Assembly (NCBI RefSeq): GCF_001305575.3
Contig: NZ_CP012373.2
Span: 1,736,001 to 1,800,000 of the forward strand
DNA: 64,000 bases
Source: Beggiatoa leptomitoformis
GTDB lineage: Bacteria; Pseudomonadota; Gammaproteobacteria; Beggiatoales; Beggiatoaceae
Reading direction: 5' to 3'
Positions within the stretch are counted from its first letter, which is position 1. Each line of letters starts with the position of its first letter. This document shows, one piece after another, positions 1 through 64,000 of this stretch. Position numbers and translations under genes: made by a program. The notes beneath the pieces were generated by a model that did no database searches, had not been told where the DNA came from, and was given only the letters and a program-made list of their open reading frames with translations.

Positions 1-1
1 A

Positions 2-1000
2 GGTAGAAATGGCAGAACTGCGATTATTATTGGTGCTGACACGCTAGGAATAGAGTTTGCTAAAACATTATTAGAACGTCCAGAAACAGGCATACGCTTA
101 TACGGTTTTTGTGACGACTTTAAACCCGTAACAGAACAGCCGCTGATAATCAACACCACAATAAATTGTTTAGGCACGCCAGATGTTGCCTTAGAACTTG
201 CCAGAACAGGTGCAATCGACCTTGTTTATATTGCACTTCCTATGAAAGCTGAGACCCGCATACAAGAGTTAGTAACCGCTTTTGCAGATGCAACCGCTTC
301 TGTTTATATCCTCCTTCCAGACTTATTCATGCTAGAAATGCTTCATGCGCGACTTGTTAATTTTGGCGATTTTTCTGCGGTTAGCATTTATGAAACCCCC
401 TTTTCAGGCTATGGTGCATGGATAAAACGCCTAGAAGACATGCTATTAGCCAGTTTTATCCTGACACTAATCAGCATACCCATGCTTGTCATTGCCTGTT
501 TAATCAGATTTACCTCTAAAGGTGAAATTCTCTTTAAACAATATCGCTATGGATTAAATGGTGAAGTCATTGAAGTTTGGAAATTTCGCACTATGCATGT
601 TTGTGAAAATGGCGAACAAGTCACCCAAGCGCAACGTAATGACCCACGTATTACCGCGTTGGGTGGTTTTTTACGTCGGACATCACTAGACGAACTACCA
701 CAGTTTATTAATGTCTTACAAGGACGTATGTCCATTGTAGGCCCTCGCCCACATGCTGTTGCGCATAATGAACAATACCGCAAACTGATTCCCCGCTACA
801 TGTTACGTCACAAAGTAAAACCCGGAATTACAGGCTGGGCGCAAATCAATGGCTGGCGTGGTGAAACAGACACCTTAGAAAAAATGGCAAAACGGGTAGA
901 GTACGATTTAGAATACATCCGCAACTGGTCAGTTTGGTTAGACTTAGAAATTATTTTTGCGACCATTTATAAAGGCTTTCTTAACAAAAACGCCTACTAA
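2..1000 (+). CDS. Undecaprenyl-phosphate sugar phosphotransferase (WcaJ/CpsE type), 5'-truncated by the window edge
   Basis: The reading frame is open from base 2, so the gene begins outside the window; the ATG at 242 is internal. The visible 332 residues start in the N-terminal nucleotide-binding-like region (ending LVYIALPM). One membrane segment (about residues 148-169 of the visible part) follows, then the cytosolic sugar-transferase domain with the family motifs KFRTM, RRTSLDELPQ, VGPRP and PGITGWAQ. Enzymes of this family move a sugar-1-phosphate from a UDP-sugar onto undecaprenyl phosphate at the inner membrane, the first step of exopolysaccharide or capsule repeat synthesis. The next gene, a UDP-glucuronate epimerase, fits that role. 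The sugar specificity cannot be read from sequence. Confidence 0.9.
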   Translation, partial: GRNGRTAIIIGADTLGIEFAKTLLERPETGIRLYGFCDDFKPVTEQPLIINTTINCLGTPDVALELARTGAIDLVYIALPMKAETRIQELVTAFADATASVYILLPDLFMLEMLHARLVNFGDFSAVSIYETPFSGYGAWIKRLEDMLLASFILTLISIPMLVIACLIRFTSKGEILFKQYRYGLNGEVIEVWKFRTMHVCENGEQVTQAQRNDPRITALGGFLRRTSLDELPQFINVLQGRMSIVGPRPHAVAHNEQYRKLIPRYMLRHKVKPGITGWAQINGWRGETDTLEKMAKRVEYDLEYIRNWSVWLDLEIIFATIYKGFLNKNAY

Positions 1001-1019
1001 CCGTACAGGATATTATCTC

Positions 1020-2039
1020 TTGAAAATATTAGTGACAGGCGCAGCAGGCTTTATTGGCTTTCATCTCGTTTCCCGTTTAATCACGCACGGTGATGACATT
1101 GTTGGTTTGGATAACCTCAATGATTACTATGATATTCGTCTAAAACAAGGACGGCTGAATGCAACAGGCATTCAAAACCCATCGTATAATACGTTTGTCG
1201 CTAGCACACTTGCACCCAATTATCGCTTTATCCAACTTAATTTAGAAGATAATGCCGCACTGCAAATCCTGTTTACCCAAGAAAAATTCGACATCGTTGT
1301 GAATCTTGCTGCACAAGCGGGTGTACGTTATTCCTTAGAAAACCCAAGTAGTTATATAAGTAGTAATATTGTTGGGTTTATGAATCTGTTAGAAGCCTGT
1401 CGCCATCATCCCGTGCAACATCTAGTTTATGCCAGTAGCTCCAGTGTTTATGGACTTAATAGCAAAATTCCCTTTTCTACTCAAGATAATACCGACCACC
1501 CTGCCAGTTTATATGCAGCCAGTAAAAAAGCCAATGAACTCATGGCGCATACTTATTCTCACCTCTACCAGTTACCAACAACGGGACTGCGTTTTTTTAC
1601 TGTTTATGGTGAATGGGGCAGACCTGACATGGCTTATTTTTCCTTTACCCAAGCTATCTTAGCAGGACAACCCATTAATATTTATAATAATGGTAATATG
1701 CAACGGGATTTTACTTATATTGCGGATATTATCGAGGGATTAATGCGCGTTTTAGACCATCCGCCTGAACAAACAACCGCTACTATCCCCTATCGCTTAT
1801 ACAATATTGGAAATAATCAACCCGTTAAATTGCTGGATTTTATTCAAGTCTTAGAGCAAATTTTGGGAAAAACCGCTAAGAAAAACTACTTGCCTATGCA
1901 GGCGGGAGATGTTGTTATCACTTACGCAGATATTGATGATTTAATCCATGATTTTGCTTATAAACCACAAACTAAGATAGCCGAAGGGTTACAACGGTTT
2001 GTTGCGTGGTATCAGGGTTTTTATGCAGAAACCGTATAG
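1020..2039 (+). CDS. UDP-glucuronate 4-epimerase (NAD-dependent epimerase/dehydratase)
   Basis: This is a 339-residue extended SDR that interconverts UDP-glucuronate and UDP-galacturonate for surface polysaccharide. The NAD-binding GxxGxxG is at residues 7-13 (GAAGFIG). ASSSSVYG and the catalytic YAASK (YxxxK) follow, and RFFTVYGEWGRPDMA is typical of the glucuronate epimerase branch rather than GalE. I chose the TTG at 1020: the protein then starts MKILVTG as the family does, and CAGGA lies 9 bases upstream. The ATG at 957 would overlap the previous gene by 44 bases and add a non-conserved tail. It is probably co-transcribed with the transferase. Confidence 0.88.
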   Translation: MKILVTGAAGFIGFHLVSRLITHGDDIVGLDNLNDYYDIRLKQGRLNATGIQNPSYNTFVASTLAPNYRFIQLNLEDNAALQILFTQEKFDIVVNLAAQAGVRYSLENPSSYISSNIVGFMNLLEACRHHPVQHLVYASSSSVYGLNSKIPFSTQDNTDHPASLYAASKKANELMAHTYSHLYQLPTTGLRFFTVYGEWGRPDMAYFSFTQAILAGQPINIYNNGNMQRDFTYIADIIEGLMRVLDHPPEQTTATIPYRLYNIGNNQPVKLLDFIQVLEQILGKTAKKNYLPMQAGDVVITYADIDDLIHDFAYKPQTKIAEGLQRFVAWYQGFYAETV

Positions 2040-2266
2040 AGAATAAACATAAGTGCTGAACATAAAATAATAAACACAATAATTAACTAAATCAGGATTT
2101 GGCGATTTAAGCGGGATAAAAAATAATAGCCTTGATAATCCAGTCAATTCTAATTAAGACAGTCTCACATTAAGAAAAAGACTTATCCTTAGCATTTTAT
2201 TATTAAAAAACTTCTTGCCTAATAAACTGTTGCAAGAGATTTACTATTTATTTAGGATTATTCCGT

Positions 2267-3412
2267 TCAGTCATTTTCTGGATAACGAGGTAATTGTACA
2301 GTGAAAGCACTGCCTTGACCTAGTATGCTTTTTACATAGACTTCGCCATTCATTGCCTGACACAGTTGTTTACACAGCGTTAAACCGATACCAGAACCGT
2401 CGTATTGGCGAGTGTAGGAATTATCTACTTGGTTAAACGCCTCAAAAATACTAGATAATTTTTCCGCAGGAATACCAATGCCTGTGTCTTTTACCCGAAA
2501 ATAAACGTAGTCTGCCCTGAGTTTGACGGCAAAACAGATTCGTCCTTGTTTGGTAAATTTTATCGCATTGGAAAGTAAATTTTGTAGGATTTGTTGTACA
2601 CGTGTTGCATCAGCGCGCATTGTGCCTACTTTATTAAAGCATCTTACTTCTAAGATATTACCCTTCAAGGTTGGGCGGATAAGAGATACGACATTATTCA
2701 CCATATCATTAACGGTAAATTCGGTAAGCGAGAGTGCTAACGTTTCGGTTTCAATTTTAGAAACATCCAAAATATCACTGACTAATGAAAGTAAATGCTC
2801 TCCCGCCCGTTGAATTTGGTGTAGCTCGTTGCTAAATTCTGCAAGTCCCATATCGGTTAAGTCTTCTTGTAAAAGCTCACCATAGCCTAAAATGGCATTT
2901 AATGGAGTACGTAATTCGTGGCTCATTTTGGCAAGAAAGATACTTTTTGCCTGATTTGCCATTTCAGCAGAAATTCTCGCCACATCCGCAGATTCTTTAG
3001 CATGGAGCAGCTCGGTTTCTATTCGTGAACGTTCTTGAATTTCAGCTTGTAATTGATTATTTTTCTCTTCCAGCTCTTGGGTACGTTCAGTTACTTTTTG
3101 TTCTAAACTGTTTTGTGCATCAACTAATTGCATTTCAAATAAATCAGCATGTTCAGTAATAACATCTAAGGATATTTCCAGCTTTTTTTTATTTTTAGCG
3201 AGAATATCTACTTGTTGTCGTAATTGTGTTATTTCTGCCGTGACTAACTGCTGTTCTTTAAGTTCTCTTAGTAAAGATAATTGTTGTGCTTTTAGTGCAT
3301 TTAGTTGAGATTCGAGTTGTAATTTTTCTGCATTTGACTCGTCGAGCTGGTTTTGCAATTCTGCTAGTTGTTTAAATAATGGAGGATTACTTGCAGAAAA
3401 GTCGCCAAACAT
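2267..3412 (-). CDS. Cytosolic coiled-coil sensor histidine kinase
   Basis: The protein has 381 residues and no membrane segment. Residues about 10-150 are a long, Gln/Glu/Leu-rich coiled coil. The HisKA dimerisation and phosphoacceptor region follows (MSHELRTPLN, phospho-His at 165), then a HATPase domain with NLLSNAIKF (N box), DTGIGIP (G1) and GSGIGLTL (G2). No PAS, GAF or receiver domain is visible, so input probably comes through the coiled coil or a partner protein. It is the last gene of an operon with a STAS protein, an ATPase-fold regulator and a SpoIIE-type phosphatase, which suggests the partner-switching proteins feed into it. No cognate response regulator is adjacent. Confidence 0.85.
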   Translation of the reverse strand: MFGDFSASNPPLFKQLAELQNQLDESNAEKLQLESQLNALKAQQLSLLRELKEQQLVTAEITQLRQQVDILAKNKKKLEISLDVITEHADLFEMQLVDAQNSLEQKVTERTQELEEKNNQLQAEIQERSRIETELLHAKESADVARISAEMANQAKSIFLAKMSHELRTPLNAILGYGELLQEDLTDMGLAEFSNELHQIQRAGEHLLSLVSDILDVSKIETETLALSLTEFTVNDMVNNVVSLIRPTLKGNILEVRCFNKVGTMRADATRVQQILQNLLSNAIKFTKQGRICFAVKLRADYVYFRVKDTGIGIPAEKLSSIFEAFNQVDNSYTRQYDGSGIGLTLCKQLCQAMNGEVYVKSILGQGSAFTVQLPRYPEND

Positions 3413-3461
3413 GATGAGAACATCCTTGATATAAAGTAGGTATTGTGGTGAGGTTTATTAA

Positions 3462-3818
3462 TTACTCTAATTTTTCCAGTAAGTGTGGCATTAAACGTTG
3501 CAAATTGGTGGATAATTTTCTTTGCCACGCAACATGTTGTGAACTCAGTAAGGTAACATTGAGTTTTAATTCTTTAATCTCACTGATATACATAACAAAT
3601 TTCGTCATCATGTTGATGCCTGAGCTATTGATAAATTGTAGGCAACGAATATCCAGTGTTAGCGGATTTGGTTCTTGCGTTTCTGCTGCATCTTTGAGTA
3701 GGTTTAAAATAGGTTCATAAGCAGGTGCGCCATTAAGCATCAGTGAACCGCCAAATATGACGCTGGCATCGTCGGGGTGATAAGTCACAGTATATTTATC
3801 ATCTTTGATTTCGTTCAT
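3462..3818 (-). CDS. STAS-domain (anti-anti-sigma-like) regulator
   Basis: A roughly 118-residue single-domain protein. The segment LDIRCLQFINSSGINMM has the shape of the STAS phosphorylation loop, with a Ser-Ser pair where SpoIIAA-like proteins carry the regulated serine. It resembles the small cyanobacterial slr1659 type more than classical SpoIIAA; this is recognition by eye. The frame is open up to 3848, but AAGGA sits just before the ATG pair at 3821 and 3818, and 3818 has the better spacing. It lies between an ATPase-fold protein and a histidine kinase. The expected role is a switch that is phosphorylated by the former and dephosphorylated by the SpoIIE-type phosphatase. Confidence 0.72.
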   Translation of the reverse strand: MNEIKDDKYTVTYHPDDASVIFGGSLMLNGAPAYEPILNLLKDAAETQEPNPLTLDIRCLQFINSSGINMMTKFVMYISEIKELKLNVTLLSSQHVAWQRKLSTNLQRLMPHLLEKLE

Positions 3819-3831
3819 CATAATATCCTTT

Positions 3832-4461
3832 TTATGGTTGGTCTGCATCTAGTGTCACCATTGTTGTAACAGTGACAATATTAGGATCAGTCGCGTGTGG
3901 TTGGAACTTCCAGCCTAGTGTTGCGGCATGGTCACAAATCATACTAAGTAATCCTAAGCCTGAATGGTTTGCATTTTCTGCTTTTGCACTGTCACGCATG
4001 GTTTGCACATAAAGTTCTTCTGGATTGCAGGCTAATAATTGCTCAATATATTGTTGAAATATAGCTGCTTGTTGGGCAGTTGAACTGTTTTTAACGCTGA
4101 AGATGATTTTATCGGTATGCAGTGATAGGGCAATACAAGCGGTATTCTTTCTGAAGGGAATGGATTCATCTTGAAATTTCATTGCATTTTCTAACAATTC
4201 GTTTGCAACATATTTTACAGAATCACGCAAATTAGCGACAAGCAGCTCGTCCACAGATTCCAGATAGGTTTCTTGTTTGCTGACATAAAATACGCGGAAA
4301 TAATCAGCAATAAAATCGGCAGACAATCCGTTATTTTCCCAGCGTTTTTTTAGTGGTGCATAAGTCGGAGAAAAGCCGATGGTTAAATACTCTATATATT
4401 CTGGTAACTCCTCAAAAAACGTTCCAAAAATTCTACTGGGTGATGCGTTGTTATTTCCCAT
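3832..4461 (-). CDS. ATPase-fold regulator (SiaB/DUF6272-like, partner of the STAS protein)
   Basis: The protein has 209 residues and no signal peptide or membrane segment. ANELLENAMKF is a GHKL-type N box, and HSGLGLLSM resembles the G2 loop of the anti-sigma kinase family (SpoIIAB, RsbW, SiaB). The remainder is divergent. By analogy with SiaB of Pseudomonas it would phosphorylate the adjacent STAS protein. The stop lies a few bases before the STAS start, so translation is probably coupled. Assignment as a kinase is inference; some members of this fold act only as binding proteins. Confidence 0.7.
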   Translation of the reverse strand: MGNNNASPSRIFGTFFEELPEYIEYLTIGFSPTYAPLKKRWENNGLSADFIADYFRVFYVSKQETYLESVDELLVANLRDSVKYVANELLENAMKFQDESIPFRKNTACIALSLHTDKIIFSVKNSSTAQQAAIFQQYIEQLLACNPEELYVQTMRDSAKAENANHSGLGLLSMICDHAATLGWKFQPHATDPNIVTVTTMVTLDADQP

Positions 4462-4528
4462 AAAACATGCTCTCTTTATCTAGCCTAAGTTTAATAACCA
4501 TTTTTTACCTGTGTCTTTATTCAACATT

Positions 4529-6082
4529 TTACGCCATACGTTTTATTACCAACAGAGTAATATCGTCAGCTATTTTATAGCCGTTAATATGACGTAATAC
4601 GTCTGAAATAATGGCTTGTTGAATTTTCTTGGCGGATAGTTGCCAATGCGCTTGTATAACATCACAAAGACGTTCTAGTCCGAAAAGATTACCCTCATCA
4701 TCTCGCGCTTCTGTAATCCCATCGGTATAAAGCACAATCCCTTCACCAATCGCAAGGTTTAGTTCTTCTGATACGAGAAAATCACTAATTTCACGTACTA
4801 AACCGACCATAAATCCCAAATTGAGGGTATCAATACATTCTACTTTACCATTTTGCCTGACAAGTAAGATATCTTCGTGTTGTCCTACAAAACGCAATAC
4901 ACCCGCTTCATAATCGAGCAGAGTAAGGGTTAAATTTTTGTCGGACTGCATACGGTGTACATTGTCAAACACGGCGCGGTTAAGAATAGCTAAAAAGGCT
5001 TTAGGGTCGGTCACATTATTAGTGAGCAATGTACGTACTGCCATTTGCACCATTAGCATAACCACGCCACTTTCTAGACCATGTCCTGTTACATCGCCAA
5101 TTCCAATTTTTACCCGTCCATCATGTTGTAATACATCATAATAATCGCCACCAACCTCGTCTGCAGGTTCCATAAAGCCCGCAATATCTAATCCTTCAAC
5201 CTGTTGCAATTCATTGGTTGTTGGTAAGACCATTTGTTGTAACCGGCGCGTAATATCCAGTTCTGCCCCCATGCGGCTATTTTCTTCGGTCAATTGTTTA
5301 TTAAGAATACGAATTTCTTGGTCGCGTGCGGCAATATTTGCCAACATCTCGTTAAAGCCATCAATTAATTTGCCAATTTCGTCATTCACTGTTTTTGGAG
5401 CACGTAAGGTGTAGTTTTTTTCGCGTGTCACCGTTGTCATCACATGTAATAGATTATAAACAGGTTGTGTAATAATATTTTGTAAATAGCCTGCAAGTAA
5501 TGAGGTAAGAATAAGAGAGATGAACATTACACCAAACACGGTGACGATATATAAGTATAAACGTTGTTGAAATCCTGTTAAATCAGACTGTATGAAAAGA
5601 ATTCCAATAGGATTTCGTTCTTGGATTATTTTTGAGAAGACATTAACGTGGTTATCATGTGCAGTAAAACTGTCTTGCAGTTCTGCTAAATTCATCAATG
5701 ACCTATTTTGGGTATCTGCAAAATAACGTTGGATAAAATTATTATTAATACCTTCAACATGTTTAGCATCCTTTCGGTAGTAGCTTGCAAATAATTTACC
5801 TTCCATTGTAAAAACATGTGCTTCTGTAATATTAGTTTTTACAGCAAGCGAAGACAACACATCAACGACTAAATGGTCATCATTAAATGCAAGTCCTGAC
5901 GTGCTATTGCTATTAATAATCGTGGCTAACGCAAACAAATCTGTTTCAAGATTTTTCTCCAATGATTTATATTCATTAATAATTAATCCAATGGAGGTAA
6001 GTAATAATAAAAAAAGACTAACAACCAGAATAATAGCACTGAGTTTTCCTCGAATTGAAAGATTGTTCAGCAATGCTCTCAT
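4529..6082 (-). CDS. Membrane HAMP-SpoIIE (PP2C-type) protein phosphatase
   Basis: The protein has 517 residues. An N-terminal membrane segment (about 14-36), a periplasmic sensor of about 140 residues and a second membrane segment (about 176-198) precede a HAMP domain and short coiled coil. The C-terminal SpoIIE-type PP2C domain (about 295-515) carries the metal-binding motifs GGDYYD, GDVTGHGLESG, YTDGITEA and DDITLLV. It matches the layout of SiaA/RsbU-type phosphatases, which dephosphorylate a STAS antagonist in response to an outside signal. It heads the operon; AGGAA lies about 10 bases before the ATG. The periplasmic region shows no domain I can name, so the signal is unknown. Confidence 0.88.
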   Translation of the reverse strand: MRALLNNLSIRGKLSAIILVVSLFLLLLTSIGLIINEYKSLEKNLETDLFALATIINSNSTSGLAFNDDHLVVDVLSSLAVKTNITEAHVFTMEGKLFASYYRKDAKHVEGINNNFIQRYFADTQNRSLMNLAELQDSFTAHDNHVNVFSKIIQERNPIGILFIQSDLTGFQQRLYLYIVTVFGVMFISLILTSLLAGYLQNIITQPVYNLLHVMTTVTREKNYTLRAPKTVNDEIGKLIDGFNEMLANIAARDQEIRILNKQLTEENSRMGAELDITRRLQQMVLPTTNELQQVEGLDIAGFMEPADEVGGDYYDVLQHDGRVKIGIGDVTGHGLESGVVMLMVQMAVRTLLTNNVTDPKAFLAILNRAVFDNVHRMQSDKNLTLTLLDYEAGVLRFVGQHEDILLVRQNGKVECIDTLNLGFMVGLVREISDFLVSEELNLAIGEGIVLYTDGITEARDDEGNLFGLERLCDVIQAHWQLSAKKIQQAIISDVLRHINGYKIADDITLLVIKRMA

Positions 6083-6228
6083 TGTGAAATATTCCTAACG
6101 TAATGAATAAAGTGTAAAACAAGAAACAATGCTTTGAACTGAGGAGAGATAAACAAGAGGGGCTTAAGAGATAAATAAATAAGGAAATTGATCAACACGA
6201 CCGATATTTTAAATATTTCTTGTATATT

Positions 6229-8052
6229 CTACGATTTATTCAATGCACGCACACGCATTTCCATGGGTGGCACTTCTTTCGAATCAATATGAATATCTAG
6301 CAATGTTGGACCATTATGTGTTGCAATAGCTTTATAGTCCAATTGTTGCATATCATTCAGGGTGCGAATCGTATAAGCCTGTGCGCCTACTGCCCTTGCC
6401 ATCATCGCGAAATCTACGGGCGGTAATTTGAATCCTATCATTTCAGCCCCCGTTAAGCGTTGTCCATGCATCACCATACCCAGTGCTTGATCATTTAAAA
6501 TGACAAACACGATGGTTAATTGCTGTTCTACAGCAACAGTGATTTCTTGCCCACTCATTAAATAACTACCATCGCCAGTAATACAGACTACCAATTTACT
6601 GGGCGTTGCTAATGCCGTTCCTATCGACGCACCAATTGCCCAACCCATACTCCCAAAAGCCATTGATACCTGATAACGCCCCTCTACTTTTGGAAATAAA
6701 TAATGCGTTGTCCACGCGAAACTATTGCCTGTATCCGCCAAAAAACGGGTTTCTGATGGAAAATTTAAAGTCAACTCACACATCAATCGTTGAGGCTTAA
6801 TTGGTAATGTAATTGCGTCGGGATATTGTCTATATTTTTCAGGTGCGTTAATCTCAATATGACGTGGCGCACAAGCCTGCCCCAGTGTGCGACGTTCTAT
6901 ATCGCAAGACAACACATTTGATGGTTCTCCCCCCACTTTAGGTAACGCAATCTGATGCGTCGTGATGTGTTTCTCTAGTCTATGATGTAACTTATTAAAG
7001 ATAGCTGTCAATCGCCCACAGACATGTAAACAAGCCATATAAGAGCGGGAAAAATATTTTGGTGTATGATGAACATGCACTAATTTATTATTCATCAATA
7101 ATTTATCCCAACCATCTGTTGACCACTCACCCAAACTCGTTCCAATCGCTAATATTAAACCAACTGACTTATCAGCCAGTGCCTTACGCGCACTCAAATG
7201 TCCTGCAAACCCAAATACGCCACGATACAACGGATGATTTGAATTTATCCACGTTTTACCTTCGGGTGTTGTCACCATTAGTGCGTTCAATAATTCAGAT
7301 AGTTTAACTATTTGGTCAATAGCACCTTCACAATCGCTACCAATCAAAAACACAATTTTCTTCTGCTTCTTGAGCAAGTCAATTAACCGATTAAAAAGTC
7401 TATCTAATGCACTCTCATCAATAAATGTAGAATCCAACAAATTAGCCAGTAAAACTAATCTGCCATCAAACTCATATTGTTTTTCCGTTTCGTACTCTTC
7501 ACTTTCAATATCATTACTAACTACAAACTTAAATACATCAATAGGAACACTCAAATGTGCAGGACCTTGAGGATGACGTAAAGCCGCTGTAATCGCGTCT
7601 AGCAACTTACCTTCAAACTGATCAGGGTGAGAAATAATGCTACTGTAATTAGTACACTGATCGAACATTGATTGTGTATCCAACCCATCAGGAGATGACT
7701 CTTGAAATGAGCCTTTGCCAAAATTAGATAAGATTGTTTGTGCCGTAATAACCAACATAGGCGTATGGCTCAAATAAGCCGAAGCAACGCCCGTGATTAA
7801 ATTAGTCGTACCTGGACCTGTTGTCGCGCAGCAAACGCCGAGTTTACCTGTTTCACGAGCATAACCATCCGCCATAAATGCGGCCCCTGTTTCATGCCGA
7901 GCAACAATTGCTTTTGGCCAATCAGCTCCTTTAAGCTGACCACGCGCTAAAGCATCATACAAAGGCGCAATCGCTCCTCCAGGAATTCCAAAGACATATT
8001 GAACTCCAATTTTTTTGAGATATCTAACAGCTAAATCGGCTAAAGTTGGCAT
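6229..8052 (-). CDS. Thiamine-diphosphate-dependent enzyme of the acetolactate synthase/pyruvate oxidase family
   Basis: A 607-residue protein with the three-domain ThDP architecture. The N-terminal Pyr domain has the catalytic glutamate at 54 (ARHETGAAFMADGYA) and TGPGTTN. A central FAD/UDP-like domain follows, and the C-terminal PP domain carries GDGSYLMSGQE with the NDQALGMV metal-binding loop. It could be an IlvB-like carboligase, an oxidase, an oxalyl-CoA-type decarboxylase or another 2-oxoacid decarboxylase. It has no IlvH regulatory partner beside it and is followed upstream on the same strand by an SDR and a methyltransferase, so routine valine/isoleucine synthesis is unlikely to be its job. 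The substrate is not predictable from sequence alone. Confidence 0.8.
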   Translation of the reverse strand: MPTLADLAVRYLKKIGVQYVFGIPGGAIAPLYDALARGQLKGADWPKAIVARHETGAAFMADGYARETGKLGVCCATTGPGTTNLITGVASAYLSHTPMLVITAQTILSNFGKGSFQESSPDGLDTQSMFDQCTNYSSIISHPDQFEGKLLDAITAALRHPQGPAHLSVPIDVFKFVVSNDIESEEYETEKQYEFDGRLVLLANLLDSTFIDESALDRLFNRLIDLLKKQKKIVFLIGSDCEGAIDQIVKLSELLNALMVTTPEGKTWINSNHPLYRGVFGFAGHLSARKALADKSVGLILAIGTSLGEWSTDGWDKLLMNNKLVHVHHTPKYFSRSYMACLHVCGRLTAIFNKLHHRLEKHITTHQIALPKVGGEPSNVLSCDIERRTLGQACAPRHIEINAPEKYRQYPDAITLPIKPQRLMCELTLNFPSETRFLADTGNSFAWTTHYLFPKVEGRYQVSMAFGSMGWAIGASIGTALATPSKLVVCITGDGSYLMSGQEITVAVEQQLTIVFVILNDQALGMVMHGQRLTGAEMIGFKLPPVDFAMMARAVGAQAYTIRTLNDMQQLDYKAIATHNGPTLLDIHIDSKEVPPMEMRVRALNKS

Positions 8053-8109
8053 GGTTTGGTGTTTCTCTAGTGCATCTGAATAGAAGTAAAAAATTATATA
8101 CGTTATAAA

Positions 8110-8835
8110 TTAAACAACACTCACACCGCCGTCAACGGTCCATATACTACCTGTTACATAAGTCGCCTCAAGTTGTGCAACGATAACATGTGCAACCTCT
8201 TCAGGTTTTCCAATACGTCCCAACGGAATTTCACTAGCTAACAATCTTTTAAATTCTGTTGCCGCCTCTGGACTACTACCTGCCTTATCAAACATAGGTG
8301 TATCAATAGGCCCTGGTGCAACCGCATTGATACGTATCCCCTTGGGTGTCAATTCTGTAACCATATTACACACAAAGGCATTGACTGCACCTTTTGTTGC
8401 AGCATATAAACATAAGTTAGATTTTTCCATTGTTTGCGCAACAACCGATGAAACGATACTGATGTTTCCCTGTCGTTTTTCTAATGCAGGGAGTAATTCC
8501 TTTATTAAAAAAATAGGACCCCAAACATTCGTGCTAAAGGACTCAAAAAAGTCTGTCCATTTGATGTCAGGAATGGGTATAGGTTTCGCAACTCCCGCAT
8601 TACAAACAAGTACATCTAAGCCAGTTTCTAAAAAAGGAATTGCTAATTTTTGTAAGTCTTCAGGTTTAGACATATCAGCAAACAAAGATGTTACACCCAG
8701 TTCATTAGCCGTTTTTTGAAGTCTATTTGCATCACGACCAGAAATAAAAACGTCATAGCCTTTTTCTTTTAAAAGCTTCGCAGTTGCATGACCAATTCCT
8801 GAATTACCACCTGTCACTAGTGCTATTTTTTTCAT
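8110..8835 (-). CDS. Short-chain dehydrogenase/reductase (SDR)
   Basis: A 241-residue classical SDR. The dinucleotide-binding motif is TGGNSGIG (residues 8-15), followed by NAGVAKP. The catalytic Ser (SIVSSVVA) and YAATK (YxxxK) are both present, and the C-terminus VTGSIWTVDGG is typical. It should reduce a ketone or oxidise a secondary alcohol with NAD(P)H. It starts 57 bases upstream of the ThDP-enzyme gene on the same strand. A plausible job is reduction of the 2-hydroxyketone or diketone made by that enzyme, but this is inference from position. Confidence 0.85.
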   Translation of the reverse strand: MKKIALVTGGNSGIGHATAKLLKEKGYDVFISGRDANRLQKTANELGVTSLFADMSKPEDLQKLAIPFLETGLDVLVCNAGVAKPIPIPDIKWTDFFESFSTNVWGPIFLIKELLPALEKRQGNISIVSSVVAQTMEKSNLCLYAATKGAVNAFVCNMVTELTPKGIRINAVAPGPIDTPMFDKAGSSPEAATEFKRLLASEIPLGRIGKPEEVAHVIVAQLEATYVTGSIWTVDGGVSVV

Positions 8836-8915
8836 TAAATTACACTTCTACTCAAAATGTGATGGTACATCACATTATCCATTGATACGATAATTCTAGC
8901 TTGAGTGAACAACAT

Positions 8916-9638
8916 CTATAAACCCAAGTGATTTTTCAAAACAATTACTTGATGTGCCGAATATTTACTGACGTTCTGACAGCTAGAAAACCCTGCTTGC
9001 TTTGCCATAAACTCAAGTGTACTGGCTGTTTCTACAAAATCATTTTCCATTACATGACAACAAACTAGCTCTTTTTCCTCTGGTCTTATACCTTGCCATT
9101 CATTCCTTATGTGATAGCAATACCGTTGTAAATAAGTTGGGAGGTCTTCATTTTCTTCTCTCATCGCGTCAACCAATAGTAATATTCCATTTTTACTAAG
9201 GCGTTTAATAACGGATTGAAAAAAGTAGCTTTTTTCTTCATAAGACAAATGATGTATTGCAAAACTAGAAAAAATAACATCATACTGACGTTTGGTATTT
9301 TGCAGTGCTTGCAACAAATCTATTTTATGCAATTCTACAGGGCAGGCTAACAGACTAAGATTTTTCTCTGCCAATTCCAGTGCTGTTGCAGAAAGATCAA
9401 CTCCACAATAATACGTTATGGGTAGATTCACTAATATGGGTGCCGAATAAGTAGCATCCCCACAGCCCAAGTCCAAAAAAGAGAATTCATCCTCTAATTC
9501 ACTTAAAACACGAGCTACATCAGTGTATATTTCACGATGTGATAGGTTATTAGCAGTGACAACACGATGATAAATACTCCAAACATCCATAGTACCAAAA
9601 TAGTCTTCTACACTTTTAATATCTTCCACGTTTTCCAT
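8916..9638 (-). CDS. Class I SAM-dependent methyltransferase
   Basis: About 240 residues with a Rossmann methyltransferase core: FLDLGCGDATYS is motif I, GVDLSATALELA is motif II, and FSSFAIHHL precedes the substrate loop. It is probably a small-molecule methylase. The start is uncertain. The frame is open from a GTG at 9644, an ATG lies at 9638, and a GGTGGAG ribosome site sits immediately before that ATG, which would give better spacing for the GTG at 9629. It is the first gene of a same-strand group with the SDR and ThDP enzyme and may decorate their product. Confidence 0.78.
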   Translation of the reverse strand: MENVEDIKSVEDYFGTMDVWSIYHRVVTANNLSHREIYTDVARVLSELEDEFSFLDLGCGDATYSAPILVNLPITYYCGVDLSATALELAEKNLSLLACPVELHKIDLLQALQNTKRQYDVIFSSFAIHHLSYEEKSYFFQSVIKRLSKNGILLLVDAMREENEDLPTYLQRYCYHIRNEWQGIRPEEKELVCCHVMENDFVETASTLEFMAKQAGFSSCQNVSKYSAHQVIVLKNHLGL

Positions 9639-9747
9639 CTCCACCAGTTATATATTTAACCTGTAATATTGAGGTACTTTTTTAGGAGAACTCTCGTAAA
9701 TTTAAGCATCTACAAGAGTCCTAATATCATGACAAAACATAACTATT

Positions 9748-11931
9748 TCAGTATTTATACCGAAACTCTATAAAATAGAATCGTCCAGCACCAGGCAAGT
9801 CGTTAGGCACATTAACAACTGAACCACTGCTAGGTTCAGGAGAAGGATAACGAACATCTTCGTCAAATAGATTACGAATACCAAATGCAACGTTAGTATT
9901 GCCCGCTCGAATATCTTTGCGACGAATCGTTAAATCTACCGTTGTATAGCCGTTTAATGCAGGGCGTGGATCATTTAGCCCGCGTACCCATCCATTGTTC
10001 CAATTAACTTGGGTATCTACATACCATGTAGAACCAAGCAGATAATCTGCGCGTAAATAAGCCATCTGTTCAGGTGCATTATTCAAGACGTTATTTGCTT
10101 CATCTTTAGCGTTTTGATAACTATAATTAAAAAGCAAGCTAGACTTAATGCTGGTTTTCCAACGCGCTTCGAATTCAAATCCTTGCCCTTTCCAATCGGT
10201 CGCATTTGCATATTGCAATTCAGTATCACCAATAGCAATAAGTGTGATTTTATCCTTAATATTATATTGATATAGGTTAAAAGCTAAATGCAGACTTTCT
10301 AACGCACGATAATCAAAGGCTAATTCCCATGTTTCACTTTTTTCAGGTTTTAAATCTGGGTTGCCAAGAAGAGCTGGGTTGTTTCGGTTATATAAGTTTT
10401 GAAAAGAAGGCGCACGAAAAGCCTTGCCATATAGTAGCTTGGTTGTTAAATCAGAACGTACCTGCCAGACTAAACCAACACGTGGATTAACAGTTGAACC
10501 AAAATCAGAGTATTCATCGTAACGCACACCTGTTGTCAGTTCCCATTCAGGATTGATTGTCCACGCATCCTGTATAAAAAGATACCCATCAGTCCGTGAT
10601 ACTTCTGGTATAAATGAAGCGGATGTATCACTCACATCCACAAGAGTAGTTGGTGACACATCTTCGCCTGTAAAGGGATTAGTACCATAGTTTTTTACCT
10701 CTTTTACTTCATATTGGTCATAGTTAGCGTAACCGACACCAACACGTATCGAATGGTCATCAATGCCATGATAAAATCCAGATAATGCTAATTGTGTTTG
10801 ATTTTCTGACGCTGATGGACGACCCAAATATCCTATTGGATAAGTACCACCGAATGCACCTATAGGAAAGATATAAAACTCTGCCTCAAAATGCGTATTC
10901 AAATAACTCAACTGTGTTTGAACGTCCCAATTTTTGGTAAATTTAGGGTCGTGATAAGTCAGATCAGCATTGATTCTTTGTTCAGACATAGGTTGATCTG
11001 AACCAAGTGCTTGCGCAATGCCTGTTCCAGCCCCCATATCCTCTCCCTTATGCAAACCTGCCCTTAATTGCCAACGCTGTTTACTAATATCAATATGAGT
11101 GTCATAGGTCGTAATTTCTGACCCATACTCGCCTGGTGCTAAAGATGCGTGTGTGCCAAACATACCGTCAAATACAGTTTGTGCATCACTTTCTACTGTA
11201 CCTTGATGTCCATCTGTTTTAGTAAATTCAGCCATTGCCGCGATTTTAAAACCATTCCACTCACTACCATGTGTTACCCAAGTGTCTTGCGTGTTATAAC
11301 TGCCAAGTCGTACACCCACTTCTGTTCCATCAATATCATCAGCCGTTTTAGTGATGATATTAATTACCCCAGCAAGCGCATCAGCCCCATAAACAGCAGA
11401 ACCAGGACCACGAATAATTTCAATACGAGAAACTGTACTAATAGGAAAACCGCTCCAATATAATCCTTTAGAACCACGGTGTGAATCGTTAAGTCGAATA
11501 CCATTAACTAAAACCAATAAACCTGAATCATGGTCTCCCGCTACGGAAATTCCGCGAACACTATAAACAGGGATATTAAAATAGTTGTATGAAACCTGTA
11601 TGCCCGGAACACTACGTAAAGCATCATCGAGCGTTCTTGCACCCATTGCCTCAAGGTCTTGTGATGTAATAACGGTTGTAACTGCAGGTGCGCGGTCCGT
11701 TACCTGTTTTGCTCCTGTAGCAATGCTGGTTGTCTTTGCTTTGACTAAACCACCAAAAATATCAAAAGCATCATCCAACTTAATTTCCACTTCAGACAAT
11801 TCAGCTAAATCTAAATCACGTAATTGTGCCAAACGCGCTCTTTTGGCTATTTCATCATCAGTTGCGGCATGTAGGTCTAACGCTAACAACACTAAGCAAG
11901 CTGTGCATAGATAAATTGTTATCTTATTCAT
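9748..11931 (-). CDS. TonB-dependent outer-membrane receptor
   Basis: The protein has 727 residues. A signal peptide (cleavage near LDLHA) precedes a plug domain with the family motifs TVITSQDLEAMGARTLDDAL, VRGIS and IEIIRGPGSAVYGADALAGVINI. A long beta-barrel follows, and the last residue is the aromatic Tyr of YFIEFRYKY, as needed for BAM recognition. Such receptors take up siderophores, cobalamin, metals or glycans using the proton motive force. GGAG lies 8 bases before the ATG, overlapping the stop of the upstream YfiR gene, so the two are translationally coupled. No ABC importer or Fur-box-like operator is adjacent, and the ligand is unknown. Confidence 0.92.
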   Translation of the reverse strand: MNKITIYLCTACLVLLALDLHAATDDEIAKRARLAQLRDLDLAELSEVEIKLDDAFDIFGGLVKAKTTSIATGAKQVTDRAPAVTTVITSQDLEAMGARTLDDALRSVPGIQVSYNYFNIPVYSVRGISVAGDHDSGLLVLVNGIRLNDSHRGSKGLYWSGFPISTVSRIEIIRGPGSAVYGADALAGVINIITKTADDIDGTEVGVRLGSYNTQDTWVTHGSEWNGFKIAAMAEFTKTDGHQGTVESDAQTVFDGMFGTHASLAPGEYGSEITTYDTHIDISKQRWQLRAGLHKGEDMGAGTGIAQALGSDQPMSEQRINADLTYHDPKFTKNWDVQTQLSYLNTHFEAEFYIFPIGAFGGTYPIGYLGRPSASENQTQLALSGFYHGIDDHSIRVGVGYANYDQYEVKEVKNYGTNPFTGEDVSPTTLVDVSDTSASFIPEVSRTDGYLFIQDAWTINPEWELTTGVRYDEYSDFGSTVNPRVGLVWQVRSDLTTKLLYGKAFRAPSFQNLYNRNNPALLGNPDLKPEKSETWELAFDYRALESLHLAFNLYQYNIKDKITLIAIGDTELQYANATDWKGQGFEFEARWKTSIKSSLLFNYSYQNAKDEANNVLNNAPEQMAYLRADYLLGSTWYVDTQVNWNNGWVRGLNDPRPALNGYTTVDLTIRRKDIRAGNTNVAFGIRNLFDEDVRYPSPEPSSGSVVNVPNDLPGAGRFYFIEFRYKY

Positions 11932-11936
11932 GTTAG

Positions 11937-12527
11937 TTACTCCGCCCCTCTTTGCTGATTAACCGCTTTCAGTTTCGAGTTATCAGCACTTATATCTGTT
12001 GCAACTCTCAAAAGATTCGCACTCGGCTTAATGGCAACCGCATTGATTATTGTTGAATCTAAGGCTAGGCGGACTTTATTATCTTCATTGTAAAATTTGA
12101 GCATTCCACCTTGTTCAACAAAATTCGCCATATCACTCACAGTTAAAATGGGCAGCCGTTGGAGTGCTTGCAAAATCGTTTTTAGCCGTGCTTGTTCCGA
12201 ATCACTAATAAATAATACATGACACGAATTTGCTTCTTGTACTTGTTGCAACCGCTTTACCTTAATAGCATGTCCGTGTACTGTTTGATTTTCAACTACA
12301 ATATCAATATTTTGTTGAAAGGGGTCGCGTCCTAAGATACAAATATAAAAAGATTGATTTTTGTTATCTGATAGGGTTGTTGGAGGATAATACAGAAAGC
12401 TGCCTAGTTTATATAAAAAGGTTGCTTTAATTTCGTATTCTTCCGCAGCTGACAGTGCGTAAGCAACTGGCTGGTAGAGTAACGTGATGAGGGCGAATAT
12501 CACTATTCTCCCTAATAATGTCGACAT
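11937..12527 (-). CDS. YfiR-family (DUF4154) periplasmic protein
   Basis: A 196-residue protein with an N-terminal signal peptide (cleavage near VAYALS). The YfiR fold is recognisable from YEIKATFLYKLGSFLYYP, ICILGRDPF and the HVLFISDSE segment. In Pseudomonas, YfiR is a periplasmic inhibitor of the diguanylate cyclase YfiN. Here no cyclase is adjacent; the gene instead sits 5 bases before a TonB-dependent receptor, a pairing that suggests a periplasmic accessory or sensing role. AGGTGA lies 7 bases before the ATG. Function beyond family membership is inference. Confidence 0.85.
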   Translation of the reverse strand: MSTLLGRIVIFALITLLYQPVAYALSAAEEYEIKATFLYKLGSFLYYPPTTLSDNKNQSFYICILGRDPFQQNIDIVVENQTVHGHAIKVKRLQQVQEANSCHVLFISDSEQARLKTILQALQRLPILTVSDMANFVEQGGMLKFYNEDNKVRLALDSTIINAVAIKPSANLLRVATDISADNSKLKAVNQQRGAE

Positions 12528-12828
12528 AGTGGCTTCACCTAAACATGAAAATGTAAGGAAAGTTTACTATAAAGTTTTTTTAACAACAATATTAGTGGAC
12601 TAATAGCTTTTTGAGAATTTTTTTTATAACGATTTGTTACAACCGCGATATGGTTACTCTAAAGCACAATGTGTAATATACTGTATATTAAATTTTTTTG
12701 GGATTGGCTAAAAATATAATGGACAATTTTGGGGAATATTATCAATCAATAATATTGATAATATCTGCCGATTGCGCGCTTAAATTAGAAAACAATGGAC
12801 ATATTAGATTTCTTGTAAAAGTATCTTA

Positions 12829-12869
12829 GGAAAAATGACAACGGATAATACCGCTTTTAGTGGTATCCA
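12829..12869 (-). repeat. CGGATA hairpin repeat, copy 1
   Basis: On the minus strand TGGATACCAC, a short loop and GGTATTATCCGT form an imperfect hairpin followed by TGTCATTTTTCC. The copy at 57872-57913 has the same core and the same downstream flank (ATCCGTTGT then CATTT), which marks the two as members of one dispersed family. Confidence 0.55.
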
Positions 12870-12901
12870 TGCTGCTTTTGCAAAAGGTTTATTGCGGATA
12901 C

Positions 12902-12930
12902 AAAAAAAGGGCGAATTCATTCGCCCTTCT
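12902..12930 (-). terminator. Rho-independent terminator of phoB
   Basis: A perfect 9-bp stem (AAGGGCGAA at 12907-12915 with TTCGCCCTT at 12920-12928) has a 4-base loop and is followed on the minus strand by a run of T (the A run at 12902-12908). It lies 32 bases past the phoB stop. Confidence 0.9.
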
Positions 12931-12961
12931 ATATAACACCTAATTAAACATAATATTAGAT

Positions 12962-13657
12962 TTATTCGCGCGTCGAAAATCGATAACCTACTCCGCGCAC
13001 GGTTTGAATTAAATAATCATAATTATGATCAGCTAACGCTTTCCGTAAACGGCGAATATGAACGTCGACAGTTCGTTCTTCAATATAAACATTTCCACCC
13101 CATACTTGGTCTAATACTTGGCTACGGCTATAAACCCGTTCAGGATGGCGCATAAAAAAGTAAAGCAAGCGAAATTCTGTAGGGCCCATTTGTACTTCTT
13201 GCCCTGCAATTGTTACGCGATGTTCATTAGGGTCTAGGCGTAATTCATTAACCGCAAGCTGTTCACCTTCCGAATGGGTAGAAGCACGTCGTAACACCGC
13301 TTTAATCCGCGCAACTAATTCTCGTGGCGAAAAAGGCTTGGTAACATAGTCATCCGCACCCACTTCTAACCCCCGAATTTTATCGCTTTCTTCACCACGA
13401 GCCGTTAGCATAATAATAGGAATTTCTTGCGTTTGTGGTTCTTTTTTTAGTTGGCGCGCAAATTCTATACCGCTAACTTTATTAGGTAACATCCAATCTA
13501 ATAAAATCAATTTAGGTAGTTGGTTAAAAATTAAGGTCTGTGCTTGACGGACATCAGCCGCTTCTGTGACGATAAACCCCGCTTTACTCAGGGCAAGGTT
13601 TAACATTTCCCGAATAGGGGCTTCATCTTCAACAATAAGAATAGGTTGCTCTGACAT
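12962..13657 (-). CDS. phoB: Phosphate-regulon response regulator PhoB
   Basis: A 231-residue OmpR-family regulator. The receiver domain has acidic residues at 10-11 (VEDE), the phospho-acceptor Asp54 (LILLDWMLP) and Lys in [11 protein letters not shown]. The winged-helix domain carries [12 protein letters not shown] and [16 protein letters not shown], as in PhoB. I chose the ATG at 13657 because the protein then begins [12 protein letters not shown]; the frame extends to 13723 but that would overlap mutM. No phoR kinase is adjacent. It is downstream of mutM and close to btaAB, whose promoter has a Pho box, which supports a phosphate-sensing role. A strong terminator follows it. Confidence 0.85.
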
Positions 13658-13701
13658 TTTAAAGGTTACACAGGTTAATGAATAAGAAAAGGTGACAAGT
13701 G

Positions 13702-14517
13702 TTATGTCTGACAATGCGGACAATAATACGTTGCTCGTTGTCCAAGTATGATACGTTCAATTGGTGTGTTACAGGTTACACAGGCTTGCGTGGCACGGTC
13801 ATAAACCCGCAAGGTTTGGCTAAAATAACCCGGTTCACCTTGGGTATTAACAAAATCACGTAAGGTTGTCCCTCCCATTGCGATTGAAGCAGTTAATACT
13901 TCGCGTATCGTACTGGCAAGCTGCTCATAACGGGTTAACGTAATCTCGCCCGCCGCGCGAGTCGGGTGAATGCCTGCTAAAAACAGGGATTCACTCGCAT
14001 AAATGTTGCCTACCCCAACTACAACATGGCTATTCATAATAAAGGTTTTGACGGCAAGCTGTTTTTTACCTGCTTTTTGTTGTAAGTACTTGCCCGTAAA
14101 TTCATTTTCTAAAGGTTCAACGCCCAAACTTGCAAGCAATGGATGCTGTAAAACAGGTTCACTTGTCCATAACACACAACCAAAACGACGCGGGTCGTGA
14201 TAACGCAGGCTAAACGTTTGTCCAAACTGGATTAAAACATGGTCGTGTTTTTTCAGTGGGGTATCAGGAGAGACAATGCGTAAACTGCCCGACATGCCCA
14301 AATGAATAATTAAATGTCCCGTTGGATATGCAAACAGTAAATATTTACCTCGTCGTTGAATATGTTGCAGGGGCTGTCCTAATAGATGTGTTGCAAGGTC
14401 TGACGGCACTGCCCAACGCAAGCGCGATTCACGAACATCAATAGCGGTAACAGTGCGCCCTTCTAAGTGCTGCGCGATGCCTCGGCGAGTGGTTTCAACT
14501 TCAGGTAATTCGGGCAT
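13702..14517 (-). CDS. mutM: Formamidopyrimidine-DNA glycosylase (Fpg/MutM)
   Basis: A 271-residue base-excision repair enzyme that removes 8-oxoguanine and ring-opened purines and nicks the abasic site. After removal of Met1 the N-terminus is the catalytic [16 protein letters not shown] contains the catalytic lysine. [17 protein letters not shown] is the helix-two-turn-helix, and the C-terminal zinc finger has the pairs CVTC and CPHC. The length is normal. It starts 3 bases after the stop of the DUF2157 gene and runs up to phoB, so the three genes probably form an operon. Confidence 0.95.
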
Positions 14518-14520
14518 GAT

Positions 14521-15549
14521 TTAATGACGTATGCGTTGTTGAGGAAGTAAATATTTTAGAGAACGCGGCAATTTTTGTTGTATGACCTCGTTAAAATAGG
14601 TTACATACCGTTGATATTGCACGCCTAAAAAAATCACACTTAAGCCTATCAAGGTTAAAATAAAAGGAAATAGCATCGAGTCGGCAAACACGCGATAAGA
14701 TAAATGTCCCACATAAATCAAAATACCTAATGCCCCAAAAATCACAAATACCTTGCGTTGTAATAATACTGATAGAATAAGTAAACTAAGATTGACAATG
14801 AGATAAAGCACCCGTTGTAATTCCTGTTCAGTATCCATCAATATCAACGTAACACTGACCCAAAACGCTAACATGCCAAATAAATATCCCCAAAAGGCGT
14901 AATCTTCACGAGTACGGCGGTCAACTAAATAACTTCCCAACAACATAATAACGCCAAAATACAAGGTAATCGCTCGTTCAACTTGCCAACTAAAGGCGGC
15001 TTCACCACCAAAAATAGTCGGTATCAGTTCTATGGATAAAAACCAACAAGCAAAAGCAATGGGAGCTGTTAGGAATGGGAATGGCACAAACTTCAGTGTA
15101 ATAACGCCAACAATGATAGTGCCAATGGCCATCCAAATGCCACGTTGTGGGAACAAAAAGCTTATATTTTCTTGTTGTTCTAGCAACAGTTGAACGCCAA
15201 AAACGGCAAGCGGTGTCATACAAACAGCTAAGGTAAACAGTAACCCACCTGCTACCCGTTGTTGGGGCTTTTGCCAACAAATACTCCCGAGCAAGATAAA
15301 CAGTAAAGCGTACACCGTCGCAATGCCAATAATGCCAAGACTGCCAAATAGTTGCCATGCCTCAGATAAAAACCACGTCATCGCACACAGTACCAGAAAC
15401 GCACCCAAAAAATAGGCAATATTTGCCATATTAAATTGGGGTTGTGTTTGTCGACTGGTTAAAAACTGCCACAAGGACGTTGCTTGTGTTGCATCGAGAA
15501 TGCCTTGTTTAACCGCATCTTGAATGTCTTGTTGGGAAACTTGCATCAT
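14521..15549 (-). CDS. DUF2157-type polytopic membrane protein
   Basis: A 342-residue protein. A short soluble N-terminus (about 1-40, VSQQDIQDAVKQGILDATQA) of the DUF2157 type is followed by roughly nine to ten hydrophobic segments, and ends with a basic tail. The function of the family is unknown. It heads the operon with mutM and phoB. AGGT lies 6 to 9 bases before the paired ATGs at the start. Confidence 0.75.
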   Translation of the reverse strand: MMQVSQQDIQDAVKQGILDATQATSLWQFLTSRQTQPQFNMANIAYFLGAFLVLCAMTWFLSEAWQLFGSLGIIGIATVYALLFILLGSICWQKPQQRVAGGLLFTLAVCMTPLAVFGVQLLLEQQENISFLFPQRGIWMAIGTIIVGVITLKFVPFPFLTAPIAFACWFLSIELIPTIFGGEAAFSWQVERAITLYFGVIMLLGSYLVDRRTREDYAFWGYLFGMLAFWVSVTLILMDTEQELQRVLYLIVNLSLLILSVLLQRKVFVIFGALGILIYVGHLSYRVFADSMLFPFILTLIGLSVIFLGVQYQRYVTYFNEVIQQKLPRSLKYLLPQQRIRH

Positions 15550-15700
15550 CGAAGACCTATTTTTTTAAGCATTAAGGGAAATTAGGTCTAAGCGTAACAA
15601 GGAATGGTTTGATTCACAATTTGCTTTGTAGATTGCAATACATCACAGACAACACCGCCTTGAGCAGCGTTATCTGTTTACTAACGTAACAAACAGCAGT

Positions 15701-16345
15701 TTATTTTTTCTTAAAACGCGCTAAAAACGCATAATGTCCGCCCAACCCGCGTGTGGTTAGCGTGCCAAGCTCTTGTTTTTCCATATTTTCTAAATAAGGC
15801 AATAAATCAGGTGGATAATGTACGCCAAACAAATCAAGCCAACGAGTTAGCACATATTGAAACCAGCGGGGTAAATCACGTTGGTCAGAAAAATCAACGA
15901 TATGTAACTCGCCACCCGTTTTTAAATTCTGTAATGCCGCTTGTAAGGCTTTTTGCCAAGGCGGAATCATGGATAACGCATAAGAAAAAAAGATTTTATC
16001 AAACGGCTTATCTATATTAAACAGCTTGTTATAATCCAACTCTTCCGCTAAAGCTTGAACTAGATGAATATTTTTTGCGTCAGTGTTTTTCTCTACTTTT
16101 TGCTGCGCCGTAACCAGCATTTCGTTAGACGCATCTAAACCATAAAACTGTGCATTAGGATAACGCTTTGCGAGGAGCAACAAATTTCGTGCTGTACCAC
16201 AACCCATTTCTAACACCGTTTCACCTGCCTGTACAGGCATTTCACGAATGAGCGTATCGCGTCCAAATAAATAATATTTACGAGTTATATCATAGATATA
16301 CCGTTGATAACGATACATCTGATCCATTGCTTGCACTTGGTCCAT
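15701..16345 (-). CDS. btaB: BtaB-like methyltransferase (betaine lipid N-methylation)
   Basis: A 214-residue class I methyltransferase: VLEMGCGTARNLLLLA is motif I, FYGLDASNEML motif II, and IFFSYALSMIPPW follows. BtaB methylates diacylglyceryl-homoserine three times with SAM to give the betaine lipid DGTS. The assignment rests on the immediately upstream BtaA-like gene on the same strand and the phosphate-type promoter before that gene. On its own sequence it could be any lipid or quinone methylase. GAGG lies 9 bases before the ATG. Confidence 0.75.
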   Translation of the reverse strand: MDQVQAMDQMYRYQRYIYDITRKYYLFGRDTLIREMPVQAGETVLEMGCGTARNLLLLAKRYPNAQFYGLDASNEMLVTAQQKVEKNTDAKNIHLVQALAEELDYNKLFNIDKPFDKIFFSYALSMIPPWQKALQAALQNLKTGGELHIVDFSDQRDLPRWFQYVLTRWLDLFGVHYPPDLLPYLENMEKQELGTLTTRGLGGHYAFLARFKKK

Positions 16346-16397
16346 ATTTTCAATCCTCTTTCAAATTGGGGCGAATGGATACGCCCCAACTGATGCA

Positions 16398-17624
16398 CTA
16401 AGCAAATGAATAAATATGGAAACCGCCATAAATCGCCGAGCGGTCTTGTTTAAACAGCTCTTTAGAACGTTCTTCTTCATAAACAAAACGGGAGCGTAAA
16501 GACGCAGGCAATGCCTTTTCAATAGGTGATTCGGGAGACGCGGTGCGGAAAATAATGCGCGTGCCTTCTTTACCAACCCGTGCGATTTCTTGCCACAATT
16601 CGGTTAAGGCTTCTGGTGTCATCCAATCTTGTGAATCAAGAAAAACGAAACGGTCTAAACTGGCATTCGGCTGTTTACGCAGGCAACCCATTAATGAAGT
16701 CACATGGGTTTCAACACGATGTACATTTTCTTTCAAAACATCAAAATGTTCAGCTTTCAAATAATCAGGCAATGCAACCCGTTGTTTATGGTCATAGCTT
16801 GAGCTAAAGGCTTGCCATGCAAAGTAATTATTTTCTATTGGAAATTGGCAAGATAAACGTCTTACACGCTCACGGTATAGATTGACTAAATTGCCTTGTG
16901 ATTCCTCTTTCATATAATCATACTGCTGTGGAGGAATCCCTAAGCTAAAGACTGCAAAGGAAAAATTGCCGATTAATTTTACAACCCAATAATCAAATAA
17001 AGGGGCGATTTCTTCTGCAAAGATTTTTTCTTGGTCAGCGACAGAATTAGCGTGCAAAATTTTGCCTAAATCATAACCCGCAATTTTGGATAATCTGTGC
17101 AAAAAGCGCATGAAATAACCAAAGCGGGCTTGACGATATAAGCCTTTTGTAAAAAAATTAATTCGCGCGGAGGATTTCGTTAAAAACGTCTTATTTTCCC
17201 AAAAAGCAATGGCTTCTGGGTCTAAATGTGGTTTGATGTGGGTTTTGTATTTTTCTACATTATCAGGACGATTGCCATAACCGAAAAAGTCATAAAAATC
17301 ATCGTATTTTGGTAAATTAGCCAATGCAGCTAATTTAAAACGAGTTAGGTGCATGTGATATTGATTCAAGTCCACTGCAACAATGGCTGCAGGGCGTTCA
17401 ATCAAATAATTTAAAATATTACAACCACCAGAGGCAATTGTGAGAATGCGGCTATCTGATGTTAGTTGTAAGGCTTGTAAATCAACGTTGGGATCTTCCC
17501 ATATCTGATTGTAAACAAAGCCATTAAACCAAAAACTGAATAAACGCTCTAATATGCCTTGACGACTCATTAATTCATTTTGATGAACCGCCGTTTTTAG
17601 TAACTCAGCAGACACTGCACTCAT
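16398..17624 (-). CDS. btaA: BtaA-like SAM:diacylglycerol 3-amino-3-carboxypropyl transferase (DUF3419)
   Basis: A 408-residue protein of the DUF3419/BtaA family. QIWEDPNVDLQAL near residue 40 is characteristic, followed by a SAM-binding segment ILTIASGGCNILNYL and VAVDLNQYH. The C-terminal part has RFVFLDSQDWM and RIIFRTASPESPIE. BtaA transfers the aminocarboxypropyl group of SAM to diacylglycerol, the first step of phosphorus-free betaine lipid synthesis. Bacteria use it to replace phospholipids when phosphate is short. The gene precedes btaB and is preceded by a Pho box at 17679-17696. Confidence 0.85.
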   Translation of the reverse strand: MSAVSAELLKTAVHQNELMSRQGILERLFSFWFNGFVYNQIWEDPNVDLQALQLTSDSRILTIASGGCNILNYLIERPAAIVAVDLNQYHMHLTRFKLAALANLPKYDDFYDFFGYGNRPDNVEKYKTHIKPHLDPEAIAFWENKTFLTKSSARINFFTKGLYRQARFGYFMRFLHRLSKIAGYDLGKILHANSVADQEKIFAEEIAPLFDYWVVKLIGNFSFAVFSLGIPPQQYDYMKEESQGNLVNLYRERVRRLSCQFPIENNYFAWQAFSSSYDHKQRVALPDYLKAEHFDVLKENVHRVETHVTSLMGCLRKQPNASLDRFVFLDSQDWMTPEALTELWQEIARVGKEGTRIIFRTASPESPIEKALPASLRSRFVYEEERSKELFKQDRSAIYGGFHIYSFA

Positions 17625-17662
17625 GTTTTCTTTCCCGTCACGGTGTTTGTATGATCTTAACG

Positions 17663-17696
17663 ATACTAATCAATCTAAATGACGCTTTGATGACAG
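17663..17696 (-). promoter_or_regulatory. Pho-box promoter of btaAB
   Basis: On the minus strand CTGTCATCAAAGCGTCAT (17696-17679) matches the two 7-base half-sites of the PhoB box (CTGTCAT, 4 bases, CTGTCAT) with two mismatches in the second half. Ten bases downstream is a -10-like TAGTAT (17668-17663). This is the spacing expected when PhoB replaces the -35 element. The btaA ATG is 55 bases from the box. PhoB is encoded 4 kb away. Confidence 0.72.
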
Positions 17697-17817
17697 GTAT
17701 TTTAAATATTCTGGAGTAAACCAATCTGTTTAGCACTACTCAATTTATCTGCTGTAAGATGAACAAAAACCTTTCTAATTTTAGGTAGATAGCGATATAA
17801 AATAATTGCGTTTTGTA

Positions 17818-17835
17818 TCCCCCGCAAACGGGGGA
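17818..17835. terminator. GC-rich hairpin after lipA
   Basis: TCCCCCG (17818-17824) pairs with CGGGGGA (17829-17835) around a 4-base loop. It stands 33 bases past the lipA stop on the minus strand. No T run follows, so it may be a weak terminator or an RNA-stabilising hairpin rather than a classical terminator. Confidence 0.45.
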
Positions 17836-17868
17836 GAATTTATTCTGATGGTTCTAAATTATAAAACG

Positions 17869-18819
17869 TTAAAAAGTTCCTTCTGCTTGTTTATCCGCAT
17901 GATAAGAAGAACGTACCAATGGCGCACTAGCAACTTGTTTAAAGCCCATTTGTTTGGCTGTTTCTCCCAATTCTTTAAATTCTTGAGGAGTAACATAGCG
18001 TTGTAATGCTAAATGATGTTGGCTAGGTTGCAAATATTGCCCTAATGTCAACATATCGCAATCATGCGTGCGTAAATCCGCCATGACCGCCTGTACTTCT
18101 TCTAGCGTTTCTCCTAGCCCTAACATCAAGCCTGATTTTGTTAATACATCAGGATGTTGCGCTTTATACTGTTTAATAAGGTTTAATGACCACGCATAAT
18201 CTGCTCCCGGACGTGCTTGTTTATATAAACGAGGAACGGTTTCTAAATTATGATTAAAGACATCAGGAGGGGCTTGATGCAGAATTTCTAAGGCTTTTTC
18301 TAGCCGTCCGCGAAAATCAGGGACTAATACCTCAATGCGTGTTTTTGGCGATAATTCTCGAATCGCGCTAATACATGCTACAAAATGCCCAGCTCCCCCG
18401 TCGCGTAAATCATCACGGTCAACGGATGTAATCACCACATAATTCAGTCCCATATCAGCAATTGTATGGGCTAAATTTATCGGCTCATTTTCATCCAATG
18501 GTTCAGGACGACCATGCGCAACATCACAAAAAGGACAGCGACGAGTGCAAATATCACCCATAATCATAAAAGTTGCTGTTCCGCCTGAAAAACACTCGTT
18601 TAAATTAGGGCAAGAGGCTTCTTCACAGACAGTATGCAATTGATGTGTACGGAGTTTATCCTTTAAATCGCGCACGGCTGAGCCACTTGGCACACGAATG
18701 CGTATCCATTCTGGTTTACGTTGCGGTTCAGCGGGAACAACTTTAATGGGAATACGTGCAGTTTTATCCGCACCGCGTTGATGCTTACCAATTTCAACAG
18801 ATTTGGATGGATTATCCAT
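17869..18819 (-). CDS. lipA: Lipoyl synthase LipA
   Basis: A 316-residue radical-SAM enzyme that inserts two sulfur atoms into protein-bound octanoate. The auxiliary cluster motif C-x4-C-x5-C is [12 protein letters not shown]. The radical-SAM motif is [10 protein letters not shown] (C-x3-C-x2-C). The C-terminal RSSYHA contains the serine that ligates the auxiliary cluster. lipB is not next to it. The gene is full length. Confidence 0.96.
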
Positions 18820-18884
18820 AAATTTCTCTATCTACATGAGGTGATTAAAAATTAGACAACCATTTTTAGTGATAAATAACATCA

Positions 18885-19136
18885 CTATATAGAGGGTTTT
18901 TTATTAGGAACTGATTTGGCTGTCGGTTTTTCGGGGGGCGTAGCGGATTGAACCGTTGCTTTTTGTGCATCCTCCGCTTTTTTCTTTTTTACTTGTTGAA
19001 TGGCGATTTCTTGCATTAACCACATTTCCTTTTCGCGTCGCTCTTGTTCTAAGCGTTGAACTTTACGTTTATACAAAAAAATCGTTAAAACACCTATAGA
19101 TACTAGTAAAAAAAATAATATGTACATCATTTCCAT
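18885..19136 (-). CDS. Small membrane-anchored coiled-coil protein, function unknown
   Basis: About 83 residues. One N-terminal membrane segment (MMYILFFLLVSIGVLTIFLY) is followed by a strongly charged helix (KVQRLEQERREKEMWLMQE) and a Lys/Pro-rich tail. I chose the ATG at 19136, with GAGGCGA about 8 bases upstream, over the TTG at 19151. It lies 65 bases upstream of lipA on the same strand. I recognise no family. Confidence 0.6.
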   Translation of the reverse strand: MEMMYILFFLLVSIGVLTIFLYKRKVQRLEQERREKEMWLMQEIAIQQVKKKKAEDAQKATVQSATPPEKPTAKSVPNKKPSI

Positions 19137-19258
19137 AAATATTCGCCTCAATAAAAAATGTGCTTAACAATAAGTTTGGCAGACTCTGCACGTTATTATC
19201 AGGTTAATTCAGGCTAAAATAAAAAACTTTTTATTGTGGCAAGAGGGTTAAATTCAAC

Positions 19259-19741
19259 ATGCGTATTAAAACTGGGTTAGGGCAAGACAGCCATCGTTTT
19301 GTATTAGCCGACGAGCAAAAAACATTGTTATTGGGTGGGGTTGTTTTTCCTGATGAATTAGGATTAGCGGGTAATAGTGATGCTGACGTAGTGTTACATG
19401 CAATTACTAATGGTATTTCAGGCATCACAGGGGTTAATATTTTAGGAAAAATCAGTGATGACTTATGCTTACAACAAGGCATTACCGATAGCCGTGTATA
19501 TTTGCAAGAGGCATTAAAATATTTGCACGGTTGGCAAATTTGCCATATTTCCATTAGCATCGAGTGTCGAACCCCAAAAATAACGCCCCGTATTCCAGAA
19601 ATGAAACAACAGATTGCCGCATTATTACAAATAACAACGACTGACGTAGGGATTACAGCGACAACAGGCGAAGGACTAACCGATTTTGGGCGGGGTTTGG
19701 GCATTCAAGTATTTTGCATTGTAACGGCAATTCAAGCGTAG
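19259..19741 (+). CDS. ispF: 2-C-methyl-D-erythritol 2,4-cyclodiphosphate synthase (IspF), divergent type
   Basis: A 160-residue protein. GQDSHRF supplies the metal ligands Asp10 and His12, and DADVVLHAI supplies His47. ATTGEGLTDFGRGLGIQVF matches the IspF C-terminal signature. It cyclises CDP-ME-2-phosphate in the MEP isoprenoid route. It differs from the enterobacterial form: GHGFDVH becomes GLGQDSH, and the His of HSDxD is Asn39. No ispD is beside it. A GAGGG motif lies about 11 bases before the ATG. Confidence 0.85.
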   Translation: MRIKTGLGQDSHRFVLADEQKTLLLGGVVFPDELGLAGNSDADVVLHAITNGISGITGVNILGKISDDLCLQQGITDSRVYLQEALKYLHGWQICHISISIECRTPKITPRIPEMKQQIAALLQITTTDVGITATTGEGLTDFGRGLGIQVFCIVTAIQA

Positions 19742-19819
19742 CGTAAACGTTAGAAATAGCAGAGAATGACAAGGTAATTTGCTTTAATGCGTTTTTTTAG
19801 TGCTATAAAGCCGAATACC

Positions 19820-19834
19820 TCACCAAAAAAGTGC
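19820..19834 (+). promoter_or_regulatory. Candidate NtrC enhancer site upstream of urtA
   Basis: TCACC-N5-AGTGC matches the NtrC half-sites GCACC-N5-GGTGC at 8 of 10 positions. It is about 75-90 bases upstream of the -24 element, a normal enhancer distance for a sigma-54 promoter. Confidence 0.4.
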
Positions 19835-19907
19835 GTTATTATGCTGAATAATTTTAAGGACATAGAAAAAACTTAGTTAATTAAAACACTCAGATATTTT
19901 CGTATCG

Positions 19908-19923
19908 TGGCATAAGTATTGCC
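19908..19923 (+). promoter_or_regulatory. Sigma-54-type promoter of urtA
   Basis: TGGCATAAGTATTGCC has the invariant GG and GC of the -24/-12 elements with exactly 10 bases between them. It would start transcription near 19934, about 48 bases before the ATG. Confidence 0.65.
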
Positions 19924-19981
19924 CGTAACAAGTGCAGTCGATACCTATCGACGCATTCCTCTCGCTACAGGAGAAAACTAC

Positions 19982-21292
19982 ATGAAAAAAACCGTGCTAC
20001 ACGCCTTTAGCAAAACTGCATTACTCAGTTTAACCGCTGGTGCGACACTCCTTGCCAGCCAATTCACTCTCGCCGCTGACACTATCAAAGTCGGCATTCT
20101 GCACTCCCTTTCTGGCACAATGGCCATCAGTGAAACTTCGTTAAAAGACATGGCACTGATGACGATTGAAGAAATTAACAAGAAAGGGGGCGTTTTAGGC
20201 AAACAGCTAGAACCCGTTGTTGTCGACCCTGCATCTGACTGGCCTTTGTTTGCAGAAAAAGCCCGTGAATTGATTCAAAAAGAAAAAGTTGCTGTTGTGT
20301 TCGGTTGCTGGACATCTGTTTCACGTAAATCTGTATTACCTGTATTTGAAGAGTTAAATGGTTTGTTATTCTATCCTGTGCAGTATGAAGGGGAAGAATC
20401 TTCCTACAATGTGTTTTACACAGGTGCAGCTCCTAATCAACAAGCCATTCCAGCCGTTGAGTATTTAATGAGTGCTGATGGTGGTGGCGCGAAACGTTTT
20501 GTATTACTGGGGACTGACTACGTTTATCCGCGTACAACCAACAAAATTTTACGTGCCTTCCTTAATAAAAAAGGCATTACCGATACGGACATCATGGAAG
20601 AATATACCCCGTTCGGACATAGTGATTATCAAACCATCGTTGCCAAAATTAAAACCTTTGCGACAGGGAAACCCACTGCCGTTATTTCCACTATCAATGG
20701 TGACTCTAACGTTCCATTTTATAAAGAGTTGGGAAATCAAGGTTTAAAAGCAGAAGATGTGCCTGTTGTTGCATTCTCTGTGGGTGAAGAAGAATTACGC
20801 GGCATAGACACCAAACCGCTTGTAGGACACTTAGCGGCTTGGAACTACTTTATGTCTTTAGATACACCGCAAAACAAAGAGTTTATTGCTAAATGGCAAG
20901 CGTATGCCAAAGAGAAAAAATTAGCGGGTGCGGAAAGTCGTGTTACCAATGACCCAATGGAAGCCACTTATATCGGTATTAATATGTGGAAACAAGCGGT
21001 TGAGCAAGCGGGAACAACCGATGTTAATGCGGTACGTCAAGCATTAGGGTATCAAAAAGTTATATCTCCCTCTGGTTTTGAAGTACAAATGGATGCAAAA
21101 AATCACCATTTGCACAAACCTGTATTTATTGGGGAAATCACGGATAAAGGACAATTTAACGTTGTGTGGAAAACCGATGGTACAATCCGTGCGGATGCAT
21201 GGAGTCCCTACCTTCCTGATAGTGCAAAGAAAACTGCTGACTGGACCTATCCTTGGGTTTGCGGTAATTGCACTGCACCACGGTTTAAATAA
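19982..21292 (+). CDS. urtA: Urea ABC transporter substrate-binding protein UrtA
   Basis: A 436-residue periplasmic-binding protein of the Leu/Ile/Val family. A signal peptide (cleavage near FTLAA) precedes DTIKVGILHSLSGTMAISE, KQLEPVVVDPASDWP, VFGCWTSVSRKSVLPV and FYPVQYEGEESS, which are typical of UrtA. The ATG at 19982 has GGAG 8 bases upstream; the longer frame from 19919 lies in the leader. The urtBCDE permease and ATPase genes do not follow; a terminator does. So this gene is either an isolated copy or its partners lie elsewhere. A sigma-54-type promoter suggests nitrogen control. Confidence 0.9.
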   Translation: MKKTVLHAFSKTALLSLTAGATLLASQFTLAADTIKVGILHSLSGTMAISETSLKDMALMTIEEINKKGGVLGKQLEPVVVDPASDWPLFAEKARELIQKEKVAVVFGCWTSVSRKSVLPVFEELNGLLFYPVQYEGEESSYNVFYTGAAPNQQAIPAVEYLMSADGGGAKRFVLLGTDYVYPRTTNKILRAFLNKKGITDTDIMEEYTPFGHSDYQTIVAKIKTFATGKPTAVISTINGDSNVPFYKELGNQGLKAEDVPVVAFSVGEEELRGIDTKPLVGHLAAWNYFMSLDTPQNKEFIAKWQAYAKEKKLAGAESRVTNDPMEATYIGINMWKQAVEQAGTTDVNAVRQALGYQKVISPSGFEVQMDAKNHHLHKPVFIGEITDKGQFNVVWKTDGTIRADAWSPYLPDSAKKTADWTYPWVCGNCTAPRFK

Positions 21293-21314
21293 TTTATTGC
21301 CGTAATATTTAATT

Positions 21315-21350
21315 AAAAACCTGACAGATAAAGTTGTCAGGTTTTTTTTT
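21315..21350 (+). terminator. Rho-independent terminator of urtA
   Basis: A 9-bp stem (AACCTGACA at 21318-21326 with TGTCAGGTT at 21335-21343) is followed by an unbroken T run to 21350. It starts 23 bases after the urtA stop. Confidence 0.93.
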
Positions 21351-21357
21351 CGTTTTA

Positions 21358-21391
21358 AAAACCATCTGAATCAGGATTTTCAGAATTAAAT
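21358..21391 (+). repeat. Direct repeat CCATCTGAATCAG, copy 1
   Basis: The segment begins AAACCATCTGAATCAG and ends TTTCAGAATTAAAT. It recurs with two changes at 21745-21777, so the pair brackets both inverted-repeat elements. Related CTGAATC motifs occur elsewhere in the window. Confidence 0.7.
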
Positions 21392-21563
21392 CTATAGCTA
21401 ACGCACTTTAAAATAATTATTGTAGGGTGGAATAGGCGCAAGCCGTATTCCACAACAGTGCAAGCTTTCTGCATAAACTCAGCTATTTTTGGCGTTTTAT
21501 GGTGGAATACGCTACGCTATTCCACCCTACATTAAGCTGCTTTTTAAGTTGCGTTAGCTATAG
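21392..21563. repeat. MITE-like element with nested inverted repeats
   Basis: The 22-base ends (21392-21413 and 21542-21563) are inverted copies with two mismatches, starting CTATAGCTAACGCA. Inside, TGTAGGGTGGAATAG (21421-21435) is perfectly inverted at 21517-21531. The element is 172 bases long and non-coding, compatible with a non-autonomous mobile repeat or a large RNA hairpin. Confidence 0.65.
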
Positions 21564-21624
21564 TAACCGTATTTTAAAAAGAGAATAAGAAATGACCTAT
21601 TCAACAGATTTCCGTAAAAAAGTA

Positions 21625-21746
21625 TTGCTCGTTACCAAGCTCTGCTTGGCGGGTACTTGAACGCCCCACGCTTAATAAGCCCGCTTGTACTCGGCAAGCG
21701 GAGCTTGCAAGGCAGGCATTACCAAGCAGAGCTTGGTAACGAGCAA
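21625..21746. repeat. Palindromic element with perfect 25-bp terminal inverted repeats
   Basis: The arms 21625-21649 and 21722-21746 are perfect inverted copies (TTGCTCGTTACCAAGC at the outer end). The 72-base centre holds further short GCTTG/CAAGC repeats. It is non-coding. Confidence 0.7.
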
Positions 21747-21777
21747 ACCATCTGAATCAGAACTTTCAGAATTAAAT
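21745..21777 (+). repeat. Direct repeat CCATCTGAATCAG, copy 2
   Basis: Second copy of the segment at 21358-21391, overlapping the last bases of the preceding palindromic element. Confidence 0.7.
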
Positions 21778-21895
21778 AATAATGAAAGACAATAAACTTC
21801 ATGCACAAAATAATATGGATAACACTGCTTCCAGCCGTATTGCAGCCGTATTGTTCATACAGATTGATTCAGCAGATAAATAATCGTTATTGCAT

Positions 21896-23059
21896 TTACT
21901 TCAATAATGCGACCGCTTCCCGCAACCGATTCAATCCCATTACCAACTGTTCACGGGGACAGCCAAAATTAATCCGAACAAACCCTTTTCCACCTGCACC
22001 AAAGGTTGCGCCATCATTAAATGCAACTTTTGCATGGCTTAGGAAAAATTGAAAAGGGTCTTCTATGGGTAACGCACGACAATCCAACCAACCTAAAAAG
22101 GTTGCTTCAGGCGCAGTTAAATTGATATTGGGCAAATATTGCGTTGCAAAGTAGCTGATAAAACGGCTGTTATGGCTTAAATAGGCTAATAAATCTTCTA
22201 GCCAAGATTCGCCGTGTTGATAGGCGGCGATACTTGCCGTAATGCCTAAAATATTCACTTCAGGCACAATGCCTTGCATTGCACGTTTAAACTGTTGGCG
22301 CAGTTGTGGATTTTGAATAACCGCAAAGCTACAGCCTAACCCAGCAATATTAAAGGTTTTACTCGCCGCCATAAAAGTAATGCACTGCTCGGCTATCGCA
22401 GGGGACAGTGAGGCAAGCGGGGTGTGAGTGCGCCCATCTAGCAATAAATCACAATGAATTTCGTCTGAGCAAATAACAAGCTTGTTTTCTAAACAAATTT
22501 CTGCCAATTGGGTCAATTCTTCAGGTGTAAACAGTCGCCCAACAGGATTATGTGGATGACAAAGTAAAAACAAGCGTGTACGCGGTGTAATGGCTTGCTT
22601 TAGTGCATCGTAGTCTATTGTATAATTTAAAAATTGTTTTGTTTGACTGGCTTGTAACGCAACCGTTTGTAATTCACGTTGTTGATTAGTAGGTGCGGAT
22701 AAAAATGGCGGATAAACAGGGGTTTGTGTTAATACGGCATCGCCGACCTCACCAATAGCACGACAAACAATATTCAGCCCGCTGACTAAGCCCGGTAATA
22801 AGATGATTTCTTCAGGGCTTACTTGCCAGTTGTACAAACGTGCTAATCGTTCAATGATTACCGTTAATAACGTTTGGGATTCTGCCCCATAGCCAAAAAC
22901 ACCATGTGCAACACGTTGTTGTAGGGCATTTAAAACAGGTTCAGGCGAGGGGAAATCCATGTCGGCAACCCACATCGGCAATATGTCTGCACCATATTTT
23001 TGCCATTTAATACTGTCCGTGTGTTGGCGATTTACCACATTATCAAACGGTGAAGACAT
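21896..23059 (-). CDS. PatB/MalY-type cystathionine beta-lyase (PLP aminotransferase fold)
   Basis: A 387-residue fold-type I PLP enzyme. The N-terminus ILPMWVADMDFPSP is diagnostic of the MalY/PatB group. HNPVGR follows, then CSDEIHCDLLL and the PLP lysine in AASKTFNIAGLG. It cleaves C-S bonds of cystathionine or cysteine, releasing homocysteine or sulfide. The ATG at 23059 has GGAG 8 bases upstream, lying inside the end of the preceding gene; the longer frame to 23116 would overlap that gene. It is co-directional with the TPR-sulfotransferase gene and probably coupled to it. Confidence 0.9.
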   Translation of the reverse strand: MSSPFDNVVNRQHTDSIKWQKYGADILPMWVADMDFPSPEPVLNALQQRVAHGVFGYGAESQTLLTVIIERLARLYNWQVSPEEIILLPGLVSGLNIVCRAIGEVGDAVLTQTPVYPPFLSAPTNQQRELQTVALQASQTKQFLNYTIDYDALKQAITPRTRLFLLCHPHNPVGRLFTPEELTQLAEICLENKLVICSDEIHCDLLLDGRTHTPLASLSPAIAEQCITFMAASKTFNIAGLGCSFAVIQNPQLRQQFKRAMQGIVPEVNILGITASIAAYQHGESWLEDLLAYLSHNSRFISYFATQYLPNINLTAPEATFLGWLDCRALPIEDPFQFFLSHAKVAFNDGATFGAGGKGFVRINFGCPREQLVMGLNRLREAVALLK

Positions 23060-23064
23060 GCGTA

Positions 23065-24738
23065 TTACTCCAAAATTTTCTTTATATCGGTTAAATATGC
23101 TTCGTAGTGTTTCCAACGCGCCATCGAGCTTTTATACACAGGTTGCCTGACTTGCCAATGGCTTGCTGTGCGCACGGTGCGGGCGGTTTGGTGATAGTGC
23201 AAACAACGTTCATCCCATTCTATGCCACATGCTGCAATGAGTTGACGACTAATATCTTCTTGATTTACCAGTAGTTCTTCGTAACAAACTGTATGAATTT
23301 TTACGGGTAAAACTGTTTGCCAGTGTGCCATTAGTCGTTGATAGTCACGATAATAATGGGCAATATTATTTAAATTGTATGCGTAAGGATGATTTTGACT
23401 AAAGCGTTGAAAATAAATAGATAAGCAGGTATCTAGTGGTTCACGTTGACAATGAATAATTATCGCATTGGGAAATAAACGGGCAATCAAGCCTAAATAG
23501 AGAAAATTCGCGGGTAATTTATCGGTGACTTTCCGCGCATCTGGTTTATAGGCTTGTAATTGTTGTAAAAGTTTGTCCGCAAGGGGCCGCAAAACGTCGG
23601 CAGTCAACGCGGAGACGCAGGCGGGAAAAGGTGTATTTACCTTTAAAATATTCGGTAATTGTTGTGCAAGCTGTGGTAAATAATTGAGTTCTCCCGCGCC
23701 ATAGACTTGTGGATGGCTGGCGAGAATTTGTTCAACTAAACTTGTTCCTGAGCGCATCATGCCAACGATAAATATTGGCGTAGTGCTGGGATTACCTGTT
23801 GCAGGTTGTTGAAAAAAATCGGCATTAAATAGCTGAATAATTTCATCTATCCACGCACTATGTGCTTGGTAATCAAAAACGACGGATTGCTGTTTTATCG
23901 CATTACTGTGTTGATAATGCTGAAAGGCTTGTTCAAATTGGTTTAAATCGTCGTAAATTTTGCCCAACGCGCTGTGCAAATACATGCGTGAGTTATCATC
24001 TAATTTGCTATTTTCTAGCAATTTTTCAATCGCTTGAATATCCGATTGGTCGGCAATGCTAAACTTTTTCGCCCGCGCTAAATTTTCATAGGCACGTGCA
24101 TAGTTTGGTGCAATTTGTAGTGCTTGTCGGTAACAATCGATTGCAGCGGGATTGTCGCCCATATCCATGTAAGCAATGCCTAAATTATTCCACGCATCAG
24201 CATAATCTGGTTGATATTGCAAGGCTTTTTTATAGCAATCTATGGCTTCCGCGCTATGGTTATATCGCCAGTCTTCTAGCAAACAAGTCCCTAATTGATT
24301 CCATACGTCTGCGTCTGTTGGCGCGAGTTTAACGGCTTGGCGAAAACAGTGAATTGCACTGTCATGCTCATCTTGCGCATCAAGCAATTTTCCTAAATTA
24401 CACAAGGCATTCAAATGCGTCGGTTTGTGCAATAAGGCTTTGCGATATGCCGTCATCGCACTGTTAATATCACCTTGTGCATTGAATAAATTGCCTAAGT
24501 TGTTGTGATACGTCGCTTCATCAGGTTTAAGGGCGATGGTTTTTTTTAGTAATTTAATCGCCTCGGCTGTTTGTCCTTGTTGATGTTTTAATAGTCCAAG
24601 TGCGTGCAATGTTTCTGGCTGTTGTGGGGCGAGTTTTAACGCGAGCCGAAAAAGTTTTTCTGCTTGGGTTAGTTGCCCTTCCCGTTGATGTTCTAAGGCA
24701 CTATTTAATAGTTTTACCAGTTGTTTAGCGGATTTCAT
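23065..24738 (-). CDS. TPR-sulfotransferase fusion protein
   Basis: A 557-residue two-domain protein. Residues about 5-235 are roughly six to seven tetratricopeptide repeats (ALGLLKHQQGQTAEAIKLLKK, NNLGNLFNAQGD and others). From about residue 285 a sulfotransferase domain begins with a PAPS-binding P-loop-like VGMMRSGTSLVEQILASHP, followed by TDKLPANFLYLG. It should transfer sulfate from PAPS to a peptide, lipid or glycan; the TPRs would hold the acceptor. No signal peptide is seen. The start lies 3 bases after the MBL hydrolase stop, which suggests an operon. Confidence 0.85.
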   Translation of the reverse strand: MKSAKQLVKLLNSALEHQREGQLTQAEKLFRLALKLAPQQPETLHALGLLKHQQGQTAEAIKLLKKTIALKPDEATYHNNLGNLFNAQGDINSAMTAYRKALLHKPTHLNALCNLGKLLDAQDEHDSAIHCFRQAVKLAPTDADVWNQLGTCLLEDWRYNHSAEAIDCYKKALQYQPDYADAWNNLGIAYMDMGDNPAAIDCYRQALQIAPNYARAYENLARAKKFSIADQSDIQAIEKLLENSKLDDNSRMYLHSALGKIYDDLNQFEQAFQHYQHSNAIKQQSVVFDYQAHSAWIDEIIQLFNADFFQQPATGNPSTTPIFIVGMMRSGTSLVEQILASHPQVYGAGELNYLPQLAQQLPNILKVNTPFPACVSALTADVLRPLADKLLQQLQAYKPDARKVTDKLPANFLYLGLIARLFPNAIIIHCQREPLDTCLSIYFQRFSQNHPYAYNLNNIAHYYRDYQRLMAHWQTVLPVKIHTVCYEELLVNQEDISRQLIAACGIEWDERCLHYHQTARTVRTASHWQVRQPVYKSSMARWKHYEAYLTDIKKILE

Positions 24739-24741
24739 AAG

Positions 24742-25386
24742 TTATAGTAAATGTTCATCAACAAAGGGATTGGTGCGACGTTCTTCACCGATGGTTGAAT
24801 TTTCTCCATGTCCCGGGATAAAAGTAACGGCATCGCCTAACGTCCATAATTGCGATTTAATAGAGCTAATCAATGTTTTATGATTTCCTTGCGGAAAATC
24901 TGTTCGTCCGACAGAGCCTTTAAATAATACGTCACCGACAAGCACTAAACGGCTTTCGGCATTAAAAAAGACAATGTGTCCGGGTGTGTGTCCGGGGCAA
25001 TGGCGTACTTCTAGGGTAATTTCGCCAAAATTGATGGTATCACCTGCAATGAGCCAGCGTTGTGGGAGAAAAGGTTCATGCGGTGGAAAACCAAAAGCGC
25101 GACTTTGTTCAAAGAGGGCATCTAGCCAAAATTTATCGGCTTTATGTGGTCCAATAATGGGTATTTCTAATTGTTTGGCTAATTCGACAGAACCGCCAAC
25201 ATGGTCTAAATGTCCATGCGTTAATAAGATTCCTTTGAGAGTAACCCCTTGTTTTTGTACAGCGGATAAAATCCGCGCAACATCGCCACCGGGGTCCACA
25301 ACCATTCCTTCTTTTGTTTTATCACACCATAGTAAAGTACAGTTTTGTAAATAAGGGGTTACGGAAATAATAACGTATTGCAACAT
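24742..25386 (-). CDS. MBL-fold metallohydrolase (glyoxalase II-like, YcbL type)
   Basis: A 214-residue single-domain metallo-beta-lactamase-fold hydrolase. The metal-binding motif THGHLDH (His57, His59, Asp61, His62) is followed by CPGHTPGH and VLVGDVLFKGSVGRTDF, and FIPGHGENSTIGEER ends the site. It resembles YcbL, a short glyoxalase II-like thioesterase lacking the C-terminal helical domain. Substrate is probably a glutathione or similar thioester. It heads a group with the TPR-sulfotransferase and PatB-type genes. Confidence 0.9.
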   Translation of the reverse strand: MLQYVIISVTPYLQNCTLLWCDKTKEGMVVDPGGDVARILSAVQKQGVTLKGILLTHGHLDHVGGSVELAKQLEIPIIGPHKADKFWLDALFEQSRAFGFPPHEPFLPQRWLIAGDTINFGEITLEVRHCPGHTPGHIVFFNAESRLVLVGDVLFKGSVGRTDFPQGNHKTLISSIKSQLWTLGDAVTFIPGHGENSTIGEERRTNPFVDEHLL

Positions 25387-25886
25387 GGATAAAATCTCTC
25401 CGTGTTATTTGAGTGGAAAAACAAGATTGATGGCTTGTGCAGTATGACATGCTTTTTTACGGTGGGATTATTTGGATTTATTCTCGACCAATGCTATTTA
25501 CTAGAATATATGGGTAATACAGTGTAGTAGCAACGTAATATTGTAAACGGTTTGTGCAATTTAGTTATTTCTTTTGGTGGTGCTAAAGTTATTTACTTGA
25601 TGAGAAGCTGTCTGAATCGGGATTCTCAGGATTAGCAGATAAGCTGTATTATCAACACTATCACGTTTATATCGGCTAACGCTGAAAATCCTAATTTAAC
25701 CTGAGTTCGGGATAAGAAATTCTCGTTCCCACGCTCCAGCGTGGGAACGAGATAAACCAATTAAATTTATTAATTTTTCCCTATTTCTTATCCCGAACTC
25801 AGATTAATTTAGACAACGATTGTGTTTATCCTTTTCTATTTAGCACGGTCCTTTTTATGACCATTGCGAACTTAACTAATGTTGTT
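25387..25886. other. Intergenic region between the MBL hydrolase and pqqE
   Basis: These 500 bases hold a CTGAATC-type repeat (25609-25637), the palindromic element at 25693-25811 and no credible coding frame. Confidence 0.6.
25693..25811. repeat. MITE-like palindromic element with internal hairpin
   Basis: Perfect 20-bp inverted arms (CTGAGTTCGGGATAAGAAAT at 25701-25720 and its complement at 25783-25802) extend imperfectly outward by about 8 bases. Inside is a second strong hairpin, CTCGTTCCCACGCT paired with AGCGTGGGAACGAG (about 25722-25751). It is non-coding and lies downstream of pqqE. Confidence 0.75.
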
Positions 25887-27014
25887 CTAGCCTGTTTTGC
25901 TCAGTTCTCGCGAGTTGCGTGGATTGCGAAATACTATCGGCGCGGTTTGGCTGTCTATTTGTGTGCGTGATGCGATGACTTGCATGATTTTTTCATGTTG
26001 TGGGGATAAGCTGCACACTGGGTCGGTATTGGTTGGGTCGCCTGTAAATAAATAGGCTTGACAACGGCATCCGCCAAAATCTTTGCCTTTTTCGGGGCAG
26101 GAGCGACAGGGTTCTTGCATCCAATCATCCCCACGAAAACGGTTGAATGCAGGCGATTCATTCCAAATCCAATCAACGCTATGTTCCCGCACGTTTGGAA
26201 AGGTTAAATTGGGCAGTTGTCGCGCTGCATGGCAGGGTAAGGCTAAGCCGTCGGGTGTAATAGTGAGGAACACTGCACCCCAGCCGTTCATACAGGGTTT
26301 GGGTCGTTTTTCGTAATAGTCAGGGACTACGTAATAAAGTTTCATTTTGCCTTTGAGTTTGGCTTGATACTCGTGGGCGATTGCTTCGGCAGTTTGCAGT
26401 TGTTCTAGTGTGGGTAATAGGTAGTCACGATTAACCCACGCCCAACCGTAATATTGTGTTGTCGCAAGCTCTACGTAATCTGCTTGTAATTCTACAGCAA
26501 GTTGAATGACTTGTTCAATCTGTTCAATATTTTGTCGGTGTAAGACGAAACAAAGCACCATTGGGTAGCCGTTTTTTTTCACTTCTCGCGCCATAGCAAG
26601 TTTGTGTTGAAACGCATCAGTACCTGCAATAAAGTCATTCAGTTCTTCAGAACTTGCTTGAAAACTGACTTGAATGTGGTCTAACCCTGCTTCTTTAAAG
26701 GCTTTTACCCGTTCAGCATTCATGCCAACGCCTGAGGTTATCAGGTTGGTGTAGTAGCCCATAGCACGTGCTTCTCGAATCAGAATTTCTAAGTCTTGAC
26801 GAACGAGGGGTTCACCGCCAGAAAATCCTAGTTGGGTTGCACCCATTGCACGTGCTTCTCGAAACACTTTTAACCATTCTTCGGTGTTTAATTCATTTTT
26901 TGTTTTGGCAAAATCCAATGGATTAGAGCAGTACGGACATTGTAAAGGACAGGCATAAGTCAGTTCTGCGAGTAACCATAGGGGTTTTGAGTTATTTGAT
27001 GCTAATCCAGCCAT
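25887..27014 (-). CDS. pqqE: PQQ biosynthesis radical-SAM protein PqqE
   Basis: A 375-residue SPASM radical-SAM protein. The SAM cluster motif is Cys22-x3-Cys26-x2-Cys29 (CPLQCPYC), with GGEPLVR and the C-terminal auxiliary-cluster cysteines [16 protein letters not shown]. It joins the Glu and Tyr side chains of the peptide PqqA while bound to PqqD. The start overlaps the end of pqqD by 23 bases. The gene is full length and last in the pqqCDE run. Confidence 0.95.
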
Positions 27015-27267
27015 GTTCTTGTGCTGCCTCTAAAAAATCGCTAACATCTGCCGCAATCGCGTTGCCACCTTCGGGGAAGGTGTTTTGTAAATCGCGCACG
27101 ATGTCTGTTACACAGCGTTGTCCGTCACATCGCCGTAAGATTTCGCCCGCTGTCGGATTAAGTTGTACCATGCCTTCGGGGTAGAGAATCACAAAGCATT
27201 GTTGTGCTTCTTCCCATTGAAAGCGGTGTAAGGGGGCGATGTTGATGATGTGGTGGTTCTCAATCAT
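26992..27267 (-). CDS. pqqD: PQQ biosynthesis peptide chaperone PqqD
   Basis: A 91-residue protein with the PqqD core [35 protein letters not shown] in shortened form: [18 protein letters not shown], then LNPTAGEIL. It binds PqqA and presents it to PqqE. Its ATG overlaps the pqqC stop by 4 bases. Confidence 0.93.
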
Positions 27268-28004
27268 GGTTGTGTTGGGATGTTGAAATAGGGGGGCATG
27301 TCAGCAACGTAGGCAAGGTGCATTGCATCGAGCATTGTCCATAGTACGTCTAGTTTAAATTGGAGAATGGTTAGTGCGCGTTCTTGCTGTTCGCGGGTGG
27401 TGAAGTAGTCTAGGGTGACTTTTAGACCTTGTTCTACGTCGCGGCGTGCTTCGGTTAAACGCTTGCGAAAATAGAAGTAGCCTTCTTTATCTATCCAGTT
27501 GTAATACTGGGGCCAATTATCTAGGCGTTTTTGGTGAATTTCTGGGGCGAATAGTTCGGTTAGGGAAGAGCAAACGGCTTCTTGCCATGGGGCGCGACGG
27601 GCAAAATTAACATAGGCATCAACAGCAAAGCGTACACCGGGTAATACGTATTTGAGCGAGGTAATGTCATCGCGTTTCATGCCGCAGGCTTCGCCTAATC
27701 GTATCCATGCTTCAATTCCACCTTCGCTGTCGCCTTGTCCATCATGGTCAAGTATGCGTTGTACCCAACCGCGCCGAATTTCACGGTCAGGACAGTTTGC
27801 CATGACATTGGCATCTTTAACAGGGATGCTGATTTGGTAATAAAAACGGTTGGCAACCCAGCCTTGTACTTGTTCTTTAGTACATTTTCCACTGTTCATT
27901 GCAATGTGGAAGGGGTGGTGGATGTGGTAATACGCGCCTTTCGCGCGGAGTTTTTCGGTAAAGGCTTCTTTGCTCCACGGTAAGCGGTCTTCAATTTGTG
28001 ACAT
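27264..28004 (-). CDS. pqqC: Pyrroloquinoline-quinone synthase PqqC
   Basis: A 246-residue all-helical oxidase of the TenA/HO fold. Typical segments are [58 protein letters not shown] and [15 protein letters not shown]. It carries out the last ring closure and oxidation of PQQ. It is the first recognised pqq gene of the run; pqqA and pqqB are not upstream. Confidence 0.95.
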
Positions 28005-28080
28005 CGTGAGTTCCTTTGGGGTTAAAAATGATGTATTGCGGGCATTGTGCGAATAAGCTCGTATCTGCTGTTATTGGGGA

Positions 28081-29055
28081 TTAAACTTGTTTGATTTCTA
28101 AGTAAACCAGTGTTTGGTTAAGTAGTTGATAGGCGATTTCGCCGAATGTCATAGGACCTGTAATCGGCATGGTTATTTTGCCTTCTAGTTCGGAATAGAG
28201 GTAGTTTAAAATGCAGTTGCAGGCAAAAACAGGCTGTGCATCTTTTGGAAACGCATTATAGAACGCGCCAATATAATCGGTTAAAGGATGTGCGAGTTTA
28301 TAGGGAACATTTTTAAAAACAGGTGCGTATAAATGTACCATTCCCGTTTCTCTATCCACGCCTTGAAAGCTAACGTTGACGAGCGCGCCGCAGTAATCAG
28401 CAACTAAAGGGTAGCGAATATCTGCTTTTTTGTGGAGTAAGTATTCAGCAAAACGCCATTTTTTGCCATTAACAAGGCATTCTTTAACCATAAACCCTTC
28501 ATTGTCAAACGTGATAACGTCATCACCACTGGGTTTAAAAAGGTTAAGAATATGGATTAATGCCATGTAGTTGGTGGGTAAACTGAGGTGCATGGCTATT
28601 GCGTGTTGGTTGGAAATTGCCCCTGTTTCACCATTAAACACGGTTGGCATGAGTTCGCCAAATCGCTCTAAATGTACGCCTGCAATCCAGCCGATAATGG
28701 GTTTAAGAAACAGACTGGGATAATTTGGGGCGTTGTGGGCATAGGCGATATGTGCCGAGCTAAAGCTTGGAATAATTAATAAGGTAAAGCCATTTTCTGG
28801 CGCATCGTGCGGAATATTTTCTAGCGTATTCTTATCGTACTCGCGTATATCTATTGCTTGTACCATAGGCGGGGCTTCTGTCGCAAACAACTGGGTTGCT
28901 GTACATAGTCCTCCTGCTTCGCTCATAAAGTAAGGGATACTGCCACCAATCCACTTACCGCGTGGTAGTTGACGGAGTAAATCTTCATCGCCTGCCAAAA
29001 ACAGTGTTTTTCCCGCTTGAATAGCTTGTATGGCTTGCTCTACGGTAATTAACAT
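28081..29055 (-). CDS. FIST_C/DUF6976-like protein, function unknown
   Basis: A 324-residue soluble protein. The C-terminal part (VFACNCILNYLYSELEG, then MPITGPMTFGEIAYQLLNQTL) resembles the end of FIST_C domains, which are thought to bind small ligands in signal transduction. I believe this is the DUF6976 group, by recollection only. The N-terminal GKWIGGSIPYFMSEAGG is distinctive. AGGGGG precedes the ATG. It is 76 bases upstream of pqqC on the same strand, so it may be co-expressed with the PQQ genes. Confidence 0.55.
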   Translation of the reverse strand: MLITVEQAIQAIQAGKTLFLAGDEDLLRQLPRGKWIGGSIPYFMSEAGGLCTATQLFATEAPPMVQAIDIREYDKNTLENIPHDAPENGFTLLIIPSFSSAHIAYAHNAPNYPSLFLKPIIGWIAGVHLERFGELMPTVFNGETGAISNQHAIAMHLSLPTNYMALIHILNLFKPSGDDVITFDNEGFMVKECLVNGKKWRFAEYLLHKKADIRYPLVADYCGALVNVSFQGVDRETGMVHLYAPVFKNVPYKLAHPLTDYIGAFYNAFPKDAQPVFACNCILNYLYSELEGKITMPITGPMTFGEIAYQLLNQTLVYLEIKQV

Positions 29056-29098
29056 TGAATCCCCCTTGTTTTATCGTTGTTATGACGGTATTTTTTTG

Positions 29099-29374
29099 TT
29101 ATTTATTGGCTTGACCATCACTACCATTGTTTTTTATCGGTTTTATATGCCCTCCAAAAATGGCCAGAATATCTTGTTCTAAGATAGGTTCATAGCGGGT
29201 GAAAAAAGAATGAATTTCACTCACACATTTATCAATATTTTCTGTTGAGTCATCTAGCTGTGTAGCTCGAATTACCCGTGCTAACATCATGCTAGCAGGA
29301 ACAACTTGGCATTTATAATTCTTTTGACCCGTTACCAATAACCGCCAGAGTGGTTCTGACTTGTCAGGTACCAT
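29099..29374 (-). CDS. Small hypothetical protein upstream of the FIST_C-like gene
   Basis: A 91-residue acidic to neutral protein starting MVPDKSEPLWRLLVTGQKN, with no membrane segment. I chose the ATG at 29374 because a near-perfect ribosome site (GGGAGGT) lies 6 bases upstream; the frame extends to a TTG at 29458 with no ribosome site. It is 43 bases from the FIST_C-like gene on the same strand. I do not recognise the family. Confidence 0.6.
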   Translation of the reverse strand: MVPDKSEPLWRLLVTGQKNYKCQVVPASMMLARVIRATQLDDSTENIDKCVSEIHSFFTRYEPILEQDILAIFGGHIKPIKNNGSDGQANK

Positions 29375-29657
29375 GAACGCACCTCCCTCTTGCGCTAACT
29401 GCAATTCTGCAATATTAATTTTTTTATTAGTGTGTATTAGACTTTTCGAATGGTCCAAGACATTTTAATAAATCTTCCCTATGAGACAAAGGGAAATGCA
29501 GAATAGCAGGCGTACAAATTTTTTCCAATGTGGAATAGTAAAAGGATTGTTTAATGAGACAATCCAAGCACTGACACGATAGCTATGCTTTTTTGTGATT
29601 TATAAATACTTTTGTTAAGTATAGCTGTCTGTATTAATACCCGTTGATAAAAGATGA

Positions 29658-30479
29658 CTACCGATTGCCACTAAAAATAATCACCGTGATATCGTCTCCG
29701 CTTCCTTGGGCAGAATAGTGGTCTAACCACTGTGGCAAGGCTTGTTCAACAGCCTCTACACCAAACTGTGTAACCCGTGCAAGTAAACTTTGCGCAAACG
29801 CTTGAAATTGTTGCTCATCAGCAAAGGCATTAATTAAGCCATCCGTCGCTAATAGTAAGGATTCGCCCGCTTGCCGTTCTATAGCACGTGTTTGCCAATA
29901 TTTATCCGCATCAGTAGAGATTAGAGAGAAGGTTGCATTTCCCAATAAATGTGCATCTTCCTGAAAAGGACGGGCTGTTGTGCCATCCGTAGCCAGTCGT
30001 AAGATGTCGCCATCACCCAATTGTCCTAATAACAATAATTCGGGCAAAACTAACGCAACCAGAACAGTTGAACCATAACGTTTTATTTGTGTTTGTAAAT
30101 CAAGACTAGCTGATAAAGGAAAACGCCGTTTCACGTCCGTTGTTACGGTATTTCGCCATAAGCGGACTAAACGACGCGGAAAGTCTTGCCGAAAATTTTT
30201 AATCAACAAGGGCAAGCTACCTTGCTCTATATAAAAATGTTGAAAAAAGTGTAACAACTGTTCTACGGCTAGTGTTACAGCAAATTGTGCGCCATACTGA
30301 CTTAAATCATGTTTTTTGTCGCCATGCCCATCAGCAACCGCTAATGCAATACATGGTTTCCCTTTGATGCTTTCTGTGCGAATAGCAAAGGCATCTTGAC
30401 AGGGTAAATTATGCTGTATGTGTGATGCACCGCGTTGACAAGCGGCGATAGTCCACCCAAGTGTGTGATGCGCTAACAT
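29658..30479 (-). CDS. PP2C-family Ser/Thr protein phosphatase
   Basis: A 273-residue protein with PP2C metal-binding motifs: VADGHGDKKH, LLATDGLINAF and GSGDDITVIIF. The N-terminus GWTIAACQRGASHIQHNLPCQDAF is of the type seen in TerY-linked PP2C proteins. It starts 6 bases after the stop of the VWA gene, so the two form an operon. The protein kinase usually found with such pairs is missing. Confidence 0.85.
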   Translation of the reverse strand: MLAHHTLGWTIAACQRGASHIQHNLPCQDAFAIRTESIKGKPCIALAVADGHGDKKHDLSQYGAQFAVTLAVEQLLHFFQHFYIEQGSLPLLIKNFRQDFPRRLVRLWRNTVTTDVKRRFPLSASLDLQTQIKRYGSTVLVALVLPELLLLGQLGDGDILRLATDGTTARPFQEDAHLLGNATFSLISTDADKYWQTRAIERQAGESLLLATDGLINAFADEQQFQAFAQSLLARVTQFGVEAVEQALPQWLDHYSAQGSGDDITVIIFSGNR

Positions 30480-30485
30480 AGGCAG

Positions 30486-31214
30486 TCAAAACACATCTTC
30501 ACTGGCACTTAAAATAGGTTGTGGTGGTGGCGTTAATACCACGTTTCCAACAGCGTCTGGTGTATGGCTGCCTTTACTTTTACCTTGTGATGCACCAATT
30601 GAGGCGGTGATACTTGCCCATTTAATATATTCTAATAATTCTGCTGGGTTATGGGCTTTTAACACACCAATTTCTCGATGGCTGACAAACTTTAATAATT
30701 GCTCTTCGTCATAATCTGTTTCATCACCAATAGCAATGGCAAGGCGCACTGCTTTTTTACCCCATGGTTGACTGTCTAATGCTCTAATGGCTTGTAAATA
30801 TTCTTCCTCTGTATCTGTACAAAAACCATCAGAAACCAATAAGCAAACAGGGGGCAATCCGCGACGTGGCATTTTTTCTAACTGTAATTCATCTGCCAGT
30901 AAATGAATGGCTTGCGCGGTCGCAGTTAGCCCTGCAACGCCTAATTCTGGCCATGAAAATTGTTCTAATGATACAGGTGTAGGGCCTACATGCCACGCTG
31001 CCGTATCAGAAAATTTAATTGCCCGCATCATAATTTGTACTTGAGGATGATTGATTAAGGCTTTACGAATTTCAGGTAAGGCTTCACGAATAGCTTGATT
31101 TAAAACGGCAATTTTTTTGCCACTCATAGACCCTGAATAATCAGTCAACCAAAAAAAATGTAAAGGGCGTTTTGCAACTTCCCCTTCTGGAACAGGAATT
31201 ACTGGGGACATCAT
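30486..31214 (-). CDS. TerY-like von Willebrand factor A protein
   Basis: A 242-residue cytosolic VWA protein. The MIDAS metal site is DYSGS (Asp25, Ser27, Ser29), with the later GLTATAQ and LLVSDGFCTD completing it. In TerY-type systems a VWA protein, a PP2C phosphatase and a kinase act together, often in tellurite or stress resistance loci. Only the first two are present here. AGGAAAAAATA precedes the paired ATGs. Confidence 0.8.
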   Translation of the reverse strand: MMSPVIPVPEGEVAKRPLHFFWLTDYSGSMSGKKIAVLNQAIREALPEIRKALINHPQVQIMMRAIKFSDTAAWHVGPTPVSLEQFSWPELGVAGLTATAQAIHLLADELQLEKMPRRGLPPVCLLVSDGFCTDTEEEYLQAIRALDSQPWGKKAVRLAIAIGDETDYDEEQLLKFVSHREIGVLKAHNPAELLEYIKWASITASIGASQGKSKGSHTPDAVGNVVLTPPPQPILSASEDVF

Positions 31215-31400
31215 TATTTTTTCCTAATCATAAATGATAAATTGGCTTCAATTTTACACGATTTACATCGTTTACAGGGTTATACACTATAATGTCTTAA
31301 TCACGACAAATGTTTTGTAGATTTTTATATGTAAAGCATAATGTTATAAAATTTTAGTGCGGTATAGTGTTTGCATAACTTTAAATAAGGTATCTGTTAC

Positions 31401-31553
31401 ATGATGAGGAGAATAGCCATGTATCGCCTGTTTGTACTCTTAACGGCTTATCAAATATTACTGATTTTAGCGTTCGGGGCTGTTATATGGGTAGGCGCGA
31501 CCGTGTATGCGTTTGGAATGGTTGTGAGTATGGGTGTTAATGTTTTGTTTTAA
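31401..31553 (+). CDS. Small hydrophobic membrane protein (44-50 residues)
   Basis: An uninterrupted frame begins at an ATG pair (31401, 31404) or at the ATG at 31419. The latter has TGAGGAG about 8 bases upstream and gives 44 residues. The product (MYRLFVLLTAYQILLILAFG...) is almost wholly one or two membrane segments. It is divergent from the VWA-PP2C pair and ends one base before the convergent ABC gene stop. No family is recognised; the good ribosome site is the main support. Confidence 0.55.
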   Translation: MMRRIAMYRLFVLLTAYQILLILAFGAVIWVGATVYAFGMVVSMGVNVLF

Positions 31554-32513
31554 CTAAATGGTTATTTGCGGTTTGGTTTGACCATCCTGACCGCCAGTAA
31601 GATGTGTAAAAATCTGTTCTAAGGTTTGTTTTTCAGGAATTAATTCATATAAACCCCATTGTTCTTGTACCGCGTGTATTGCTAAAGATTCGGCTGGGTT
31701 GTACGATTTATCATATTGTAGTTTAAAGTAATTTTCATCTAAACGGGTTACATTTATAACCCCTTTCAAGGTTTCTAGTTTTTGTAGTGGCGGTGGAAAG
31801 CGTAATGCTACTTGTAAATAATGGGTTTGTATTCGTGCTAATAAACCCGCAATAGTCTCTGTTAGAATTAATTCCCCTTGATGAATGATTTGCACATGAC
31901 TGCACATGGCCTGCACTTCAGGCAAAATGTGTGTGGACAAAATAACGCAATGCGTTTCGCCTAATTTTTTAATCAGTTGACGAATATCTTGAATTTGAAC
32001 AGGGTCTAGCCCTGTCGTTGGTTCGTCTAAAACAATGAGTGCGGGATTATGTAAAATGGCTTGTGCAATACCAACACGCTGTTGATATCCTTTAGATAGT
32101 TGTGCAATTAGGCGATAATAAACGGTAGCCAATCCACATTGTTCGACGACAGTTTCTAATGCTTGTGCGATTTGTGCTTGTGGTACACGACGAAGTTTTG
32201 CACAAAAATAGAGAAATTCACTAACGCGCATTTCTCGATATAACGGTGGATTTTCAGGTAAATAACCGATTAATCTTTTGGCTTGTATCGGGTTTTCTAA
32301 TAAATCATAACCGCCTATCGTAACCTTTCCAAAACTGGGGGCAAGCGTTCCTGTCAGCAGTTGCATCGTGGTCGATTTGCCCGCCCCATTAATCCCTAAA
32401 AACCCTAGAATTTGTCCCTGTTGTGCCGTAAAACTGATATTTTTAACCGCACATAAATCGCCATAGTAACGCGAGAGTTTTTCTACGGATAACAAGGTTT
32501 TATCAGCATTCAT
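31554..32513 (-). CDS. ABC transporter ATP-binding protein (GldA/NatA-like)
   Basis: A 319-residue ATPase. Walker A is GINGAGKST (40-48). The signature is LSKGYQQRVGIAQAI, Walker B is LIVLDEPTTGLDP, and the switch His is in ILSTHIL. A C-terminal extension of about 90 residues is of the DUF4162-like type seen in ABC-2 exporters and gliding-motility ATPases. No membrane partner is encoded next to it. The gene converges on the small membrane ORF. Confidence 0.87.
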   Translation of the reverse strand: MNADKTLLSVEKLSRYYGDLCAVKNISFTAQQGQILGFLGINGAGKSTTMQLLTGTLAPSFGKVTIGGYDLLENPIQAKRLIGYLPENPPLYREMRVSEFLYFCAKLRRVPQAQIAQALETVVEQCGLATVYYRLIAQLSKGYQQRVGIAQAILHNPALIVLDEPTTGLDPVQIQDIRQLIKKLGETHCVILSTHILPEVQAMCSHVQIIHQGELILTETIAGLLARIQTHYLQVALRFPPPLQKLETLKGVINVTRLDENYFKLQYDKSYNPAESLAIHAVQEQWGLYELIPEKQTLEQIFTHLTGGQDGQTKPQITI

Positions 32514-32592
32514 GGCGGTTTGCTCGGTTTTTAAAATACGGCGTGCAGAATTTTGTCTGGCAATCCTGAAAACGCTGATTCAGACTGTTTGT

Positions 32593-32629
32593 AAAAACGG
32601 ATAACATGGCTCTAAACCGTGGTATCCGT
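32593..32629 (-). terminator. Terminator of the S49 peptidase gene (CGGATA hairpin repeat, copy 2)
   Basis: On the minus strand ACGGATACCACGG, a 7-base loop and CCATGTTATCCGT form a hairpin followed by TTTTT. It lies 18 bases past the stop at 32647. The core sequence matches the other CGGATA hairpins, and a CTGAATCAG motif lies next to it at 32567-32590. Confidence 0.75.
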
Positions 32630-32646
32630 CGCACATCTTTACTTAA

Positions 32647-33756
32647 TTATTGACATACTTTGTTTATATTACCGTGATAAACCAAAGGAACATGTAAAAT
32701 GGTGGCACAAAGTTGTTGTTGTGGATTGCTGGTTGTTACTTGCGGTGCATGACCTGTTGACCACGCTAATAATTGTCCTAACCAACTATCTGTAGATGAT
32801 TGTGGGTAAACCAGTTGATAATCGTCTTGAACATGCGCTAATTCAGCTAATTTTTCAATTGCTTGTTGCCGACTGAGTGTCCCATCGATTAAGCCGTATT
32901 GCTTTGCTAAATCATTACTAAAAATTTGCGCGCCCATTTTGTCACGAATGACAGTTTCATCAATTTTGCGATTTTCCGCCACATGGTGGACAAAGTTGTT
33001 GTATTCCGTTTCTACACCAGCTTGTAGGTTTTTGAGTTCTTCTTCTGTTGGACGACGAAAAGGATTACCTAAATCTTTACCACGTCCAGCAAATATTTGA
33101 TATTGTTCAATTCCACCCTGTGTCACCATTCCCCCACCCATCAATCCCCCATCGGTCGCGACAGGTTTATTAAAGTACGTTAAGGAAACGCCTAATACAC
33201 CAATACTGCCTATCATACTGCCATAATCGGCATAAATTTCATTCGCGCCAACCATTGCCATTACGCCACCAGAGGCAGAAAAACCTTCAATATAGGCTAA
33301 TACGGGGTTATTAGTGGCTTTTTGGTAGGTTTTAACGCCTTCAAAAATAGCGCGAGAACCGTAGATTGTCCCACCGGGTGTTTGAAAGTGCAGTAATATC
33401 CCTTTTATATTAGGATTTTTTGCGGCGGCTTCCAGTGCTTCTTGAATTTGATAACCGTAGGTAACGCCTGAACTGAGAAAAGAGAACGAATCCAAATTTG
33501 TTGTTGGACTGCCTAAAATTACACCGTTGACAGATAACTTTAATAAATATTGTTTACTTTGTTGACTACCTGAAATATAAGTATATTGCGGTGTTGCACT
33601 TTCTAAATCAGAAAATTCGCTATTTTTTAGTCCTGTTCCAAGCCCCGCACCCAAGCTGACAAAAAATAAAACGGCAAGTACGAACAAAATAATGAGGCTC
33701 AATAAAGCAATAACAACTTGTCCTACAAGGCGAAACGCGCCCATGATAATTGACAT
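32647..33756 (-). CDS. S49-family signal peptide peptidase (SppA-like)
   Basis: A 369-residue protein with one N-terminal membrane anchor (about residues 8-35) and a periplasmic S49 serine-protease domain. The nucleophile is in EGFSASGGVMAM, and the general-base lysine is in GRGKDLG, at the spacing of Bacillus SppA. It degrades signal peptides left in the membrane. I chose the ATG at 33756, with GGAG 8 bases upstream; the frame to 33852 is open but adds an unconserved tail. Confidence 0.85.
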   Translation of the reverse strand: MSIIMGAFRLVGQVVIALLSLIILFVLAVLFFVSLGAGLGTGLKNSEFSDLESATPQYTYISGSQQSKQYLLKLSVNGVILGSPTTNLDSFSFLSSGVTYGYQIQEALEAAAKNPNIKGILLHFQTPGGTIYGSRAIFEGVKTYQKATNNPVLAYIEGFSASGGVMAMVGANEIYADYGSMIGSIGVLGVSLTYFNKPVATDGGLMGGGMVTQGGIEQYQIFAGRGKDLGNPFRRPTEEELKNLQAGVETEYNNFVHHVAENRKIDETVIRDKMGAQIFSNDLAKQYGLIDGTLSRQQAIEKLAELAHVQDDYQLVYPQSSTDSWLGQLLAWSTGHAPQVTTSNPQQQLCATILHVPLVYHGNINKVCQ

Positions 33757-34039
33757 TAATAATTCTCCATAGCAACGATAATAAAAAATACCTTCCCTGT
33801 TTTTAAGGGGTGATGCCGCATTATATCGTGGTTTATAGAAAACCATTCGCACTTAAGGATTGAAACGATAGATTTACGGTTTTTTTGCTAAGTTAGGGAA
33901 GTTAGATAAATACGTTGGTTGCTCAATAGTTATACAAAATGTCAAAATGCAATGCTTGTTTTCGTGACAAAACGCGCAATCTGTATTGCGTAAAGTTGGC
34001 TATTATTAAATTAAGACAAGGAGTGAGAAACAAATAACC

Positions 34040-34309
34040 GTGTTAAAACAAACTTTCACAATTGTGAATAAATTAGGACTTCATGCACGGGCAGCGGCGA
34101 AATTGGTTAAACTCGCATCTGCTTTTGACAGTGACATAAAGATTAAGCGTCAACAACGTGAAGTGAATGGTAAAAGTATCATGGGTGTCATGATGTTAGC
34201 TGCTGCGAAGGGAACACAGGTAGATATAACGGTTTCAGGCATTGATGAGGAAATCGCTATGGCAGAGTTAGCTGATTTAATTGAAAGTCGCTTTGGAGAG
34301 TCGGAGTGA
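34040..34309 (+). CDS. ptsH: Phosphocarrier protein HPr
   Basis: An 89-residue protein starting at GTG. The phospho-acceptor is His15 (GLHARAAAK). Ser46 (NGKSIMGVMML) is the site used by HPr kinase in organisms that have it. It overlaps enzyme I by 4 bases. No EII permease, hprK or EIIA gene is in view, so a regulatory phosphorelay is as likely as sugar import. A GGAG lies about 15 bases before the GTG, which is long. Confidence 0.93.
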   Translation: MLKQTFTIVNKLGLHARAAAKLVKLASAFDSDIKIKRQQREVNGKSIMGVMMLAAAKGTQVDITVSGIDEEIAMAELADLIESRFGESE

Positions 34310-36036
34310 GCTTAACGCTACATGGCATTGGTGTTTCTAAGGGCATTGCAATTGGCAAAGTACATATTATCAATCGTGATCATATTGAGGTTGGTGAATA
34401 TACCTTGTCCGTGCAAAGTCTGGAGGAGGAGGTTTCACGTTTTGAAGGCGCGGTGGATGTTGCCCGCGAACAGTTGCAGAAAATTCGGCAATATGTTTCT
34501 AAACATACCGCTACAGATGTCGCCGCTTTTATTGATACGCATTTGTTAATGTTAGAAGATGCCGTATTTATCGAATCACCCATTCGGTTGATTCGTGAAC
34601 GGCAATGTAATGCCGAATGGGCGTTAAAGCTCCATCATGATTATCTGATTCAGGTTTTTGATGAAATGGATGATCCGTATTTAAAATCGCGTAAAGATGA
34701 TGTAGCGCAGGTGATTAATCGGATTCAGCGGGTATTGCGGGGTTATCCTGATTTAGCCGAAGACTTATCTACGGAAAGTCTAGCACAAGCAATTGTTTTA
34801 TCTGATGATTTAAGTCCAGCAGATACGGCATTAATGCAACATCGCGGTGTGGTTGCATTCGCAACAGAGTCTGGCGGGACAACATCACACACGGCTATTT
34901 TAGCGCGAAGTTTGGGGATTCCTGCCATTGTTGGGCTACGTCGCGCCCGTGCTTATATCCAACATGGGGAAACGCTCATTATTGATGGCATTCATGGAAT
35001 GTTGATTGCTGATCCTGATGAGCGTGCTTTGCGTTATTACCGTAATCGCCAACGTGATGAAAAACGCTATCGTGCTTCTTTGGGTAAACTAAAAAATGCC
35101 CCGACAATGACAAAAGATGGTACGCCGATTTTATTACAAGCGAATATAGAATTTCCTGAAGATATGACAGCCGTGCGGCGGGTTGGTGGCGAGGGTGTGG
35201 GCTTGTACCGTACAGAGTTTTTATATATGAATCGCCCCACTCCGCCAACAGAGGAAGAGCATTTTGATGCTTATTTACGGGTATTGCAGGCGGCAAAAAG
35301 CGCGCCCGTGACCATTCGCACGTTGGATTTAGGGGCAGACAAACAAGTTCGTTATCAAGAAATTTCTACTGCAACGAATCCCGCCTTAGGTTTGCGGGCG
35401 ATTCGTTTATGTTTAAAAGATTTAAAAATGTTTAAAACCCAATTGCGGGCGATTATTCGCGCTTCTGCTTTTGGACAAGTGCGCATGATGATCCCTATGA
35501 TTTCTGGCATACAAGAATTATTGCAAGTTCGTGGTTTAGTTAATGAAGTACAGAATGAGTTGGCTCACAAAGCCGTTAGGTTTGATCAGGCGATGCAAAT
35601 TGGCGCAATGGTTGAGGTGCCTGCGGTGGCGGCTTGTATTGATTTGTACGCGCCGTATTCTGATTTTTTTTCAATTGGTACAAATGATTTAATCCAATAT
35701 ACGTTGGCAATAGACCGCGTTGATGATAGCGTCAATTATCTCTATGACCCGTTACATCCTGCGGTGTTGCGTCTTATTAAAATGAGTATTGATGCTGCCC
35801 ACAAAAGCGAAAGGTCTATTAGTATGTGTGGTGAAATGGCGAGTGATAGCCGTTATGTTCGCCTATTATTGGGCTTGGGGTTGCGGTCGTTTAGCGTTAA
35901 TCCAGAATCTTTATTAGAGATTAAACAAATTATTATCAATAGTGATATGACAGGACTCTCCCGCAGTGCGAATAAGCTACTTCGTTTAACTGCCCATGTC
36001 GATATAGTGGAATTGTTAGAATATATTAACCGTTAG
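34306..36036 (+). CDS. ptsI: Phosphoenolpyruvate-protein phosphotransferase (PTS enzyme I)
   Basis: A 576-residue enzyme. The phosphohistidine loop is GGTTSHTAILARSLGIPAIVG. The PEP-binding barrel has LYRTEFLYM, RTLDLGADK, MIPMI and SIGTNDLIQY, and the C-terminal cysteine motif is MCGEMASD. It transfers phosphate from PEP to HPr. The GTG start overlaps the ptsH stop. It lacks the GAF domain of PtsP, so it is the standard enzyme I. Confidence 0.95.
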   Translation: MSLTLHGIGVSKGIAIGKVHIINRDHIEVGEYTLSVQSLEEEVSRFEGAVDVAREQLQKIRQYVSKHTATDVAAFIDTHLLMLEDAVFIESPIRLIRERQCNAEWALKLHHDYLIQVFDEMDDPYLKSRKDDVAQVINRIQRVLRGYPDLAEDLSTESLAQAIVLSDDLSPADTALMQHRGVVAFATESGGTTSHTAILARSLGIPAIVGLRRARAYIQHGETLIIDGIHGMLIADPDERALRYYRNRQRDEKRYRASLGKLKNAPTMTKDGTPILLQANIEFPEDMTAVRRVGGEGVGLYRTEFLYMNRPTPPTEEEHFDAYLRVLQAAKSAPVTIRTLDLGADKQVRYQEISTATNPALGLRAIRLCLKDLKMFKTQLRAIIRASAFGQVRMMIPMISGIQELLQVRGLVNEVQNELAHKAVRFDQAMQIGAMVEVPAVAACIDLYAPYSDFFSIGTNDLIQYTLAIDRVDDSVNYLYDPLHPAVLRLIKMSIDAAHKSERSISMCGEMASDSRYVRLLLGLGLRSFSVNPESLLEIKQIIINSDMTGLSRSANKLLRLTAHVDIVELLEYINR

Positions 36037-36080
36037 AATCATTACTTATTTATACTGTTGTCGTATCAATATGGTTTATA

Positions 36081-36152
36081 CCAGCGTTTTTAAGATTTAC
36101 AGAATGATAAATGCTTTTTTGTGTCTGCTCATTCTGTCAATCCAAACGCTGG
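36081..36152. repeat. Imperfect 27-base inverted repeat between ptsI and the zinc-ribbon gene
   Basis: CCAGCGTTTTTAAGATTTAC-AGAATGA (36081-36107) pairs with TCATTCTGTCAATCC-AAACGCTGG (36129-36152) with a few mismatches. It lies between two converging genes and may serve as a shared terminator or be another palindromic repeat. Confidence 0.5.
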
Positions 36153-36167
36153 GTATTTCCGCTTTAT

Positions 36168-36899
36168 TTATAAAAATTCAAAGTGATAACCTTCCATCAC
36201 ACTATTCCCTTCAATCACATACGACATATCTATCAAATCAAAGCGCACATGAACAATTGCACCAGCTTGCATTTTTTCTTTTATATCAACGCCTAAATAC
36301 TCTGTTGGAGTAAATCGCCGTTGTGCAATGGGCTGTCCATGTCGGTCTTCAAAGGTCAATTCTAATATGGGGTAAGGCTGAGGAAATGTTGCATCATTCA
36401 CAAATGTTGCGTTGACTTGCAACATATCAGGCGAATCAGGATGAATCTGTACAACCCGTTCTTGCATGTGAATCAGGTCAACATTGCGAGTAACAGGTAA
36501 TTCACAGCCTGCTATTTCACAAGCTTGTGACAGCAAAGGACGTAACTGCGCGTTTTGCAAAATAATATCAGGGTACATAAACCATACATATTGTAACGCC
36601 AACAGCCCCATCAGTAATAAGCTAACAAATGACCATTTTAAAACCGAACCTAACTGGCTTTTTTTGGTTTCTTGCACGATTTCAGCTAATTCTTCTTCAC
36701 TGATGTCATCTTCTGTTAAAGCCTCTGGTACTACTGTTATTGCTTTATTTTTTAAGTCTTTTGGAATTTCTTTCATTAAGTTTTTCGAGGCATCAAAGGT
36801 ATGTTGGCAATTAACACATTTTACGTATCCTTGAGCAACGTTTAAATGTGCAGTGTTGAGGCGGAAAATTGTTTGACAATGCGGACATTGCGTGTACAT
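36168..36899 (-). CDS. Zinc-ribbon, membrane-anchored DUF3426 protein
   Basis: A 243-residue protein. An MJ0042-type zinc ribbon (CPHCQTIFRLN then KCVNCQHTFDA) at the N-terminus is followed by an acidic linker, one membrane segment (about residues 99-118) and the DUF3426 domain. The function is unknown. It is next to prmA, as in many gammaproteobacteria. I chose the ATG at 36899, with GAGAG 7 bases upstream; the frame to 36989 has a hydrophobic but unconserved extension. Confidence 0.82.
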   Translation of the reverse strand: MYTQCPHCQTIFRLNTAHLNVAQGYVKCVNCQHTFDASKNLMKEIPKDLKNKAITVVPEALTEDDISEEELAEIVQETKKSQLGSVLKWSFVSLLLMGLLALQYVWFMYPDIILQNAQLRPLLSQACEIAGCELPVTRNVDLIHMQERVVQIHPDSPDMLQVNATFVNDATFPQPYPILELTFEDRHGQPIAQRRFTPTEYLGVDIKEKMQAGAIVHVRFDLIDMSYVIEGNSVMEGYHFEFL

Positions 36900-37078
36900 A
36901 GAAATGCTCTCAAACAGTGGATAAATAAGTGCTAGTGTAAAGCAGATAACCCATTGAATAAATCGTATCATAACGAATAAATTCGCCATGATAGTCTGTT
37001 AGACTTTTTACAACGGTTTACAATATGCTTGTCTTTACATGCTAAGAATTCTGATTCTGACGGGTTTTAATTATGCGT

Positions 37079-37116
37079 AAAAAGACGGATAACAGCATTT
37101 AAAGTGTGCTATCCGC
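37079..37116 (-). terminator. Terminator of prmA (CGGATA hairpin repeat, copy 3)
   Basis: GCGGATAGCACA, a 7-base loop and TGCTGTTATCCGTC on the minus strand form a hairpin followed by TTTTT. It lies about 20 bases past the prmA stop. A CTGATTCTGAC motif stands nearby at 37049-37059, as beside copy 2. Confidence 0.75.
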
Positions 37117-37136
37117 ATTTCCTTTGCAAGTAGTCT

Positions 37137-38018
37137 TTAGCGTTTATAACCAACGATTCGAACCCAACCTGCTTTTTCAGTAATGCTCAATTGGTCAAAA
37201 TAAACAGCATAAGCGGTTTTTACCATCTCGGCTTGTTCTTGCAAAATACCTGACAACACAATGGGCGCACCTGATTTAACGAATTTCGCAAAAGTGCTTG
37301 CTAAACTCACCAAAGGGTTCGCCAAAATATTGGCAAGTAAAATATCTGCTTGTAGTGGGCTAAACGCCTCGGGTAAGCAAGTATGAATCGTAGCGGCAAC
37401 CCCATTTTGCGCTGCATTATCACGGGTTGCGAGCAAGGCTTGAGGGTCTATATCAACCGCCCAATTTTCGCACGCGCCCAATTTAGCGGCAGCAATAGCG
37501 AGAATGCCCGAACCACACCCATAATCAATCACGGTTTTCCCTGTTAAATCACCTTGTTGGTCTAACCATTCTAAACACAAGGCGGTTGTTGCGTGCGTTC
37601 CTGTGCCAAACGCTAAACCGGGGTCAAGCAAAATATTAATGGCATCAGGGTTTGGGGGCGGTGTCCAACTAGGACAAATCCATAAACGTTGTCCAAAACA
37701 CATAGGATGAAAATCACTCATCCATACCCGTGTCCATTCTTGGTCGGCTAAACGTTGCAATTCATAAGATAAAGAAATATCAGTGGGTAAAATTGCATGA
37801 AGTTGTAATAAAAGACTTTCTGGGTCTGTGTCTTCTTCAAATAACGCAACAATACGGGTTGTTTGCCAAATAGGCGTTGTATTTAACGGCGGTTCATAAA
37901 CAGGCTCATCTGCGGCATCTTGCCATGTGACAGATAACGCGCCAAGTTCGGTCAAACTGTCAGAAATAGCGTCAACTTGTTCTGCGGGAGTATTAATTAA
38001 TAATTGTAACCAAGACAT
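37137..38018 (-). CDS. prmA: Ribosomal protein L11 methyltransferase PrmA
   Basis: A 293-residue protein with a small N-terminal L11-recognition domain (MSWLQLLINTPAEQVDAISD) and a SAM-binding core VIDYGCGSGILAIAAAKLGA. LLDPGLAFGTGTHATT and LANILANPL are typical PrmA motifs. It trimethylates ribosomal protein L11. It is upstream of the zinc-ribbon gene on the same strand, but separated by a terminator-like hairpin. Confidence 0.94.
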   Translation of the reverse strand: MSWLQLLINTPAEQVDAISDSLTELGALSVTWQDAADEPVYEPPLNTTPIWQTTRIVALFEEDTDPESLLLQLHAILPTDISLSYELQRLADQEWTRVWMSDFHPMCFGQRLWICPSWTPPPNPDAINILLDPGLAFGTGTHATTALCLEWLDQQGDLTGKTVIDYGCGSGILAIAAAKLGACENWAVDIDPQALLATRDNAAQNGVAATIHTCLPEAFSPLQADILLANILANPLVSLASTFAKFVKSGAPIVLSGILQEQAEMVKTAYAVYFDQLSITEKAGWVRIVGYKR

Positions 38019-38430
38019 TGTTTTATTTCGTATAAAGGGCTAATGGAAAAGGACGGCATATAATCTGCAAAATAACGAATTAATCAGCTAATGCAATACA
38101 CACTAGACATGCTCTTGCATTATCGATATTGCTTTACGTCACTCAGTATTATTAATTTAGTGGCATTATTTTTATTAATTCTACTTTATTCATGAAAGGC
38201 TTATATTGCGTTGCAATATTAAACTTAATAAATCACTTTAAGAAGCCTATTTTATCTCATTGAAATAAAAGTTATTTTTTGAATAAAAAAATCAACAGGA
38301 ACGCTTAACATTTTGACTGCTTATAGTGTATGCTTAGGGAAGCCTAATATTATCAACAGTCAAGAATGACTTACTTAAACTAAATTTAACATTGTGATTA
38401 TAAATTTTTGTTTTTAAAGTGGATAACTAA
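38019..38430. other. Intergenic region between prmA and mrcB
   Basis: These 412 AT-rich bases separate divergent genes and hold their promoters and leaders. A possible -35/-10 pair for mrcB is TTAACA with TATGCT 18 bases later (about 38308-38337). I see no gene or strong hairpin. Confidence 0.5.
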
Positions 38431-40830
38431 ATGACACGCATACGAAAGAAAAAAACTACTTATCGTCGTCGTCCTACCACTTTCATCCCCCAAAATCGGA
38501 ATTTTCGCTTTCGCTGGCGTTGGTTAGTGCTGATTCTTGTATTTATTCCAACCGCGTTTTATATCAGTTGGTTGGATGTTAAAGTGCGAGAAGAGTTTGA
38601 CGGACATAGTTGGGCATTGCCCGCCAGAGTATATGCAAGCCCTGTTGAAATTTATGCAGGGATGACACTTAATCCTGATAGTTTGGTCGATGAACTCAAG
38701 GCGATTGGTTATAAAGAATCGACGGATATGAACGAGTCAGGGCAGTTTTATCGAGTAGGGACGGATATTAGCATTATGACGCGGGCTTTCCAATTTTGGG
38801 ATGCAAATGAACCTGCACAAAAAATGCGAATTCGTTTTCTTAAAGACAATAAAGTAGAGTGGATTCGTGATGAGAGTACCAAGAAAAGCATTGCGTTAGC
38901 ACGTTTAGAGCCGAAAATGATCGGCAAGATTTATCCAACACAGAATGAAGACCGTGTTCTTGTGAAATATGATGAATTACCGCCGCTACTGGTCAAAGGA
39001 TTGGTTGCCGTTGAAGACCGAACCTTTTTTGAACATAACGGCTTGAGCATACGCGGGATTATGCGGGCAATGGTTGCAAACGCAAAGGCGGGCGACTGGG
39101 TGCAAGGGGGAAGCACCATTACTCAGCAGTTAGTCAAAAACTTGTACTTAAATGCTGAACGTACTTTTGACCGCAAAATGAATGAAGCGGTTATGGCATT
39201 GTTATTAGAATGGCATTACAGCAAAGCACAAATTTTAGAAGCCTATGTTAATGAAGTTTATTTAGGACAAGATGGTAATCGTTCCATTCACGGAATGGGG
39301 GTTGCCTCGTCTTTTTATTTTAATAAACCTGTAGAACAGCTCAAATTACCTGAAATTGCCTTATTAGTCAGTTTAGTAAGGGCTGCATCACTTTATAATC
39401 CGCGTAAACATCCCGACAGAGCCGTTGTTAGACGCAATCTGGTTTTAGACTTAATGGCAGAACGCGGTGTGATTACCCAAGCGGATGCACAACAAGCAAA
39501 AGGCTCACCCTTAGAAATTACGGATGAAGCGCAAGGCACTGTTTTTCCTTACCCTGCTTTTTTAGAGCTAGTTCGTCGTCAACTGCGTGAAGATTATCGA
39601 GAAGAAGATTTACGCAATGAAGGCTTACAAGTTTTTACAACATTAGACCCATTTATTCAAAATCTTGCTGAAAAAGCAATGGTTGATGGGATTAAAAAAC
39701 TGGCAAAAACTAACCGCCGTTTTGGTGAGTTAGAAGGGGCGATGGTAGTAACCAGTAGCGAAGGCGGTGAGATATTAGCCCTTGTCAATGGTAAAAAAAC
39801 AGATTTTGCAGGGTTTAACCGTCCTTTAGATGCGCGTCGACAAATAGGTTCTTTAGTAAAAGTTGCGGTTTATTTAACTGCCTTAGAAGATACCCGTGCT
39901 TATTCACTCACAAGCATGTTAAACGACACACCGTATGAATGGCGTGACCGTAAAACAGGACAAGTGTGGACACCTAAAAACTATGATTTTCGCGTGCGTG
40001 GGCGTGTGCCATTACATTTTGCATTGGCAAATTCGCTGAATTTAGCAACCGTGCATTTAGGGATGGAGTTAGGACTGGAAAAAATCCGCAACACCTTGCG
40101 ACGCATGGGGGTAGAACGAGATTTTACCGTTTATCCGTCGATGTTGCTGGGCAGTGTCGCCTTAACGCCATTAGAAGTTGCTCAAATGTACCAAACCCTT
40201 GCGAGTAGCGGTTTTCGCGTGCCACTGCGTTCAATTCGCAATGTCTTAACCCACGATGCAAAACCCTTACAACGCTATGCACTTTCGGTCGAACAACGTT
40301 TTGATTCCGCTCCTGTGTTCTTACTTAACTACGCGCTACAAAATGCCGTCCGCGAAGGAACAGGGCGACAAGTCGCAAAAACGCTCCCTAAAGAATTAAT
40401 TGTTGCAGGAAAAACAGGGACAACAAACGAATTACGCGATAGTTGGTTTGTGGGTTTTGATAGCGAATTGATGACAGTAACATGGATAGGACGTGATGAT
40501 AACAAACCGATGGGACTGAGTGGTTCTTCAGGTGCGATGCGAATTTGGAGTGAATTTATTCAATCTGCCAACACACGCTCACTCGCACCGATAACACCCA
40601 ATCATGTCGAATGGCGATGGGTAGATTCAGCAGGGAATTGGAGCAATCGCGGTGCATCTGGCGCATTGTTAGTGCCTTTCATTACCAATCATACTGAAAC
40701 AAACACGATGGCTAATAATACCACGATTAATAATACAAACCTCCCGCAACTTCCCCTCACGGGCGGCACAATAAAAACAGGTAGTGCGACAGAAACAGAA
40801 GATTTATCTGCTAATACCCGTTCACCTTAA
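38431..40830 (+). CDS. mrcB: Penicillin-binding protein 1b (class A transglycosylase/transpeptidase)
   Basis: A 799-residue cell-wall synthase. A basic cytosolic tail and one membrane anchor (about 29-50) are followed by a UB2H-like region (about 70-150). The GT51 domain has VEDRTFFEHNGLS and QGGSTITQQLVKNLY. The transpeptidase domain has catalytic Ser in GSLVK, SLN in ANSLNLATV, and KTGTT. It polymerises and cross-links peptidoglycan. The C-terminus is a Thr/Asn-rich tail. The following TPR gene may encode its activator. Confidence 0.94.
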   Translation: MTRIRKKKTTYRRRPTTFIPQNRNFRFRWRWLVLILVFIPTAFYISWLDVKVREEFDGHSWALPARVYASPVEIYAGMTLNPDSLVDELKAIGYKESTDMNESGQFYRVGTDISIMTRAFQFWDANEPAQKMRIRFLKDNKVEWIRDESTKKSIALARLEPKMIGKIYPTQNEDRVLVKYDELPPLLVKGLVAVEDRTFFEHNGLSIRGIMRAMVANAKAGDWVQGGSTITQQLVKNLYLNAERTFDRKMNEAVMALLLEWHYSKAQILEAYVNEVYLGQDGNRSIHGMGVASSFYFNKPVEQLKLPEIALLVSLVRAASLYNPRKHPDRAVVRRNLVLDLMAERGVITQADAQQAKGSPLEITDEAQGTVFPYPAFLELVRRQLREDYREEDLRNEGLQVFTTLDPFIQNLAEKAMVDGIKKLAKTNRRFGELEGAMVVTSSEGGEILALVNGKKTDFAGFNRPLDARRQIGSLVKVAVYLTALEDTRAYSLTSMLNDTPYEWRDRKTGQVWTPKNYDFRVRGRVPLHFALANSLNLATVHLGMELGLEKIRNTLRRMGVERDFTVYPSMLLGSVALTPLEVAQMYQTLASSGFRVPLRSIRNVLTHDAKPLQRYALSVEQRFDSAPVFLLNYALQNAVREGTGRQVAKTLPKELIVAGKTGTTNELRDSWFVGFDSELMTVTWIGRDDNKPMGLSGSSGAMRIWSEFIQSANTRSLAPITPNHVEWRWVDSAGNWSNRGASGALLVPFITNHTETNTMANNTTINNTNLPQLPLTGGTIKTGSATETEDLSANTRSP

Positions 40831-40840
40831 AACGTCAAAA

Positions 40841-40868
40841 GCCTGTTTGAATCCTAATTCAGACAGGC
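40841..40868. terminator. Hairpin after mrcB
   Basis: GCCTGTTTGAAT (40841-40852) pairs with ATTCAGACAGGC (40857-40868) with one mismatch. It begins 10 bases after the mrcB stop. On the plus strand it is followed by A rather than T, so it is a weak terminator; it includes the TGAATC repeat motif. Confidence 0.5.
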
Positions 40869-41053
40869 AAAAATGCTGATGACATTATCACTTACCCCTT
40901 CCTACTTTATCTAGCACTACCAAAACATCACCACAGTGATAAATTTATTCACAGCTCCCCATGTAAAAATACAACCTAAAGATTGCTGTTATACAATTAT
41001 TCATCAATAATTAAGAACACAAAAGACTGGTTGAATCATAGGGGTTGTTTTTT

Positions 41054-41476
41054 ATGAAATGTTTGCGAATATCTAGTTTAACGCTTGTATTAACGCTTTG
41101 TGTCGCATCACAAAATTTTGCTCAGGGGGCATTGCTGAGCGTAGCAGACCCTACAAAAGCGATTGTTGAACTACTGATGGAAGCGAAAAAATCTTTTGAA
41201 GAAGGACAAAGCGAACAAGCCGCTGCATTACTAGAACGTGCATTACGTATTGACCCCCGTAATCCTATTTTATGGCACAACTTAGCAGGTGTTCGCCTGC
41301 AACAAGAAGATTGGTCACGTGCGGCAAGTTTAGCGGCAAAATCTAACGCCTTAGCTGTTGAAAACAAACTGTTACGGGTACGTAATTGGATTGTTATCGC
41401 CTTAGCTTGCGAGGGGTTGCGTGATGTGGATTGTACAAAAGAAGCCCGTAACCGCGCACGTGCATTAGCTAATTAA
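41054..41476 (+). CDS. Exported TPR protein, possible PBP1b activator (LpoP-like)
   Basis: A 140-residue protein with an N-terminal signal sequence and about two TPR units (KKSFEEGQSEQAAALLERALRIDP, WHNLAGVRLQQEDWSRAASLA). In Pseudomonas, the TPR lipoprotein LpoP is encoded beside the PBP1b gene and activates it. Here the TPR protein follows mrcB directly. It lacks a convincing lipobox: the cysteine in LTLCVAS has Leu before it. I chose ATG 41054 with GGGG 9 bases upstream, over TTG 41045. Confidence 0.65.
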   Translation: MKCLRISSLTLVLTLCVASQNFAQGALLSVADPTKAIVELLMEAKKSFEEGQSEQAAALLERALRIDPRNPILWHNLAGVRLQQEDWSRAASLAAKSNALAVENKLLRVRNWIVIALACEGLRDVDCTKEARNRARALAN

Positions 41477-41519
41477 TCAGCGTGTTATCTGTCTTAAGCC
41501 TTCATAAAAAAAGGATGTA

Positions 41520-42644
41520 ATGATGAAACATCAGATAACCCTACTATGCCTAAGTTTCTTGGGGGCTTGTTGTAGTGATAATGTGATCGAATCGAAGGGA
41601 ATGCCAACAGAAACAATTCTTTTAGAAACGGAAGCACCGACACCCTCCACACAACAAGCGATGCTTTTTGAAGAATATCAACAAGTGTTTCAGCAGACAG
41701 CCCTTGATCCACTAACCGATTACATTGTTCGTTATGAACATGATGAGCTGAGAAAACAAGCCGTTACTAAAATAAAAATTGAACGGGAACAACGCTGTCA
41801 ACATGTCGCAAATAATATTATTAAGTTACCACCTACCGCAGAAAATATACAAAAAATAACCAACAGCTATCAATACTCCTGCCCTGCTCTTGTAGAAAAA
41901 TTCTCCGCGACAGTGCCTAAGAATACCGCAATACCAGAGACAACATTAGAAACAACGGCTGTTTCCGCTCCTGTCCCGTTGACTGAAAAAGCAGCTACAA
42001 CGGTTTCTGTTCCTGCCAATACACCAGAGACGACGTTAGAAACAACGGCTATTTCTGCTCCTGTCCCGTTGACTGAAAAAGCAGCTACAACGGTTTCTGT
42101 TCCTTCCAATACACCAGAGACAACATTAGCAGCAACGGCTGTTTCCGCTCCTGTCCCGTTGACTGAAAAAGCAGCTACAACGGTTTCTGTTCCTGCCAAT
42201 GCACCAGAGACAACATTAGCAACAACGGCTGTTTCCGCTCCTGTCCCATTGACTGAAAAAGCAGCTACAACGGTTTCTGTTCCTGCCAATACCGCAACAT
42301 CGGAAACAATAGCAACAACCGATAAAAAAACCTGTGAAGCCTTGTATATAGCGCGTCAATTTGCGACGGCTATTAGTGTCTGTCAACAAGAGGCAACGGC
42401 TGGTGGTGTTAGCGCGCAGTTTTATTTAGGCGCAAGCTATTTACACACAAATAATCCACAATCAGCCTATTCTTGGTTTAAAAAAGCGGCTGAACAAGGA
42501 CATAGTGAGGCGCAATATCAAATTGGACAACTGTATTACACGGGTAATGGTGTAGGGCAAAGTCATGATAAAGCAGTAGAATGGTTTGAATTAGCCGCTA
42601 AACAGCATAATACACAAGCACAATTTATGTTAAATAATATGTAA
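41520..42644 (+). CDS. Sel1-repeat lipoprotein with a four-unit tandem-repeat linker
   Basis: A 374-residue protein. The N-terminus LLCLSFLGACCSDN is a lipoprotein signal with a lipobox (LGAC). Residues about 140-259 are four near-identical 30-residue units rich in Thr, Pro, Val and Ala. The C-terminal third has Sel1-type repeats (AQFYLGASYLHTNNPQSAYSWFKKAAEQGH and a second unit), a protein-protein interaction fold. AAGGATG precedes the paired ATGs. It lies 43 bases after the TPR gene and is likely in the same transcript. Function is unknown. Confidence 0.75.
   Translation: MMKHQITLLCLSFLGACCSDNVIESKGMPTETILLETEAPTPSTQQAMLFEEYQQVFQQTALDPLTDYIVRYEHDELRKQAVTKIKIEREQRCQHVANNIIKLPPTAENIQKITNSYQYSCPALVEKFSATVPKNTAIPETTLETTAVSAPVPLTEKAATTVSVPANTPETTLETTAISAPVPLTEKAATTVSVPSNTPETTLAATAVSAPVPLTEKAATTVSVPANAPETTLATTAVSAPVPLTEKAATTVSVPANTATSETIATTDKKTCEALYIARQFATAISVCQQEATAGGVSAQFYLGASYLHTNNPQSAYSWFKKAAEQGHSEAQYQIGQLYYTGNGVGQSHDKAVEWFELAAKQHNTQAQFMLNNM
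41937..42296 (+). repeat. Four 90-base tandem repeats inside the Sel1 lipoprotein gene
   Basis: Units start at 41937, 42027, 42117 and 42207. Each encodes a 30-residue unit beginning ETTL and containing PVPLTEKAATTVSVP. The units differ at only a few codons (ETT/AAT/ATT, PAN/PSN), as expected for recent expansion by slippage or recombination. Confidence 0.95.
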
Positions 42645-42665
42645 TTCGTTTTGTTGGATAGACAG

Positions 42666-43085
42666 ATGCACGATAAAGATGATGAGACAGACGATAAAGT
42701 CCGCTTGGATAAATGGCTATGGGCAGCTCGTTTTTTTAAAACCCGTAGTTTAGCGATTGAAGCGATTAACGGTGGAAAAGTCCATATTAACCAACATCGC
42801 ACAAAACCTGCAAAAGAGGTACATATCGGTGATGAATTGCGTATTCAACAGGGCTATGCAGAACGTACGGTTATTATTAAAGGCTTATTAAAACAACGCC
42901 GTCCTGCTTCTGAGGCTGTGTTATTGTATGAAGAAACCGCCGACAGTTTACAAAAACGTCAAACGATGCAAGAACATCATCATTTAGAATTATTAACCCG
43001 CCCAACACGAGCAGGTCGCCCAACTAAGCGGGATAGACGCTTAATTCATCACTTTACACAAGATGATGATAGGAAAAAAACTTGA
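42666..43085 (+). CDS. hslR: S4-domain RNA-binding heat shock protein Hsp15 (HslR)
   Basis: A 139-residue basic protein. The S4 domain is VRLDKWLWAARFFKTRSLAIEAINGGKVHIN, shown here in part as RLDKWLWAARFFKTRS and GGKVHIN. The C-terminal half is Arg/Lys-rich with TRAGRPTKRDRR, as in Hsp15. It binds free 50S subunits carrying a nascent chain. I chose the ATG at 42666 over the TTG pair at 42651. Confidence 0.88.
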   Translation: MHDKDDETDDKVRLDKWLWAARFFKTRSLAIEAINGGKVHINQHRTKPAKEVHIGDELRIQQGYAERTVIIKGLLKQRRPASEAVLLYEETADSLQKRQTMQEHHHLELLTRPTRAGRPTKRDRRLIHHFTQDDDRKKT

Positions 43086-43145
43086 ATTTTTAAGAAAAAT
43101 AGAATTTATTCCGTTTTTTGCTAGTTTTACCGTTAATACTACAAA

Positions 43146-45098
43146 TTAAAATTGATATTGAAGTTGTACTAAAAACTCGCGTGATGTGATGGGTAATGGA
43201 GAATGTCCCCCATTATAGGGCTGTATTAATTCCATATTTTCTGCAAATACGTCATAAACACCCATACCGACTTCCCAGTTTTTGGTGTCGTTTGGCTGAT
43301 AGCGGAAAAAGACATTGGTTAATAGCGTTGTTGGTGATTCATACAAAATAGGCGTGCCTAACTCATCAACACGCGCATAACCATAACGATGGCTAAACAA
43401 TAACCATGAGGGATTAAATGACCATGTGGGGGATAATTTAAAATGTCCATTCAGCGTCAATTTATGTGCGGGAAAGGCAAGATTTAAGTCTTTTTCTTCC
43501 CCTGTTTGTTGGTCTATCGCTTTATAAGTGCTAACGCTATCTGTTGGTATGGCATACGAATAGTTTAAAGTTGCATAACCCCATGATTTAACTAAACGAA
43601 GCTCCGTTTCTATTCCCTGTGAACCTGATTGTTCTGCATTAAAATAAGTTTGCGTGATAGTATTCGGGATAACGTCATAAACAATGGTATCTTTGGTGTT
43701 AATCTTAAAAAGATTGACTGTTAATGCAATATCTTTATTAAAAACATACCCCATTTCTGTTTCAAATATATTTGTTTTTTCTGATTTAATATCAGGATTT
43801 AAATAGCCATTTTCTACCGTTGGACTACGATACGCGCCACTATACAAAAGTTTGATATGCCATTTTTTATCAAATTGTTTGGTATAAGCAATGCGTGGCG
43901 ATAAATCTGCACCAAAATCACTATGTTTATCATATCGCGCCCCCAGTGTTAAATTTCCCCATGCCGCTTGCCACGCACCTTCTAAAAAAGCTGTCGTATT
44001 ATAATAATTAGAAAAAGAGCGAGATTCTGTAGAATGGTCAATATTGCGGTCATAAAATAATTCTACACCGCTAGATACTGCAAATTGCGCATTAAAAATA
44101 TAGTGTGGATTAAGATTAATACTTAAACGATCCACCGTTGCACGGGTTTGATACTCATCTGCAACACGTTGATTCCAAGTATCTTGATGAGATAAAGTTA
44201 CCCGATTATCGAGTGTTAGCTTATCGGTGAGCGATTGTGTATAACGTGTTTGCCAAGCGACCGTCTGAAAATCATTTTGCCAGGTTAAAGGCTCTATCGT
44301 GCCGAATAAATCACGGTTAGTTGTCCGATAATTATCTACTAATAAACGGCTACTTAATTGCTTGTATTCTATTCCTAGATTAAGAAAAGCAGGGTTCAGT
44401 TCATTACTATTTGCAAGCGATAAACTATCACCATTCGAATCTACATATAAACCATCGCTACGCCTACCCCGTCCTAAATAACCCATTGCAGTAAACTTAG
44501 CTGCACCAATAGTTTCCCCCGCCATAATATTCACTGTTTGGCGTGCGGTTGCCTCTTCCATTCTGCCATAGGTAACGGTTGCTTGTACGCCTCGTAACTC
44601 TTCAACGGTTTTACTAATAATGTTAATCACACCGAATTCCGCAAAACCACCATATAAAACTGACCCTGCCCCGCGAATAATTTCTATTCGTTTTATCTGT
44701 GCGACAGGATAATGATTACCCAGTGGATTATTTCCGAAACGTCGTTCAGTCATTTCTACGCCATCAATAAGCAACAATATCTTACCTTCATGCGCCCAAC
44801 TGCCACGAACGCCAATACCAACAATATTATTAACATCCAGCCCTAAATTAAAACCAGGCACTAAACGCAATACATCCATTAAATCCCGCGCGCCACTGTT
44901 CGCAATTTCTTCAGCCGTGATAATGGTAACAACACTTGGAGTCTCAGATAATGATTTCTCTGGCGTTTTAGTCGCAACCTGCACCTTCAGATTTATCAAT
45001 TCTTCTAGTGATAACTCTATAGCTTCCCTCTTTACATCAGCAATAACTAAATGAGGTATCAATCCAATGGCGCAAACAATGGGTAAACGATTAAACAT
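43146..45098 (-). CDS. TonB-dependent outer-membrane receptor (second)
   Basis: A 650-residue protein with a short signal sequence (cleavage near HLVIA), a plug domain (VVTIITAEEIANSGARDLMD, VRGSWAHEGK, EIIRGAGSVLYGGFAEFGVINI) and a barrel ending with Phe (LVQLQYQF). It is shorter than the receptor at 9.7-11.9 kb and clearly a different lineage, with no YfiR partner. No transport genes surround it. No cobalamin riboswitch or other leader fits the 60-base gap upstream. Confidence 0.9.
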   Translation of the reverse strand: MFNRLPIVCAIGLIPHLVIADVKREAIELSLEELINLKVQVATKTPEKSLSETPSVVTIITAEEIANSGARDLMDVLRLVPGFNLGLDVNNIVGIGVRGSWAHEGKILLLIDGVEMTERRFGNNPLGNHYPVAQIKRIEIIRGAGSVLYGGFAEFGVINIISKTVEELRGVQATVTYGRMEEATARQTVNIMAGETIGAAKFTAMGYLGRGRRSDGLYVDSNGDSLSLANSNELNPAFLNLGIEYKQLSSRLLVDNYRTTNRDLFGTIEPLTWQNDFQTVAWQTRYTQSLTDKLTLDNRVTLSHQDTWNQRVADEYQTRATVDRLSINLNPHYIFNAQFAVSSGVELFYDRNIDHSTESRSFSNYYNTTAFLEGAWQAAWGNLTLGARYDKHSDFGADLSPRIAYTKQFDKKWHIKLLYSGAYRSPTVENGYLNPDIKSEKTNIFETEMGYVFNKDIALTVNLFKINTKDTIVYDVIPNTITQTYFNAEQSGSQGIETELRLVKSWGYATLNYSYAIPTDSVSTYKAIDQQTGEEKDLNLAFPAHKLTLNGHFKLSPTWSFNPSWLLFSHRYGYARVDELGTPILYESPTTLLTNVFFRYQPNDTKNWEVGMGVYDVFAENMELIQPYNGGHSPLPITSREFLVQLQYQF

Positions 45099-45160
45099 AA
45101 CGTTATCAACTCACGAAAAGGGTTAGAATAGACTTTCAGTAATTTACGGAATTATCAGAA

Positions 45161-45649
45161 ATGCAACGCATACAGAAAAACAGTTTATTTTCAATTTTTG
45201 CTTGGTTAATCATTATAATGGGTATGAGCCTTCTATTTATTGGTGCTAATGAATTTAATAACGCCCAACATAGCACCCACTGGTTAGAAACAACGGGGAA
45301 GATTATTCAATCGGATATTAGCCAAAAATTGACCAGTCGTGACCAAACGGAACATATTATTTACAGCCCTCATATTCGCTATGAATACACGATTGAAGGA
45401 CGTATTTATCAAGCAGATCGTGTTAATTTTCTTCCCCAAGCAACTACACAATCCGCTGCTGAAGCAGTTAATAAACAATATCCTATTGGCAAAATAGTAA
45501 CGGTCTATTTCAACCCAGATGACATAAAAATAGCAGTATTAGAAACAGGTGCAACGATACAAAATTATGAACCCTTAATAATTGGCGGTGTTTTATTATT
45601 ACTGGGTATCGTTTTATTAAGAAGACAACCAAAGCCAAAAACGGTTTAA
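45161..45649 (+). CDS. DUF3592 membrane protein
   Basis: A 162-residue protein with a membrane segment at each end (about 10-29 and 138-155) and a soluble domain between them (WLETTGKIIQSDI, VRYEYTIEGRIYQADRV-like, GKIVTVYFNPDD). That layout and YFNPDDIKIAVLE are typical of DUF3592. Function is unknown. Confidence 0.78.
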   Translation: MQRIQKNSLFSIFAWLIIIMGMSLLFIGANEFNNAQHSTHWLETTGKIIQSDISQKLTSRDQTEHIIYSPHIRYEYTIEGRIYQADRVNFLPQATTQSAAEAVNKQYPIGKIVTVYFNPDDIKIAVLETGATIQNYEPLIIGGVLLLLGIVLLRRQPKPKTV

Positions 45650-45756
45650 ATCTATAACGGCAATTTATATGCCTATTTATAGCCATTGCGAGACAATATA
45701 AAAATATCAAATCGTATTTTTTTAAAAAATCAATTAATTAATAACTTGAGTAAAAC

Positions 45757-46236
45757 ATGATTTCCTATCAAATAACGGTTCACTACAACAGACCCATCAT
45801 TCGTTATGCACTTAATCAATTTATGTTGCAACGCATTGGATTATTTACGCTTATTGTCACTGGTTGTGCATTAATACTCATGCCCTTACTTGCCATCAAG
45901 TTTCACTCATTTACGCTACAAATGTTCGCGTTTGGGTTATGGATGGGCGTTGGACTATGGGGGATTATTTACGGGATACGATTACGACAAAGTGAACTTA
46001 TTCTATCCAAAATGTCCACACCAACGGCAGACATCACCTTTAATGAAAGCAGTGTCACCGTAGAATCCTGCTTAGGAAAAAGTGAGCTTAGATGGTTAGC
46101 ATTTGATGAAATATTAAAATTTGAACACGCATGGCTACTGATTTACGCCCGCTCGGGCTATATCAATATCCCTGTTACTGAAATGTCGCCAGAATTACAA
46201 CAGTTTATTGAATATTGCTTTAATAATTATAGATAA
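45757..46236 (+). CDS. YcxB-like membrane protein
   Basis: A 159-residue protein. Two membrane segments (about 27-50 and 54-74) are followed by a small PH-like domain (ADITFNESSVTVESCLGKSELRW shortened here to ITFNESSVTV and SELRWLAFDEILKF). The YcxB family has no established function. It is co-directional with the DUF3592 gene but 107 bases apart. Confidence 0.65.
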   Translation: MISYQITVHYNRPIIRYALNQFMLQRIGLFTLIVTGCALILMPLLAIKFHSFTLQMFAFGLWMGVGLWGIIYGIRLRQSELILSKMSTPTADITFNESSVTVESCLGKSELRWLAFDEILKFEHAWLLIYARSGYINIPVTEMSPELQQFIEYCFNNYR

Positions 46237-46260
46237 TCTGTCTTGCCTCAACGTTTATCG

Positions 46261-46298
46261 AAAAAAAACCTGCTAGGTCTTCAATACCTAGCAGGTTC
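46261..46298 (-). terminator. Rho-independent terminator of the RND operon
   Basis: A perfect 12-bp stem (AACCTGCTAGGT at 46267-46278 with its complement at 46286-46297) is followed on the minus strand by the run complementary to 46261-46268 (T8). It lies 14 bases past the pump stop and may also stop transcripts of the converging YcxB-like gene. Confidence 0.92.
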
Positions 46299-46311
46299 TA
46301 ATTATAAACAA

Positions 46312-49300
46312 TTAATCGTGTTTTGAATTACCATATCCACCTGTTTCTACAATAGAATGTGCTGGATAAGTTGTATTCCGTTGTCCCTGTTTATGGGCAT
46401 GTTCTTTATCTGGATTATAACGTCTTGCTAACAAGGTATAAGCCACAGGAATAATGAACAATGTCAAGAATGTGCCTAAAATCAAACCGCCTAAAATAAC
46501 CCAACCAATTTGTTGACGGCTTTCTGCACCTGCTCCTGTAGAAATGGCAAGCGGCAATGTTCCTAAAATCATAGAAAGTGAGGTCATTAAAATCGGGCGT
46601 AAACGCAATACTGCTGCCTCAATAACCGCATCTTTAACTAACTTTCCTTGCTCTTGCAATTGGTTAGAAAACTCTACAATTAAAATCCCATGTCGTGTAA
46701 TCAAGCCAATTAACATCACCAGCCCAATTTGACTATACACATTCAACGTACCATGCGTGTAGTACAGCGCGAACAACGCCCCCGTCATCGCCAATGGCAC
46801 AGTGAGCATAATAATCAACGGACTCACAAAACTCTCAAACTGCGCGGCTAAGACAAGATAAATAAAGACTAAGGCTAAAATAAAGGTCATCACTAACGTT
46901 TCGCCTGACTCCATAAATTCCCGTGATTGTCCATCTAATCCCGTTTTTGCGGTTGCATCCAACGTTTCCTTAGCCGTTTCGTTTAAAAAGTCTAAGGCTT
47001 GTTTCAAACTATAATTAGGTGCAACGTTAGCACTGATTAAAACTGAGCGTAAACGGTCAAAACGATTAAGTTCCTTAGGGGCAACTGCCTCAGTAACTTT
47101 AACTAAATTAGATAGTTGAATTAATTTACCGTTTTTATTCCGCACGAAAATCGCGCTTAAGTCCGTTGGTTTAGTTCTATCTTCTTGGTTCAACTGTACG
47201 ATAACATCGTATTGTTTCCCCTCACGTTTAAAGCGAGTTACTTGCCGTCCGCCCAATAAAGTTTCTAACGTGCGTCCAACTTCCTCCACTTCCACGCCAA
47301 CAGCGGCGACTTTATCACGGTCTATGGTCACAACTAATTGTGGCTTATTGAGTTTTAAGTCCGTATCAACGTTAGTCATCCCCGGATAAGCACGGATTTT
47401 TTCTAACATCCTATCCGACATAGCTTGCAACTGTTCGTAAGAATCCCCCTGAATAATAAATTGTACAGGCGGATTGCGGAAACTTTGCCCCAACGAGGGC
47501 GGATTGAGCGCGAAAGCCAATACACCCGGCAACCCCAGCATTTTTGGCATAATTTCCCCAACAATGCTTTGCTGGCTTCGCGTCCGTTCTCCCCAAGGCA
47601 CAAGGCTTACAAAAGATAATGCACTATTAACAGGATTTGGGTTTTGTAACCCCGGTGCGACAACAACGAAAAATTTACGAATTTCAGGCACTTTTGCGTA
47701 AATCTGCTCGATTTGGCGGGCATATTTATCCGTATATTCCAGCGTTGAGCCTTCAGGCGCACTAAGAACACCAATCATAATACTACGGTCTTCTGTTGGT
47801 GCAAGCTCTTGCTTAATTTGAGGATATATCCAAATCGCCCCGTAAATAGTTACCCCAAAGATAATTATCATAAACCAACGGACTTTTAAAATACCTTTTA
47901 AAATCGCTCGATAGCCATTATTCATGCCAACAAAAAACTGTTCTGTAATATTGAATAAAAATCCATGATGCTCATGACTTTTAAACATTTTAGAACACAT
48001 CATTGGCGTGAGCGTTAAAGCGACAAAGCCAGACACAATAACTGCGGCTGACACCGTCAGGGCAAATTCAGTAAACAATCGCCCCGTATTACCCGTCATA
48101 AACGTTAAGGGAACGAACACGGCTGCAAGCGTAATTGTCATAGAAATAACAGCAAAACCAATTTCTTGACTGCCTACAATGGCGGCTTGCAATGGTGGTT
48201 TGCCAAGTTCTACGTGACGATGAATATTTTCTAGCATAACGATAGCATCATCCACCACAATACCGATGGCTAAGACTAACCCTAATAACGTTAAGATATT
48301 AATAGAAAATCCTAACATATCCAGAAAAATAAACGCACCTATTAACGAGACAGGAATGGTAACGAAAGGAATAAATGTGACACGAAACGAGCGCAAAAAA
48401 GCAAAAATAACCAGCACAACCAGCACAAAAGCCTCGCCCATTGTGTGATAAACCGCATCAATAGAGGCTTCAATAAAGATAGAAGTGTCAAAAACCACTT
48501 CCAACTTCATACCGTCTAAAACCGTCACATAGGGCAATTCTGCCCGTACTGCTTGGGCAACAGAAAGCGTATTTGCTGTTGATTGTTTAACCACGCCTAA
48601 GCCTACAGCGGGCTGACCATTAACCCGTACAATCCGCCGTTCATCTTCAGGACCTACTGCCGCATAACCGACATCACTTAAACGAATTGGATAGCCATTA
48701 ACTTCTTTAATAATTAATTGGTTAAATTCTGCAACTGTCCGTAAATCTGTTTGCGTCAGCACTGTAAATTCGCGTTGCGTGCTTTCAATCCGTCCTGAAG
48801 GCACTTCAACGTTTTGCAAGCGCAATGCAGACTCTACATCCTGTGGGGTTAGACTATAATCTGCGAGACGGTCACGGTCTAACCAAATCCGCATTGCATA
48901 GCGTCTTTCGCCACCAATAATCACACTCGCTACACCTTCTAACACCTGTAAGCGCGGAATAATAAAACGGTCAGCATAATCACTTAATTCCAATGAACTA
49001 TGCTTATCGCTGGAAAAAGCAATCCAAATCACGGCCTGTGCATCAGCTTCTACTTTAGAAACAACAGGGTCATCGGCTTCATCAGGCAATTCAGAACGCG
49101 CCCGCGCGACACGGTCGCGCACGTCATTCGCTGCATTGTCCGCATCTCGTTTTAATACAAATTCAATAGTAATTTCACTAACTTGCTCTCTACTAACAGA
49201 TTTAATTTTCTTAATGCCTTCAATCCCCGCCAATGCGTCTTCAATTGGCTGAGTGACTTGGCTTTCCATAATTTCCGCGCTTGCCCCTGTATAAACCGTT

Positions 49301-49443
49301 CGTACAGAAACAACGGGTGCGTCAATATTCGGATATTCTCGTACTGATAAATGTGTAAAAGAAATAATTCCAATTAAAATAATAATTAAACTCATCACCG
49401 TCGCTAACACGGGACGGCGGATAGAAATAGCAGACAAAACCAT
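46312..49443 (-). CDS. RND efflux transporter, inner-membrane pump (HAE1/AcrB family)
   Basis: A 1043-residue proton-driven pump with twelve predicted membrane segments and two large periplasmic loops. SIRRPVLATVMSL and REYPNIDAPVVSV open the protein. The TM4 motif LAIGIVVDDAIVMLENI contains the proton-relay aspartates. It exports drugs, detergents or metabolites through an outer-membrane channel that is not encoded here. It follows its adaptor gene by 21 bases. Confidence 0.93.
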   Translation of the reverse strand: MVLSAISIRRPVLATVMSLIIILIGIISFTHLSVREYPNIDAPVVSVRTVYTGASAEIMESQVTQPIEDALAGIEGIKKIKSVSREQVSEITIEFVLKRDADNAANDVRDRVARARSELPDEADDPVVSKVEADAQAVIWIAFSSDKHSSLELSDYADRFIIPRLQVLEGVASVIIGGERRYAMRIWLDRDRLADYSLTPQDVESALRLQNVEVPSGRIESTQREFTVLTQTDLRTVAEFNQLIIKEVNGYPIRLSDVGYAAVGPEDERRIVRVNGQPAVGLGVVKQSTANTLSVAQAVRAELPYVTVLDGMKLEVVFDTSIFIEASIDAVYHTMGEAFVLVVLVIFAFLRSFRVTFIPFVTIPVSLIGAFIFLDMLGFSINILTLLGLVLAIGIVVDDAIVMLENIHRHVELGKPPLQAAIVGSQEIGFAVISMTITLAAVFVPLTFMTGNTGRLFTEFALTVSAAVIVSGFVALTLTPMMCSKMFKSHEHHGFLFNITEQFFVGMNNGYRAILKGILKVRWFMIIIFGVTIYGAIWIYPQIKQELAPTEDRSIMIGVLSAPEGSTLEYTDKYARQIEQIYAKVPEIRKFFVVVAPGLQNPNPVNSALSFVSLVPWGERTRSQQSIVGEIMPKMLGLPGVLAFALNPPSLGQSFRNPPVQFIIQGDSYEQLQAMSDRMLEKIRAYPGMTNVDTDLKLNKPQLVVTIDRDKVAAVGVEVEEVGRTLETLLGGRQVTRFKREGKQYDVIVQLNQEDRTKPTDLSAIFVRNKNGKLIQLSNLVKVTEAVAPKELNRFDRLRSVLISANVAPNYSLKQALDFLNETAKETLDATAKTGLDGQSREFMESGETLVMTFILALVFIYLVLAAQFESFVSPLIIMLTVPLAMTGALFALYYTHGTLNVYSQIGLVMLIGLITRHGILIVEFSNQLQEQGKLVKDAVIEAAVLRLRPILMTSLSMILGTLPLAISTGAGAESRQQIGWVILGGLILGTFLTLFIIPVAYTLLARRYNPDKEHAHKQGQRNTTYPAHSIVETGGYGNSKHD

Positions 49444-49464
49444 AAAAGCAACCCTCCAGACAGA

Positions 49465-50535
49465 CTAACTTGCGGGTTTAGCAGGTGCAGCCGTTGGTTT
49501 TTCGGCGACAGGCTTGGTGATAACACGAACATCAGCACCATTACGGAGCTTAATTTGTCCATCCGTTACAACAACATCACTGGTGGTTAAGCCTTCTACT
49601 ACCTCCACATCACCCGTCCGACGTTTACCCAAGATGACTTTAGTTAATTGCGCTTTATTATCAACAAGTTTAAAGACAAAGCTATCATTTCCTTGTGGAA
49701 CAATCGCTTGTTCTGGAATGACGATGGCATTTTTCCGTTCTTCTAATAGCAAGCTCACACGGGCAAACATACCGGGTAATAGTTTTCGGGCGGGATTTGC
49801 AACCCGAGCGCGTAATAAAATCGTTCGTGTATCCTCATCAACACGCGGGTCGGATGCGTACAATTGCCCTTGAAAAACTTCGTTAGGGTAGGCATCCACC
49901 CGTAGATTAACCGCTTGTCCGCTTTTAATTTGGGTTAAGTACCGCTCAGAGACACGAAAATCGATTTTAATCGTATTAATATCGACTAAGGTCACTAAAT
50001 CTTCCCCCGCTTTGATATACGCGCCTTCGCTGATATTACGGAGGCTTAATATTCCACTGAATGGTGCAGGAATACGGGTTTTATCCAAAGAGACTTGAAT
50101 TAATGATTGTCGAGCGCGAGACTCGTCCAATTTAGCTTTTGCCTCATCATAAGTTTGGCGACTGCCTAAATTTTTGTTAAGCATATCTTTTGAGCGTTCA
50201 AAATTGAGTGCATTTAAATTAACGGTTGCAGCACTTTCTGCCAATTGAGCGCGATATTCTGAATCATCCAATACAACAAGTGGTTTTCCCTTTTCAACAG
50301 TCTGCCCTTCCATAACATGTAAGGTTTGAATTCTGCCATCAAGTTCTGAACGGATAACAACACTCTCTTCTGCTTTTAGTGTACCTATGGCGGTAGCATC
50401 AATAATAACCGTATCCACTTGAACAGGCGTTGCTTCAACGGGCATAGCAGGAGGCGGTTGTTGAGCATTAGAAAATGGCGAAATAAGCGCACTTATCCCC
50501 AACAAACTTATAAGAAAATAACGATAACTAGACAT
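49465..50535 (-). CDS. RND efflux periplasmic adaptor (membrane fusion protein)
   Basis: A 356-residue protein. A signal peptide (cleavage near SNAQQ) precedes a barrel-sandwich domain with GTLKAEESVVIRSELDGRI-like sequence and GQTVEKGKPLVVLDDSEY, a short coiled-coil hairpin, RIPAPFSGILSLRNISEGAY and a beta-barrel. It links the inner-membrane pump to an outer-membrane channel. I chose the ATG at 50535; AGGAAAG lies about 12 bases upstream. The frame to 50634 has no conserved sequence. Confidence 0.9.
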   Translation of the reverse strand: MSSYRYFLISLLGISALISPFSNAQQPPPAMPVEATPVQVDTVIIDATAIGTLKAEESVVIRSELDGRIQTLHVMEGQTVEKGKPLVVLDDSEYRAQLAESAATVNLNALNFERSKDMLNKNLGSRQTYDEAKAKLDESRARQSLIQVSLDKTRIPAPFSGILSLRNISEGAYIKAGEDLVTLVDINTIKIDFRVSERYLTQIKSGQAVNLRVDAYPNEVFQGQLYASDPRVDEDTRTILLRARVANPARKLLPGMFARVSLLLEERKNAIVIPEQAIVPQGNDSFVFKLVDNKAQLTKVILGKRRTGDVEVVEGLTTSDVVVTDGQIKLRNGADVRVITKPVAEKPTAAPAKPAS

Positions 50536-51126
50536 ACAAAACACTTTCCTATCGTATAAATTTGGCGTAAATATAAAAAATGACGAAGCGTCAAGTTGAA
50601 GAATGACTATCGCTTGCTTAAAGCAGTTTGTCAAATTGACCTATTGTCCTAACTAGGATAGATTTTACAATGCAACAGTTGATAGTAAATATATATTAAT
50701 TATAATAATTCAATCTGTAAAAATAAGAATTTGTGTGATTTAACAGATAAAACGAAGGGCTTTTAAGTTGTATTTAATTTTTGATAATCCTAGAAATCTC
50801 GATTTATAAAATTTTTTCACGGTCATTATTAATACTTTCGCCGCCACATCAGGGTGATAATGTTGCTCTCTAACATTGCGCAATCTCAAAAATTATAGCC
50901 TTGAGTCTTGCATTCACTGCCAACGTTTAACTTGATTGAATTATTAGCCGTTGAGTTAAGAAAAAGGAAAATTTACGCGCAATTCAGTCAATTCTGATTT
51001 AGATAAATACATTATTAATTATGGGATTAGATTAAATATTAGGCGTGATTATCGACACTATGACACAATTATACGTCCATTTTTATATTTAGTGATTGCT
51101 GTTTACTTGCAAGGTATTGATAGACT
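50536..51126. other. Intergenic region between the RND operon and the LOG gene
   Basis: These 591 bases separate divergent genes. Around 50643-50661, TCCTA-N2-TAGGA is a small dyad about 115 bases before the adaptor ATG and could be a repressor site. Otherwise it is AT-rich with no gene that I can support. Confidence 0.45.
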
Positions 51127-51849
51127 ATGACAAAACGCCCAACGCCATTAATGCGTCCTCCGCTTCGCAATCGTAGCGATGTCTCTCAAGGACGCGAAGC
51201 ATGGCGAATTTTACAAATTATGTCGGAATTTCTTGAGGGTTTTGAACGTCTATCAGATGTTGTTCCAGCCGTCACGCTGTTTGGCTCGGCACGTTTTCCT
51301 GCTGAACATCCTTATTGCCAACTAGCTGAAAAAATTGCCAAAGAATTATCCGATGCGGGGTTTGCCATTATCAGTGGTGGTGGACCGGGTATTATGGAAG
51401 CTGCGAATAAAGGTGCGTTTGCAGGAAACTCGCCCAGTATTGGTTTAAATATCTCCTTGCCTCATGAACAATCGGCTAATGCTTACCAAGATATTGCGCT
51501 TAATTTTCGGCATTTTTTTGCGCGTAAAGTGATGTTTGTGCGCTATTCTTCAGCTTATGTCGTTTTACCGGGTGGATTTGGGACATTAGATGAGCTTGCT
51601 GAGGTGCTTACGCTTGTACAAACGCATAAAATTCCGAGAATTCCTATCATCCTTGTATATCGTGAATTTTGGCAGGGATTATTAGACTGGATACAAACCG
51701 TTTTAGTAACACACCATACTATTTCGCCCGAAGATTTAGAGTTAATTACGATTGCAGATGATACTGAAACCGTTGTAAAAACCATCTTTGATTATTATGA
51801 AAAACGCGCAGAAAATGCCGAAACAGTCACCGATTTATTTAACTTGTAA
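51127..51849 (+). CDS. LOG-family (Rossmann-fold) nucleotide-binding protein
   Basis: A 240-residue protein with the LOG motifs GGGPGIMEAANKGA and PGGFGTLDE. The family includes cytokinin-type phosphoribohydrolases and PpnN-like nucleosidases that split nucleoside monophosphates. Its exact substrate is unknown. It precedes the DUF2782 gene by 17 bases. Confidence 0.85.
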   Translation: MTKRPTPLMRPPLRNRSDVSQGREAWRILQIMSEFLEGFERLSDVVPAVTLFGSARFPAEHPYCQLAEKIAKELSDAGFAIISGGGPGIMEAANKGAFAGNSPSIGLNISLPHEQSANAYQDIALNFRHFFARKVMFVRYSSAYVVLPGGFGTLDELAEVLTLVQTHKIPRIPIILVYREFWQGLLDWIQTVLVTHHTISPEDLELITIADDTETVVKTIFDYYEKRAENAETVTDLFNL

Positions 51850-51866
51850 ATGATAGGGATATTATT

Positions 51867-52229
51867 ATGCGAAAAATATACAATTTTCTTGTGTTTATTT
51901 GCCTGTCTTGTAGCCTTCAGGCAGAAGACAGTGTACCTACCCCGCCTAACATTTTGGCTACGCCCACTGCACCAGTGGAAAAGACAACCCAAACAACTGA
52001 AGAACAGCCCATTGAACGAATAGAACCCGAAGTTACCGTTATTCGTAAAGCGGACAAAACGATAGAAGAATATCGTGTTAATGGACAATTAACCCTCATT
52101 AAAGTAACGCCTAAAGTAGGTGTTGCCTACTATCTTGTTGATATGGATGGTGATGGAACGTTAGAAACCAGTCGTTTTGCGTTGGATAACAGCCCTTATT
52201 TGAACCAATGGATTTTATTTTCTTGGTAA
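51867..52229 (+). CDS. DUF2782 exported protein
   Basis: A 120-residue protein with a signal peptide (MRKIYNFLVFICLSCSLQA) and a C-terminal DUF2782 domain (EPEVTVIRKADKTIEEYRVNG, shortened here to VTVIRKADKTIEEYRVNG, then YYLVDMDGDGTLE). Function is unknown. In pseudomonads a DUF2782 gene neighbours the homoserine kinase gene, as here. AGGGATATTATT precedes the ATG. Confidence 0.8.
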   Translation: MRKIYNFLVFICLSCSLQAEDSVPTPPNILATPTAPVEKTTQTTEEQPIERIEPEVTVIRKADKTIEEYRVNGQLTLIKVTPKVGVAYYLVDMDGDGTLETSRFALDNSPYLNQWILFSW

Positions 52230-52278
52230 TTGTAAAAAACACGTGCCTGATAAATAACGTATAAAAACATGAGGATTT

Positions 52279-53397
52279 ATGTCGAAGCTCATTTACAACA
52301 AAATAACCATGATTGCCCCTGCTCAAATTGCAAACTTTGGGGGACTGTTTGACCGCGCGGGAAAACTATGCTGTCGTCCACCACTGGGTGCGTATGATGC
52401 GGAAGGTGGACCTGGTAACTGGATGCAAATTGAGCGTTTATCAGGCAAAAAAGGGGTTATCGAAGTCGATATTCTTGTCCGCAAATGTGATGCTGATGGT
52501 TTTTGGGATAACCCTGTAACATTCAGTAAGTTATTGGATGAAATCCGTCAACATCCTGAAAAAGATGTAGTTCGTTTACTCACGCAGGCAACTTGCCACA
52601 AAATCGCAGAGTTGACAGACAAACCGATACAAGATGGTTTTCGTATTACCATTATTATTCATACCCCAAATGGACAAACAGGCTTAGGCTTAGGCGGTAG
52701 TGCTTCGAGTGCGGCAATTGTCATAGGGATTGACGCGCTGTATGGTTCGCCAATTGCGGATAGTAATGAAGGACAAAAAACGCTCTTACGTTTAGCGGCA
52801 GAAGGGGAACGCATTGCCGCAGGACGGATTTTCTTTGATAACGTTGCGCCATTAATTGTCAAAGGAGATTTAATTTATATTCCGCCGACACTAACGGGTG
52901 AACCGAATGTTTTTTCGCTTAACTGTCCGCCAAATTTGCATGTGGTGACAATTACGCCAGATTTTGCTATTAGCACATCACACATGACGGCTGTCTTGAA
53001 AGATAAAACCGTTGGTTGGCAAACGGCTGAAACGGCAGGCGATCATAAAATGGAAGTGATGCGTGCGTTACTGACACAAGATTTAAACTTGTTATTAAAA
53101 CACGCGACAAATACCATTATTGAACCCATACGTGGGCAACATATTAAGGGCTATAAAACCGCGCAATCGGTTGTACAAGAGATGAATGCAAACGACCCAG
53201 AAAACCCTCGTTATGCACTCGGTATTAGCGGTTCTGGCCCTACTATGTATGTAATGACAGGTTCAATTGAAGAAGCAAATCAAGCAGGTTATGAAATTCA
53301 TAAAGCGTTAAATGAGCAGGAACAAGTCTATAGCTGGTGGTTTTGTCACAGCGTTAATCCTAATGGTGCAGAAGTGATAGGACGAGAAAGCCATTAG
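52279..53397 (+). CDS. thrB: GHMP kinase, probable homoserine kinase (ThrB)
   Basis: A 372-residue GHMP-superfamily kinase. The N-terminal MIAPAQIANFGGLFDRAG matches the family APAxxANLGxGFD. The ATP loop is GLGLGGSASSAA, and the C-terminal ISGSGPTMYVM is motif 3. GERIAAGRIFFDNVAPLI resembles homoserine kinases. It phosphorylates homoserine for threonine synthesis. It is about 60 residues longer than standard ThrB, with extra sequence between motifs 1 and 2; another GHMP substrate is possible. Confidence 0.72.
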   Translation: MSKLIYNKITMIAPAQIANFGGLFDRAGKLCCRPPLGAYDAEGGPGNWMQIERLSGKKGVIEVDILVRKCDADGFWDNPVTFSKLLDEIRQHPEKDVVRLLTQATCHKIAELTDKPIQDGFRITIIIHTPNGQTGLGLGGSASSAAIVIGIDALYGSPIADSNEGQKTLLRLAAEGERIAAGRIFFDNVAPLIVKGDLIYIPPTLTGEPNVFSLNCPPNLHVVTITPDFAISTSHMTAVLKDKTVGWQTAETAGDHKMEVMRALLTQDLNLLLKHATNTIIEPIRGQHIKGYKTAQSVVQEMNANDPENPRYALGISGSGPTMYVMTGSIEEANQAGYEIHKALNEQEQVYSWWFCHSVNPNGAEVIGRESH

Positions 53398-53486
53398 TGA
53401 TTGACTGATGGAAGCCTTGTAACACGCGACAAACAGGCATAACAACATGTCCCCGCGTGAAGAAAGGCTACCAAACCAAAACCCGT

Positions 53487-54968
53487 TTATCTCATCACCA
53501 GAGCATCTCCGACTAATTGATGCAAACTCATTACTTGCACAGTATTAAAGCCATAATAAGGCATTACGGTATTGAATTGTGTTTTACAAATAGCACAGAT
53601 TGCAATGAGGTGCGTTACTTCATGTGCTTTTACCACAGCATGTAAGGCTTCCATACGCGGTAACGCGCCCTTTACCCGCAAGGCTAATAAATCATCTGTT
53701 AGCAAACCGCCACCGCCACCACAACAAAATGTTTTGTCATGCGTTGTATTTACAGGCATTTCATAAAAATGGTTTGCAACCTGTTTAATAATCTCGCGGG
53801 GAATGGTGAATTGTCCGCCCGCTTGTTGTCCCATGCGAGACGCACGTGCGATGTTACACGAATCATGAAAAGTAAGAATTCGCTTATCATTTGCGGACTT
53901 ATCTAGTCGCAGTGCATTACGTTGTAATAAATCGTATGTGACTTCGCAAATATGTTGTGGAATGGGGTAGCGTGGGTCGAGAAAATTAAAATCACCAACC
54001 AGTGTTTGCAAAAAATGATAGGCAACCCGCCAAGCATGACCACATTCACCAAAAACAATGCGTTTTACACGTAAAGCAATCGCCGCTTCACGAATCCGTT
54101 GGGCAATTTTCTGCATATTTTCATAACTACCCGTGAATAATCCAAAGTTTGCGGCTTCTGCTGCATAAGAACTGAGTGTCCATGCAATCCCCGCTTGATG
54201 GAAAACTTTGGCGTAACCGATTAAACCATCAATATGAGGTTCTGCAAAAAAGTCGGCTGATGGTGTGATGAGTAACACCTCTGCGCCAATATTATCCAAA
54301 GGTAAACGGACAGTTACTCCCGTTTCTAAATAAATATCGTCTTCTAAACTGGCGAGCGTGTCGCGTAATGCTGGCTCTGGAATCCCTAAATTATTTCCTG
54401 TTTTTAAAACTTTACCTATCACTTCATTGCAATATTTTTGTCCTTTGCCAACCACGTCGAGAATTTCTCGCGCTGCCATCGCAATTTCTGCCGTATCTAT
54501 GCCATAAGGGCAAAAGACCGCACAACGTCGGCATTGGGAGCATTGATGATAATAGGTGTACCAATCGTCTAGGACAGCCTTGGTTAAATCGGTTGCACCA
54601 ACTAATTTAGGAAAAAATCGCCCTGCAAGGGTGAAATAACGACGGTAAACATTGCGAAATAGATCTTGTCGGGCAACAGGCATATTTTTAGGGTCAGCCG
54701 TACCAATAAAGTAATGGCATTTATCTGTACATGCACCACATTTAACACAAGCATCTAAATAAACCCGTAATGCTTTATTTTGTTTAATTAATTCGCCCAT
54801 TTTCTGGATGGCTATCGGTTGCCAATTGTCCAGTAATTCTGCGGGGTAGCCTAAGGCAGTTTGTACCGCAGGTTTGGCAATATAGGGGGCTGTATCGCGC
54901 ATTGCATCGGGCTTGAGCGCGGGTGCAGTGGGGTAGGCTCTGAATAAGGGAACGTCAACCGTTGGCAT
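53487..54968 (-). CDS. dsrK: DsrK: heterodisulfide-reductase-like iron-sulfur subunit of the DsrMK(JOP) complex
   Basis: A 493-residue cytosolic protein. Two [4Fe-4S] motifs are CVKCGACTDKC and CSQCRRCAVFCP. A HdrD-type cysteine-rich domain follows with CCGGGGGLL near the C-terminus and a first CCG-like segment containing FGECGHAW. It exchanges electrons between membrane DsrM and the cysteine pair of DsrC. I chose the ATG at 54968, with GGAG 6 bases upstream, over the TTG at 54980. dsrJOP do not follow. Confidence 0.9.
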   Translation of the reverse strand: MPTVDVPLFRAYPTAPALKPDAMRDTAPYIAKPAVQTALGYPAELLDNWQPIAIQKMGELIKQNKALRVYLDACVKCGACTDKCHYFIGTADPKNMPVARQDLFRNVYRRYFTLAGRFFPKLVGATDLTKAVLDDWYTYYHQCSQCRRCAVFCPYGIDTAEIAMAAREILDVVGKGQKYCNEVIGKVLKTGNNLGIPEPALRDTLASLEDDIYLETGVTVRLPLDNIGAEVLLITPSADFFAEPHIDGLIGYAKVFHQAGIAWTLSSYAAEAANFGLFTGSYENMQKIAQRIREAAIALRVKRIVFGECGHAWRVAYHFLQTLVGDFNFLDPRYPIPQHICEVTYDLLQRNALRLDKSANDKRILTFHDSCNIARASRMGQQAGGQFTIPREIIKQVANHFYEMPVNTTHDKTFCCGGGGGLLTDDLLALRVKGALPRMEALHAVVKAHEVTHLIAICAICKTQFNTVMPYYGFNTVQVMSLHQLVGDALVMR

Positions 54969-55019
54969 AGAATGCTCCAAAAATAGCGTATTTCACTGCG
55001 GTAAAGATGCAAAATGAGG

Positions 55020-55721
55020 CTATTTGCGGCGGTTGTCAACGTGCTGATGGCTGGGGGTAAAAAAAATGCTGGGGGCGTGAAGTAATTTACTAAAGGGAAA
55101 AATGAGCATGAGAAGAATAACACTACTGAGATGAAGCAGTAATACGATGTCTGTTGGTAAAGGCGGTTGTTGCCAATTTAATTGTAATAAGCTGATAATA
55201 AATGTTTTTAATTGCACAATATCGGTGTGAATGACAAATGTCATCAATAAGCCAGTGATGCCAATAAACAGAAATAAAATCAGTAATAAGTAATCTGATG
55301 GGTTGCTGATATAGCGAATACGTTCAAGGATAATACGCCGTAATAAGAGTCCAATTAGTGCGAATAACATGATAAAAGACGCATATTTACCCATTGGTTG
55401 TACAGTGAACACCCATGTAGGAACGGGGTCAAGAAAATAGCGTAAATGCCGTAACATGATAAAAATTAAAGCGGTATGAAACAGCCAGCCAAATAACCAA
55501 AGCCATTTATTTGCACGAAAAAGGCTGCGAAACAGGATAGTTTCTGTCAATAAGCGCAATGCAACACCCCGACGGGTTAATGGTGCAGGCATCAGGGGGA
55601 TATTGAGTGGGGCGGGTGTTTTGGCGTATTGATAGACTTTTGCAGTTACGCCTAAAACAAAAACGGTGCTTGCAATGTAGAAAAGTAATGTATAAAAAGC
55701 TGTCAGTATAGTAGTTATCAT
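55020..55721 (-). CDS. dsrM: DsrM: NarI-like cytochrome b membrane subunit
   Basis: A 233-residue protein with five or so membrane segments. LFGWLFHTALIFIMLRHLRY and LLLHLSSVILLMLIFPFSKLLHAP contain the haem-ligating histidines and the DsrM signature FPFSKLLHAP. It passes electrons between the quinone pool and DsrK. It is 51 bases upstream of dsrK on the same strand. Confidence 0.9.
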   Translation of the reverse strand: MITTILTAFYTLLFYIASTVFVLGVTAKVYQYAKTPAPLNIPLMPAPLTRRGVALRLLTETILFRSLFRANKWLWLFGWLFHTALIFIMLRHLRYFLDPVPTWVFTVQPMGKYASFIMLFALIGLLLRRIILERIRYISNPSDYLLLILFLFIGITGLLMTFVIHTDIVQLKTFIISLLQLNWQQPPLPTDIVLLLHLSSVILLMLIFPFSKLLHAPSIFFTPSHQHVDNRRK

Positions 55722-55848
55722 GGTAAACAGGTTGTTACAAAATTACTTGTGTTCTGATACAAACAGGGTTTGCGCTTTATATAACATAAGCAGACGGATA
55801 ACACCATTTGCAGCGATGTTATAGTAAATGCACTATAAAAAATACAGC

Positions 55849-55879
55849 GGGTTAGCAATCCTGTGAGGGCTGCTAACCC
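55849..55879 (-). terminator. Hairpin between dsrC and dsrM
   Basis: GGGTTAGCA (55849-55857) pairs perfectly with TGCTAACCC (55871-55879), with a 13-base loop. On the minus strand a T run (complement of 55838-55843) begins about 6 bases later. It could partly terminate transcription or protect the 3' end of the dsrEFHC message. Confidence 0.55.
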
Positions 55880-55972
55880 TAAATTTAAATCACGTTATGG
55901 CGCGTTTGCTATATCCATATTACTGTTATTAATTCGTCTATTCTTACTTATTTTGAGCGTCTGCGTAAACGA

Positions 55973-56305
55973 TTATACGCAACCCGTTGGTTTGGGTAAT
56001 CCTGCAAAACGACAAGCCTGTTTAGCGGGACCTAAGGGAAATAAATCATATAAATACTTACTATTGCCTTTTTCAGCCCCTAATTTTTTGCCGATGGCTT
56101 TGGTTAAAACACGCACTGCAGGCGCAATTTGATATTCTTTGTAATACTCACGTAGGAAGTTAAGCACTTCCCAATGATTATCAGTGAGTTCTAACTCATC
56201 TTGTTTGGCTAATGCGTTAGCAACTTCAGGGCTCCAATCCTCCAAATTGCTCAAATAGCCTTCCTCGTCCGTGTCTAATAGCTTGCCATTGACTTCAACG
56301 GTCAT
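55973..56305 (-). CDS. dsrC: DsrC sulfur-carrier protein
   Basis: A 110-residue protein. The C-terminal arm RFAGLPKPTGCV carries the penultimate Cys109, and Cys98 lies 11 residues before it, the pair needed to carry sulfur as a trisulfide in dissimilatory sulfur metabolism. TusE proteins of tRNA modification keep only one. VEVNGKLLDTDEEGYL and NHWEVLNFLREYY are family motifs. AGGA precedes the ATG by 7 bases. Confidence 0.95.
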   Translation of the reverse strand: MTVEVNGKLLDTDEEGYLSNLEDWSPEVANALAKQDELELTDNHWEVLNFLREYYKEYQIAPAVRVLTKAIGKKLGAEKGNSKYLYDLFPLGPAKQACRFAGLPKPTGCV

Positions 56306-56328
56306 GGTGTCATCCTCGTGTTATGTAG

Positions 56329-56634
56329 TTATACCCATGCTTGTACAGCATGATGGGCAATGGTTAAATCAACAAATCCCGCATAATCAACAGATTGAAT
56401 GCCGTCTATGAGCGGTTTATCGTGCATTCCTCGGGCATATAAATCGGGGGTTAGTACATAAATTTTGTGCGTTTGTAACGCGCTAGAAACTAATTTTTCA
56501 TAGTTTGTGCCTTGCAATGCCACATAAACGGCATCTTCATATAGCAAAATACTGCTATCTGCTTGTGCAAAGCGTAAACAACTCTCTAATGAATTTTTTT
56601 CAAAAGGCGATTTATTCACCGTATGCAGTAACAT
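56329..56634 (-). CDS. dsrH: DsrH sulfurtransferase subunit
   Basis: A 101-residue DsrH/TusB-type protein with Cys19 in LESCLRFA, the position of the conserved cysteine in this subunit. It is part of the DsrEFH hexamer that moves sulfur to DsrC. A strong AGGAGG site precedes the ATG. Confidence 0.9.
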   Translation of the reverse strand: MLLHTVNKSPFEKNSLESCLRFAQADSSILLYEDAVYVALQGTNYEKLVSSALQTHKIYVLTPDLYARGMHDKPLIDGIQSVDYAGFVDLTIAHHAVQAWV

Positions 56635-56642
56635 AAGCCCTC

Positions 56643-57026
56643 CTAAAAGCTGAAAATAATGTCGTGTTCTTCCATTAATGCCGTTATTTGTTCGGTTTCT
56701 AAGACGGTAACGGGAACAATTAAGTCATCTTCGCTTAAACCACGGGCGGTCATCGCCGTTTTATCAACATATAATTTATTGACATCATAATCGTCTAACG
56801 CGCGATAAGCAGGTGAAAAGTTTTTCATACCAATCCCTTGTGTATCTTGGTTTTTTTTCAGTTGAAAAACGCCATCATCTAAAAAAACAAGACTCACATC
56901 TTGTTCAAATGCGGCGGCAATCAATACCACTTCTAAGGATTCCAGCGCGTAAATAGTGCCATAAGGTGCGCGACGATTCACATAAAGAAATTTTTTAACT
57001 TTACCACTATCCATTTCATCACTCAT
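56643..57026 (-). CDS. dsrF: DsrF sulfurtransferase subunit
   Basis: A 127-residue DsrF/TusC-type protein: FLYVNRRAPYGTIYALESLEVVL and VSLVFLDDGVFQL are typical. It has no cysteine, as expected for a structural subunit. I chose the ATG at 57026, with GAGG 8 bases upstream; the frame to 57056 overlaps dsrE. Confidence 0.9.
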   Translation of the reverse strand: MSDEMDSGKVKKFLYVNRRAPYGTIYALESLEVVLIAAAFEQDVSLVFLDDGVFQLKKNQDTQGIGMKNFSPAYRALDDYDVNKLYVDKTAMTARGLSEDDLIVPVTVLETEQITALMEEHDIIFSF

Positions 57027-57039
57027 GATAACGCCTCTC

Positions 57040-57432
57040 TTAATCGCCAAAGACAATCAGTCTATCCGCTTGAATACCTGCTTCAATGAGTTGTCCTAAT
57101 CCAGAAATGCGAAAGCCTTCAGCAATATTATTTGTATCTTTGCCATTATGTTGGGCTTCTTTCGCATCCAAAATCCCGCGTCGTTGAGCGGCGGCGACAC
57201 AAACAACCAAATCAATTTGATGTTGTTTAGCTAAGGCTGACCAACGATTAACGATGTGACGGTCATCTTGTGGCGGAACGGTTAGGCGCGTTGCGTTGTT
57301 CACGCCGTCGTGATAGAAAAAAATGCGAAAAATACTATGTCCTTTGGCTAACACAGCTTGAGCGAATTGATAAGCAGAATCAGATGCTTGATGTTGATAA
57401 GGCGATTCATTCACCATAATGGTAAATTTCAT
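57040..57432 (-). CDS. dsrE: DsrE sulfurtransferase subunit
   Basis: A 130-residue DsrE/TusD-type protein. The active Cys78 is in DLVVCVAAAQRRGI, and FFYHDGVNNAT is the family motif. It takes up persulfide sulfur and passes it to DsrC. I chose the ATG at 57432, with AGGAG 5 bases upstream. It is the first gene of the dsrEFHC-MK series; dsrAB are not upstream. Confidence 0.93.
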   Translation of the reverse strand: MKFTIMVNESPYQHQASDSAYQFAQAVLAKGHSIFRIFFYHDGVNNATRLTVPPQDDRHIVNRWSALAKQHQIDLVVCVAAAQRRGILDAKEAQHNGKDTNNIAEGFRISGLGQLIEAGIQADRLIVFGD

Positions 57433-57487
57433 GTGTTCTCCTTCAATAGACAGAAGAGAATTGAGAAAAAATGTTTTGCATTGCAAC

Positions 57488-57515
57488 ATATTAGTAAATT
57501 ATTTATCACTAATAT
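57488..57515. promoter_or_regulatory. Inverted repeat in the dsrE leader (candidate operator)
   Basis: ATATTAGT (57488-57495) and ACTAATAT (57508-57515) form a perfect 8-bp dyad with a 12-base spacer. It lies between a candidate promoter and the dsrE ATG, 56-83 bases upstream of the start, where a repressor could act. Confidence 0.4.
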
Positions 57516-57518
57516 ACT

Positions 57519-57547
57519 AAATTAGATTGTTGGCTTAGAGAAGTCAA
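57519..57547 (-). promoter_or_regulatory. Candidate sigma-70 promoter of dsrEFHC-MK
   Basis: On the minus strand TTGACT (57547-57542) and TAATTT (57524-57519) are separated by 17 bases. The -35 matches well and the -10 poorly. Confidence 0.35.
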
Positions 57548-57871
57548 GCGACTTTATTCGTTTTAAAAATGCAAGAATATTAAATAGCTTATAAAGATGT
57601 CATTTACGAATCGTGCTAAATAGAAAAGGATAACTGTTATAATTGGTCTATATTAGAATTTTTAGACTGGAGGGGGATAAAAGTGACAATGTTAAAAATT
57701 CTGGTTGTCGGATAACCTGGAAAATGCTGATTCAGCGCGTTTTGCATCAAAAAAGCAACTTGTTCTTGTTTGTTTAATCGTGTTAGAGACAGGGATGTTG
57801 CGAAAATTCATTAAGTGCTAGGAAGTGATGTTTTTTTATCTGTGTTAAATAGACACCTTGCAAAAGTAATA

Positions 57872-57913
57872 TGGATATCATTGTATTAAGCAGTGTTATC
57901 CGTTGTACATTTC
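57872..57913 (+). repeat. CGGATA hairpin repeat, copy 4
   Basis: TGGATATCATTG, a 7-base loop and CAGTGTTATCC pair at 9 of 11 positions, followed by GTTGTACATTTCC. It matches the minus-strand copy at 12829-12869 including its downstream flank. Confidence 0.6.
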
Positions 57914-58011
57914 CTTTTATACCGTTGCAGGGCATCTCATTTCTCAGATTGGTTAGCAAGTCTTGATTGACACAAGCAATGAATGAACTCACCATCTTGA
58001 GTAAGAAGGGT

Positions 58012-58506
58012 TTATCGCAGGAAAAAATAAGCGGCTGCACCACCCGCAATCATAACAGCAGCAATGAGAATGAATAACGTTTTATTATTGCCAGCTTCTC
58101 CCTCTACGACCGCCTTTTTAATACCACTGAGTTTGCTGACAGCAGTAAATTGTTCACTAGTGAGCAGGACATCGCTATAAGCACCATAGTTTTTACTGAG
58201 TTCTTCTAGTGCGCGATTAATCAGTAGTTGTTTAGAGCCTTCTTTGGTGGCTTGGAGCTTTTTGTTTGCGGCTTGTTGAAGTTGTTTTTCTTCTACAGGT
58301 AAATCAAGCCCTAAGATGTTGTAGTAGCGTAACGCTTTGTCGTAGTTTTTCCGACTTCCGTCCGCCGCCAGCACTTGATAAATGCGTTTAATCGCCATTT
58401 TCTGGCGGTCATTACTGGCTTTTTGCAGTGCAAAACCCATCGCTTTTTTAATGTCTTCTTCCGTTGCTTCGGGTGTTACGCCGATAATGTCATAGTAGCT
58501 TTTCAT
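58012..58506 (-). CDS. J-domain-like, C-terminally membrane-anchored protein
   Basis: A 164-residue protein. The N-terminus YYDIIGVTPEATEEDIKKAM has the start of a J domain, but the HPD tripeptide that activates Hsp70 is absent. A charged helical middle follows, and the last 20 residues (LFILIAAVMIAGGAAAYFFL) form a membrane anchor. This looks like a tail-anchored J-like protein that does not stimulate DnaK in the normal way. It is 104 bases downstream of the large glycosyltransferase gene and could be coupled with it. Confidence 0.65.
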   Translation of the reverse strand: MKSYYDIIGVTPEATEEDIKKAMGFALQKASNDRQKMAIKRIYQVLAADGSRKNYDKALRYYNILGLDLPVEEKQLQQAANKKLQATKEGSKQLLINRALEELSKNYGAYSDVLLTSEQFTAVSKLSGIKKAVVEGEAGNNKTLFILIAAVMIAGGAAAYFFLR

Positions 58507-58610
58507 TATTTATCTGTACCTTAGCTATAACCACAAAATATTGTAGTGGGTATGGTATAACACGGTGTTTTATCTGTAAAGACATCGCGTCATCTGTGTT
58601 AATATGTTGA

Positions 58611-61600
58611 TTAAGTAGGTTTTACTCGTTCAAATAGGGTTTGTAAGTAGCGTTTAATCGCTGTTTCGCCATAGTGTTCTTCTATGTATTCGCGCCCGTT
58701 GTTAGCGAGCTTTTCCCATAATCCAGCATCCGTGTACAAGCGACAAACTGCCTCTGCAAAGCTATCGGGGTCGTCAGCAATGAGGGCGGTTTCTCCATGT
58801 AATAATCCCATGCCTTCTGCACCGATAGTTGTGCTGACAACGGGCAATCCTAGCGTTAAGGCTTGTCCTAGTTTGCCTTTCATTCCTGCCCCATAGCGTA
58901 AGTAGGAGACAAAAACGCGCCGTTGGGCAAATTCGGGGTCAACTTTATCCACCCAACCGATTATTTTAATGTGTTGATTGGCAAGTGTACGCATTTTGTC
59001 ACGGAGATGACTGCCAAGAATGTATAGTTTTATGTCAGGTAAACGGGCTTGTACTTTAGGCAAAACGTGTTCTATGAAGTAGTAAACAGCATCTTCATTC
59101 GGTTGGTGGTTATAGTTGCCAATAAAAACCAGTCCGTCACGTTCTGCATAGCTTGTTGGTGCGGGGGGAACGGGTAAATGGATATTGGGAACGAGCGAAT
59201 AGGCTAGATTAGGTAATTCTTGCTGTAAATGCTGTCCGTCGTCGTCTGTGACGGTGAGTACATGGTCAGCCAATAAGCAATTAGCCAATTCTTTACGTTT
59301 TAGTGCGTGGGCGTGAATCACTAATTCGGGGTCGTTTTCAATTTCAGCACGACGCAATTCGCGCACGTAGTGAATATCCACCGTATCATAGAGGATTTTG
59401 GTTTTTGGACTGACCAGACGCACAAAAGGTATGTAACGGTGTCCTACGTCAACACGGCAAATAATTGCATAGTTAAAGTGACGGTGTGCAAGTGCGTCTG
59501 CAATAGAGTAATTACCATAAAAAACTTCCACGCCGTGCTGTTCTAAAGGATGACGATATTTTGGGTTACCATCTTGGTTGTCCGCAAAAAAGGTAACGCG
59601 ATAACCCATTGTTACCATCATTTTTAGCCAACAATACATACGAAGTGAGCCAGAATCTTCGTCAAATGTGGGTAACGTGGCATCAATAACGAGAATACTG
59701 GGTTTAGTGTATGGATTTATAACCGCATCTAAGCTATTGGCAAAAAATGTGTGTTTAGTGGGAAGTGCCGCTTGCCAGTGGTGATAGAAATGGCGTGCGT
59801 CTGTATTCAGTTCTGCTTCTGTGAAGTATAAAGAGGCTTGTTCGTGGTAATAACAGAAAGTTGCTTGATAATGACTGCTCAAGCCCTGTTCACGCAGTTG
59901 CCAAATCAGGTCAGTGAGTTGATATAGCGAGGTGCTGTAAGCATTGAGGCGTTCTAAATTAGCGTTTTTTAAGCTGTTGGCGCGTAAGGTGATAAGGGTA
60001 CTATTGCCTGCTTGAATCTCACGTTCAAAACGATGATAAGGATGATGAATATTCTCACCCGTCGGCGCGCAATGAATAATTCCTTCTGATAAAACAACAG
60101 CATATCCAGCACGGATGATGCCATTTGATTGTTGTTCCGCAGGGACTAACAAGGCAACATTTGTTTGCGTAAAAATATCTATTGCTTGCTGTATAAGACT
60201 TTCATCAGGAAGTGCCGTAACTGCAATACGCCAAAGCAATTGATGCCCTGAGCTATGTTGTTGCATCCCGCGTAAATCTTCAAGAAATGTATGTGTTTGT
60301 AAAACAGTAATTCCATGATGCTGACAATAGCGTTGTATTTCGCCACTGACTGTGCCTGATAAAACAAGTTGCCCTTGTGTCTTGGTACGTGCCAATGCCT
60401 CACCAAGATGGGTTATTAAATTATGCAAGGTTAACAGTAAAGTGCTGGGTACTAACTCAGTAATGAAAAAGAGATGCGGTGCGTTGGCTTGTCCTAATGT
60501 GTCTGGAAAAGGTAAATCCAGCAATTTTTGGGTGAGCCATTTAGGTAACAGATGCGGTGTTGTGTCTATAACGACATCAGAAAGTTGTTGTGATTGATTA
60601 ATAACAGGTTTATTTGGATGACACCATACGGCAATGCAGGTGCTATCAGTTGCATCGGGCGACTCAATTTCAATTTGGTAGGTTTTATCCATAGAGTCTG
60701 TAAGCGGTTCAAAAAAGACAGGATAGTAGCGATTATCAAAAACCTCCATGGCTTCAAAAGAGATATCGCGAACCACGTCCCCTGTGTCTAATAAACGGAT
60801 TAATACTCGTACACGGCTAGGATTAACTCTTACACAAGTCGCTAATAATAAATCAATTCTAAAAAAGTTATTTAACGCGCAATAGGTTGTAAAAACTAAG
60901 GGTTTTTCTGGCAACAGGAAAAAAGGGATAGTTCCTAATTTTGCCACACCTTCCATAAATTGTGGTTTTTCTACGCTGCCTGCAATGCACATATAGGTTG
61001 GATAAACCGTAGATAAAGGGCGCGGTTTAGGAATAGGTAAGGTTAACCCTTGTTTTTGGACACTGGTTAGTGCCAATTGTTTGGCAATGTGGCTGGTTGC
61101 ATTAACATAGCCTTCCACATGTTGATGGAGTTGTTGCGCTTGATGTCCAACGGCTTCAGCTAACCCTCGATAACGTCGCACAAAATGCCAACGCGAGGTA
61201 GTCAAATGATGGAGTAACTCCATGATATGTGCTTGCAAGCGTTGATAATCTTCTGTTATCGCAGGAATAAATTGTTGTTGTTGATGTTGTTCCCATGCCG
61301 TTAACTCACTTACTTTATTACGAATCCATTCCGTGAGATGTTGATAATCACTTAATACACTGTCTGGTGAACTTGCTAAGGTATAAGCATGAGGATAGCG
61401 TTCTAATAATCGGTCAAAGGCAGGTCTTCCCATGCCTACCGTGATTTCTTTACTCAATTGATGGAGTGTATTTTGTAATTGTTGTGTATGTTGTTCACGT
61501 TGAATAGCGCGTTGTTGTAAATCAGAGGCTTCTTCTTCAACTTGTGCAAGAGTGATTTGTAAGCGATTAATTTGCTTGGCTGATTTTTGTTGTGCGTGGC

Positions 61601-62720
61601 TGTATTCTTCTTGCAAGGCGGTGAATGCCGTTTGCACAGTAACCAACTGTTGCTGTAATGCTGTTTGTTGTTGATAAAAATAAGTTTCTTGTTGCGCAAA
61701 TTTTTGAGTTTGTTCGTTATATAAGGCTTGCAGTTTGGTATATTCCGTTTCGTAACGCTCTCTAACGATACTGTATTCATTTTCGTAACGGTTTTGCATT
61801 GCCGTTGACTGTTCACGGTGTTCTAACAGTTGATTTTGTAATTGTAGCGTTTCTAGTTGCTTTTCTTGTAATTTATATTGTAATTCATACTTATCTTGTT
61901 GCGCGTCTTGAGCGGTTGCACGACGTTCTTGGCTAATCATCCAATAATCAGTTAAAACGTTGAGTTGTTGTTCTTCTGTTAAAGAAAGAATATGTTTAGC
62001 AATGATTTGTTGATATGCCGCGTGCCAACGGGTTTTATCCATTTCGCGGGTAATTTGGCTATTTCCCCACACTGCGTATTCTGTCGTGATACGGTTAAGA
62101 TGGTAAAAACGGCAGTGTGTTGATAGGCGTATGAGCATATCCCAGTCTTCAAACGCGTCAAATTGTTCATCAAAGCCATTCAGTTCTAACCATAAATCAC
62201 GGTCTATCAGTAAGTTAATCAATGGGATATAGTTTTCATAACGGAGGCGATTGGCATCAAAACCATCATTAAAAACTTTTAGCGGGTTTTCTTGGAGGAG
62301 TACTGTTTCACCTAATAAATCCCGCTGCATTAAACGGCAACCTGAGTAAACCACAGGCGCATCAAAATGTAGTGTAACTTGTTCTAAACGTTGTAAATGG
62401 TCAGATAGATAAATATCATCATCATCTAAAAAGCCAATCATATCGCCTTGTGCCGCTAAAACACCAATATTTCCTGCTTTCGCACGTCCTTGACTGGTTG
62501 CATGATTAATTAAATGTAAATTTAAATCAGGAAATTGGGCAATCACATCATCCAGTGCAACGCCGCCATCATTGACCACGATAATTTCATCAGGACGACG
62601 TTTCTGTTCCGTTAAACTGCGCAGACTGCGGGTTAATAATTGGGGACGGTCTTTGGTACGAATAATAATAGAAAGACGTAAAGCAACGGTGGTGGTTCTA
62701 CGACGACGGATTTTTAGCAT
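58611..62720 (-). CDS. 1369-residue double glycosyltransferase with a central coiled coil (GT2 and GT4)
   Basis: The N-terminal 230 residues are a GT2 family transferase: LSIIIRTKDRPQLLTRSL, EIIVVNDGG and GFLDDDD. Residues about 265-430 are a Gln/Glu-rich coiled coil. A middle region of about 450 residues is unassigned. The C-terminal 350 residues are GT4-like (GB fold), with FIGNYNHQPNEDAV, PDIKLYILGS, IIGWV and MKGKLGQALTLGLPVVST. It probably builds or decorates a surface polysaccharide or glycoprotein. No signal or membrane segment is visible. Confidence 0.82.
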   Translation of the reverse strand: MLKIRRRRTTTVALRLSIIIRTKDRPQLLTRSLRSLTEQKRRPDEIIVVNDGGVALDDVIAQFPDLNLHLINHATSQGRAKAGNIGVLAAQGDMIGFLDDDDIYLSDHLQRLEQVTLHFDAPVVYSGCRLMQRDLLGETVLLQENPLKVFNDGFDANRLRYENYIPLINLLIDRDLWLELNGFDEQFDAFEDWDMLIRLSTHCRFYHLNRITTEYAVWGNSQITREMDKTRWHAAYQQIIAKHILSLTEEQQLNVLTDYWMISQERRATAQDAQQDKYELQYKLQEKQLETLQLQNQLLEHREQSTAMQNRYENEYSIVRERYETEYTKLQALYNEQTQKFAQQETYFYQQQTALQQQLVTVQTAFTALQEEYSHAQQKSAKQINRLQITLAQVEEEASDLQQRAIQREQHTQQLQNTLHQLSKEITVGMGRPAFDRLLERYPHAYTLASSPDSVLSDYQHLTEWIRNKVSELTAWEQHQQQQFIPAITEDYQRLQAHIMELLHHLTTSRWHFVRRYRGLAEAVGHQAQQLHQHVEGYVNATSHIAKQLALTSVQKQGLTLPIPKPRPLSTVYPTYMCIAGSVEKPQFMEGVAKLGTIPFFLLPEKPLVFTTYCALNNFFRIDLLLATCVRVNPSRVRVLIRLLDTGDVVRDISFEAMEVFDNRYYPVFFEPLTDSMDKTYQIEIESPDATDSTCIAVWCHPNKPVINQSQQLSDVVIDTTPHLLPKWLTQKLLDLPFPDTLGQANAPHLFFITELVPSTLLLTLHNLITHLGEALARTKTQGQLVLSGTVSGEIQRYCQHHGITVLQTHTFLEDLRGMQQHSSGHQLLWRIAVTALPDESLIQQAIDIFTQTNVALLVPAEQQSNGIIRAGYAVVLSEGIIHCAPTGENIHHPYHRFEREIQAGNSTLITLRANSLKNANLERLNAYSTSLYQLTDLIWQLREQGLSSHYQATFCYYHEQASLYFTEAELNTDARHFYHHWQAALPTKHTFFANSLDAVINPYTKPSILVIDATLPTFDEDSGSLRMYCWLKMMVTMGYRVTFFADNQDGNPKYRHPLEQHGVEVFYGNYSIADALAHRHFNYAIICRVDVGHRYIPFVRLVSPKTKILYDTVDIHYVRELRRAEIENDPELVIHAHALKRKELANCLLADHVLTVTDDDGQHLQQELPNLAYSLVPNIHLPVPPAPTSYAERDGLVFIGNYNHQPNEDAVYYFIEHVLPKVQARLPDIKLYILGSHLRDKMRTLANQHIKIIGWVDKVDPEFAQRRVFVSYLRYGAGMKGKLGQALTLGLPVVSTTIGAEGMGLLHGETALIADDPDSFAEAVCRLYTDAGLWEKLANNGREYIEEHYGETAIKRYLQTLFERVKPT

Positions 62721-62881
62721 AATGGATATGAGTAGATAATGAGATTATGGCAATTGTAAGGGCGGTGCATCTGCCATTCGGCTAAGCTGAATGTAGGCGC
62801 GGCGTTATATGCACAAAACCGTTTTAATAGTTGGTATGCGCGAGGATAAACCGCACCAGATTAATGGAGTAGCGTCTGTGC

Positions 62882-64000
62882 TTATGGTGTGTGATTGGCG
62901 GATTCTAGGGGAACATCAAACCAGAAATTACTCCCTTCACCCAAAACACTTTCTAAACCAATGCGTCCCCCCATATTTTCTACAAATAATTTAGCAAGGG
63001 CGAGTCCCATGCCCATGCCTTCATGAATACGGGTTGTTGAACTGTCTGCTTGTGTGAAAGGGTCAAAAACATGCTGTTGTTTTTCAAGCATAATACCTAT
63101 ACCCGTATCGATAATTTCAAGGTGTATCCATAAATCACGTTGTTCACCTTCAATTTGTTCTAAAGGCATTACTTTAATAATAACACTACCTTGACGGGTA
63201 AACTTGACTGCATTATCTACTAGTTTAGTCACCGTTTCAAAAAGGTAATCATGATTACCGCGCACCGTTTTATTTAAGGCTGGAGCAACATCGATAATAA
63301 TATTTAATTGTTTCACTTCGGCACGTTCAGTTAAATCCCCTTGTAATACATTACGAATTAACTCATCAATCCGAAATTCAGAAATAACTTGACGCGGGTC
63401 ACCTTTAGACTGTTGGGAGAAATTTAACATATCCGTCAAAATTCCCATTAATTGTTTACCCGCTTTGCGCACGGCTTTAGCGCAATGTATTTGCTCGTCG
63501 TCTAAATTAGTATCTTCAATAAGGGTGTCTGTCATGCCAAGAATGACATTCATGGGTGTACGAAATTCATGACTGATTTTATGTAAAAACTCTGATTTCA
63601 TCACCGAGGCTTGTTGCGCTCGGTCATAAGATAAGTGTAAAACTTCTAATAACGATTGGATTTTTTGGGTTTTATAAAGCACTTCACGCTCTAAATTTTT
63701 CCGTAAATGCGCCAGTTCCAAATGGGTACGCACTCGTGCCAATAATTCGTCTTCTTGAAAGGGTTTACTGACATAATCCACGCCACCTGTCAGAAATGCC
63801 CGAACTTTATTTTCCGTATCATCTAAGGCTGAAAGAAATAGAACAGGTACTTGTTCTAAGCTAGGAATGCGTTTTAATCGCTGACATGTTTCATAACCAT
63901 CCCAGCCTCCCGGCATAATGACATCTAAAAGAATTAAATCAGGATTGTATTTAACGGCGGCTTCTAAGCCAGCATCACCATGATGGGCAATAATGACCTC
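62882..64000 (-). CDS. Response regulator-histidine kinase hybrid, 5'-truncated by the window edge
   Basis: The frame is open to the last base, so the gene starts beyond 64000. The visible part begins inside a receiver domain: the phospho-acceptor Asp is in LILLDVIMPG, Ser/Lys motifs are LFLSALDD and YVSKPFQEDEL. A short coiled coil, HisKA (KISHEFRTPMNVIL) and HATPase (KLVDNAVKF, DTGIGI, GMGMGLALAKL) follow. This receiver-then-kinase order is seen in cytosolic regulators. No output beyond the kinase is present. Confidence 0.88.
   Translation of the reverse strand, partial: EVIIAHHGDAGLEAAVKYNPDLILLDVIMPGGWDGYETCQRLKRIPSLEQVPVLFLSALDDTENKVRAFLTGGVDYVSKPFQEDELLARVRTHLELAHLRKNLEREVLYKTQKIQSLLEVLHLSYDRAQQASVMKSEFLHKISHEFRTPMNVILGMTDTLIEDTNLDDEQIHCAKAVRKAGKQLMGILTDMLNFSQQSKGDPRQVISEFRIDELIRNVLQGDLTERAEVKQLNIIIDVAPALNKTVRGNHDYLFETVTKLVDNAVKFTRQGSVIIKVMPLEQIEGEQRDLWIHLEIIDTGIGIMLEKQQHVFDPFTQADSSTTRIHEGMGMGLALAKLFVENMGGRIGLESVLGEGSNFWFDVPLESANHTP

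Follow-up and report, generated by a model that had tools for sequence, protein, structure and literature searches.

A betaine-lipid gene pair behind a partly conserved Pho box in Beggiatoa leptomitoformis points to probable phosphate-controlled lipid remodelling in a sulfur oxidiser

The chromosome of Beggiatoa leptomitoformis carries a DUF3419 gene directly followed by a methyltransferase gene, and this locus raises the question of whether the two form the betaine-lipid pathway btaAB and whether their expression answers to phosphate. The analysis considered the whole stretch of 64,000 nucleotides in which the pair lies (the window) and the genome to which it belongs, a single contig of 4,265,317 bases. 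The preliminary description, made from the letters alone, had taken the organism for a sulfur-oxidising gammaproteobacterium, which was right, since it belongs to the family Beggiatoaceae. It is considered very probable, from the sequence evidence presented here, that btaAB is a phosphate-starvation lipid-remodelling operon under PhoB control that makes DGTS, and Beggiatoa probably swap membrane lipids in this way when phosphate runs out. The features concerned are the following:

12962-13657, minus strand: phoB, the only gene in the genome over the curated PhoB cut-off
13702-14517, minus strand: mutM (fpg; TIGR00577, NF002211), between btaAB and phoB and outside the pathway
14521-15549, minus strand: gene of a DUF2157 membrane protein (PF09925), a neighbour
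15545-15710, minus strand: intergenic stretch behind btaB that holds two hairpins, one of them of 15 pairs
15701-16345, minus strand: btaB, 214 aa, class I methyltransferase, predicted SAM-dependent N-methyltransferase making DGTS
16398-17624, minus strand: btaA, 408 aa, DUF3419, predicted SAM:diacylglycerol 3-amino-3-carboxypropyl transferase
17663-17668, minus strand: -10 element TAGTAT, ten bases after the Pho box and kept in the congener
17679-17696, minus strand: Pho box CTGTCATCAAAGCGTCAT, 18 bases, 54 bases from the btaA ATG
17869-18819, same direction as btaA: lipA-like gene, named by eye, upstream neighbour

The genes on the minus strand follow one another in the order btaA, btaB, DUF2157 gene, mutM and phoB. 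Because the lipA-like gene ends 244 bases before btaA, the pair is probably transcribed from its own promoter. At the other end of the pair, the stretch 15545-15710 folded with -38.2 kcal/mol (z -3.1; 1 of 200 shuffles equally stable), no T-run terminator was called there, and its hairpins are a possible end of the btaAB transcript. The stem sequence occurs a single time in the window.

Both the box and the TAGTAT ten bases further on were found where the preliminary description had placed them. The arrangement at btaA, with direct half-sites spaced by 11 bp, then ten bases and then the -10 element, follows the spacing rule derived from E. coli pho promoters. The btaA box was the only exact match to CTGTCATNNNNNYGTCAT in the window, in which up to 2 mismatches gave 7 matches against 2.1 expected. 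Scored against CTGTCATNNNNCTGTCAT, the E. coli consensus, it reached 12 of 14, a value that none of 300 dinucleotide-shuffled versions of the 350 bp upstream of btaA attained. Moreover, among the 44 ORFs of at least 150 aa in the window, btaA alone had a score of at least 11 on the coding strand within the 250 bp upstream. When the upstream DNA of the two Beggiatoa species was compared, it aligned poorly until the box and was nearly identical from there through the -10 element.

A scan of the whole genome for the same box, of the kind that had been put forward as a check, found 7 exact matches to TGTCATNNNNNYGTCAT (2 for the reversed pattern used as control), with pstS and phoX among the genes that follow. 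The single congener in the sample (4.3 Mb) gave 5 (control 0), so that the 12 matches, two of them overlapping, correspond to 11 distinct sites in the two species together. All five congener sites had counterparts before the same genes in B. leptomitoformis, namely btaA, phoX, metX, a gene for a CBS-domain histidine kinase and a small membrane-like ORF; gene families were profile-tested in B. leptomitoformis and matched by eye in the congener. An exact match preceded pstS in B. leptomitoformis only, the congener pstS having a near miss of 11 of 14. As pstS and phoX, both well-known phosphate genes, carry the box pattern, it can be read as that of a Pho regulon.

The regulator that this reading calls for is encoded in the genome. 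PhoB, taken with one extra N-terminal residue, scored 355 bits against TIGR02154 (cut-off 296), and its C-terminal DNA-binding domain aligned closely with that of E. coli PhoB (3t72/1qqi) over a stretch that we take to include the recognition helix. PhoR was found above its curated cut-off 0.93 Mb from phoB, and the genome holds, with the DNA-binding domain kept, both proteins of a PhoB regulon. Box conservation, the pattern shared with pstS and phoX and the E. coli-like DNA-binding domain of PhoB together support regulation by PhoB, and, as far as sequence can tell, phosphate control of btaAB is well supported, in agreement with the link to phosphate limitation that had been drawn from the box.

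The position of phoB had also been brought into that argument. The distance from the end of btaB to the start of phoB is 2.04 kb, as described (about 2 kb), and the identity of phoB was confirmed by the TIGR02154 score. Its nearness is nevertheless a weak regulatory argument and was rejected as evidence, for it is peculiar to the genus: among the 9 btaA genomes with PhoB above the cut-off, only the two Beggiatoa species have phoB near btaAB and phoR elsewhere, the Beggiatoa gene sitting behind DUF2157 and mutM, whereas in the other 7 phoB stands just before phoR on a contig other than that of btaA. A Pho box of at least 11 lay in front of 3 of the 9 phoB genes read (G014 13, G015 12, G030 11), and an own box before phoB was not found in Beggiatoa. 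In principle, transcription running on from the btaA promoter could raise phoB, which is no more than a thought given the stable hairpin between btaB and DUF2157.

The reading that fares best among the alternatives, itself unlikely, accepts the box as real and assigns it to another OmpR-type regulator, or to PhoB answering another signal, with btaAB then induced by something else, such as sulfide or oxygen stress. The genome is rich in response regulators and histidine kinases (at E 0.001, 125 matches to the PhoB model and 93 to the PhoR model), and the CBS-domain kinase behind a Pho box could add inputs; against this, only one regulator exceeds the PhoB cut-off, and the pattern preceding pstS and phoX is identical to that at btaA.

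With phosphate control by PhoB as the preferred reading, what the pair would make depends on the identity of its two proteins. The naming of btaA and its methyltransferase partner in the preliminary description held up in profile searches. Residues 30-405 of BtaA aligned to PF11899 (DUF3419) with 349 bits against a cut-off of 28.2, and this full-length homology places it, by sequence, in the DUF3419 family, which we take to cover tested BtaA. It shares 43% identity with a DUF3419 protein of Rhizobium leguminosarum whose gene also adjoins a methyltransferase gene. An AF2/AlphaFold model of BtaA had a pLDDT of 85, and Foldseek returned weak matches to SAM-dependent methyltransferases and spermidine synthases, the best at E 4e-3 and none at E 0.001 or better; such matches fit a SAM-using transferase and prove little. 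BtaB matched Methyltransf_31/25 and was 45% identical over 207 aa to the methyltransferase encoded behind the btaA homologue of a record from Sinorhizobium meliloti, in which the btaA match is split in two and lacks annotation. In 10 of the 10 family genomes with btaA, the gene is followed by btaB, a predicted BtaB-type methyltransferase gene.

Taken together, a mechanism can be proposed in which PhoB binding, enzyme activities and lipids are inferred. When phosphate is short, phosphorylated PhoB would bind the two 11-bp-spaced half-sites before btaA, which would replace a -35 element 10 bases ahead of TAGTAT and turn btaAB on. BtaA would then transfer the 3-amino-3-carboxypropyl group of SAM to diacylglycerol, and BtaB would complete DGTS, a membrane lipid free of phosphorus, by three methylations. 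The diacylglycerol would most likely come from phospholipids, cleaved by an unlinked PlcP-like enzyme, and an OlsB-like acyltransferase encoded behind tandem Pho-box half-sites might add ornithine lipid.

The candidates for these accessory steps were named PlcP, Agt and OlsB by homology, PlcP and Agt also by context, and their Pfam families were checked. A gene for a PlcP-type metallophosphatase adjoins one for an Agt-like glycosyltransferase near 2.79 Mb, unlinked to btaAB; the PlcP-like protein fell far below the LpxH cut-offs (36 vs 190 bits and 41 vs 134). Of the 10 btaA genomes, 9 had a strong PlcP-like homologue (at least 61% identity, the next-best match having 27%), against a single one of the remaining 32, so that the co-occurrence over 42 genomes was 9/1/1/31 (Fisher p 2e-7, not kinship-corrected). 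In two of these genomes, G025 and G030, plcP directly follows btaAB. The box before plcP in B. leptomitoformis, at 10 of 14 with a shuffle p of 0.18, was weak, and only 3 of 10 plcP genes had one of at least 11. As for the acyltransferase, it is called OlsB-like only because the curated OlsB models were not reached (163 bits against a cut-off of 320, and 152 against 350). In both Beggiatoa species its gene is preceded by tandem 11-base-spaced half-sites, with a best pair of 12 of 14 in each.

It could also be argued that the DUF3419/methyltransferase pair makes a different aminolipid or another methylated product, not DGTS, and this is held to be quite improbable, somewhat more so than the use of the box by another regulator. 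To our knowledge, no BtaA or BtaB member from Beggiatoaceae has been tested; a search for PDB relatives of BtaA by sequence gave none at E up to 1, and the Foldseek matches were weak. Conversely, the two proteins are 43% and 45% identical to the rhizobial pair, btaA co-occurs with PlcP-like genes, and S. meliloti btaA and btaB are assigned to DGTS synthesis in passages of two articles (PMC8829014, PMC3972451).

The synthesis of DGTS under PhoB control being the preferred reading, its reach was followed through a family sample of 42 genomes from 25 genera, the number of genera that GTDB Beggiatoaceae have according to a passage of PMC11172852. Full-length btaA was present in 10 of these genomes (8 genera), and two further genomes had weak partial matches below the cut-off. 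The btaA box scored at least 11 of 14 in five of the ten: G021 (12, shuffle p 0.007), the two Beggiatoa genomes G000 and G001 (12 each, p 0 each), G025 (11, p 0.007) and G014 (11, p 0.03). A sixth, G030, scored 10 and was not significant by itself (p 0.10), and that of G006 was doubtful (9, p 0.34). In G019, G005 and G015 (8 each, p above 0.9 each), no box was found within 350 bp upstream of btaA. The box was thus kept in the congener and three further genera, so in four of the eight that carry btaA, and is not family-wide. The six best boxes aligned on TGTCAT and GTCA around an A-rich centre, the half-sites of G021 being placed differently by the aligner. In that genome the box lies 219 bases from the start codon, against 52-81 in the others, and boxes precede both btaA and pstS; PhoB and PhoR above cut-off were not found in its assembly, which is 92% complete. 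As a yardstick, the PstS-like genes of the same ten genomes were scored, and 7 of 10 had a box of at least 11, these genes having been found in 9 of the 10 genomes with TIGR00975 below its cut-off; PstS of B. leptomitoformis passes TIGR02136. That btaAB is constitutive, with a box arisen by chance and DGTS as a housekeeping lipid, draws on the 3 of 10 btaA genomes without a box and is very improbable, the least credible of the alternatives, in view of the shuffles, the conservation across genera and the genome-wide specificity.

The box before metX opened a further lead. It scored 13 of 14 in B. leptomitoformis and 12 in the congener, lies 108-109 bases before the start, and its spacer letters differ between the two species; MetX passes the MetX homoserine O-succinyltransferase model. 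Each DGTS molecule takes four SAM: one gives up its aminocarboxypropyl group, a step that drains the homoserine skeleton, and the other three supply methyl groups. Given this demand, a raised flux from homoserine to methionine would make sense in phosphate stress. It is therefore suggested, as a tentative idea that is rather less probable than its negation, that the Beggiatoa Pho regulon took in metX, so that phosphate starvation raises the supply of methionine and SAM along with btaAB. If true, metX would form a precursor branch dedicated to betaine-lipid remodelling, a novelty within a response already known. As a family-wide trait the metX box was rejected: among the 30 metX loci read, from 39 genomes with a match and with the btaA genome G014 left out, a score above 10 of 14 occurred in 2 of 9 btaA genomes and 0 of 21 others, and the box was absent in the 28 loci of other family genera. 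No riboswitch was found before metX or btaA in 4 loci searched against Rfam at E up to 1. An inverted, hairpin-like repeat lies between the Pho box and metX in both Beggiatoa species.

In the BtaA tree, the Beggiatoaceae sequences formed one clade (97/97) among those of Planctomycetes, Verrucomicrobia and Acidobacteria, with no donor resolved. The tree had 58 rows, among which two pairs are duplicates under different names: 50 loci, 6 sequences from the family, that of the window, and a single rhizobial row, which sat on a long branch. The 50 loci were thinned by hand from 80. Two peptide patterns drawn from the family alignment had turned up 194 relatives, of which these were the best 80; since relatives were picked in this way, other BtaA types are under-represented. 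BtaA as a rarity in the class was rejected, as DUF3419 exceeded its cut-off in 23 of 274 sampled genomes, B. leptomitoformis included. The contexts of gammaproteobacterial btaA, in which an end motif recognised the btaA ORF in 3 of 18 loci, allow no generalisation.

The mechanism is already known from Alphaproteobacteria, and what is new is its occurrence in Beggiatoaceae. The rhizobial and Rhodobacter btaAB resemble the Beggiatoa genes in the pairing and the gene order, besides the identity to the rhizobial proteins given above. A passage of PMC8829014 lists S. meliloti btaA and btaB among the highly induced core genes of phosphate stress; the Beggiatoaceae BtaA, by contrast, form a separate clade. 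For the PlcP/Agt/BtaAB system of marine heterotrophs, Sebastian et al. (PMC4796936) describe plcP-agt placed apart from btaAB, as in Beggiatoa, and also plcP joined to btaAB; in the joined form plcP stands before the pair there, whereas in Beggiatoaceae it comes after. Beggiatoa differs from these heterotrophs in being a filamentous sulfur oxidiser with a Pho box before metX too. In Pseudomonas, according to passages of PMC5082522, PHO control of lipid replacement likewise operates in a gammaproteobacterium, with the PlcP, DagK, OlsA and OlsB proteins seen, whereas in Beggiatoa btaAB is the clearest Pho target.

Within the open-access literature searched on betaine lipids, DGTS and the Pho regulon in Beggiatoa, and on betaine and intact polar lipids in Thiomargarita and Beggiatoa, no title dealt with the pathway in the group, and the words phosphate and lipid are both absent from the main text of the comparative genome paper of B. 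leptomitoformis. Pho control of btaAB thus appears, in that literature, to be unreported in Beggiatoaceae. Large sulfur bacteria store polyphosphate and release phosphate, and given this storage and release, a response to phosphate shortage written into their genomes is relevant to the times and places at which phosphate limits them. The presence of btaAB in 10 of 42 Beggiatoaceae genomes also makes a bacterial source of the betaine lipids of mats testable. In a passage on seep mats (PMC5326789), the source of these lipids was called unknown, algae were pointed to and phosphate limitation was held unlikely. Caution is advised where the betaine lipids of sulfide mats are taken as a marker of eukaryotes alone.

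Two further sites of the putative regulon deserve mention. In both Beggiatoa species the gene for the CBS-domain histidine kinase stands directly behind an exact Pho-box pattern, and through this kinase a second signal may reach the phosphate response. Likewise in both, two short ORFs, the first of 31-33 aa and membrane-like and the second of 63 aa, lie behind the pattern, and the site in G000 consists of three half-sites in tandem.
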